A DNA stretch of 34,777 bases from contig PMTL01000074.1 in NCBI GenBank assembly GCA_003168075.1, positions 1 to 34,777 of the forward strand. The letters run 5' to 3'. The notes beneath the pieces are model-generated. The model had not been told where the DNA came from. It made no database searches and saw only the letters and a program-made list of their open reading frames with translations. The stretch is from Acidimicrobiaceae bacterium (GTDB lineage: Bacteria; Actinomycetota; Acidimicrobiia; Acidimicrobiales; RAAP-2). Positions 1-34,777 of the stretch are shown in pieces (the first letter of the stretch is position 1; every line of letters starts with the position of its first letter). The position numbers were made by a program, and so were the translations under genes.

Positions 1-545
1 GGCGCGTAGACGTCGAGGGTCTCTTGAGCGATGGCGCGTTGGCGGGCCATCGGCATCACTGAGATGGTGCGCATGTTGTGCAAGCGATCAGCGAGTTTGA
101 TCAACAACACGCGCCAGTCCTGGGCCATGGCGATGAACATCTTGCGAATCGTGGCGGCCTGCTGGGCTTCTTTCGAGTCGAATTCAAGTCGATCGAGCTT
201 CGTCACCCCGTCAACGACCGCGGCGACCTTCTCGCCGAATTCGCCGATCAGCCATTCGTTAGTGACCCCGGTGTCCTCAACGGCGTCGTGCAACAAGGCT
301 GCGGCGATCGTCATCTCGTCGAGCCCGAGATCGGCTGTGATGTCCGCGACGGCGATCGGGTGGGTCACGTAGGGTTCACCGGTGCGACGCAACTGGCCCT
401 CGTGGGCGTTGATGGCGACGATGCCGGCGCGACGGATGATACTGGTATCACCGCCCTCGTGGTGTTCGAGGTAACGCGCGACCAACCGCTCCACCGAGCC
501 CTCGAGGGCCGGATCTACCGTCGAACGCGACGTAAGGCTGACCAT
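1..545 (-). CDS. rel: Bifunctional (p)ppGpp synthetase/hydrolase RelA/SpoT, N-terminal part (cut by window edge)
   Basis: Translating the minus strand from ATG at 545 gives an open frame to the window edge (about 181 codons). It has the N-terminal HD hydrolase domain of Rel/SpoT enzymes: RRTGEPYVTHPIAVADI near residue 50, LLHDAVEDTG (the HD motif) near 80, and LIKLADRLHNMRT near 140. These residues bind Mn2+ and hydrolyse (p)ppGpp; the synthetase, TGS and ACT domains would lie beyond base 1. The HD residues are intact, so the enzyme is probably bifunctional. It starts 16 bases after the secF stop. In mycobacteria, as I recall, an apt gene sits between secF and rel; it is absent here. The Shine-Dalgarno is weak, consistent with expression from the upstream secDF transcript. 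Confidence 0.93.
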   Translation of the reverse strand, partial: MVSLTSRSTVDPALEGSVERLVARYLEHHEGGDTSIIRRAGIVAINAHEGQLRRTGEPYVTHPIAVADITADLGLDEMTIAAALLHDAVEDTGVTNEWLIGEFGEKVAAVVDGVTKLDRLEFDSKEAQQAATIRKMFIAMAQDWRVLLIKLADRLHNMRTISVMPMARQRAIAQETLDVYA

Positions 546-561
546 CAACTCAGCCTAGGTG

Positions 562-1704
562 TCAACGGCGCTTTTGTTTGCGAGCCCTGGGGGTCACCGA
601 CGACGTCGGTCGACGCGATACACCGGCGATTCGCTGGGTGGAGTCCGTGCCCAACAGGGCCGCGGCGCGCGGCGAGAGAACCGCGTGCTCGCTTCGACCC
701 ACGCGATCGGCCAGTTCCTTGTAGCGTGGCTCGCGTTCCTTCATCCACGCCAACAGCGGGCTGGCGATGAAAATCGAGGAGTACGCACCACTCATGAGAC
801 CCACGAAGAGGGCGAGTCCGTAGTTCTGCAACGTCGTCGCACCCAAGAGGTCCGCACCCACGAGCAAAACCGCGAGCACCGGCAAAATAGCTACCAGCGA
901 CGTGTTGATCGAACGCGCCAGTGTCTGGTTCATCGACAGGTTCACCATTTCGCCGTAGGTGACTGCACCGCTCTTCAAGATGGCGTTGGGGCCACTGGAA
1001 TTGTCGCGGACGCGGTCAAAGACAACGACCGTGTCGTAGAGCGAATAGCCGAGAATGGTCAAGACGGCGATGACCGTGTCCGGGGTGATCTGAAAGCCGA
1101 AGAGCGAAAAGACCCCGACCGTCACCAAGAGGTCGTGGATCATGGCGATGAACGCCGCCGCGGCCATCTTGGGTTCGAAACGGATCGAAATGTACAGAAC
1201 GACGGCCAGGAAGAAGATGATGAGTGCTTCGAGGGCTCGATTCGTGACCTGCCCACCCCACGTCGGCCCGACGCTGGCCGTCGACACATCGTTCGAGGGA
1301 ACGCCCGCTTCCTTGGCCATGACCGTCACCACGGCGTTGGTGATGTTGGTTTGGACAGTAATTGAATCGCTATTGAGGTCGGCGGTCACCTCATAGGTCT
1401 TTGAACCGAGTTTCTCCACCGTGGGATTGGAGAGTCCCGCACCCTCAACCGCCGTTGTCATCGCCGAGATCGACGAGTGCGGCGCCTGCACTTCCCACGA
1501 GCTGCCGCCCTTAAAATCAATGCCGAGGTTGAAGCCGCGCACACCCAAAGAACCGATGCCAATGAGAATCACGACGAGCGACGCGGTGAACCAGATCTTG
1601 CGACGACCGACGAAGTCAATCGTGGTGAGGCCCTGGTAGAGGCGGCCAAAACGCCCCGGTGTCTTCGCGCTGGTGTCAATGTCAGTCACGGGTGTCTCAC
1701 TCAT
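562..1704 (-). CDS. secF: Protein translocase subunit SecF
   Basis: This 380-residue inner-membrane protein forms the SecDF accessory complex, which uses the proton gradient to help pull proteins through SecYEG. The N-terminus has a first membrane helix (ASLVVILIGIGSLGV) followed by the SecF signature GIDFKGGSSW near residue 60. A periplasmic P1-type domain and five further membrane helices follow, with the conserved LTILGYSLYDTVVVFDRVRD segment near 220 and LARSINTSL near 260. The last ~30 residues are Arg/Lys-rich and probably cytosolic. The start ATG lies inside the end of secD (8-base overlap), implying translational coupling. Length and order (yajC-secD-secF) are typical for actinobacteria. 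Confidence 0.96.
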   Translation of the reverse strand: MSETPVTDIDTSAKTPGRFGRLYQGLTTIDFVGRRKIWFTASLVVILIGIGSLGVRGFNLGIDFKGGSSWEVQAPHSSISAMTTAVEGAGLSNPTVEKLGSKTYEVTADLNSDSITVQTNITNAVVTVMAKEAGVPSNDVSTASVGPTWGGQVTNRALEALIIFFLAVVLYISIRFEPKMAAAAFIAMIHDLLVTVGVFSLFGFQITPDTVIAVLTILGYSLYDTVVVFDRVRDNSSGPNAILKSGAVTYGEMVNLSMNQTLARSINTSLVAILPVLAVLLVGADLLGATTLQNYGLALFVGLMSGAYSSIFIASPLLAWMKEREPRYKELADRVGRSEHAVLSPRAAALLGTDSTQRIAGVSRRPTSSVTPRARKQKRR

Positions 1705-3223
1705 TGGCGCCTCCGGCGTTCATTCCGGCGGCCATCGACAACGCCGAGGTGCTCTGGCTGTTGCGACGCCCGAGCAGGATCACCAGCGGACGCGTGAAGT
1801 ACCACGTAATGAAAACATCCATCAACGTCGACAGACCCAGGAAGAAGGCGAAGCCGCGCACGTCACCGACGGCGATCAAGTAGAGCAGAACCGCGGCGAG
1901 CAAACTCACGGTGTCGGCCGCCAGCACCGTTCGCCACGCGGACTTGAATCCGCGGTCCACCGAACTGCGAACCGACCGGCCCGCTCTGGCCTCGTCCTTT
2001 AATCGTTCGAAATACACGATGTAACTGTCCACCGTGATACCAATGGACACAATGAGTCCCGTGACCCCCGCCAGGTTGAAGCTCGGCGCGTACGCCGTGT
2101 GACCCAGAGCCGAGATGATGGCCCACAGCAGCGCCGCGGTTACTGCGAGTCCGAACAGGATGACCAGACCTAAGGCGCGGTAGTAGAGGATGACGTACAG
2201 CAGAACCAGCGCTAATCCCGCGAGCCCCGCTCCGAGTCCGGCCACGAGGGCGCTATGGCCGAGGGTCGGCGACACGGTTTCAGTGGTGAGGGCCTGCAGA
2301 CGCACCGGCAGCGCACCAAATTCCATGGCAATAGCGAGGTTCTTGGCCGAATTCTCGGTGAAGCTGCCCGAGATTTGTCCCTGACCTTGGAAGCTCGTGA
2401 AGGTAGTCGAACCCGGTAGAATCAGTGGTGCGGATTGGATGACACCGTCGAGTTCAATGGCGACTTGTTGGTGGAAGTTGTTCTTGGCGACCGTGTCCCA
2501 TGCCGGGCTACCCGAACCGGTGAGGGTGTAACTCACGACCCATTCACCCAGGGTGTCCTGAGTGGCGAAGGCCTTGCCAATGGCCTGGCCCGTCAATTGT
2601 TCGGGACCCAGCAGGTAACGGATCGATGCGGACTGGCCCAACGTCGGCAAGATGACGTAGTTCTTACCGACGTCGAGGGCCGGCTTCGTCGTCGCGATGT
2701 TGGCAAAACTCGGATCGACGCCGGGGGTGTTATTCGTGTAACCAGCGGAGGAGGAGGAGTCGGGAGTGACCGCCAAATTAGCTTCGGTCATCGCGTACGA
2801 GGCACCACACGAGGGCATCGTGGCCGTCCCGATAGGTTTGGCGGACTTTGAGGCGGGGGCCACCTGACACAACACAGGTCGAAAAAACAACTGCGCCGTC
2901 TGACCAACAGCCCTCAGTACCGCACGACCATCTGAGACGCCCGGCACCGACACGACAACGTTCTTGCCCTGTAGGTTCACCGTCGCCCCGGACACCCCGA
3001 GCCCGTTGACACGGTTGCTCAGAATCGTCACGACTTCGTTCATGTCGGCGGACGACGCGGTCGTCGTCGGCTTGTAGACCACGGAGAGTCCTCCGGCGAG
3101 GTCAAGACCGAGTTTGGGTCCCCAACCGAGCGACAGCGTGGTCGCGAGTGAACCGAACCCAATCACGATCGTCAGGATCAAACTGACGATGAGCGACTTA
3201 CGCGAGGCCGCGGGAGCCGCCAT
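1697..3223 (-). CDS. secD: Protein translocase subunit SecD
   Basis: This 508-residue partner of SecF has an N-terminal membrane helix (LIVSLILTIVIGFGSLA) and the SecD signature LGLDLAGGLSVVYKP near residue 40. The large extracytoplasmic P1 region spans roughly 55-300. The C-terminal RND-like membrane half contains TGLIVSIGITVDSYIVYFER and FKSAWRTVLAADTVSLLAA, where the Asp/Arg residues involved in proton coupling lie. Its ATG overlaps the yajC stop as TAATG. The periplasmic part has a Ser/Thr/Ala-rich low-complexity stretch (about 125-185) of the kind seen in actinobacterial SecD proteins. Confidence 0.96.
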   Translation of the reverse strand: MAAPAASRKSLIVSLILTIVIGFGSLATTLSLGWGPKLGLDLAGGLSVVYKPTTTASSADMNEVVTILSNRVNGLGVSGATVNLQGKNVVVSVPGVSDGRAVLRAVGQTAQLFFRPVLCQVAPASKSAKPIGTATMPSCGASYAMTEANLAVTPDSSSSAGYTNNTPGVDPSFANIATTKPALDVGKNYVILPTLGQSASIRYLLGPEQLTGQAIGKAFATQDTLGEWVVSYTLTGSGSPAWDTVAKNNFHQQVAIELDGVIQSAPLILPGSTTFTSFQGQGQISGSFTENSAKNLAIAMEFGALPVRLQALTTETVSPTLGHSALVAGLGAGLAGLALVLLYVILYYRALGLVILFGLAVTAALLWAIISALGHTAYAPSFNLAGVTGLIVSIGITVDSYIVYFERLKDEARAGRSVRSSVDRGFKSAWRTVLAADTVSLLAAVLLYLIAVGDVRGFAFFLGLSTLMDVFITWYFTRPLVILLGRRNSQSTSALSMAAGMNAGGANE

Positions 3224-3600
3224 TACTTGTCATCACCCTCGTGTGAGGGCTCCTCGTGATCGTCATCGTGGTCGTGGTCCGTCGTCTCGTCGTCATCGGT
3301 GGAGGCGGGAACTGGGTCAATGCGTCCCGCGATAGCCGAAGGAATGAAGTCGAGTTCGACGCCGCTGGCGGTACGCAGGGTCACCGCCTCGTCAGTACGA
3401 CTGATGATCGTTCCGATCAGTCCGCCGATGGTGCGAGCGCGCTCGCCCACCTCGACTTGCTTTGACTGGTGACGCGCGGCTTTCGCCTTGCGCGAGCGCG
3501 GGCGAATAAATGCGAAGTAGATCACCGCGTAGACGACGATGATGATAAGAAAAAAGGCGCTACTACTTGAACTCTTCGCGGCGGTCGCTGCAACCAACAT
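3223..3600 (-). CDS. yajC: Preprotein translocase accessory subunit YajC
   Basis: This small single-pass membrane protein associates with SecDF. From ATG at 3600 it is 125 residues: one helix (FFLIIIVVYAVIYFAFI), then the conserved IRPRSRKAKA boundary, then a small cytosolic domain containing VEVGERARTIGGLIGTI and LRTASGVELDFIPSAIAGRI. The start at 3600 is preferred over ATG at 3618 because a GGAGG lies 8 bases upstream of it. The last ~25 residues are almost only Asp, Glu and His, a tail not typical of YajC. The stop overlaps the secD ATG by one base (TAATG). Confidence 0.92.
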   Translation of the reverse strand: MLVAATAAKSSSSSAFFLIIIVVYAVIYFAFIRPRSRKAKAARHQSKQVEVGERARTIGGLIGTIISRTDEAVTLRTASGVELDFIPSAIAGRIDPVPASTDDDETTDHDHDDDHEEPSHEGDDK

Positions 3601-3655
3601 GGAATATTCCTCCGTCATTAGACCAAAGAAACCCTAGTCGCTCGCCGCACCAGGC

Positions 3656-4705
3656 CTAGACCAGTCCGCCGCCCGCTCGGCGAATCTGTAGATGGGTGAA
3701 AGCCTTGTCGGTCGCCACCCGTCCCCGGGGCGTTCGAATGAGAAAACCCTCTCGCAACAGGTAAGGCTCGTAGGCGTCTTCAATCGTCGCCGGCTCTTCG
3801 CCACAGGCGTGCGACAAGGTCGTCAGCCCCACCGGCAGGTTGGCGAATTGGCCGCACAATAGCCCCAGGATTCGTCGGTCAATCTTGTCGAGACCGAAGC
3901 CATCCACCCCGAAAAGGTCGAGAGCCTGCGCCGCCAACACCTCGCTCACCACATCGCGTGCTCGCACCGAAGCGACGTCACGAACTCGGCGAAGCAGTCG
4001 ATTAGCAATGCGCGGAGTACCCCTCGAGCGCTGGGCGATGATCCCGGCGGCGTCGCCCGAGAGCGCCACGTCGAGTAAGCCGGCCGACCTTGTCACGATC
4101 TGGCGCAACTCGTCGACCTCGTACAGGTCAAGTTGGCCCACGAAGCCAAAGCGGTCCCGTAAGGGAGCAGCCACGAGTCCGGTCCTCGTCGTGGCACCCA
4201 CCAGGGTGAAATGGGGCAGGTCGAGTCGAATCGACCTCGCCGAAGGACCTCGACCAATCATCACGTCAAGGCGACGGTCCTCCATCGCCGGATACAGAAC
4301 CTCCTCGACGGTCCGTGACAGGCGATGTATCTCGTCGATGAACAGCACCTCGCCTTCTTGCAGATCAGTCAATAGCGCCACCAGGTCGCCGGGCCGGGCT
4401 AACACGGGACCCGACGTCACGCGCAGTCCGGATCCCATCTCGTGGGCCACAATGCTCGCCAAGGACGTTTTACCCAGTCCCGGCGGACCGGCGAACAGCA
4501 AGTGGTCCGAACTCTGTCGTCGTGTCCTCGCTGATCCCAACACAATTTCTAAATGACCAACCAGTTCGCGCTGTCCCACAAAGTCGGCCAGGGTGCTCGG
4601 GCGAAGCGTCACGTCAGCGTTGCGGTCGCCCTCCGAGGCGGTCGGGGTCACGACGTTGACGTTGTCCTCATCGAGTGACGTCATGTCCGCGTCGCGACGG
4701 GTCAT
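3656..4705 (-). CDS. ruvB: Holliday junction branch-migration helicase RuvB
   Basis: This 349-residue AAA+ motor forms hexameric rings on either side of the RuvA-bound Holliday junction and drives branch migration. Visible motifs are FVGQRELVGHLEIVLGSA, Walker A GPPGLGKTS near residue 75, Walker B LFIDEIHRLSR near 120, sensor-1 GATTRTG, the arginine-finger region LRDRFGF, and a C-terminal winged helix (EEPATIEDAYEPYLLREGFL, TPRGRVAT). The ATG sits in an ATGA overlap with the ruvA stop. The extra ~20 N-terminal residues are acidic and poorly conserved; an ATG seven codons downstream (MTSLDED) is an alternative start. Confidence 0.97.
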   Translation of the reverse strand: MTRRDADMTSLDEDNVNVVTPTASEGDRNADVTLRPSTLADFVGQRELVGHLEIVLGSARTRRQSSDHLLFAGPPGLGKTSLASIVAHEMGSGLRVTSGPVLARPGDLVALLTDLQEGEVLFIDEIHRLSRTVEEVLYPAMEDRRLDVMIGRGPSARSIRLDLPHFTLVGATTRTGLVAAPLRDRFGFVGQLDLYEVDELRQIVTRSAGLLDVALSGDAAGIIAQRSRGTPRIANRLLRRVRDVASVRARDVVSEVLAAQALDLFGVDGFGLDKIDRRILGLLCGQFANLPVGLTTLSHACGEEPATIEDAYEPYLLREGFLIRTPRGRVATDKAFTHLQIRRAGGGLV

Positions 4706-5271
4706 CGTCGTCCCAGAAGTTGCAGGGCGCTGCGCAGCGCCGAGGATTCGTCTTCGGGGAGGGTCACGCCCTCCAGGGCTTCGCGAATTTCACTCTGGGC
4801 GTAACCCAAGGACCGCAGTGCCTCTTCGATGTCGCTGGCGCGAGGGCCGAGATACGACGTCTCCTTGGTTGGTTCCTCCACGAGCTTTCCTTTGAGTTCC
4901 AGGACGATACGGCTCGCCGTCTTGTTACCAATCCCGGGAATCTGGGCAACGCGCTTCACATCACTGTTCTCGATGGCCAGTCGCAGCTCGGCCGTGGGCA
5001 TCGTACGTAGAGCGGCCAGGGCCGTCGAAGGACCAACCCCCGGTGTGACGAGCAGCGTCGAAAAGAACTCTCGGTCGTCGAGGGAGCGAAAACCATAGAG
5101 CACGATGGCGTCGGATCGCACGACCGTGTGCACAAAAAGTTCCACGTCGTCGCCCACCCGCAGTTCCTCACCCGAGGCGAGGTTTACCTCGTAACCCACT
5201 CCGTTGACGTCAAGGACGAGTGAACCCGACGGGTGAAGAGTGAGAACCCTTCCACGTAGCCATCCAATCAT
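4702..5271 (-). CDS. ruvA: Holliday junction DNA-binding subunit RuvA
   Basis: This 189-residue tetrameric protein holds the four-way junction flat and recruits RuvB. It begins at MIGWLRGRVL, the family's usual start. The upstream in-frame extension overlaps ruvC and is not conserved in character. Domain I is an OB fold (about 1-62). Domain II carries two helix-hairpin-helix motifs, VTPGVGPSTALAAL and IPGIGNKTASRIVLELKGKL. Domain III at the C-terminus (DIEEALRSLGYAQSEIREAL) contacts RuvB. Both ends overlap neighbours in ATGA junctions (5268-5271 with ruvC, 4702-4705 with ruvB). Confidence 0.96.
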   Translation of the reverse strand: MIGWLRGRVLTLHPSGSLVLDVNGVGYEVNLASGEELRVGDDVELFVHTVVRSDAIVLYGFRSLDDREFFSTLLVTPGVGPSTALAALRTMPTAELRLAIENSDVKRVAQIPGIGNKTASRIVLELKGKLVEEPTKETSYLGPRASDIEEALRSLGYAQSEIREALEGVTLPEDESSALRSALQLLGRR

Positions 5272-5777
5272 GTCGTGGCCACCGAGTAGCGGCGCTCGAT
5301 ACGCTCGGTCATGAAATAGGTGATTGCCAGGCCGAGAGCGTCGGCGGCGTCGGCGGGTTCGGGGACCTCGCGCAGTCCACAAAGCTTGGCCACCATCGAC
5401 TGCACCTGGGCCTTTGATGCGGCTCCGTATCCCGTCACGGCCAACTTGACCTGCTGGGCGGTGAATTGTCGAACCGTCAGGCCCTTCGCTCCCGCCAGGG
5501 CCACGGCAACACCACTCGCCTGCGCCACGGGAATCGCCGTCTTGGCATTGCGCTGAAAGAACACCCGCTCCACCACCACGGCGTCGGGCGCGAGTTCGAC
5601 GAGCAACGTGTCGAGGTCGAGGTGAATCTGGGCCAGGCGAAGTTCGACGTCGGCAGCGGGGTCCGTCTCGAGGACGCCGGCGTGCACGGCGCGAAACGAC
5701 TCCACACCCTCAAAGGACCCTTCGATCAGCCCGAACCCGCAGCGAGTCAGGCCAGGGTCGATTCCGAGTACGAACAT
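5268..5777 (-). CDS. ruvC: Crossover junction endodeoxyribonuclease RuvC
   Basis: This 169-residue RNase H-fold endonuclease resolves Holliday junctions by paired nicks. The acidic catalytic residues are present: D7 in LGIDPGLTRCGFG, the Glu in VVVERVFFQRNAKTA (about residue 70), and the pair in PADAADALGLA near 143-146. Length is typical. It is the first gene of the ruvC-ruvA-ruvB series and ends in an ATGA overlap with ruvA. A 39-base gap separates it from yebC upstream, so the ruv genes may be read from the pdxST-yebC transcript or from a small local promoter. Confidence 0.96.
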   Translation of the reverse strand: MFVLGIDPGLTRCGFGLIEGSFEGVESFRAVHAGVLETDPAADVELRLAQIHLDLDTLLVELAPDAVVVERVFFQRNAKTAIPVAQASGVAVALAGAKGLTVRQFTAQQVKLAVTGYGAASKAQVQSMVAKLCGLREVPEPADAADALGLAITYFMTERIERRYSVATT

Positions 5778-5816
5778 GTGTTCGATTGTAATGCGCCCGC
5801 GGGGCGGGTCAAGGGA

Positions 5817-6566
5817 TTACTCCTCGAAGTTCGCCAGGATGTCGTCGGAGATGTCGAAGTTGGCGTAGACGTTCTGTACGTCATCGTGATCGTCGATGGC
5901 GTCCATCAAACGCAAGACTTTCTTGGCCTCGGATTCGTTCTCGACCGGAATCACATTCTGAGGCACGAGCGTGAGTTCGGCACTCAGGATACTGAGTCCG
6001 AACCCCTCGAGAGCGTCGCGTACGGTGCCGACGTCAGTCGAATCGGTCGTAACTATGAAGTTGTCACCCTGGGCGGCGAAGTTCTCCGCTCCCGCCTCGA
6101 GTACCCACTCGAGGAGCTGGTCCTCGTCGAGGGGCCCCTTGACCTCGATGACGCCCTTGCGGTCGAACTGCCACGAGACAGCGCCGGGTTCGGCGATGTT
6201 GCCACCGTTTTTCGACAACACGTGCCTGATCTCGGCGCTCGTGCGATTGCGATTGTCGGTCAGCGTCTCGATGATGATCGCCACTCCGTGTGGTGCATAT
6301 CCCTCGTACGAGATGGACTCGTAACGCACCCCCTCGAGCTCACCGGTGCCGCGTTTGATGGCTCGCTCAATCGTGTCGATGGGCACCGACGCCTCTCGCG
6401 CTTTTTGAAACATGGTTCGAAGGCTGGCGTTGGTGGCGGGGTCTCCCCCGCCTTCGCGCGCGGCGACCTCCACTTGGCGAATCAACTTGGCGAAGACTTT
6501 GGCGCGGGCACTGTCTTTGGCACCCTTGCGGTGCTTGGTGGTCGCCCACTTCGAATGGCCGGACAT
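5817..6566 (-). CDS. yebC: YebC/PmpR family protein (translation/transcription regulator)
   Basis: This 249-residue protein starts at MSGHSKWATTKHRKGAKD, the hallmark YebC/PmpR N-terminus. ATG at 6566 has a strong AGGAGG a few bases upstream; an in-frame ATG at 6650 has no such support. Other family segments are GGDPATNASLRTMFQKAR, ERAIKRGTG, YEGYAPHGVAIIIETLTDN and the acidic C-terminal domain. Family members were described as DNA-binding regulators, and more recent work implicates some in relieving ribosome stalling. Its place between pdxT and ruvC matches the mycobacterial order. Confidence 0.95.
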   Translation of the reverse strand: MSGHSKWATTKHRKGAKDSARAKVFAKLIRQVEVAAREGGGDPATNASLRTMFQKAREASVPIDTIERAIKRGTGELEGVRYESISYEGYAPHGVAIIIETLTDNRNRTSAEIRHVLSKNGGNIAEPGAVSWQFDRKGVIEVKGPLDEDQLLEWVLEAGAENFAAQGDNFIVTTDSTDVGTVRDALEGFGLSILSAELTLVPQNVIPVENESEAKKVLRLMDAIDDHDDVQNVYANFDISDDILANFEE

Positions 6567-6594
6567 GGTTCCTCCTGCCCGTTTTGGGGCGTAG

Positions 6595-7194
6595 TTATCG
6601 TAACGCTTCTTGCAGAGCGTCGAGGAAAAGGCCGTGCACCAGCACGTCACTGGTGAGTTCGGGATGAAACGAGCAGCCCCACACCGAGTCCTGGCGAACG
6701 AGAACCGGATGTTCGCCGTCGCCGTGATCGTGCGAAGCGATTACTTCGACGTCATTACCCCAGCGCAGTATTCGTGGCGCCCGGATGAATACCCCCAGAA
6801 CGGTGCCTCGACCCTCGAGAACGATGGGAGTTTCGAAACTCGCGATTTGGCGTCCGTAGCCGTTGCGGCGAACCGACACGTTCAGGGCTCCGAAGCTCCA
6901 TTGGTCGCTACGACCGTCGAGGACTTCATCGGCGAGCATGATCAGTCCGGCGCAGGTGCCAAAGACCGGGAAACCGCCGCTGATGAGATCCTGCAGCGGC
7001 TCGCGCAGTCCCGAGGTCACGAGCAGATGGCTGATGGTCGTCGACTCGCCTCCCGGGATGATCAGGCCATCGAGGCCGTCGAGGTCCGTGACGCGGCGAA
7101 CCTTCTCGGGAGTGGCGCCCAGGTTCTCCAGGGTCGCGAAATGCTCGCGGACATCACCTTGCAGGGCCAGGACCCCGACGCGACGCACTACCAA
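6595..7194 (-). CDS. pdxT: Pyridoxal 5'-phosphate synthase glutaminase subunit PdxT
   Basis: This 199-residue class-I glutaminase supplies ammonia to PdxS for PLP synthesis by the DXP-independent route. Motifs are [13 protein letters not shown] at the N-terminus, [14 protein letters not shown] (oxyanion region) near 50, the nucleophile Cys in [10 protein letters not shown] near 80, and the His-Glu pair in [12 protein letters not shown] near 170. The triad is complete, so the enzyme should be active. Its start overlaps the end of pdxS by 7 bases, consistent with production of the two subunits of the 12+12 complex together. Confidence 0.97.
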
Positions 7195-8090
7195 CCGCGA
7201 TCGGCCAGACGCTGTTCCAGCGTGGCCGTTTCGGCACCACGCATCGCGGCACCGAGACCGGTCGACACCTTAGCGACGATACCGGCGTCTTCAAAGTGCG
7301 TGGTGGCCTCGACGATGGCCTTGGCCATACGCTCGGGGTCCTCGCTCTTGAAGATTCCCGAACCCACGAAGACCGCCTCCGCACCGAGCTGCAGGACCAA
7401 TGAGGCGTCCGCGGGCGTCGAGATGCCACCGGCACAGAAGAGAGGAACCGGGAGCTTGCCCGTCGCGGCAACTTCCTGCACGAGAGCAATTGGCGCCTGG
7501 AGATCCTTGGCGAGCGCGAAGAGCTCCGAAACGTCGGCGCTGGCGAGTCGGCGCATCTGAGCGTTGATGGTGCGTAGGTGACGCACGGCTTCAACGACGT
7601 TTCCGGTGCCGGCCTCGCCCTTGGAACGAATCAGGCACGCCCCTTCGGCGATGCGGCGCAGAGCCTCTCCGAGGTTGGTGGCCCCACATACGAAGGGGAC
7701 GGTGAAATCCCACTTATCGATGTGGTTCTCCTCGTCGGCTGGGGTGAGCACTTCGGACTCGTCGATGTAGTCGACGTCGAGGGCCTGGAGAATCTGCGCC
7801 TCGGCGAAGTGGCCGATGCGGGCCTTGGCCATGACCGGAATCGTCACCGTCGTCTGAATATCTTGAATCATCTGCGGGTCGCTCATTCGAGCGACCCCAC
7901 CATCACGTCGAATGTCCGATGGCACCCGCTCGAGGGCCATGACCGCCACCGCGCCCGCGTCTTCGGCGATGCGCGCCTGCTCGGGGTTGACGACGTCCAT
8001 AATGACTCCGCCGCGCAGCATGTCTGCGAGACCGCGCTTCACGAGGGCCGAACCAACGATCGAGGATGTGAGTGCTGAATTCATACCCAT
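7188..8090 (-). CDS. pdxS: Pyridoxal 5'-phosphate synthase lyase subunit PdxS
   Basis: This 300-residue TIM barrel condenses ribose 5-phosphate, glyceraldehyde 3-phosphate and ammonia to PLP. Conserved stretches are [53 protein letters not shown] (active-site Lys region), EADEENHI-type loop [13 protein letters not shown], and [13 protein letters not shown]. The first ATG is at 8090, but a second ATG two codons on (8084) lies one base after the +1 predicted from TAGGCT at 8092-8097 and may be the real start. This may be an internal promoter of the long block. Confidence 0.97.
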
Positions 8091-8091
8091 C

Positions 8092-8097
8092 AGCCTA
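8092..8097 (-). promoter_or_regulatory. Candidate -10 box (TAGGCT) before pdxS
   Basis: Read on the minus strand, TAGGCT fits the actinobacterial TANNNT -10 pattern. It predicts a transcript start at 8085, one base before the in-frame pdxS ATG at 8084. No clear -35 is seen. The 21-base gap to the upstream gene is enough for such an internal promoter, but the motif is short and could occur by chance. Confidence 0.3.
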
Positions 8098-8111
8098 ATA
8101 GAGGGCTGTGG

Positions 8112-9014
8112 CTACCATTCCTCGAGGGCGAGAGCGCGCAGTTCCACGTCGTCGAGGTCGGCTAGGTCTGCGGTGGCGCGGTCGCTCCAAACGTCGAACC
8201 AGATGAAGCGCCATTGGTCGTACGTCGCTGACGAGAAGAAGGACGTCGACGGTATCACCTGGCGAGCACATTTTCGCAACGCCCCGGAGAGTCCCAGCGG
8301 GTAGCGAATCGCGGCGGCGGCGACCTCGTCGGCGCGGTACGTCAGTCCCGAACCGGCAAGAGCTCGGCGCGACTCGGTGGTGGCGTTACTCATCGCCGAA
8401 GCGCTCTCACGACCCAAGATGCCCAGACGCTGGCGTGCGAGGCAGTGCGCCACCACCCCCTCGAGTTCAATGAGTTCAAAGTCGCGCATCAATGAACTGG
8501 TCACGAAGAACGAGAAACTTGAACCGTTCGGCGCGAGGGCCGCGTTGTAGCCAGCGTCGTCGATGATGAAGGCACTGACCGCGTCGACCCCGAAGGTCGC
8601 GGTTAAGCGGTCCAGCACGGTGATGAGTCGCTGACGGTCCTTGGGCGTACCGCCCACTTCGAAGGCCGTGAGCATCTCAGCGCCCAGATTTGAGCCTCGT
8701 CGCTCGAACGTGTTCATCGAACGACGGACGTCCAGTACCGCCGCGACGGCGAGAATGACCGCGAGAATCGCCAGCCACGGAGAGGCGAGAGTGCTGACCA
8801 ACAGCGCCACGACGAGAACACTCAAGAGAATGATCCGTGGTCGCTTGCGCCGAAGTGCGAAACTTCGCAGGGCGTGGTGGTGCGATTCGCGTTCGCCCGC
8901 CGAGGGGGCGTAGGGATTCTGCCAATTCGGGTCGAGAACCGCTTCGACGTGGCGTGGACCGTTGTGGCGTGACGACGTGGTACGCCGTGAACGTGATCGT
9001 TGCTGGGTGGCCAT
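8112..9014 (-). CDS. Membrane-anchored M48-like protein with degenerate zinc motif
   Basis: This 300-residue protein has a basic N-terminus (R/S/H-rich, 1-60), a membrane hairpin (about 61-77 and 80-95) and a cytosolic C-terminal domain. The domain follows the order of M48 (HtpX/Ste24-like) peptidases: an NAALAPNG..SFFVTSSLM strand region, an LELEGVVAH-type helix, and a YRADEVAAA..YPLGLSGALRK segment. The HExxH position reads HCLAR (residues 190-194), so both the catalytic Glu and the second zinc His are lost. The E-x-x-D region reads YRAD. I infer a non-catalytic paralogue with a structural or regulatory role. It lies 9 bases after pimA and before pdxS, in the pim operon. The M48 assignment rests on motif layout only. 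Confidence 0.62.
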   Translation of the reverse strand: MATQQRSRSRRTTSSRHNGPRHVEAVLDPNWQNPYAPSAGERESHHHALRSFALRRKRPRIILLSVLVVALLVSTLASPWLAILAVILAVAAVLDVRRSMNTFERRGSNLGAEMLTAFEVGGTPKDRQRLITVLDRLTATFGVDAVSAFIIDDAGYNAALAPNGSSFSFFVTSSLMRDFELIELEGVVAHCLARQRLGILGRESASAMSNATTESRRALAGSGLTYRADEVAAAAIRYPLGLSGALRKCARQVIPSTSFFSSATYDQWRFIWFDVWSDRATADLADLDDVELRALALEEW

Positions 9015-9023
9015 GAAAGCAGT

Positions 9024-10145
9024 TTACCCTAGGACCGCGAATTGCTCGCGAGCGGCCTGGTACACAGCGAGGTAGTCGTCCACTAGACGGCGCATCGACC
9101 AATTTTCGGCGTGCTCACGAGCGCTCGCCAGAGTGGTCCCGTCTCGGCTGGCGAGCGCCACGTCGATCGCACGCTCCAAATCGTCGCTTTGACCAGCGTC
9201 AAACAGGACCGCGTGAGTGCCCGCCGCTTCGCGATATCCCGGAATGCCGCTCGCCACCACTCGCGTTTCACTCGCCATGGCTTCGAGGAGAATCAAACCG
9301 AACGATTCCCCGTGCGTCGCTGGCGCAATCACCACATCGGCGCGTCGATACCAGCGACGCTTCTCCTCGTCGGACACCGAACCCAAGAACCTCACCGCGT
9401 CGTCGACGCCCGCCGCCTGAACCAACGACGCCCGTTGGGGACCATCGCCGATCACCACCAATCTCCACGGTCTTTCCTGGCGGTCGTTGTGGATTCGTAG
9501 TGCCGCTATCGCCGTCGCCACACCCTTTCGCGCCTCGAGACGGCCAACTACGACGAGCGTCGTCACCTCCTGGGGCTCTCGGGCGAACTCAACGAAGCGT
9601 CGCGTCTCAAAGCCGTTGAAGAGCACTCGCGGCACGACCCCGCACGACGCGTGTGCCGTGGAAGCGGCCATGACCGACACTGCGGTGCACACGTCAAGAT
9701 TCGTCGCCAAACGGCGCAGTAGGGGCGCCGCCAACGACACCGCTAGACCCTCGCCGCTGCGATGAAACGTCGCGACCGACGCGTAACCGTGCGCCCGCAG
9801 CGTTCGCCAACCCACTCGCGGAGCGAAGGGCTCGTGAAAATGGACCACATCGGGAGAGAACGCAGTCACCAGTTCCAGGGCCACGCGAGAGGCGTGTGCC
9901 GAGAGGGTGAGTGGCGCACGTGATCCGTTCGCCGGCACGCTCAGAAGCCGACCCACTCGCTCCACGCGGGCGGGCGTGTCGTAGTGGGTGACGTCAGTGA
10001 CGTCGGGCGCGATGATTTGGACCTCGTGGCCGCGGCGCGAGAGCTCACGGCTCATCGAGAGGACTTGTTCTTGCACTCCGCCAAAGACACTGAGTGCGTA
10101 GGGAGAAATCAATGTGACTCGGCGGATCTCTGGCGTCGACGTCAC
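9024..10145 (-). CDS. pimA: GT4 glycosyltransferase, phosphatidylinositol mannosyltransferase PimA-like
   Basis: A GT4-family GT-B enzyme that by homology and context transfers the first mannose from GDP-Man to phosphatidylinositol at the inner membrane face. Visible features are LISPYALSVFGGVQEQV (N-terminal Gly-rich loop), PDVVHFHEPFAPRVG, VATFHRSGEG, LVVVGRLEARKGV (Arg/Lys phosphate contacts) and HGESFGLILLEAMAS (the E-x7-E motif). GTG at 10145 forms a 4-base GTGA overlap with patA, like neighbouring junctions, and gives 373 residues, close to mycobacterial PimA. An upstream ATG at 10178 would overlap patA by 37 bases. Sitting directly after pgsA and patA supports PimA over other GT4 roles. 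Confidence 0.88.
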   Translation of the reverse strand: MTSTPEIRRVTLISPYALSVFGGVQEQVLSMSRELSRRGHEVQIIAPDVTDVTHYDTPARVERVGRLLSVPANGSRAPLTLSAHASRVALELVTAFSPDVVHFHEPFAPRVGWRTLRAHGYASVATFHRSGEGLAVSLAAPLLRRLATNLDVCTAVSVMAASTAHASCGVVPRVLFNGFETRRFVEFAREPQEVTTLVVVGRLEARKGVATAIAALRIHNDRQERPWRLVVIGDGPQRASLVQAAGVDDAVRFLGSVSDEEKRRWYRRADVVIAPATHGESFGLILLEAMASETRVVASGIPGYREAAGTHAVLFDAGQSDDLERAIDVALASRDGTTLASAREHAENWSMRRLVDDYLAVYQAAREQFAVLG

Positions 10146-11026
10146 GACTGTTGGAATCGCGGCTCGAGCACGTGCCATTGCTCGGGCGCACGCCGGATCA
10201 GGCCCTCGAGCTCATTGGCAACCAGTTGGGTCACTCTCGTCACGTCATCGCGTAGTCGTCCTTCGCGCTCGGCGCAAATGGGGGGCGTGATGACCGCGAA
10301 GTGATCGCGCCCTGGTCCCGTGTAGCACGCGGCGACCACGAGGGCGGCTCCGGTTCGCAGGGCGAGCGTCGCCGGTCCGCCCGGCAAAGTGACGCGAGCA
10401 CCGAAGAACTCGACGTCGATACCACCGCCTTGGATGTCGCGGTCACAGAGGAGCCCGACCACGCCCCCGCTCTTTAGAACATTGAGCAATTTGGTACTGG
10501 CCTCGGCGTTGAGGCCTTCGATGTGAATACCAATGGACTCGCGCTTGGACTTGAACCAGTCGAAGAGTTCGGGCGGCTCGAGCTCCTCGGCGATGGCCGT
10601 CATCGGCATGCCCAGGGACGCGAGGAAGGATCCTCCCCATTCCCACGAACCGATGTGCGGTAGCGCGATGACCACTCCGCGACCCTGGGCAAAAGCATCG
10701 TCGAGGTACTCGCGGCCTTCACCGATGATGAAGCGCGACGTGATCGTGTGCGGGGACAACCCGGGCAGTTTCGCTCCTTCCGCCCAGTACTGCCCGTAGT
10801 TGGCGAAACCGCGACGAACGTAGCGTTTGAGTAATTGCGGTTCCGGCGGTAACGAAGGACCAGCCAGGACGCGAGCGAGGTTCCTTTCGAGGTTCGCGCG
10901 CCGCGCCGACCTGAGACCGAGGGTGATACCGAGTCGTTGGCCCAAACCGACGTCAATTCGCTCGGGCAGGAATTCGAGAAACGCTCCGGCCAACTTGAAC
11001 AGGGCGACGCGCGCGCGTGGTTTCAC
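10142..11026 (-). CDS. patA: Phosphatidylinositol mannoside acyltransferase PatA-like
   Basis: This 294-residue member of the LpxL/HtrB lysophospholipid acyltransferase family would acylate the mannose of PIM1/PIM2 at the cytosolic membrane face. The HX4E catalytic motif is intact: H124-IGSW-E129 in LPHIGSWEWGG. Family blocks NLARVLAG, RRGFANYGQYWAE, GVVGLLCDRDIQGGGIDVEFFG and LPGGPATLALRTGAALV are present. It starts with GTG at 11026, three bases after the pgsA stop, and ends in a GTGA overlap with pimA. The pgsA-patA-pimA trio, as in mycobacteria, makes a PIM role much more likely than lipid A acylation. Confidence 0.9.
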   Translation of the reverse strand: MKPRARVALFKLAGAFLEFLPERIDVGLGQRLGITLGLRSARRANLERNLARVLAGPSLPPEPQLLKRYVRRGFANYGQYWAEGAKLPGLSPHTITSRFIIGEGREYLDDAFAQGRGVVIALPHIGSWEWGGSFLASLGMPMTAIAEELEPPELFDWFKSKRESIGIHIEGLNAEASTKLLNVLKSGGVVGLLCDRDIQGGGIDVEFFGARVTLPGGPATLALRTGAALVVAACYTGPGRDHFAVITPPICAEREGRLRDDVTRVTQLVANELEGLIRRAPEQWHVLEPRFQQS

Positions 11027-11029
11027 GGC

Positions 11030-11692
11030 CTAGTGGCGCGATGAACGGCTGAGACGTCGTGGGCGGCGTACGTGCGTGCGCCGGGTGCGTTCGATCACCG
11101 TGCGCGGTGCGGGACGTGCAGCGATCTGCCACACGCGCCAGAAGCGACCCATCGCGGTGAGCGAGGTCAGCACCAACATCACCCACAGCACCGGCACGAA
11201 GATCGCGTGCGATAGCAGAGCTATCCCGAGTAGTACCAGACGCTCGGCACGCTCCATGAGTCCACCCTTGGCGGCGAGGCCCAGGCTCTCCGCCTTGGAG
11301 CGCTGGTAGGAAATCAGGAAGAACGTCGTCAACAGACCAAAGGGCATCAGCACCAACTCACCGGGGTGATGACGCTCAATGTAAAAGGCGACGCCGCCCA
11401 ACAAGGCGGCGTCCGAAACCCGGTCGACGACCGAGTCAAAGAAACTGCCGCGTTGGCTCGCGCGTTGTGAGGCCTTGGCAACCGCTCCGTCGAGCAGGTC
11501 GTGCGCACCCGTGAAGGCCAAGAGGACGATCGCGACGAAGAAGTAGCCCTCGGCGATGCACCACGCCGTTACACAAGCGAAGAGCAGTCCCGACGCCGTG
11601 AGTACATCGGCAGAAAAGCCGGCGCGAACCAACCACCGACCCACGGGGGCGGTGGCGGCGTCAACTGATTGGCGGAACTTTCCGTCGAACAT
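11030..11692 (-). CDS. pgsA: CDP-alcohol phosphatidyltransferase, phosphatidylinositol-phosphate synthase-like
   Basis: This 220-residue membrane enzyme probably joins CDP-diacylglycerol to inositol 1-phosphate to make PI-phosphate, the entry to PIM synthesis. The family signature D-x2-DG-x2-AR-x8-G-x3-D-x3-D is present as D65, D68-G69, G82, D86 and D90, but the usual Arg is Lys at residue 73 (DGAVAKA). All four metal/nucleophile Asp residues are kept. Several hydrophobic helices follow (for example LVLMPFGLLTTFFLIS), with a basic C-terminal tail. A GGGAG 5-8 bases before ATG at 11692 supports the start. Neighbours HIT, patA and pimA match the mycobacterial pgsA1 locus. Confidence 0.9.
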   Translation of the reverse strand: MFDGKFRQSVDAATAPVGRWLVRAGFSADVLTASGLLFACVTAWCIAEGYFFVAIVLLAFTGAHDLLDGAVAKASQRASQRGSFFDSVVDRVSDAALLGGVAFYIERHHPGELVLMPFGLLTTFFLISYQRSKAESLGLAAKGGLMERAERLVLLGIALLSHAIFVPVLWVMLVLTSLTAMGRFWRVWQIAARPAPRTVIERTRRTHVRRPRRLSRSSRH

Positions 11693-11741
11693 CGATCTCC
11701 CAAGGTCCTTGCGCGAAGTCTACCGGGGGCATTTTGCCACC

Positions 11742-12248
11742 CTAATTATCGAAGTGAACTACGACCTTTTGCCACGTGGACGCCAGGGACTCGGGCAGGA
11801 CGCGCGTTTCGGCAATCGTACTCATGAAATTCGTATCACCGTTCCAGCGCGGCAACGCGTGGCCGTGCAAGTGCTTGGGGATACCCGCTCCTGCGGCCTG
11901 ACCCAGGTTCATACCGACGTTGAGTCCGTCGGCGTGGTAGGCCGCCTCAAGAGCTTGAACAGTGCGCCGTAGAGCGAGAAAGTAACTCGCGTACTCCTCG
12001 TCACTTAACTCGAGGAGCGTTCCCACGTGGCGCTGGGGCAAGATGAGCAGGTGACCAGAACCATAGGGAAAGGCGTTGAGAGTGACAAAACTCAACTCGT
12101 CACGCCAGAGCACTCCTGAATCCGACGATGGTTCCAGAACAGCGAGCGCACAAAAGACGCAGGCGCCGTCGTCGTTGGCGTGCGACGCCGCGTCGGGACT
12201 CGTGACGTACGCCTCTCGCCACGACGCCGCGAAGCGCTCAAGTGGCAC
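11742..12248 (-). CDS. HIT-domain nucleotide hydrolase/phosphorylase (Rv2613c-like)
   Basis: This 168-residue histidine-triad protein has its catalytic motif at H126-L-H128-G-H130 (KHLHGHALPRW), preceded by the conserved VGMNLGQAAGAG strand. An N-terminal CVFC pair (residues 30-33) resembles the Cys pair of this subfamily. The mycobacterial protein at the same place, between thrS and pgsA1, is an Ap4A phosphorylase as I recall; a similar diadenosine tetraphosphate-degrading role is likely, which is apt beside an aminoacyl-tRNA synthetase, a producer of Ap4A. It starts with GTG at 12248 and overlaps the end of thrS by 11 bases. A 49-base gap separates it from pgsA. Confidence 0.9.
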   Translation of the reverse strand: MPLERFAASWREAYVTSPDAASHANDDGACVFCALAVLEPSSDSGVLWRDELSFVTLNAFPYGSGHLLILPQRHVGTLLELSDEEYASYFLALRRTVQALEAAYHADGLNVGMNLGQAAGAGIPKHLHGHALPRWNGDTNFMSTIAETRVLPESLASTWQKVVVHFDN

Positions 12249-14226
12249 GCGCGAGCTCCGGCGATCCGTGAGTAGCTATCTCGGCGCGCAATCGAGCGCG
12301 GAAGTCCTCAACGCTCACCCCGCGTTCGGGGTCATTGGCGCCGCGCGCGTTGACGCCCACCGTGTGCGACACGACGTCCTCATCGCCCACCACCAAAATA
12401 TAGGGCACCTTCTCCATCTTGGCGCGGCGGATTCGCGCACCGAGGGGTTCATTGGCCTCGTCGACGCTGACGCGCACCCCGTCGAGACGAAGCGCAGCCG
12501 CCACGTCGTGGGCGCAGCTGTCGTGATCGTCGCGCACGCCGAGTACCTTGACCTGTTCGGGACTCATCCACGTGGGCAAATTGCCGGCATAGTGCTCGAT
12601 CAAAATCGCCATGAATCGCTCCACTGAACCGAAGAGCGCGCGGTGAATCATGATTGGACGATGACGTGCGTTGTCGGCGGCGATGTAGCTCGCCTCAAAG
12701 CGCTGGGGAGTCTGAAAGTCCAGCTGAATGGTCGAGAGTTGGTGCGTGCGCCCGATGGCGTCGCGTGCCTCGACCGAGATCTTGGGACCGTAGAACGCGC
12801 CGCCGCCGACGTCGATTAGCAGATCTAGCCCAGCACCGCGCGCCACGTCCGCCAACGTCGTCTCGGCCTCATTCCACTCGTCGTCGCTGCCCACGGACTT
12901 CACATCGGGACGCGTCGAAAGTTCCAGGTAGAAGTCATTGAGGCCGAAATCACGTAGCAAGCCCAAGACGAAGTCCAGCAAGTCGGCTAACTCCTGGGCC
13001 ATCTGTTCGCGCGTGCAAAAGATGTGCGCATCATCTTGGGTCATCCCGCGTACTCGCGTGAGGCCGTGCACCGCGCCGGATTTCTCGTAGCGATAGACCG
13101 TGCCGAACTCGAACATGCGAAGTGGCAGTTCGCGATACGAGCGTTGACGAGCCTTGAAGATGAGGACATGGAATGGGCAGTTCATCGGCTTCAGGTAGTA
13201 CTGCTGGCCGTCGTCGAGGTCCATTGGTGGATACATGCTCTCGGCGTACCAATCCAAATGACCCGACGTCTCGAAGAGTTCGGCCTTGGTGATGTGCGGA
13301 GTGTTGACGAATTCGTACCCGCCCGCCACGTGGCGCGTCCTCGAGTACTCCTCCATGACTCGTCGCACGGTGCCACCACGAGGGTGAAACACCGCGAGGC
13401 CCGGTCCGAGTTCGGAGGGGAAGGAGAAGAGGTCCAACTCTTGACCGAGGCGCCGATGATCGCGTTTCTCCGCTTCATCGAGTTGGGTGAGATGGGCGCT
13501 GAGAGCTTCCTTGGACTCCCACGCCGTACCGTAGATGCGCTGCAACTGAGGACGCTTCTCATCACCGCGCCAGTACGCTCCCGCGACGCGCATCAACCTG
13601 AAGTGACCGAGTCGCTTCGTCGAGGGCACGTGCGGCCCTCGGCACAGGTCCTGGAATTCAGGAGTATTGGAATACGTCGAGACCACCGAGCCACCCACCT
13701 CAGTGGCGTCCTCAGGGTTAGCGCCACTGCCAACGCCCGAGATGATCTCCACCTTGAACGGTTGATCCTTAAACAATTGAAGGCCCTCGTCAATGGAGTA
13801 CTCCGAGCGCAGAAATGGCTGGTCCTCGGCGACGATGGAGCGCATTTCGTCTTCGATTCGTCCCAGGTCGTCGTCGGAGAATCGCGCGCCGTGGGGCAAT
13901 TCGAAGTCATAATAAAAGCCGTCGCGAATTGACGGTCCAATGGCGTAGTACGCCCCGGGCCACAGGCGCACTACAGCCTGGGCGAGCACGTGGGCCGTCG
14001 AATGGCGCAGCACGTCGCGCCCCAAGTCGCTGGCCGGAGTCACTATCGCGACCACGTCGCCGTTCTCGAGGGGTCGCGTGAGATCCGTGAGTTCGCCATT
14101 CACCTGAGCCGCCAGTGCGTCCTTGGCCAGGCGAGAGCCGATAGCCCCGGCGAGGTCGCGGGCGTTCGAGCCCTCCTCGAGCGAGCGGGTACTGCCGTCT
14201 GGGAGTTGAACCTTGATTGCCGACAT
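12238..14226 (-). CDS. thrS: Threonine--tRNA ligase ThrS
   Basis: This 662-residue class II aminoacyl-tRNA synthetase has the full bacterial layout: an N-terminal TGS domain (IKVQLPDGSTRSLEEG), the editing domain with HSTAHVLAQAV near residue 75, and the catalytic core with KPMNCPFH (zinc Cys), YRYEKSGAVHGLTRVRGMTQ (motif 2) and IMIHRALFGSVERF (motif 3 and zinc His). The C-terminal anticodon-binding domain ends with VGDEDVVSHTVGVNARG. An AGGAAAGG lies just before ATG at 14226. The start is 15 bases after the mshC stop, so there is no room for a T-box or other leader; its transcription is tied to npdG-mshC. Confidence 0.97.
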   Translation of the reverse strand: MSAIKVQLPDGSTRSLEEGSNARDLAGAIGSRLAKDALAAQVNGELTDLTRPLENGDVVAIVTPASDLGRDVLRHSTAHVLAQAVVRLWPGAYYAIGPSIRDGFYYDFELPHGARFSDDDLGRIEDEMRSIVAEDQPFLRSEYSIDEGLQLFKDQPFKVEIISGVGSGANPEDATEVGGSVVSTYSNTPEFQDLCRGPHVPSTKRLGHFRLMRVAGAYWRGDEKRPQLQRIYGTAWESKEALSAHLTQLDEAEKRDHRRLGQELDLFSFPSELGPGLAVFHPRGGTVRRVMEEYSRTRHVAGGYEFVNTPHITKAELFETSGHLDWYAESMYPPMDLDDGQQYYLKPMNCPFHVLIFKARQRSYRELPLRMFEFGTVYRYEKSGAVHGLTRVRGMTQDDAHIFCTREQMAQELADLLDFVLGLLRDFGLNDFYLELSTRPDVKSVGSDDEWNEAETTLADVARGAGLDLLIDVGGGAFYGPKISVEARDAIGRTHQLSTIQLDFQTPQRFEASYIAADNARHRPIMIHRALFGSVERFMAILIEHYAGNLPTWMSPEQVKVLGVRDDHDSCAHDVAAALRLDGVRVSVDEANEPLGARIRRAKMEKVPYILVVGDEDVVSHTVGVNARGANDPERGVSVEDFRARLRAEIATHGSPELARAT

Positions 14227-14241
14227 GTTGCCTTTCCTCGG

Positions 14242-15360
14242 TTACAGCGTAATGCCGAGGAGCGCGGCGGCCGGGGCGACCGTCGCTCCCGCGTGCGCCG
14301 CTGCGTCGACCGCCGCGAGGGCCGCGCAGGTGTTGAGGTCATCGTCGAGGGCGTCGCGCACATCGTGCAATACCGAACTGGGCCGGCCACTCAGGGTCGA
14401 ACGCCACGTGGCCAAGCGTGACTGCGCACCCGAGAGCAATTCCTCGCGCCACTCCCAGTCGCTGCGGTAGTGCTGGTCGAGCATGGCCAGTCGCACCGCG
14501 GACGGCTCGGCGCGCTGGGCCAGATCCGACACGAAGACCAAGTTGCCGAGGGACTTGGACATCTTGACGCCGTTGAGTGCGACTAGGCCCACGTGGAGCC
14601 AGTGGCGCACGAAGGGTTTGAGTGTCACGCTTTCGCTCTGCGCGGCCTCGCATTCGTGATGGGGAAACGCAAGATCGCGACCTCCCCCGTGTACGTCGAG
14701 AGTTTCGCCGAGCTCCCGGCGCGCCAGGGCCGAACACTCAATATGCCAACCAGGACGTCCCGCCCCCCAACGCGACTCCCACGCCGGCTCATCCTCGAGC
14801 GACGGTTGCCACAAGACAAAATCGAGCGGGTCACGCTTTCGAGGGTCGTCGGGACTACCTCCTTGTAGCGCGGCCAATTCGAGCATCGACGCGCGGTCCT
14901 CGTGGCTCACCTGACCGAATCGCTCGAAGGTCGACGCCTCGAAATAGACCCAACCGTCGACCAGGTAGGCGTGACCCGATTCGAACAAGTCGCCGATCAT
15001 CGTCAAGATCTCGGGAATCGCCCCGGTGGCCCTCGGCTCGGAGTACACGGGCATCAGGTTGATGAGTCGCATGTCGCGCTCGAACTTGGCCATCTCGCGC
15101 GCCGCGAGATCGAGGTAGTTCACGCCGAGTTGGCGCGCTTTACGCAGTATGTCGTCATCCACATCGGTGACGTTGCGCACACAGCGCGTTTCGTAGCCAG
15201 CGTCGCGCAATCGACGTTGGAGAACATCAAAGGTCAAGTAGACGAAGGCGTGGCCCATGTGCGCCGCGTCGTAGGGCGTAATACCACAGCTATACAACGA
15301 CACCACCGGTCCCGGTTCCATGGCGAAGACGCCTCGACGAGCGGAGTCGTAGAGGTGCAT
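14242..15360 (-). CDS. mshC: L-cysteine:GlcN-inositol ligase MshC (mycothiol biosynthesis)
   Basis: This enzyme ligates cysteine to the glucosamine-inositol precursor of mycothiol, the actinobacterial low-molecular-weight thiol. It is a CysS-derived class I ligase lacking the tRNA-binding C-terminal part. At 372 residues it is shorter than cysteinyl-tRNA synthetase and close to MshC. Motifs are VSLYSCGITPYDAAHMGHA (zinc Cys plus HIGH-equivalent), CVRNVTDVDDDILRKA, GRPGWHIECSALA, DLAFPHHECEAAQSES and the KMSKS loop VKMSKSLGN. The long identity to MshC-type motifs argues against a second CysS. The start MHLYDSARRG at 15360 overlaps the npdG stop by one base (TGATG); an in-frame start at 15426 lies inside npdG and is less likely. 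Confidence 0.95.
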   Translation of the reverse strand: MHLYDSARRGVFAMEPGPVVSLYSCGITPYDAAHMGHAFVYLTFDVLQRRLRDAGYETRCVRNVTDVDDDILRKARQLGVNYLDLAAREMAKFERDMRLINLMPVYSEPRATGAIPEILTMIGDLFESGHAYLVDGWVYFEASTFERFGQVSHEDRASMLELAALQGGSPDDPRKRDPLDFVLWQPSLEDEPAWESRWGAGRPGWHIECSALARRELGETLDVHGGGRDLAFPHHECEAAQSESVTLKPFVRHWLHVGLVALNGVKMSKSLGNLVFVSDLAQRAEPSAVRLAMLDQHYRSDWEWREELLSGAQSRLATWRSTLSGRPSSVLHDVRDALDDDLNTCAALAAVDAAAHAGATVAPAAALLGITL

Positions 15361-16010
15361 CAGTGAGAAAGTCCGGCCAACTTGACGTAGCTGTGCGCCT
15401 TGTGGCGGATGTTGATTGAGATGCACACGGCCGTAAACGCCTCGATGGCGCTCGCCAGAGACATCGAGCCCGCCACGACGGCGCGAAGGCCCGGCATCGC
15501 GTTCACCATCTTGGCGACGCTCTCTCGCGCGGCGGCGTGGTCGGAGAAGATCACGACGTCGGCATCAAGGTCGCTGTCGAGATTGACCATCTCCGCAGCG
15601 GGCAAGTGGTGAAAGGCTCCCACCACCATCGACGTCGGCAGGGCGAAGGCAATCTGGGCCGCCATGGCACCGCGCGGCGGATAAAAAGGTACCAGTTCGC
15701 GGCCCTCGCGCACGAGGGCGTTGACCATCGACACCACGACTTTGCCAGCCAGAGCCTCCTTCAGCGAACTGACGGTGGCGACGGCGGAGTCCCAGGGCGT
15801 CGCCACAACTACTACGGCGCAACCGGCCGCTTCGTCATTGGAGGCTCCACTCACCGAACCCGTGCCGCGCGAGATCAGTCCGGCGGCGACCAGCGCCGCA
15901 CGTTCGGCGTCGCGCGAGCCCAGCACCACGTCGTAGCCGGCACTGGCCAATCGGACCGCGACTCCTCGTCCGGCGGGACCGGTTCCTCCCAAAATGCCGA
16001 CGGTGCTCAT
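15360..16010 (-). CDS. npdG: F420-dependent NADP oxidoreductase (NADPH:F420 reductase)
   Basis: This 216-residue Rossmann protein moves hydride between NADPH and coenzyme F420. The nucleotide loop is VGILGGTGPAGRGVAVRLAS at the N-terminus. VVLGSRDAERA, VVVVATPWDSAV and VVGAFHHLPAAEMVNLD are typical of the NPDG family, and the C-terminal FTAVCISINIRHKAHSYVKL helix helps form the dimer and F420 pocket. ATG at 16010 is preferred, with AAAGGG 8 bases upstream; an ATG two codons earlier is possible. It is the first gene of the long minus-strand block, transcribed from a divergent promoter shared with the InhA-like gene, and is coupled to mshC. Confidence 0.92.
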   Translation of the reverse strand: MSTVGILGGTGPAGRGVAVRLASAGYDVVLGSRDAERAALVAAGLISRGTGSVSGASNDEAAGCAVVVVATPWDSAVATVSSLKEALAGKVVVSMVNALVREGRELVPFYPPRGAMAAQIAFALPTSMVVGAFHHLPAAEMVNLDSDLDADVVIFSDHAAARESVAKMVNAMPGLRAVVAGSMSLASAIEAFTAVCISINIRHKAHSYVKLAGLSH

Positions 16011-16034
16011 GGCCATACCCTTTCGAATGTGTAA

Positions 16035-16053
16035 CTTCAGTACGCTAACAAGA
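16035..16053. promoter_or_regulatory. Divergent promoter with shared symmetric -10 (TACGCTA, 16041-16047)
   Basis: The 7-mer TACGCTA reads TACGCT on the plus strand and TAGCGT on the minus strand; both fit the TANNNT -10 pattern. The plus-strand reading places +1 exactly at 16053, the A of the InhA-like ATG, so that mRNA would be leaderless. The minus-strand reading places +1 at 16035, giving a 25-base npdG leader containing the AAAGGG ribosome site. No convincing -35 is seen for either. The distances are seen directly in the sequence; use as a promoter is inferred. Confidence 0.55.
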
Positions 16054-16832
16054 TGGCAATACTGACCAATCACCGTATCTTGATTACCGGCGTCCTCACC
16101 GACGATTCACTGGCATTTGGCATCGCCCGGCGGGCCCTGGAAGAGGGCGCGACTATCGCTCTGACCGGAGCAGGCCGGGGCACGTCGCTGACGAGGCGCA
16201 CGGCGCGCAAGCTCGGCGACGTCGGTGAAGTAATCGAACTCGACGTCACTGACCCCGGACAGATCGCCGCGGCGGTGAATGAGGTGCAGAACCGATTCGG
16301 ACGTCTCGACGGCTTGGTCCACGCAATCGGCTACGCCCCTCAGAGTTGTCTGGGCAACGGAATGTTCGTCGCCCCCTTTGAGGACGTTGCCACGGCGATG
16401 CAGATTTCGACCTATTCGCTCAGTGCCCTCGTCGGAGCATTTCGGCCGCTGCTGCAAAAGAGCGTTGCCCTGGGCGGGGCGTCGGTGATCGCCCTGGACT
16501 TCGACGCCACCCGCGCCTATCCCCTGTACGACTGGATGGGCGTCATGAAGGCCGGGCTGGAATCCCTGGGCCGCTACCTCGCTCGCGAGGTCGGACCCGA
16601 CAAGATCCGCGTCAATATGCTCGCCGCCGGTCCCATTCGCACCGTGGCGGCCAAGTCCATCCCGGGCTTCCAGGTCTTTGAAGACACCTGGGCCGAACGC
16701 GCTCCCTTAGGCTGGGACGTCGATGACTCGGGCGCAATTGCCGACGCCGCCGTCGCGATGCTCTCACCCCTGTTGCGTGGGACCACCGCGTCGGTGATCC
16801 ACGTCGACGGCGGTGCTCATTCCATGGGTTGA
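16053..16832 (+). CDS. inhA: Enoyl-ACP reductase, FabI/InhA type
   Basis: This 259-residue SDR-fold enzyme reduces trans-2-enoyl-ACP with NAD(P)H in fatty-acid elongation. The FabI/InhA pattern is clear: ILITGVLTDDSLAFGIA at the N-terminus (the divergent nucleotide loop), LDGLVHAIGYAPQ near 86-98, the catalytic pair Y159-x6-K166 in YDWMGVMKAGLESL, VRVNMLAAGPIRT-like VNMLAAGPIRTVAAKSI, and a C-terminal VDGGAHSMG. It resembles InhA more than proteobacterial FabI (LDFDATRAYPLYDWM against the mycobacterial DFDPSRAMPAYNWM layout). There is no Shine-Dalgarno; the predicted +1 is the ATG itself. Its last 69 bases overlap the opposite-strand ABC transporter gene. Confidence 0.93.
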   Translation: MAILTNHRILITGVLTDDSLAFGIARRALEEGATIALTGAGRGTSLTRRTARKLGDVGEVIELDVTDPGQIAAAVNEVQNRFGRLDGLVHAIGYAPQSCLGNGMFVAPFEDVATAMQISTYSLSALVGAFRPLLQKSVALGGASVIALDFDATRAYPLYDWMGVMKAGLESLGRYLAREVGPDKIRVNMLAAGPIRTVAAKSIPGFQVFEDTWAERAPLGWDVDDSGAIADAAVAMLSPLLRGTTASVIHVDGGAHSMG

Positions 16833-18713
16833 GGCCTGCGAAGCGAACTGCGTCTCGTAGAGGGCTCGGTACAGGCCGCCAATCCCGAGGAGTTCCTCGT
16901 GGGTGCCGCGTTGCACAATTCGTCCGTCGTTGATAACGAGAATCTGATCGGCGTTGCGGATTGTCGAGAGACGATGAGCAATCACCAGCGAAGTACGCTC
17001 GGCCATCGTCTGGTCGAGGGCACGTTGCACCGCCGCCTCGCTCTCGTTGTCGAGGTGCGCCGTCGCTTCGTCGAGGACCACCAGGTGCGGCGCCTTCAAG
17101 AGGAGCCGCGCGAGGGCGACGCGCTGCTTCTCACCGCCGCTCAAGCGATAACCGCGCTCGCCCACCACCGTGTCGAGGCCCAGGGGCAGGCTGGCCACGA
17201 GTGGTGCGATCTGCGCGGCCACCAGAGCGGCGTGGATCTCCTCGTCACTGGCTGCTGGTCGGGCGAACAACAGATTGGCGCGAATCGTGTCGTGAAAAAG
17301 ATGAGGGTCCTGAGTGACGACGCCGACCGTCGCATTCAGTGACGCCGTGGTGGCTTCTCGCAAATCGACGCCGTTGATGGTGACCGAACCACTCGTCACG
17401 TCGTACAGTCGCGAGACCAGTAGCGACATGGTCGTCTTGCCGGCTCCCGAGGGACCCACCAGGGCCGTCATCGTACCGGGATCGACCTCGAAGCTCACGT
17501 CGTGCAGCACCGGCGTTCGCTTGACTCTCTCCAACACCGCCACCGCTTCGAGAGAGGCCAGTGACACTTCCTCGGCCCCCGGATACTCGAAGTCCACGTG
17601 GTCAAAACGCAATGTCGCGGGGCCAGTGGGAATACTCACCGCGTCGGGGGATTCTTTGATCATGGGTTCGAGGTCGAGCACCTCGAAGAGGCGCTCGAAA
17701 CTGACCATGGCGGACATGTAGTCGATGTTGAGATTCGACAACTGCGTCAACGGTCCGTACAAACGAGCCAAATAGAGCGTGAGTGCGAACAACGTGCCGA
17801 CGGCCAGTGCACCGTGGAGTACGGCCACCCCACCGAAGCCGTAGGCGAAGGCCGTGGCGAGCGACGCCGTCAAGGACAGAGCGACGAAGAAGAAACGTTG
17901 GTAGGTGGCCTGACGGATGCCGATGTCACGTACTTGTCCGGCGCGCGATTCAAAGTAGTCCAATTCGTCACGAGGACGACCGAAGAGCTTGACCACCATG
18001 GCGCCCGCGACGTTAAAGCGTTCGCTCATTACCATGTTCATTTCGGCGTTGAGTTCCATGCCACGCTGAAACAACGTCCCGAGTCGTCGCCCAACCCGTC
18101 GAGCGGGCAGGAGGAAAACTGGTAACAGCAACAGGGCGACCAGAGTGATTTGCCAACTCAGGAAAAACATCACGCCCAAGATGATCGTTAGCAGCACCGC
18201 GTTGCCCACCACGTTGGAGAAGAGGTCCGTGAAAGCCTGCTGAGCCCCGATGACGTCATTATTGAGCCGACTAATCAGCGCCCCGGTCTGAGTTCGTGAG
18301 AAGAAGGCAATCGGCATCTCTTGAATGTGGCCGTACACCTTGGCGCGCAGATCAAAGATGAGGCTCTCCCCGATCACTGCGGACGCCCGGCGCTCGAAGA
18401 GCGATAAACCGGCGTCAATGAGCGCGAGTACCGCAATCAGCGACGCCAGGCCGATCACCAGGCCCTCGCGTTTCTGCTTGATACCGGTGTCGATAATGGC
18501 GCGCAACACCAACGGCGACACCGAACTCACAACCGAATCAAGAACGACGGCGACCAAGAAGATACTGATCATCGTGCGGTAAACCCGGGCGTAGGTCAAC
18601 ATTCTCGGCAGCGTGCCGGGCTTAATTCGGTGTTCGAGGATGTCGCGGTTGCGGCGCATCGACATCATCCCCGCGCGACCACCGCGCCCCATGGCGCCCC
18701 CGTGCATACTCAT
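16764..18713 (-). CDS. ABC exporter, fused membrane and ATPase domains
   Basis: This 649-residue half-transporter works as a homodimer or with a partner to export lipids or drugs. The cytosolic N-terminus is Met/Gly/Arg-rich. The six-helix exporter domain (about 45-340) contains DLRAKVYGHIQEMPIAFFSR and SRLNNDVIGAQQAF coupling elements. The ATPase domain has Walker A GPSGAGKTT, Q-loop TQDPHLFHDTI, signature LSGGEKQRVALARLLL, Walker B HLVVLDEATAHLD and H-loop IAHRLST, all intact. ATG at 18713 is supported by GGAG 7 bases upstream. The final ~22 residues run antisense through the end of the InhA-like gene. It lies 58 bases downstream of the LysE-type exporter gene, probably in the same operon. 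The substrate cannot be told from sequence. Confidence 0.93.
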   Translation of the reverse strand: MSMHGGAMGRGGRAGMMSMRRNRDILEHRIKPGTLPRMLTYARVYRTMISIFLVAVVLDSVVSSVSPLVLRAIIDTGIKQKREGLVIGLASLIAVLALIDAGLSLFERRASAVIGESLIFDLRAKVYGHIQEMPIAFFSRTQTGALISRLNNDVIGAQQAFTDLFSNVVGNAVLLTIILGVMFFLSWQITLVALLLLPVFLLPARRVGRRLGTLFQRGMELNAEMNMVMSERFNVAGAMVVKLFGRPRDELDYFESRAGQVRDIGIRQATYQRFFFVALSLTASLATAFAYGFGGVAVLHGALAVGTLFALTLYLARLYGPLTQLSNLNIDYMSAMVSFERLFEVLDLEPMIKESPDAVSIPTGPATLRFDHVDFEYPGAEEVSLASLEAVAVLERVKRTPVLHDVSFEVDPGTMTALVGPSGAGKTTMSLLVSRLYDVTSGSVTINGVDLREATTASLNATVGVVTQDPHLFHDTIRANLLFARPAASDEEIHAALVAAQIAPLVASLPLGLDTVVGERGYRLSGGEKQRVALARLLLKAPHLVVLDEATAHLDNESEAAVQRALDQTMAERTSLVIAHRLSTIRNADQILVINDGRIVQRGTHEELLGIGGLYRALYETQFASQASTHGMSTAVDVDHRRGGPTQQG

Positions 18714-18771
18714 CGCGACTCCTTCGTCCCCTGCAGTGTAGGAAGCGACACCTGTCGGCCAGTCCGACGTC

Positions 18772-19413
18772 CTAGGTCGCCAGCGCCGACACCACAATCA
18801 GGACTCCGAGCGCGCACATCACGCCTCCGCCGATGGAGCGCAATACCACTAGGCGAGTCGGCGAACCCGAGAGCCACTCACGCGCCGTCCCGGCGATGAG
18901 TCCCCACGTACCGTCGCTGCAAAAGGCCATGACGCTGAAGATCACTCCGAAAATCACCAGTTGGGCCGTGATACGGCCCTCGGCCCGATTAACGAAGTGG
19001 GGAAACACCGCCGCGAAGAAGACCAGTGACTTGGGGTTGAGAACGCCGACCACGAAGCCCTGGCGGACGGTACGGCCAAAATTGGGTCGCACCGCCTCGC
19101 GCTGGGTCATGGCGTGCGCGTGCTCGTGACGATGGCGCAGGGCGTCAGATCCTAGGTACAACAAGTACAGACCTCCGGCGATTTGCAGAACGACCGAAAA
19201 CGACTTCGAATGCGATAACAGCGGGCCGAGGCCGAAAGCCACTACGAGTGACAACAGCAACGTGCCCACGCTATTGCCGAGCGCCGTCAGCACCGCCGTG
19301 CCACGCCCCCACGCCACTCCACGGGCCAGAGTAAACAGAACACTCGGTCCAGGCACCATGATGATGAGAATCGAGGCGACGAAGAATTGCGAGAGATGTG
19401 CCGAGTCGATCAT
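18772..19413 (-). CDS. LysE/RhtB family amino-acid exporter
   Basis: This 213-residue protein has about six hydrophobic segments and the family's N-terminal PGP motif (ILIIMVPGPSVLFTLARGVAWGR), a GNSVGTLLLSLVVAFGLG second helix, LYLLYLGSDALRHR, and the mid-protein FVVGVLNPKSLVFFAAVFPHFV block that is diagnostic for LysE/RhtB. Members export amino acids or their derivatives. A His-rich loop (RHRHEHAHAM) lies between helices 3 and 4. The start overlaps the YczE-like stop in an ATGA junction, so it is translated from the same mRNA. Confidence 0.92.
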   Translation of the reverse strand: MIDSAHLSQFFVASILIIMVPGPSVLFTLARGVAWGRGTAVLTALGNSVGTLLLSLVVAFGLGPLLSHSKSFSVVLQIAGGLYLLYLGSDALRHRHEHAHAMTQREAVRPNFGRTVRQGFVVGVLNPKSLVFFAAVFPHFVNRAEGRITAQLVIFGVIFSVMAFCSDGTWGLIAGTAREWLSGSPTRLVVLRSIGGGVMCALGVLIVVSALAT

Positions 19414-20063
19414 GCGCCTCTCCGCGTGACCAACCGATCGACGACGTTCAGACTGAGTCCGATACTGAATCCAATGGTGGCTGCGAAGAAGGCGGTTCCG
19501 ATACCTACCACTCCCCCGAGCAACCAGCCGATGATGAGCACGACGACTTCGATGCTCAGACGCACGTAGACCACGCTGATACCTAGACGGCGGTGCAGAC
19601 TCGTCATCACCCCGTCGCGCGGGCCCGGTCCGAGGCCCGTCGTGAGGTAGAGCGCGCTGCCAATACCAATGGCGGCCACTCCCGACACCATGAGAACTGC
19701 CTTGAGTATCCAGCTCGACGGAGTTGATACGTTGGCGGCAGTGACGTCAAGGGCGTAGGCAATGACGATCAAGTTGGCAATGGTGCCGAATCCGGGTTTC
19801 TCACGCAGCGGCCACCAGGTCAGCAATACCGCACTCGAGATCACTAGCGTCGACCAGCCGAGGGAGATTCCCAGTCGATGACCGAATCCCTGGGCGAAGA
19901 CCGTCCAGGGTGTGGCCCCCCAGTGTGACGCCACCAGCAGTCCTTCGCCGAAGCCAAAGAGGCTCAGCCCCCCGGCGAGCGGCGCCACCATGCGCGGGCG
20001 AATCGCCCACGTGCCAGACGCTCGCCAGGGCGTGTCGGGGATGCGGTGACTGAGGGTTGGCAC
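19410..20063 (-). CDS. YczE/YitT-like integral membrane protein
   Basis: This 217-residue protein has about five membrane helices. It resembles the YczE/YyaS group (COG2364): APLAGGLSLFGFGEGLLVAS, GATPWTVFAQGFGHRLGIS, GFGTIANLIVIAYALDV, GIGSALYLTTGLGPGPRDGVM and a C-terminal FFAATIGFSIGLSLNV. The repeated short G-x-x-P-W/R-D-G loops are characteristic. Function is unknown; members are often near regulators or exporters. The GTG start at 20063 has no Shine-Dalgarno, but TAGCCT at 20070-20075 predicts +1 exactly at the GTG. It is the first gene of an operon with the LysE-type exporter and probably the ABC exporter. Confidence 0.82.
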   Translation of the reverse strand: MPTLSHRIPDTPWRASGTWAIRPRMVAPLAGGLSLFGFGEGLLVASHWGATPWTVFAQGFGHRLGISLGWSTLVISSAVLLTWWPLREKPGFGTIANLIVIAYALDVTAANVSTPSSWILKAVLMVSGVAAIGIGSALYLTTGLGPGPRDGVMTSLHRRLGISVVYVRLSIEVVVLIIGWLLGGVVGIGTAFFAATIGFSIGLSLNVVDRLVTRRGA

Positions 20064-20069
20064 CGGACA

Positions 20070-20075
20070 AGGCTA
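20070..20075 (-). promoter_or_regulatory. -10 box (TAGCCT) for a leaderless YczE-like mRNA
   Basis: On the minus strand TAGCCT is followed by six bases and then GTG, so the predicted +1 is the first base of the start codon at 20063. This is the same geometry as at 16041 and 34101. The box lies in the foot of the inverted repeat at 20071-20104. Confidence 0.45.
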
Positions 20076-20104
20076 CCGGGCAACCTTTCGGTTGCCCGGT
20101 AGCC
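20071..20104 (-). terminator. Perfect 15-bp hairpin after the repeat-protein gene
   Basis: Arms 20071-20085 and 20090-20104 are perfectly complementary, with a TTTC loop at 20086-20089. The hairpin lies 26 bases downstream of the stop at 20130. There is no U-tract on either strand, so it is not a textbook intrinsic terminator; many actinobacterial terminators lack one. It could also affect the promoter it overlaps. Confidence 0.55.
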
Positions 20105-20129
20105 GTTCTCGGTACCGCCTTGCGCCCGC

Positions 20130-21743
20130 TTAGCGGTGGTTGCGCCTTCCGTGATCCTGGTGCTGGACCCAGGCGTAGTGGTAGATGGAGTTATCCCTCG
20201 TTCCAATCCAGACGTTAGTGGCAGTCACCGAATTGGTAACTCCCGATATCGCCGGTCCGAGACCCACAACCAAATCACCGATCCGAACGGAACGGAGGCT
20301 CGAGTTGCGGCCCCACGACCGGTAGACGGTCGATGAGGTGACGTCAATGGTCAAGGGGCTACCGTAGAAGCCCGTTACCGAGATGACGTCGCCCACGACG
20401 CTGGTGACCCGGCCGACGATGACCATGTTGCGCACCGTCACGAAGACTGCGGTCAACGAAGCCGACGGCGCGGCCGCCACGCGCACGACGTCACCAACGT
20501 TGATCTCAGCAATGGTCGAGATCTTGCGACCCGCAAAGTACGTCGTGGTGTCGGTCAGCGCGAAGGTGACGGGCAAGGAACCCGCGGTCTCCGGCTGCAC
20601 GATCAGTTGCGCGTTGGTGACACTTATGACGCTGCCGATGGTGATATCGGCCAACGGAGCTGAGATGTGCACTGCGCTCGCGACCAGTGGGTTACCACTG
20701 GCGCTGACGTCAACGTACGAACCCACCAACAGCGCCGCAACCGTGGTGACGGCCTTGAGCTGGTAGTACACCGTGCTCGAACCGAGTTCCACCGTGACCG
20801 GCGCCTTGAAGTGGCCCGGCTCAATGGTCACCGATGTCGGTGTACCGCTGGAAGGATTTAGTTCGGTTACCATGCCCTCGATAATGACGGGCTTGGGAAC
20901 CGCGATGCGCACTGTGCTCGCGGTCAAGGGGTTGCCACTGGCGACCACTTCGACCTTGGAGCCAACGAGGAGGTCAGCCACCGTCACAACGGCGCCCGAC
21001 TGCCTGTACACAGTGCTCGAACCGAGGTCAACGCTGAGCGCCACCGCGTGGTTGAAGTAGGGCAGGATGGTCACCGAGGTCGGCGTGCCGGTCGATGGCG
21101 ATAGCGCCGTGACCGTGCCGTCAATAACGACGGGCTTGGGAACGGCGATCTCCACAACGGTTGCCGTCGCGGGGTTACCCGTCGCTTCAAGCTCGACTTG
21201 TGAGCCCACCATCAACGACGTCACCGGGGTGATCTTTCCACCCAGGTAGTACAGGGTGCTAGTCCCGAGGTCAATGTTCACAGTCGGCTTCTTGAGGTCG
21301 CGCGGCTGGATGGTCACCGAGGTCGGCGTGCCGGTCGATGGCGATAGCGCCGTGACTGTGCCGCCCACGAAAATGGGCTCTGGGGACAAAATCCGCAATA
21401 TTTGCGCTGTTGCCGGACTGCCGGTCAGGGCAATCTGAACGGGCTCACCAAGTGCGAGAGCCGCAACCGTCACGTTGGCACCCGCCTGCTTGTAGATCGT
21501 GGTAGCGCTCAAGAGAATGTTCTCAGTAGGTGCATTGGGATTATGTGGTTGGATCGTCAACGACGTCGGCGTGCCGGTCGATGGCGTCAGCACCGTTACG
21601 GTTCCCTGAACGACCAGATCGGCTTTAGCAGTGGCGTTTGCTACGGGGCTCGCCATCGCAACCGCCGAGGAGGCGAAGACACTCGCCAGACTCAGTGCAG
21701 CGATGGCACCGTATCGAAATGCCTTATTGGTATGTGTCAACAT
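20130..21743 (-). CDS. Secreted repeat protein with tandem ~81-residue DUF5666-like domains
   Basis: This 537-residue secreted protein of unknown function begins with a classical signal peptide (basic THTNKAFRYG, hydrophobic AIAALSLASVFASSAVA, AMA-S cleavage region). Four tandem repeats of exactly 81 residues follow (about 44-367), each with a G-T/M-V-T-x-L header, then S-T-G-T-P-T-S-V-T-I, then a GS-S-T-V-Y strand, V-A-x-L-L-V-G-S and A-S-G-N-P. Two diverged repeats run to about 500, and the C-terminus is basic and aromatic. Small beta domains of this type are often labelled DUF5666. ATG at 21743 is chosen because GAGG lies 4 bases before it; ATGs at 21746 and 21758 are alternatives. It is a single-gene transcript between a hairpin and a long upstream region. 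Confidence 0.85.
   Translation of the reverse strand: MLTHTNKAFRYGAIAALSLASVFASSAVAMASPVANATAKADLVVQGTVTVLTPSTGTPTSLTIQPHNPNAPTENILLSATTIYKQAGANVTVAALALGEPVQIALTGSPATAQILRILSPEPIFVGGTVTALSPSTGTPTSVTIQPRDLKKPTVNIDLGTSTLYYLGGKITPVTSLMVGSQVELEATGNPATATVVEIAVPKPVVIDGTVTALSPSTGTPTSVTILPYFNHAVALSVDLGSSTVYRQSGAVVTVADLLVGSKVEVVASGNPLTASTVRIAVPKPVIIEGMVTELNPSSGTPTSVTIEPGHFKAPVTVELGSSTVYYQLKAVTTVAALLVGSYVDVSASGNPLVASAVHISAPLADITIGSVISVTNAQLIVQPETAGSLPVTFALTDTTTYFAGRKISTIAEINVGDVVRVAAAPSASLTAVFVTVRNMVIVGRVTSVVGDVISVTGFYGSPLTIDVTSSTVYRSWGRNSSLRSVRIGDLVVGLGPAISGVTNSVTATNVWIGTRDNSIYHYAWVQHQDHGRRNHR
20643..21614 (-). repeat. Four in-frame tandem repeats of exactly 243 bp
   Basis: Equivalent codons (the Ile of the T-I-x-P motif) end at 21554, 21311, 21068 and 20825, a constant 243-base step. 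Copies 2 and 3 share a near-identical stretch of about 50 bases (around 21067-21120 and 21310-21363), differing by very few bases. This suggests recent duplication or gene conversion. Boundaries are approximate because any phase of the repeat could be chosen. Confidence 0.85.
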
Positions 21744-21946
21744 CATTCCTCGATTCATTGGAGTTGCGTTACAAATCCACGCTACGAATCGAATTTCTGA
21801 AACGCCTGTCAAAAGGATTACAACCACCGTCACATTGTGAAAGTTGATTGCTGGTTGCCTGTGAATACCTTGAGAGAGTCCACCTGGGCAAGCTCCGTTG
21901 GTGAAGGAGTAAGGCTAATGTCACAAGCGGGGTCCAAACTGACCTT
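21744..21946. promoter_or_regulatory. Upstream region of the repeat-protein gene
   Basis: About 200 bases lie between the repeat-protein start and the TnpB remnant. The minus strand has TTGACA at 21813-21808, a good -35 match, but no clear -10 at 16-18 bases (ATTCGT and TTCGTA are poor), so the promoter call is tentative. On the plus strand a 10-codon open frame with GGAG (ATG at 21918, stop at 21948-21950) ends in an ATGA overlap with the remnant's ATG. No RNA gene was recognised. Confidence 0.25.
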
Positions 21947-22123
21947 ATGACCAAGGCCGTTCTTGAGCAATCCAAAACGACGACGCCAGCCACCCTTAAC
22001 CAGACCTACCGTTACGCTCTAGACCCCACTAGTGAGCAAGTCAGCCTCCTCGGCGGACGAGACATGTACATCGTGCCAAGGCCACTACTTTCCACCAACT
22101 ACATGTCCGCACTGGCACTTTGA
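21947..22123 (+). pseudogene. tnpB: Truncated TnpB/OrfB transposase-associated nuclease, N-terminal remnant
   Basis: ATG at 21947 opens a 58-codon frame ending in TGA at 22121-22123. Residues 18-34 read NQTYRYALDPTSEQVSL, the characteristic start of IS607/IS200-type TnpB proteins (Y-R-Y/F-x-L-x-P-T-x-E-Q), which normally continues into a C/G-A-A-R-F-x-Y-N helix. Here homology fades after about residue 38 and the frame stops; a full TnpB has roughly 370-450 residues. RuvC-like catalytic domains and the zinc ribbon are absent from the downstream sequence, which soon becomes the nnr gene. It is therefore a decayed 5' end of an insertion element, with no inverted repeats or intact partner seen. 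Whether the short peptide is still made is unknown. Confidence 0.6.
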
Positions 22124-22232
22124 GTGACGCAGTTGCGCTCGTGCGCAGCGTGGCTAACTTGGGTGCAGTGCGAACAAATTCTCGACACTCGACGTCGCCT
22201 CAGAGCGAGCACCACTTCCGAGGGGAAGAAAG

Positions 22233-23576
22233 TTGATTCCTCTCGTCACTTCTGCAGTCATGCGAGAGTGCGACGCCAAGGCCGTGGCCATTGTGGGGGG
22301 CGACGCTCTCGTGCAGGCTGCCGGCGGTGCAGTCGCCGCAGAGGCCCGCAAACTCCTCGGCGGGTGCTACGGCAAACGCATTTGCGTCGTGGCCGGTCCC
22401 GGACTCAACGGCGCGGATGGTCGCGTGGCGGCGACGTTGCTGCGAGGTCGAGGTGCCAAGGTCGACCTCATCGCCGTAAACGAACAACCACGAGCTCTGA
22501 GCGGATTTGACCTCGTGATCGACGCCGCGTTCGGCCTAGGTTGTAGTCGTCCCTACGACGCGCCCTCCGTCACGCCGGGCACCCTTGTTCTCGCCGTAGA
22601 TCTTCCCTCGGGCGTGGACGCCGATACCGGGGCCGTCCTTGGTCACCCATTGGTGGCGGACGTGACGCTCGCTCTCGGAGCCCTGAAATACGCCCACGTC
22701 GACGGCGATGCCACGGCACTCGTGGGTGAGATTCGTTACGCCGGACTCGGTATCGAGGCACCGAGCGACGACGCCCTAATCGTCGACGCCGATCTTCAGG
22801 ACTTCGTTGTTCACGGTCGCGACGACCACAAGTGGACGCACGCCGTGAGCGTGCTCGCCGGCTCGGCTCGTATGCCGGGTGCCGCAGACTTCGTCTGTGC
22901 CGGCGCCCTGAGTGCGGGAGCGTCCATGGTCCGCCTGCAAAGTCGTGGCAAGATCGCGAAGTTGGTGCACCTACCTCCCGAGGTCGTGCGCTTCACTGGA
23001 CCACTCGTCGACCCCCGAAGCCGCAGCGTGGTCGCAGGTCCGGGCTTGGGGCTCGAATCATCGCAGTGGTTAAAAGATCGCCTCACGGATATCGCCATGT
23101 CGGCGGTGCTCGACGCCGACGCCCTCGCGAGTGAGACCGTTGAACTCTCGCGCGGCCAAGAATGGGTCCTGACCCCGCACCGCAAAGAATTCGAACGTCT
23201 GAGTGGTACTTCGTTGGGAAGCCGGTGCATCGACGCCGTGCGGGCTCTCGCAGCGACAACCGGTTGTGTCATCCTGCTGAAGGGACCAACGACGATCATC
23301 AGCTCGCCTCAGGGGAATCTTCGAATCGTTCGCTCCGGCACCAGCAACCTCGCAACGGCGGGAACCGGCGACGTCCTCGCTGGAATGATCGGTGCCGCTC
23401 TCGCCCGAGGCCACCAACCACTATCGGCGGCGGCCTTGAGCGCTCACCTGCACGGGTTAGCGGGTCGGCGCCTCGGCGCGTACGGCGTCGCCACGGACTT
23501 GCCCGACGCCGTCTCCGACGTCCTCAGAGTCCATTCTCGACGGCCGGAGGTGGTGAGAAGTGCAGTGGAGCAGTGA
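22233..23576 (+). CDS. nnr: Bifunctional NAD(P)H-hydrate epimerase/dehydratase
   Basis: This 447-residue enzyme repairs damaged NAD(P)H hydrates. The N-terminal YjeF_N epimerase domain (1 to about 190) starts IPLVTSAVMRECDAKAVAI and has ICVVAGPGLNGADGRVAA and LVLAVDLPSGVDADTG. The C-terminal ADP-dependent dehydratase domain has SVLAGSARMPGAA, VVAGPGLGLESS, WVLTPHRKEFERLSG and the nucleotide/active-site motif TAGTGDVLAGMIGAAL. The first epimerase motif is usually G-x-G-N-N-G-G-D-G; here it reads GPGLNGADG, losing the first Asn. The start is TTG at 22233 with GAGGGG about 7-12 bases upstream. The later ATG at 22260 would cut into the conserved N-terminal helix. Confidence 0.94.
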   Translation: MIPLVTSAVMRECDAKAVAIVGGDALVQAAGGAVAAEARKLLGGCYGKRICVVAGPGLNGADGRVAATLLRGRGAKVDLIAVNEQPRALSGFDLVIDAAFGLGCSRPYDAPSVTPGTLVLAVDLPSGVDADTGAVLGHPLVADVTLALGALKYAHVDGDATALVGEIRYAGLGIEAPSDDALIVDADLQDFVVHGRDDHKWTHAVSVLAGSARMPGAADFVCAGALSAGASMVRLQSRGKIAKLVHLPPEVVRFTGPLVDPRSRSVVAGPGLGLESSQWLKDRLTDIAMSAVLDADALASETVELSRGQEWVLTPHRKEFERLSGTSLGSRCIDAVRALAATTGCVILLKGPTTIISSPQGNLRIVRSGTSNLATAGTGDVLAGMIGAALARGHQPLSAAALSAHLHGLAGRRLGAYGVATDLPDAVSDVLRVHSRRPEVVRSAVEQ

Positions 23577-23965
23577 CACCGCGGTAGGGCTGACCGTCTG
23601 ACCTACTCGATGGGCGGCGTGCCCTCCGGTTCAACTGCGCCCGACATTGAGCGTTTCGGGGCATTTTTTTCCCGTCGCCGACACCTCCATCGTCAGATAC
23701 GGCGGTGCCGCTGACATTCGCGACTGCCCCAAGGACGAGGTTCACTAGCTTCAGCGTCATATCAGACGGTCGAGACCCGAGAATTGACCTCCCCACTCGA
23801 GCACCCTGTGGCGAACACGCTCTGGGGGGGTTTGTGACACTTGCGAGACCATCGGCGAGCGGGCCAATGGCCGTGGTTAGGCTAGTTGACAGAGGTAGTT
23901 CATACTCTTGGTGAGGTTCAGTATCGCGACTGAGAGTCCAGTAAGGACACGATAAAGGAATCTAC
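23577..23965. other. 389-base intergenic region, with a weak terminator-like site
   Basis: No convincing gene is seen. A short stem (23640-23644 with 23656-23660) followed by GGCA and seven T residues (23664-23670) may terminate nnr; the stem is only about 5 bp. TTGACA at 23890-23895 could be part of a promoter for the GH15 gene, but no matching -10 is clear at the normal spacing. Short open frames here have poor codon character. Confidence 0.3.
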
Positions 23966-26059
23966 GTGACGTCGGAATCGATAAATCAAAACGGAAGGTC
24001 GGATCAGTTGTCGGGATTACGGCTCAAGACCGAGTCCGAACCCTTCCTCGTCTCGGCTCTGGATGACCTCAGTCGCAGCGGTCCTCCCGACCAGATCCCG
24101 CTCGCGACATTGTTCCCACCCATTGCCGACTACGCCTTTCTATCGGACTGCGAAAATAGTTGCCTGGTCGCACCAACGGGTTCGATCGAATGGTTGTGTC
24201 TTCCCCGTCCCCACGATCCCAGCATCTTTGGAACCATTCTCGATCGCTCGGCGGGTTCCTTTCGTTTGGCACCCGTCGAGAGTGCAGTACCCGCTCACCG
24301 TCAATACGTACCGGGCACGATGTTGCTCGCCACCACGTGGCAAACTCGGAGCGGCTGGTTGGTGGTGACGGACTTTTTGGCCGTCGGGCCGTGGTATCGC
24401 GATAGAGAAAGGTCAGATCTGCACCGGCGCACTCCGGGCGACTTCGACGCGCGCCACATGTTGGTACGCTCGGCGACGTGTTTGCACGGTACCGTCGACG
24501 TCGCGCTCAGCTGCGAGCCAGCATTCGACTACGGGCGCGTTGACGCCCGGTGGGAGTACACGGGCAACGCATACGACCAAGTCGCGACCGTCAATTCTGA
24601 CTTCGATCGCCTCACGCTCAGTGGTGACATGAGGTTCGGCATCGAGGGTCGCACGGTCAAAGCTCGCCACCGTCTTACTGAGGGTGAGTCGTGCTTCGTC
24701 GTCTTGAACTGGGCCAACGAAGAATCGCCATCGACACGCCCACAAATTGACGCCATTCGCGCTGAAACCAGCCGCTTCTGGCGAAACTGGATCGACGGCG
24801 GGAAGTTCCCCGATCACCCGTGGCGCGAACTACTGCAACGAAGCGCCCTGACCCTGAAGGGGCTCACCTATGCGCCCACCGGAGCGCTGCTCGCTGCGCC
24901 GACTACGTCACTACCGGAAGAACCGGGCGGCCAACGCAACTGGGATTATCGATATACGTGGATTCGAGATGCGGCATTTACGCTGCGATCACTGCATGTG
25001 CTCGGTTTCGACACCGAGGCTGATGACTTCTTGGCGTTCCTCGGCGACGTGCTTGAACCCCACGGTCGCACTCCGGGCCCGGGCAAAGTGTCGCGTGGTG
25101 AGTTGCAAGTCCTATATCCGGTTGACAATTCCAACGCAGTTCATGAGATCGAACTTGATCACTTGTCGGGATATCTTGGTAGTCGTCCCGTGCGCCAGGG
25201 TAATGCAGCGCACAACCAAATTCAGTTTGACATCTTGGGCGCCATTGTGGACTGCGTCTTTGAACATACGAAGTCTCGTGATTCGCTGAGCGAGCGTTCG
25301 TGGCGAATCGTGGTCCAGGCGGTCGATGCGGCTCTCCTGTGCTGGCGTGAAAAAGACCGGGGAATCTGGGAAGTGCGCGGCGAACCAGCACATTTCACCT
25401 TCTCCAAGATCATGTGTTGGGTCGCCGCCGATCGTGGCGCGAGGCTCGCCGCGTTGCGGGGAGAAAAGGAGCGAGCGGAAGCCTGGTGGAGCGAAGCGCA
25501 AGAGATTCACGCCGACATCTGCGCCAATGCGCTCAGCGAAAAGGGTTATTTCGGTCAGTCGTACGGCAGTGATGAATTGGATGCCTCATTACTCCTACTA
25601 CCAATGCTGGGCTTCCTCCCGTCAGAGGACGAGCGCTTACGAGCCACCGTGCTCGAAATAGCGGACAAGCTGAGTGACGGCGCGTTCGTCTACCGCTACC
25701 GCAGTGACCTGACCGACGATGGCCTCGAAGGTCAACCCGAGGGGAGTTTCACCGCGTGCTCCTTCTGGCTCGTCTCGGCGTTGGTCGAGATCGGTGAGAT
25801 CGACCGAGCTCGCACCCAATGCGAGAAGTTGATCGGTGCGGCGAGTACGCTCGGGCTCTTCGGTGAGGAGATTGACCCGACGACCGCTCGCCACCTGGGT
25901 AATTTCCCTCAGGCGTTGACCCACCTCGCACTCATCAATGCCTTATTGCACGTCATCGACGCGGAGCAACGAGTCCCGCGGACTCCCATCGGACCGCCGG
26001 TCTCGCCGAGTTGGTGGAGTGCAGCGGGTAACCTCGACGGACAAAACGTCGTGCCCTAA
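23966..26059 (+). CDS. GH15 glucoamylase/trehalase-like glycoside hydrolase
   Basis: This 697-residue inverting alpha-glucosidase family enzyme starts at GTG 23966, with AAAGGA about 6 bases upstream. It has an N-terminal beta-sandwich domain (IADYAFLSDCENSCLVAPTGSIEWLCLPR) and an (alpha/alpha)6 barrel with RNWDYRYTWIRDAAF near residue 324, the likely general acid in DRGIWEVRGEP (Glu about 468), and the C-terminal general base in FGEEIDP (Glu about 634), followed by LGNFPQALTHLALIN. Both catalytic Glu are kept. There is no signal peptide, so it acts in the cytosol. Mycobacterial GH15 members of this shape are trehalases; lying 145 bases before otsA supports trehalose turnover, though alpha-glucan hydrolysis is possible. 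The first ~45 residues extend beyond the usual start. Confidence 0.92.
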   Translation: MTSESINQNGRSDQLSGLRLKTESEPFLVSALDDLSRSGPPDQIPLATLFPPIADYAFLSDCENSCLVAPTGSIEWLCLPRPHDPSIFGTILDRSAGSFRLAPVESAVPAHRQYVPGTMLLATTWQTRSGWLVVTDFLAVGPWYRDRERSDLHRRTPGDFDARHMLVRSATCLHGTVDVALSCEPAFDYGRVDARWEYTGNAYDQVATVNSDFDRLTLSGDMRFGIEGRTVKARHRLTEGESCFVVLNWANEESPSTRPQIDAIRAETSRFWRNWIDGGKFPDHPWRELLQRSALTLKGLTYAPTGALLAAPTTSLPEEPGGQRNWDYRYTWIRDAAFTLRSLHVLGFDTEADDFLAFLGDVLEPHGRTPGPGKVSRGELQVLYPVDNSNAVHEIELDHLSGYLGSRPVRQGNAAHNQIQFDILGAIVDCVFEHTKSRDSLSERSWRIVVQAVDAALLCWREKDRGIWEVRGEPAHFTFSKIMCWVAADRGARLAALRGEKERAEAWWSEAQEIHADICANALSEKGYFGQSYGSDELDASLLLLPMLGFLPSEDERLRATVLEIADKLSDGAFVYRYRSDLTDDGLEGQPEGSFTACSFWLVSALVEIGEIDRARTQCEKLIGAASTLGLFGEEIDPTTARHLGNFPQALTHLALINALLHVIDAEQRVPRTPIGPPVSPSWWSAAGNLDGQNVVP

Positions 26060-26177
26060 CTCGGCCTTGGCAACGACCGGTCGTGGAATATGTCATTCGA
26101 GCGGGCGATTTTGTTACCTCGAAGGGTGACAGCCCGGGATCAGACGAAAATCGTGAGTGGTTTTCGAACTTGGCCGT

Positions 26178-26183
26178 TAGGGT
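26178..26183 (+). promoter_or_regulatory. Candidate -10 box (TAGGGT) for otsA
   Basis: TAGGGT matches the TANNNT pattern and predicts +1 near 26190, leaving a 15-base leader with AGGA 8 bases before the otsA ATG. The GH15-otsA gap is 145 bases, so a separate otsA promoter is plausible. No clear -35 is present. Confidence 0.3.
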
Positions 26184-26204
26184 CGTACCCATAGGACGCT
26201 CACG

Positions 26205-27710
26205 ATGAATTCCAATACAGCTTCCGAGCATTCGACCATCGGCGAGGAACATCTTTCAGTTCCCGCGTCCGAGAGGGCTGACTTCGTCGTCGTTGCTAAT
26301 CGTTTACCCGTACAACAAGTGGTGACTGAGGGCGGCGAAGAGTGGCGGCCCAGCCCGGGCGGACTCGTGACCGCGCTTACGTCCGTGCTTCAAAATCACA
26401 ACAGTCTTTGGATTGGTTGGCCCGGTGCGTCCGGTGACGGAGATCCGCCGCTGACCTATGAGGGGATACGACTCAAAGCCGTCGCCATCAGCCCCGCCGA
26501 GCACGATAACTTTTACCTCGGATTCTCCAACGCCACTCTGTGGCCGCTCTACCACGACGCCATTCGCGCCCCGACGTTTCACCGCCATTGGTGGCAGACC
26601 TACAAGAAAATCAACATGCGCTTCGCCACGGCCGCGGCCGAATCGGTGGCGCCAGGTGGCACCGTGTGGATTCACGATTACCAGCTCCAGTTGGTGCCGA
26701 ACATGTTGCGCCAACTTCGGCCCGACGTGCGAATTGGCTTCTTCTTGCATATCCCGTTTCCACCCAGCGAGCTCTTCATGCAATTGCCGTGGCGCAAGGA
26801 AATCCTTGCGGGACTTCTGGGTTCGGACCTGGTTGGCTTCCAGGTGCCCCAGATGGCGTCGAATTTTTCACGCATCGCGAGGCGTCAGTTGGGAGCGAAG
26901 GGTACCGATTCAATGCTCGAATACGACGGTCGGCTCATCGGTGTCGGCGCGTTTCCGATCACTATCGACACAGCGCAGATCCGGGCACTGACGGCCGACG
27001 CCAAGATCCGTGAACGCGCCCGAGAGATTCGCAGAGACCTCGGCAACCCCGAGGTCGTGTTGCTCGGCGTGGACCGTCTCGACTACACAAAGGGTATTCA
27101 ACAGCGGATCAGAGCCATCACCGAGCTCTACGCGGACGGAACGATGAGTGGCGACAAGCACGTCATGGTGCAGGTCGCGGTACCCAGTCGCGAAGCCGAC
27201 GCGCACTACGAACTCGAACGCCACAGTCTCGAGCAGGTCGTGAGTGAGATGAATGGCGACCACAGCCTGGTCGGTAGCCCCATCATTCATTACCTTCACC
27301 AAAACATGCCGTTTGATGAGTTGCTCGCGCTCTACTTAGCAGCGGACATCATGTTGGTGACGCCGTTTCGTGACGGGATGAATCTGGTCGCCAAAGAATA
27401 CGTGGCCTCACGGACCAATCTCACGGGACGCCTCGTGCTGAGTGAATTCGCCGGTGCCGCCGCGGAACTTCGCGGCGCTTTTATGGTCAATCCCCACGAT
27501 CTCGACGGCATCAAGGAGGCGGTCTGCCTCGCCCTGAAGGTCAGTCCCAAGGAGGCGCGGGCACGCATGTCGCGGATGCGTCGCCGAACACTGCGCCACG
27601 ACGTCTATGACTGGGCGGAGTCATTCCTTGCGTCCCTGCAGCACGTCGCGGCGGTCGATTCGAGAGAACAGGCCGGAGAGTTTGACCCGCCTGAGGACGG
27701 GAAATCCTAA
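26205..27710 (+). CDS. otsA: Trehalose-6-phosphate synthase OtsA (GT20)
   Basis: This 501-residue retaining GT-B enzyme makes trehalose 6-phosphate from a nucleotide-glucose and glucose 6-phosphate. Conserved elements are FVVVANRLPVQQ and PSPGGLVTAL (donor-site Gly/Arg region), LWIGWPG, VWIHDYQLQLVPNMLRQL, GFFLHIPFPPSELFMQLPWR, GVDRLDYTKGIQQRI near residue 290 (Arg/Lys contacting phosphates), and TPFRDGMNLVAKEYVA with SEFAGAA. The N-terminal ~25 residues are extra and polar. No OtsB domain is fused at the C-terminus, and no OtsB-type (HAD-IIB) gene is in the window. It pairs with the upstream GH15 enzyme as the making and breaking arms of trehalose metabolism. Confidence 0.96.
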   Translation: MNSNTASEHSTIGEEHLSVPASERADFVVVANRLPVQQVVTEGGEEWRPSPGGLVTALTSVLQNHNSLWIGWPGASGDGDPPLTYEGIRLKAVAISPAEHDNFYLGFSNATLWPLYHDAIRAPTFHRHWWQTYKKINMRFATAAAESVAPGGTVWIHDYQLQLVPNMLRQLRPDVRIGFFLHIPFPPSELFMQLPWRKEILAGLLGSDLVGFQVPQMASNFSRIARRQLGAKGTDSMLEYDGRLIGVGAFPITIDTAQIRALTADAKIRERAREIRRDLGNPEVVLLGVDRLDYTKGIQQRIRAITELYADGTMSGDKHVMVQVAVPSREADAHYELERHSLEQVVSEMNGDHSLVGSPIIHYLHQNMPFDELLALYLAADIMLVTPFRDGMNLVAKEYVASRTNLTGRLVLSEFAGAAAELRGAFMVNPHDLDGIKEAVCLALKVSPKEARARMSRMRRRTLRHDVYDWAESFLASLQHVAAVDSREQAGEFDPPEDGKS

Positions 27711-27732
27711 CAGTCATCGCTTCGCTTGGGGT

Positions 27733-28506
27733 CTAGAGATCGTCGACTAGTTCTGCGACGGAACCAACAACTCTCGATGGACGAAACGGGAAACGATCAA
27801 AATCCTCGATACCGTCCACGCCGGAGAGAACGAGGATGGTGTCTAGGCCGGCGTCGACGCCAGCCATAATGTCGGTCGCCATGCGGTCCCCGATCATGAC
27901 GGAACCTTTGGGGTTCGCTTCGAGGACGTCGAGAGCTTCTCGAATCATCCGTGCGTTGGGCTTGCCGACGAAGTACGGGGCGACGCCGGTGGCGCGTTCA
28001 ATGACGGCGGCCATTGCTCCACAGCCGGGCAACGAACCGCGCATGCCAGGGCCCGTCGGCTCGGGATTGGTGGCGACGAAGCGGCTGCCATTTTCAATGA
28101 GGCCAATCGCCGTAGCGAAGTCGTCGAATGAGTAGTCCTGGGTCTCACCGAGCACGACATAGTCAGCGTTATCCTTGACCTCTCGATAATTCACGTTGCG
28201 CAGGGCCAGGCGCAGACTCTCCTCGCCAATGACAAATGCACTCCCACCCGGTCGTTGCGAGTTGACGAACTCCGCAGTCGCGAGAGCCGAAGTCCAGAAC
28301 TGTGGCTCGTCAACGTCGAGTCCGACCGTGGCGAGGCGCTCGCTCAATTCTCGAGGAGAAAACATTGAATTATTCGTGAGCACCAAAAAATTGCGACGGG
28401 TTGAGCGCAGCCCATCGAGGAACCGATCAGCTCCCGACACCATGGAGTTCCCATGAAGTAATACGCCGTCCATGTCACAGAGCACGGTGCGCGGCAATTT
28501 GTTCAT
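27733..28506 (-). CDS. HAD-IIA family phosphatase (NagD/p-nitrophenylphosphatase-like)
   Basis: This 257-residue HAD hydrolase has all four motifs: CDMDGVLLHGN (nucleophile and acid Asp), VLTNNS, the Lys in VGKPNARMI, and MIGDRMATDIMAGVDAG (metal-binding Asp). A C2-type cap lies between motifs II and III, defining the HAD-IIA (NagD, phosphoglycolate/nucleotide phosphatase) group. The substrate is unknown. ATG at 28506 is the natural start, with GAGG just before it; TAAGGT at 28519-28514 would put +1 one base before the ATG. It converges on otsA with only 22 bases between the stop codons. Confidence 0.88.
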   Translation of the reverse strand: MNKLPRTVLCDMDGVLLHGNSMVSGADRFLDGLRSTRRNFLVLTNNSMFSPRELSERLATVGLDVDEPQFWTSALATAEFVNSQRPGGSAFVIGEESLRLALRNVNYREVKDNADYVVLGETQDYSFDDFATAIGLIENGSRFVATNPEPTGPGMRGSLPGCGAMAAVIERATGVAPYFVGKPNARMIREALDVLEANPKGSVMIGDRMATDIMAGVDAGLDTILVLSGVDGIEDFDRFPFRPSRVVGSVAELVDDL

Positions 28507-28867
28507 CACCTCTACCTTAGAGAACCACACTGGCCTGATCGGCGTCACGCGGATCGAAATATTGAGACCGACAACGCCGCACGATCACTACGACGCTTAC
28601 CCGGACCTCATTGCGACCTTCCGGCACCTTAGTCAGGTGACCATGCGACGGCCGGTACCGCACTGCGCCACCCGCAGCGACATTCGCGTACGACCTCGAC
28701 GTTGTGACCTTCGTCACATTGAAGAACGTGGCCGACGTATTGAGACCTTGTGGAGTCATCGACCACGAAGAGATGATCACGAATTCCTATGACGTTGTGC
28801 CCTACGTGGCTTCGTCAATCTGGGTCCATACTCGACAGGGGGGGTGAAACTAGCGAAGGGTGAAGTC
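28507..28867. other. 361-base divergent intergenic region
   Basis: This stretch separates the minus-strand HAD gene from the plus-strand secreted-protein cluster and must hold both promoters. No strong -35/-10 pair is obvious. A run of seven G residues lies at about 28839-28845, near the cluster's start. Small open frames on either strand look spurious. Confidence 0.4.
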
Positions 28868-29455
28868 ATGAAGAGAGTCCGTAGAGTCAGTTCGCTGGCC
28901 GCAGCCGGTTTGATTGGTGTGGTGGGTATCGGAACCACCGGAGCGGGAGCGGCAGCCACGCACAGCGTGCACGCAATCTCGACAAGTGCCCACGTCGCAA
29001 AGACGAAAAAACTCAGTTTCACAGCCACCTACAACGGCACCGTAAAAATCCTCTGGGGCGCCAGCAACGTTGACGGAACGATGAGCGGGACCGGTAAGGC
29101 AACCACACTTGGATCAGGTTCAATAACGGCCAGCGGCGCTACCACGTCGTTCTCGACCTCCAGTTCCTCCGATCCACTCCGTGGTAGCGCCGTACTCAAG
29201 GGCCCCGGTGGTTCACTCACCGTCTCGGCAGTAAATGTGAGCGCAACGACCACCTCCTCCGTCGCACCTACCAGTAAGGACCCCGACCCAGTCACCATTT
29301 CCGGGACGGTCAAGGTGTCCAAGGGAACGGGCAAGTTCGTTGGCGCGACCGGGACACTGAGCGTCCACGCCTCCTTCACGGTGAACACCACGTCAGGGAG
29401 TGAGAAGCAGAACTTTAATGCCACGCTCAAGGGTTCCTTGAACGTCAAAGCCTAA
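28868..29455 (+). CDS. Secreted protein of unknown function, beta-rich (cluster gene 1)
   Basis: This 195-residue protein starts at ATG 28868, with AAGGG upstream. It has a signal peptide (MKRVRRVSSLAAAGLIGVVG, then GAGAAATHS) and a Ser/Thr/Gly/Val-rich mature part (about 45-195) of alternating short strands. The segment GTVKVSKGTGKFVGATGTLS resembles the last strands of small secreted beta-barrels that contain a G-T-G-x-F/Y-x-G-A-T/R-G motif (allene oxide cyclase/dirigent-like). There are no cysteines, no lipobox and no obvious sorting signal. I do not recognise a specific family. It is first of three consecutive secreted-protein genes; the next begins 23 bases after its stop. Confidence 0.8.
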   Translation: MKRVRRVSSLAAAGLIGVVGIGTTGAGAAATHSVHAISTSAHVAKTKKLSFTATYNGTVKILWGASNVDGTMSGTGKATTLGSGSITASGATTSFSTSSSSDPLRGSAVLKGPGGSLTVSAVNVSATTTSSVAPTSKDPDPVTISGTVKVSKGTGKFVGATGTLSVHASFTVNTTSGSEKQNFNATLKGSLNVKA

Positions 29456-29478
29456 CGAGAAAGACAGGAGAAATACCC

Positions 29479-30120
29479 ATGAGAAAGATAGCAACACACG
29501 TCGCGGTAACTGCGATGGTTCTTGGCAGCGTGGCGTTTTTTGGAGCCACCAGTTCAGGTGCTTCAACCACCAAGGCCACTCCAGTAGCACCGCCCTTCGT
29601 GACCGGCAACAAGTACCTTTCGGTCAACGTTGACACCGTCACCGGCGCGGGTAGCCCGGGAGTAGTTGGAGGCGGTTGCTACTTAGAAAACAGCTTCATC
29701 CAGGGCCAGACAGTGGTCTTTCGTATGTGGGGAATTGACAACGCCACTGGTGGCCCACTGACCGGATCTCCCCTCGCTAAGGCGAACGTGCAAAGTGTGG
29801 TGATTAAGGACCTGCCGGGCGTTTCACCGAACCCGGTCATGGCGTACTCGACCAGAGACGGTTACTACACCTTCGGCTGGTCCACCTCAGCCAAGACTCC
29901 CACTGGTCTCGTACCCTTCAAGGTGATTGTCACCTTGGCTCCGACCAAGGCGGTCTACAAGACGATCCGCGTCAAGGTCGGTAGCAAGATGACCACCGTG
30001 AAGGTCGTCGTGCAAGCGGCGCACGGACCGGTCAGTTACGCCTACTCCGAGGCCAGCCTGACCAAGGGCACGGGTTCACTTCCGGCGCCGTCCATGTTGA
30101 CCATTAACGCCGCGGCGTGA
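29479..30120 (+). CDS. Secreted Ig-like protein of unknown function (cluster gene 2)
   Basis: This 213-residue protein has an AGGAG 8 bases before ATG 29479 and a signal peptide (MRKIATHVAVTAMVLGSVAFF, then SSGAS). The mature part contains GGCYLENSFIQGQTVVFRMW, a Gly/Pro loop, and YYTFGWSTSAKTPTGLVPFK, a pattern like extracellular Ig-like beta-sandwich domains that modulate partners or bind ligands. A single Cys lies near residue 67. The C-terminal third is basic, with a VKVGSKMTTVKVVVQ strand pair. No enzyme motif is seen and I do not recognise the family. It is probably co-transcribed with the preceding gene. Confidence 0.8.
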   Translation: MRKIATHVAVTAMVLGSVAFFGATSSGASTTKATPVAPPFVTGNKYLSVNVDTVTGAGSPGVVGGGCYLENSFIQGQTVVFRMWGIDNATGGPLTGSPLAKANVQSVVIKDLPGVSPNPVMAYSTRDGYYTFGWSTSAKTPTGLVPFKVIVTLAPTKAVYKTIRVKVGSKMTTVKVVVQAAHGPVSYAYSEASLTKGTGSLPAPSMLTINAAA

Positions 30121-30158
30121 TCTGAGAATTGAAGAAGTTACCGCATCACCAGCTGTTC

Positions 30159-30207
30159 CTTCGCAAGCCCGAACAACGTTACACCGGCCGAGTTCGGGCT
30201 TGCGAAG
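30159..30207 (+). terminator. 16-bp perfect inverted repeat between secreted-protein genes 2 and 3
   Basis: Arms 30159-30174 and 30192-30207 are perfect complements, with a 17-base loop (30175-30191). The repeat lies 39 bases after the gene 2 stop and 69 bases before the gene 3 start. It has no T-tract after it. It could terminate or attenuate transcription, protect the upstream mRNA, or be a protein-binding site. Confidence 0.5.
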
Positions 30208-30275
30208 TAGATCGCGACAGAAAGATCTTCTGCAGCGAGGAGGAACACGCCGTGAGGCGTGAAAGGAGTTCTCTC

Positions 30276-31958
30276 ATGTTCCAGGCACACCAACGAGGTC
30301 GTGGCCCTCGACTTCTGGGGCTCTTCGCCGCAGCGGTTTTACCCGTGGCCCTATTGATCAGTCCCAGCGGGGCTGCCACGGTTACGACTCCCACGGTCAA
30401 CCCAATAACCTTGGTAGCGCCCAGCCTCTTGCCGGGCGTGCCCGCACTCCCGGGACCGCTGAGTCCTTCCTTTACTGTCGCCAACTCCCTCGGCTCGATC
30501 AGTGCCAGTCCTGATGAAGGCGTGCAAAATACTCCCGTCACTTTGAGCGGCGCGGGACTCGCCGTCAACGCAAAGGTGGCCATCGAGTGGTCAACATCGA
30601 GCGCCACCTGGGTCGCCGATGTGGAACCAAACACGGTGAACTACTTGGGTCGCGCCTCGTCGACCTTCAACGTGACCTTGGCCACCGTCACCACGAACGC
30701 GAGTGGCGCCTTTAGCTATCAGTTCAACGCGCCGGCTGACTTCGGTGGACTGCACACCATCTACGCGGTGGTGAACGGAGTCGAAGTCGCCCAGGGTGGA
30801 TTCACCCTATTGCGCATACTGAGCGTCACTCCGACCAGTGGGCCTATCGGCACGCCAATCACCATTACCTACACCGGAATGGGTGCGAGTCTCTACACCG
30901 GCGGCGCATCGGTGCTCTACGACAATCACTACACCGGCGAGATGATGGCGAACTGGACTCGCGGTACGGCCAGCATCGTGATCCGCGCCGCTGGTCCCGT
31001 CGGCGTGCACTTCATTCAAGTCGGCAACGCCATCAGTTATCTCTACCTCAACGTGGTGCAGTCGCCGATCCCCTACACCAACGGGGGCACCGTGGATTTT
31101 CACGTGACCAAGGACAATGGTCCGCCGGCCTCGGTCATTGACTGGCCGGCTAACGTCACCGCCACCGTGAGTCAAGTGACCACGTTGTCGACCGCGGGTC
31201 TGGACCCCAACTCCAAGGCGGTCGCCACGCTCGCCAGGACCGTGGGACCCGTCGACACGCTGACGACCTTGAACGTGACGGGTCTACCCACGACCGGCAC
31301 CCAGAAGTTGGTCTGGTCGACCGTTGTGGGTAACCGGGTGAACTGCGACAGTACGTGCTGGGCCTTTAACTCGGTGCCGCTCGGGTCAGCGACCGTCACT
31401 AACGGTGATCTCAGCGCTCCCATAAAGATCCCCGACGGTCTCGGCGGCTGGCACGTCGTTCAGGTTCTGAACGGTTCCACCATTGAGGCCCAAGTGCCCT
31501 TCTACGTCAAAGAGAGCATCGTGGCCTTCAAGAACGTGAAGGGCACGATCGTAAGCATGGGGCTCGCGACAGCAAACGACACGACGGCGGGACTCGGCAC
31601 TGGTCAAGCCGGTGCGGGTAGTCACGTGTTCAAGGAGGGTCAGGAGTTCACGATCAGTATCAAGGGCGTGGGGTGGACCCAACTCGACAATACTCTGGGC
31701 GTGGACTACGACAACAGTTACATGGGCTATGGCTGCGGCTTCAACTCCAACGGCTACATGGTGATTCACCTGCGTGCCACCGGTGGACCAGGTACACACC
31801 TGATTGACCTTTATCCCATGCTCTATTCACTCTCACCGTCCTTCGCCAGCACGCCGTACGGCATGGTGCCAGTTCTCTCCTACGCTCGCGACTACCCCGG
31901 TCTCGCCTTGGGATATCACGTGCCGGCGATTCGCTTCGCTATCACGGTCATTAAGTAA
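30276..31958 (+). CDS. Large secreted IPT/TIG-like protein of unknown function (cluster gene 3)
   Basis: This 560-residue secreted protein starts at ATG 30276, with AAAGGAG 8 bases upstream; an in-frame TTG at 30129 would run through the hairpin and is unlikely. The signal peptide is RLLGLFAAAVLPVALLI then PSGAATV. The mature region has several IPT/TIG-like beta domains, seen in SASPDEGVQNTPVTLSGAGL and SVTPTSGPIGTPITITYTGM. Two distant segments (about residues 199-255 and 462-513) share a YDN-x-Y-x-G core followed by I-x-L/I-R-A-x-G-x-x-G-x-H-x-I, so they look like an internal duplication. Few Cys (NCDSTCW near 355, GYGCG near 485). There is no anchor or lipobox; it is probably released or a surface-layer component. 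No family is recognised with confidence. Confidence 0.82.
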   Translation: MFQAHQRGRGPRLLGLFAAAVLPVALLISPSGAATVTTPTVNPITLVAPSLLPGVPALPGPLSPSFTVANSLGSISASPDEGVQNTPVTLSGAGLAVNAKVAIEWSTSSATWVADVEPNTVNYLGRASSTFNVTLATVTTNASGAFSYQFNAPADFGGLHTIYAVVNGVEVAQGGFTLLRILSVTPTSGPIGTPITITYTGMGASLYTGGASVLYDNHYTGEMMANWTRGTASIVIRAAGPVGVHFIQVGNAISYLYLNVVQSPIPYTNGGTVDFHVTKDNGPPASVIDWPANVTATVSQVTTLSTAGLDPNSKAVATLARTVGPVDTLTTLNVTGLPTTGTQKLVWSTVVGNRVNCDSTCWAFNSVPLGSATVTNGDLSAPIKIPDGLGGWHVVQVLNGSTIEAQVPFYVKESIVAFKNVKGTIVSMGLATANDTTAGLGTGQAGAGSHVFKEGQEFTISIKGVGWTQLDNTLGVDYDNSYMGYGCGFNSNGYMVIHLRATGGPGTHLIDLYPMLYSLSPSFASTPYGMVPVLSYARDYPGLALGYHVPAIRFAITVIK

Positions 31959-31978
31959 AACTGCCCGTCAGAGCATCG

Positions 31979-32016
31979 AACACGCCCCGTCATCCTCTTG
32001 GGTGGCGGGGCGTGTT
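31979..32016. terminator. Bidirectional terminator hairpin between convergent genes
   Basis: Arms 31979-31995 and 32000-32016 form a 17-bp stem (11 perfect outer pairs, then mostly paired with G-T wobbles) around a TCTT loop. It begins 20 bases after the stop of secreted gene 3 and ends 2 bases before the stop of the MMPL gene, so it can serve both strands. The following U-tract is weak. Confidence 0.75.
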
Positions 32017-32018
32017 CT

Positions 32019-34094
32019 TCAGCGCAGGGCCCGATCGCCCATCAACGTGAGACACGCCGGTAAGACGAGTCCGCGAACGAGACTGGCGTCGACCAGCACT
32101 CCCGCGGCCAGGCCCACGCCGAGTTCCTGTAGTCCGGCGATGTGGCCCAGTACCAGTCCACTCAGTGCTCCCACCATGATCAGGGCCGCCGCACTCACGA
32201 CGCCCCCAGTGTTGGCGAGACCACTCTCTATCGCTGCGTCCCACGAAAGACCGGTATCTCGAGCCTCGCGCATGCGCGCCACGATGAAGACCTCGTAGTC
32301 CATCGAGAGCCCAAAGAGCATGGCGAAGACAAACACGGGCACCCACCCCTCGATCTGGTCGACGCGGTAGGTACCCAGCCACGACTCCCCCACTCCAAAA
32401 CGAAAGACCGCCACCATGGCGCCGTACGCCGCCACGACGCTCAGGAGGTCCAAGACGATCGCCAACACCGCGAGGGCGAGCGAGCGAAATGCCCGCCAGA
32501 GGATCACGAGTGCCGACGCCATGGCTAGCGCCACGATCCAGGGGAATGACCCGTATACGCGGTTCAAGAAATCAACACCCTGCGCCGGGGCGCCACCGAC
32601 GTAGACCTGCACGCCGCGAGGTAAGTCAGCCGCCGGCACATCAAGGTCCCGAATCCGAGCGACGAGTGCCTGCGACGCCTCAGCTCCGAACTGGTGGCCG
32701 CCAATAACAAAGAGTTGCGCGTAGCGACCAGTGGCGTCAACATAGGGAGCCTTTACCCCAATGACTACGCCCACCACTTCGGGCTCGGCCAGTATTATTG
32801 TGCCCAGGCGTGTCTCTACGCGTTGTAGAGCGGTACTGCGCCAATTCTCCCCCGCGGGGGCGACCAGCACCACTTGATCGGGAGTTATCACACCCGGGCC
32901 GACGTGCTTGTTCATGAAAGTGTTGGCCGCAGCCGAAGGAAGTGTCGCCGGAATGGCGCTCAGCGAGCCGGGGGTAAGTTGCAACCACCACAGACTCGAA
33001 CCGCACAGCGCCACCGCGGCCAGAGACAACACCAACATGGTTCGCGGCCGACGCAACACGAGGTGCGTTGTCTTGGACCAGCCCACCGCCAGTCGGTCGC
33101 GTTCGCCCATGAGTCCAGGAACACCCAGCGTGCGTAGGCCGCGAGCGCCCAGTAGCGACAGCAACACTGGTTGCAACGTCAGCGCCGCCGCCATTGACAC
33201 GAGCGGTACCACGATTCCCGCCGCCCCCAATGAACGAAGGAAGGGCACCGGCACAAGGAGCAAGGTGGCTAAACCGACGCTCACCGCGAGGCCCGAGATG
33301 ACCACGGTGCGTCCCGCCCGCAACACCGTGGCGACCACGGCGTCCGCGGTTGAAGTGGCACGTGTCATTTCGAAACGGAAACGGTGAACAATCAGTAGGG
33401 AGTAATCAATGGCTAGGCCGAGTCCGATCAGCCCAATGACGTTAGGAACGTACAGCACCATCAGCACCACGTGAGCGAGAAGGTACACCACCACCAGCGA
33501 GGTCGAGATCGTGGCGCCGGCGACCACGAAGGGGACCGCGACTACCCCACAGAGTCCGAGCAATGCAATCAACAGAACCAGCGCCACTAACAGAGCTATC
33601 AATTCGCCCCTGCGCAAATCGCCTTTCAACACCGGAGTGATGTCACTTTGCAGCGCCGCCGGACCCGTGACGAGTGCCCGGTCGAGCCCGTCCTGCGCGA
33701 GAGCGTGGCGGAGCCGTCCCGTCGCGTCAGCGGCGTGGGCCAGGTTCAAATTGGTGTCGGCCTCGATGTAGAGCACTCCACTGAGTTCCTTAGCCTGCAG
33801 GATCTGGCCCGTGGGAATCGTCCGCACGGCGTCTGTCACTCGGCGCTCGATCGAGGTGATGCCTTGACCGTCGGCCACTACCACAATTGAGAAAGAACCT
33901 TCAACGTTCTCGTGAAAATGAGTCGCGAGGATCACATTGGCTTGCGCCGATTCGGAGCCCGGGACACTGAGTGACGTCGAAAGCCGCGCGTTGAGAGCGC
34001 CATTCACCATCAGCCCGAGGACGGCGAGCAGAACCCAAACAATGATTACGATGCCGCGGTGGCGCAGCAGTGAGCGGGTCCACCGGGTCAACAT
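32019..34094 (-). CDS. MMPL-family RND transporter
   Basis: This 691-residue membrane protein has the twelve-helix, two-half RND plan: an N-terminal helix, a first extracytoplasmic domain (about 40-180), helices 2-6, a cytosolic loop with LRTLGVPGLMGERDRLAVGW, helix 7, a second extracytoplasmic domain (about 390-520) and helices 8-12. The proton-relay Asp-Tyr pairs of MmpL proteins are present in both halves: D230-Y231 in GLAIDYSLLIVHRF and D599-Y600 in FGLSMDYEVFIVARMRE. Relatives export lipids or small hydrophobic compounds. Length fits the short actinobacterial MMPL group rather than MmpL3. The ATG at 34094 has no Shine-Dalgarno and is predicted to be leaderless. No substrate can be inferred. 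Confidence 0.93.
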   Translation of the reverse strand: MLTRWTRSLLRHRGIVIIVWVLLAVLGLMVNGALNARLSTSLSVPGSESAQANVILATHFHENVEGSFSIVVVADGQGITSIERRVTDAVRTIPTGQILQAKELSGVLYIEADTNLNLAHAADATGRLRHALAQDGLDRALVTGPAALQSDITPVLKGDLRRGELIALLVALVLLIALLGLCGVVAVPFVVAGATISTSLVVVYLLAHVVLMVLYVPNVIGLIGLGLAIDYSLLIVHRFRFEMTRATSTADAVVATVLRAGRTVVISGLAVSVGLATLLLVPVPFLRSLGAAGIVVPLVSMAAALTLQPVLLSLLGARGLRTLGVPGLMGERDRLAVGWSKTTHLVLRRPRTMLVLSLAAVALCGSSLWWLQLTPGSLSAIPATLPSAAANTFMNKHVGPGVITPDQVVLVAPAGENWRSTALQRVETRLGTIILAEPEVVGVVIGVKAPYVDATGRYAQLFVIGGHQFGAEASQALVARIRDLDVPAADLPRGVQVYVGGAPAQGVDFLNRVYGSFPWIVALAMASALVILWRAFRSLALAVLAIVLDLLSVVAAYGAMVAVFRFGVGESWLGTYRVDQIEGWVPVFVFAMLFGLSMDYEVFIVARMREARDTGLSWDAAIESGLANTGGVVSAAALIMVGALSGLVLGHIAGLQELGVGLAAGVLVDASLVRGLVLPACLTLMGDRALR

Positions 34095-34100
34095 ACGTGC

Positions 34101-34106
34101 AGTGTA
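34101..34106 (-). promoter_or_regulatory. -10 box (TACACT) for a leaderless MMPL mRNA
   Basis: Read on the minus strand, TACACT occupies -12 to -7 relative to a +1 at 34094, the A of the ATG. There is no ribosome-binding site between them. This is the same spacing as at 16041 and 20075. No obvious -35 is seen. Confidence 0.5.
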
Positions 34107-34302
34107 CGGTGACGACTATTGCGATCCTTGGTAAATCCGTCCAATGGCGGGTCCTGGCGGTAGGTACTGCTGCACTTCTCATTCTTACAATTGAGCACCA
34201 GGTGAAACATCTCGCACGATGTCGGCACAATTCTCATTGACCATCAACTGAGCCACCCAGCCTCCAATGACGTGCTCGTGCACCGGTGTTGGTCCGGTAA
34301 AC

Positions 34303-34536
34303 ATGACCGCGATCGACGGAATGTACCCGCTGAGGAGGGTGTTGGAGGTCTTGGTGCAATCCAAGTCACTGATCGCGACGAAGTTGGTCGCGGGATGTTG
34401 TCACCTTCCCGAGACCTCAGTACGGCGCCACTTGCCAGACCTTCACGCGCACGGAGTCATTGACCTCTTGGATTATGGTCCCGAGCTCTGGCAGGTTTCG
34501 AAATGGACTCAGGGACGTTGGTGGTCAGTCAGTTAA
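34303..34536 (+). pseudogene. Winged-helix domain fragment
   Basis: A 77-codon frame contains LRRVLEVLVQSKSLIATKL then HLPETSVRRHLPDLHAHGVI, the pattern of a winged-helix DNA-binding domain (recognition helix T-S-V-R-R-x-L, then D-L-x-x-x-G-V). It ends WQVSKWTQGRWWSVS. In-frame ATGs occur at 34267 and 34303, neither with a good ribosome site. The length is that of a single domain such as the C-terminal part of a replication helicase/primase or a small regulator, so it may be a remnant. An antisense frame sharing the same wobble positions also stays open, so coding bias does not settle the strand. The upstream stretch 34107-34302 shows nothing else recognisable. Confidence 0.4.
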
Positions 34537-34631
34537 GCAAGCTTCGAGCGATTTGGCTAATTTAGAATTCGTGACCAGGAATGAATAGTTGGGCAGTATC
34601 CACAAAGAGGTAGTAGTGCCGTTTACACACA

Positions 34632-34675
34632 CGAATATGGCGGCCGATGACCGAGGTCACCAACCGCCATATTCG
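34632..34675 (-). terminator. Terminator-like hairpin after the edge gene
   Basis: Arms 34632-34643 and 34664-34675 are perfect 12-bp complements. The 20-base interior contains a small inner palindrome (GACC/GGTC, 34649-34658). It lies about 30 bases beyond the stop of the minus-strand partial gene at 34707-34777 and is the likely terminator for it. There is no long U-tract. Confidence 0.55.
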
Positions 34676-34706
34676 ATGGCCATCGATTATGTTCGGACGT
34701 GATTCC

Positions 34707-34777
34707 CTACGAACCGGTGTATCCGCCGGCAGCGAGACCGATGATGCTCGCGTCATACGCGGCGTACGCCAGGGCAA
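34707..34777 (-). CDS. C-terminal tail of a gene running off the window
   Basis: On the minus strand one frame entering from the edge encodes ALAYAAYDASIIGLAAGGYT, then Gly-Ser and a TAG at 34707-34709. The Ala/Gly-rich, ordered sequence and the hairpin just downstream suggest a real C-terminus. With 22 codons visible the family cannot be named. Another frame stays open longer, to 34562, but runs through the hairpin with Arg-rich, unconvincing sequence. Confidence 0.4.
   Translation of the reverse strand, partial: ALAYAAYDASIIGLAAGGYTGS

Follow-up and report, generated by a model that had tools for sequence, protein, structure and literature searches.

What do three adjacent genes do when each product carries an export signal and none belongs to a family that can be named? 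The question is raised by a 34,777-nucleotide contig of an Acidimicrobiaceae bacterium (PMTL01000074.1), here called the window, in which a sequence-only reading had described three consecutive plus-strand open reading frames between 28868 and 31958 as a closed unit of secreted proteins, each with a good ribosome site, a signal peptide and an Ig/IPT-like body. The frames are present at those positions: g1 (28868..29455, +) encodes a protein of 195 residues, g2 (29479..30120, +) one of 213 residues and g3 (30276..31958, +) one of 560 residues. All three are preceded by purine-rich ribosome sites (AAGGGTGA, AGGAG and AAAGGAG, as read from the sequence) and begin, by inspection, with signal peptides of the basic/hydrophobic/AxA type, in agreement with what had been described. 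Gene order and strand are maintained among homologues, and comparison of the window with L113, L114 and L115 gives dN/dS values of 0.16–0.31 for g1, 0.19–0.21 for g2 and 0.08–0.12 for g3; the three ORFs behave as real genes. They have also remained without a family name: Pfam and NCBIfam give no match above curated cut-off, PADLOC and PHROGs none with an E-value of 0.01 or less, and no credible sequence relative was found in the PDB. A role in anti-phage defence was rejected on the PADLOC result. A phage or mobile origin was likewise rejected, with no PHROGs match and no match of g3 in viral contigs or phage records.

The claim that the three genes form a closed unit does not hold, because a convergent gene for an MmpL3-like MMPL/RND transporter (32019..34094, −; 691 residues) is a fourth conserved part. 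The unit is larger than the trio and includes this gene, and the linkage is well supported. Among the 80 named loci, taken as the top 80 of 200 relatives that g3 retrieved and hence chosen by g3, g2 is present in 73/73 loci whose contig reaches far enough, g1 in 66/67 and the MMPL gene in 69/70; a looser count, taking any found gene as testable, gives 78/78, 72/73 and 75/77, and the stricter figures are used here. Clustering of the flanks shows that the other neighbouring genes differ between loci, and no cargo gene, such as a lipid or polyketide synthase, recurs beside the module in this clustering, which is not a gene-by-gene annotation. One locus (L160) has g2 and g3 with g1 and MMPL absent within 6 kb. 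An apparent g2–g3 fusion in L154, where one ORF matches both profiles, was not counted, as that ORF crosses undetermined bases (X).

Within the genus, 27 of 37 members bear g3 (the window's own genome included), and all 27 also have g1, g2 and the same MMPL subtype. In every one except G010 the three genes are neighbours, so that the check on co-conservation proposed with the sequence-only reading supports it, in line with the counts at the named loci. The subtype is recognized by at least 47% identity across most of the protein (one truncated copy has 66%), while the other genus MMPLs passing 1e-60 are 29–34% alike, bar one 50% fragment in G001; the sole additional genus genome with the subtype is G004, where the copy lies at a contig edge. 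In G005 the MMPL gene, and in G010 both g1 and the MMPL gene, are unlinked, on other contigs and away from contig ends, yet are kept. Further afield, g3 was found in 80 of 296 genomes from the order of acI strain IMCC19121. Trees of the four genes have 13–19 of 31–38 supported splits in common, against at most 2 when labels are shuffled, and partly conflict (6–21 splits); trees and distances cover 51 loci plus the window, excluding loci without one full-length gene and six odd loci (L154, L171, L162, L123, L141 and L152). Named loci and those from the genus genomes overlap (L114 is the G009 contig), and residue counts are therefore given on distinct sequences; profile E-values for the named loci, the distant clusters and Deinococcus refer to small ORF sets rather than to a database.

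The non-coding parts of the locus point to candidate control elements. Upstream of g1, the element TGACGTTGTGCCCTA (28790..28804, +) is conserved in near relatives and is a candidate operator or promoter element; of 67 upstream regions, 28 contain an element of its class where 1.5 would be expected, for a pattern chosen after the data were seen. A candidate −10 region, GGGTCCATACT (28822..28832, +), is conserved in near relatives (5/5, L113–L117), where its start lies 35–46 nt downstream of that of the extended TTATGACGT..TGCCCTA element. A scan of the window found no sigma-70-type promoters, and Rfam gives no RNA element above gathering score in 28400–32200. The g2–g3 gap holds a hairpin with 16-bp perfect arms and no T-run after it (30159..30207, +), and this gap folds at z −5.0 against mononucleotide shuffles (30 per locus), in a control of 65 rows that leaves out L154, L171, L162 and L123, loci missing one of g1–g3, and loci with a called g3 start that precedes g2 or follows it by under about 10 nt. 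As the MMPL gene is convergent, it is not co-transcribed with g1–g3; between the converging ends of g3 and MMPL lies a terminator-like palindrome (31978..32017) with 18-nt arms that are 89% complementary. The sequence-only reading had placed a bidirectional terminator at this end of the trio: the palindrome exists, and since a T-tail terminator scan does not pick it, that role is only plausible.

The transporter is the member of the module whose family can be named, matching PF03176 with 196 bits against a gathering score of 20.5. Its nearest solved relative is MmpL3 (7nvh, E 6.2e-51); it scores 193.6 bits against the NCBIfam equivalog for MmpL3, the trehalose monomycolate exporter, for which the cut-off is 1400, and 149 bits, also below cut-off, against the ActII-type MMPL exporters of TIGR00833. 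Asp-Tyr pairs in both halves of MMPL proteins form the proton relay, and here D230-Y231 and D599-Y600 are present in 65/65 distinct proteins, which is consistent with a proton-driven transporter. For MmpL3, accessory proteins such as LpqN and TtfA have been proposed (PMC7458404). The mycobacterial system likewise links an MMPL-family transporter with both Asp-Tyr pairs to exported partners, whereas the partners themselves differ, being g1–g3 here. A relationship of g2 to LpqN was considered and rejected, the match (E 0.04, profile A2) covering residues 1–59 alone, mainly the signal-peptide region.

For g1, the Ig/IPT-like body suggested earlier gives way to a predicted eight-stranded beta-barrel of the allene oxide cyclase (AOC)/dirigent type. 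The model has ten-residue means of 68–94 past residue 40 and resembles AOC, dirigent, 2q03, PodA and spirotetronate-cyclase barrels at Z 11–13 (2q03, which we take to be of the DUF3224 type, Z 13.1; 5k21, 12.7; 4h6c, 11.6; 1zvc and AbyU, about 11–13). 8th2 reaches Z 11.5 but at an rmsd of 7.3, outer-membrane barrels such as NspA reach Z 11.0 as well, and the best Foldseek hit (E 0.01) is weak alone. The model is all-beta like the AOC, dirigent, DUF3224 and PodA barrels over about 114–131 residues, whereas identity is 8–17%, no Pfam-A match to an AOC/dirigent-type family was found among 24 homologues and none in NCBIfam for g1, and there is no clear conserved catalytic set, because in a 24-row alignment Y55 is the only invariant residue besides glycines and hydrophobics (H42, D102 and K194 are nearly invariant). 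Barrels of this fold bind small hydrophobic ligands; the shared fold shows no function by itself. Of the bacterial dirigent-like proteins surveyed in PMC9344732, most have signal peptides.

For g3, the Ig/IPT-like description fits better. It is predicted to form an Ig-like rod of four domains arranged as a duplicated pair: the model has a mean pLDDT of 79.6, domain 313–412 gives Z 9.8 with an rmsd of 2.3 over 88 residues, and the two halves align to each other with an hhalign probability of 99.5 (E 2.5e-22). The window protein reaches 16.9 bits against TIG, below the Pfam cut-off of 20.9, the distant homologue L111 just passes it at 21.3 bits, and, at E ≤ 0.1, 5 of 29 homologues contain a TIG-like stretch, the best at 9e-5. 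The modelled chain of Ig-like sandwiches is what g3 shares with repeat proteins of the IPT/TIG and other Ig-like kinds; it differs from them in its fixed four-domain duplicated design, an invariant cysteine (C487) and a dedicated partner, g2. One distant homologue of g3 is carried on a plasmid.

That partnership is suggested by one invariant cysteine in each protein, C67 of g2 in 92/92 distinct sequences and C487 of g3 in 97/97 distinct sequences reaching that position. Mature cysteine counts are odd in 88/88 g2 and 89/92 g3 sequences, with even counts in the g2' of L221 and the g3 of L183, and C357 and C361 of g3 occur as a pair, both absent from six distant relatives that keep C487. From this conservation, the two proteins would probably form a heterodimer held by a C67–C487 disulfide. 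A derivation of g2 from a diverged g3 domain was rejected, hhalign giving a probability below 1% against all four g3 domains.

The g2–g3 pair is an older one, found beyond the window-type module. Adjacent g2' and g3' genes occur in four distant Acidimicrobiia clusters with readable neighbours (L221–L224), all of which also encode the NrfD and 4Fe-4S genes of polysulfide-reductase-like membrane complexes, whereas no NrfD or Fe-S gene belongs to the window-type module. On a Deinococcus plasmid, g2 and g3 are adjacent (HLB42_19035/HLB42_19030 of Deinococcus sp. D7000) and follow AzlC/AzlD genes; the annotation shows no MMPL within 12 kb and no NrfD/4Fe-4S-type redox gene nearby. With such different neighbours, g2–g3 is not specific to MMPL. 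A tentative possibility, which we rate well short of an even chance, is that g2–g3 is an undescribed two-protein exoplasmic adaptor with one inter-protein disulfide, which evolution has joined to more than one kind of membrane machinery. In peat Acidimicrobiia and freshwater acI-type Actinobacteria its partners would be an MmpL3-like exporter and a barrel that carries the ligand, in other Acidimicrobiia they would be NrfD/4Fe-4S redox complexes, and in Deinococcus it would have neither of these.

For the window itself, there is about an even chance that g1–g3 and the MMPL protein make up a four-gene module exporting a hydrophobic molecule, with g1–g3 as its exported half. The MmpL3-like transporter, driven by protons, would bring a hydrophobic or amphiphilic molecule, such as a lipid or a metabolite resembling one, to the outside of the membrane. 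A complex of g2 and g3 would be its exoplasmic partner, on or near the transporter, and g1, the secreted barrel, would bind the molecule and take it across the cell wall or out to the medium; conversion of the molecule by g1 is a less likely alternative to binding. Export or shuttling of a hydrophobic compound is favoured because the pairing with one transporter subtype is constant and because g1 is predicted to be of a barrel type that binds small molecules. The same two points weigh against the surface, adhesion or polymer-binding function first suggested for the trio, which persists as a rival and which we consider rather unlikely: g1–g3 would be surface, adhesion or matrix proteins, with g3 as an Ig-like rod and the basic tail of g2 on a wall polymer, and they would be anchored or modified by a lipid or glycolipid that the MMPL exports. 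The g3 beads do resemble adhesin and S-layer domains (7ptp, SiiE, FdeC) among many others, and g2 homologues show, by inspection, Thr-rich linkers and a basic C-terminal part; however, complement and alpha-2-macroglobulin domains are matched first (the VIA rows for g3 span mainly 69–414 and barely cover the last domain), and g3 evolves slowly, with dN/dS about 0.1, where many adhesins evolve less slowly. Pfam and NCBIfam match no anchor domain in g1–g3, inspection reveals no anchoring signal, and the LPTTG of g3 is internal, with no hydrophobic tail behind it.

The distant clusters lend themselves to a different, improbable account, in which the g2–g3 pair would be accessory to electron-transfer complexes on the exoplasmic side and the module would serve redox processes in the envelope, with the MMPL as the source of a hydrophobic cofactor or a compound resembling a quinone. 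Besides the NrfD and 4Fe-4S genes common to all four, L224 has cytochrome c/EB_dh and the g2' of L221 a sub-threshold cupredoxin-like domain. At the window-type loci, by contrast, flank clustering finds no constant redox gene, and window-type g2 and g3 have no redox domain above cut-off (one g2 homologue gives a weak copper-monooxygenase match, E 0.038), nor does the Deinococcus pair have an annotated redox neighbour. Rhodopsin is above the PF01036 cut-off in 0/37 genus members, with one weak match below it, and a retinal or rhodopsin link was rejected. There is, finally, a slim chance that g1 is an exported enzyme, like an AOC, spirotetronate cyclase or PodA, finishing or detoxifying a natural product that the MMPL pumps out; PodA, PloI4, AbyU and allene oxide cyclases are among its best fold matches and the transporter is related to the ActII-type exporters, whereas the lack of a clear catalytic set in g1 and of biosynthetic genes recurring in the clustered flanks argues against it.

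Our searches of open-licence PMC papers showed none describing the four-gene module. That many bacteria of peat and fresh water keep the four genes together suggests an export system for an oily molecule that has yet to be described. Direct tests are already feasible through the two invariant cysteines, the g1 barrel and the Deinococcus pair. With the export module, the pairing of MmpL3-type transport with exported partners of its own would reach past the mycobacterial case, and genetics could be used to learn what these cells deliver to their surface or their environment. If the adaptor reading of g2–g3 is true, the window module would be devoted to the export and shuttling of a hydrophobic compound, and even streamlined genomes would have retained it.

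Three adjacent plus-strand genes, g1 (28868-29455), g2 (29479-30120) and g3 (30276-31958), lie where the sequence-only reading had placed them; inspection shows a ribosome site for every one of them and a signal peptide in every product. Comparison with three relatives gives dN/dS values of 0.16–0.31 for g1, 0.19–0.21 for g2 and 0.08–0.12 for g3, and all three genes are thus under purifying selection. That reading could name no family for them, and the same holds for Pfam, where none of the three window proteins scores above cut-off and the TIG match of g3 stays sub-threshold, for NCBIfam (zero matches) and for PADLOC and PHROGs (zero matches at E ≤ 0.01). Profile searches of PDB sequences give zero matches for g3 and chance-level ones for g1 and g2. 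TIG is matched in 5 of 29 g3 homologue rows at E ≤ 0.1, and a distant homologue, L111, barely exceeds its cut-off (21.3 vs 20.9). Elsewhere in the window, outside this unit, the minus strand at 20130-21833 encodes a 567-aa protein that looks exported and contains several imperfect repeats (GTVTALSPSTGTPTSVTI...).

The three genes had been taken for a closed unit; the unit is instead one of four genes, g1–g3 together with a convergent gene for a 691-aa MMPL/RND transporter (32019-34094, minus strand). Across 61 genomes (the window's own, 36 genus-mates and 24 from the order), searches recovered g1 from 28, g2 from 26 and g3 from 29; the g2 match of genome G050 is interrupted by stops, and G044 matches with a distant g3 homologue. 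Of the 37 genus members, 27 have a strong g3 match, as does G051, from another family; g1 and g2 accompany it every time, and the final three of the g2 copies were recovered by tblastn. In most loci, neighbour clustering shows g3 followed by a convergent MMPL gene, with differing upstream genes. A search with the window MMPL finds the close subtype in every one of the 27 genus members that carry g3, in G051 and in G004, where it abuts a contig edge, on the flank where g3 would be expected. In G005 the MMPL gene, and in G010 both g1 and the MMPL gene, are on other contigs, away from contig ends, and both genomes keep all four genes. In 80 named loci fetched by the g3 profile (the best 80 of 200), with each gene counted where the contig reaches far enough, g2 is present in 73/73, g1 in 66/67 and an opposite-strand MMPL gene in 69/70; the sole miss, L160, lacks both g1 and MMPL within 6 kb. 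The expectation that g1–g3 are co-conserved neighbours is thereby borne out, the unlinked g1 of G010 being kept. The convergent g3–MMPL gap has a median of 20 bp, and the genes surrounding the core differ between groups of loci. Trees of the four genes have 13–19 of 31–38 supported splits in common (at most 2 in label shuffles) and 6–21 conflicting splits, and their pairwise distances correlate at 0.72–0.79. Four-gene linkage is well supported. One module, at L123 1580-5382, carries two tandem g3 genes.

The nearest solved chain to the transporter is MmpL3 (E 6e-51); the transporter scores far under the MmpL3 equivalog cut-off, and both Asp-Tyr pairs are kept in 65/65 proteins. The g1 model is eight-stranded (mean pLDDT 76; ten-residue means of 68–94 past residue 40), and VIA-align matches it to 2q03 (Z 13.1, rmsd 2.2, 120 residues), pyocyanin demethylase 5k21 (Z 12.7, rmsd 2.2, 114 residues), allene oxide cyclase 4h6c (Z 11.6, rmsd 2.4, 120 residues) and dirigent 8th2 (Z 11.5, rmsd 7.3, 128 residues). 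Against this barrel match stand a weak result from Foldseek alone (E 0.01) and outer-membrane barrels reaching Z 11.0 (NspA). Three g1 homologues (L093 1590-2288, L102 8677-9468, L105 9289-9966) have a cysteine-containing insert (CY.GK...CP.G.TTKKP), perhaps a wall-binding piece, ahead of the barrel. The g3 model consists of Ig-like domains (mean pLDDT 79.6); domains of alpha-2-macroglobulin and complement are the top matches, and beads of adhesins and S-layers are listed as well. By hhalign its halves are homologous (E 2.5e-22), the first domain pairing with the third (D1-D3, E 2.2e-14) and the second with the fourth (D2-D4, E 5.3e-8).

C67 of g2 is present in 92/92 distinct sequences and C487 of g3 in all 97 that reach that position, and the mature cysteine count is odd in 88/88 g2 and 89/92 g3 proteins, the exceptions being two truncated proteins and that of L183; this pattern fits a putative inter-protein g2–g3 disulfide. 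C357 occurs in 110/110 window-type g3 rows and 0/6 distant ones, and C361 follows it. Phylum and class searches found a distant subfamily, g3', with a g2 homologue (g2') upstream in 4/4 loci that have upstream sequence (L221–L224). NrfD and 4Fe-4S genes adjoin the pair in all four, L224 adding a cytochrome c/EB_dh protein, and this neighbourhood looks like an undescribed electron-transfer cluster. The g2' of L221 has an even cysteine number and is joined to a cupredoxin/CuA-like domain (sub-threshold match). In another phylum, plasmid p_2 of Deinococcus sp. D7000 (CP058536.1, L229 11311-13293) carries a pair annotated as hypothetical proteins, HLB42_19035/19030, with exactly one cysteine each. 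The pair follows AzlC/AzlD genes of the same orientation; its annotation has no MMPL or NrfD within 12 kb. The g2–g3 pair appears to be an older element inside the module.

Two regions suggest control. The g2–g3 gap holds a strong hairpin (30159-30207; 16-bp arms, gap z −5.0) that lacks a T-run. Perfect stems of at least 10 bp occur there in 41/65 loci (shuffle means about 2–7), namely 35/42 at GC of at least 55% and 6/23 below, and the hairpin sequence differs between loci (L113–L192). A role as attenuator or as mRNA-end stabiliser, setting g3 below g1–g2, is possible. Before g1, a conserved element of the pattern TGAC-N5-7-(A/C/G)(C/A)(C/A)TA is found in 28 of 67 regions (L113–L192) against 1.5 expected, a count qualified by the post hoc choice of the pattern and by the relatedness of the regions; it has a TTATGACGTT.TGCCCTA form near the window and TGTGACC.A.GGAATA forms in low-GC loci. 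In the window, two related copies (28698-28714 and 28791-28807) stand 93 bp apart, and in the low-GC locus L159 three copies stand 30 bp apart; the element is a candidate operator.

Among the best 80 of 200, records with g3 are Acidimicrobiaceae MAGs with palsa, bog or fen in their names; MAGs of other Actinomycetota, many of them under the label 'uncultured actinobacterium'; and a complete genome, that of strain IMCC19121, which PMC5301498 places in tribe acI-A7. At E ≤ 1e-3, g3 is found in 80/296 genomes of that strain's order (one marginal), in 6/396 drawn evenly across the window's phylum (own genome included, two marginal) and in 16/395 across its class (own included, one marginal). Genus members lacking g3 include small genomes (1.3–1.5 Mb) and some of 2.0–2.1 Mb, and the small genomes G002 and G024 have it. 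In a midpoint-rooted tree, the low-GC sequences fall into a single clade. L094 (G002:C42) and L095 (G026:C72) carry the same module with an identical g2 protein, G026 also having its own second copy, and mis-binning is possible. L113 and L153, from MAGs labelled Acidobacteria (G2_27, G2_25), have modules grouping with Acidimicrobiia; these bins are likely mislabelled or mixed.

PMC7458404 describes MMPL proteins, with accessory proteins, as carrying envelope lipids and siderophores. The main weakness of an export reading of the module is that neighbour clustering of its loci recognised no cargo genes and that g2–g3 pairs exist elsewhere without MMPL. Export is probably the most economical reading of this module, whose folds are predicted: the MMPL pump would export a hydrophobic compound, with g2–g3 as its exoplasmic partner, and the g1 barrel would bind and carry the exported compound.
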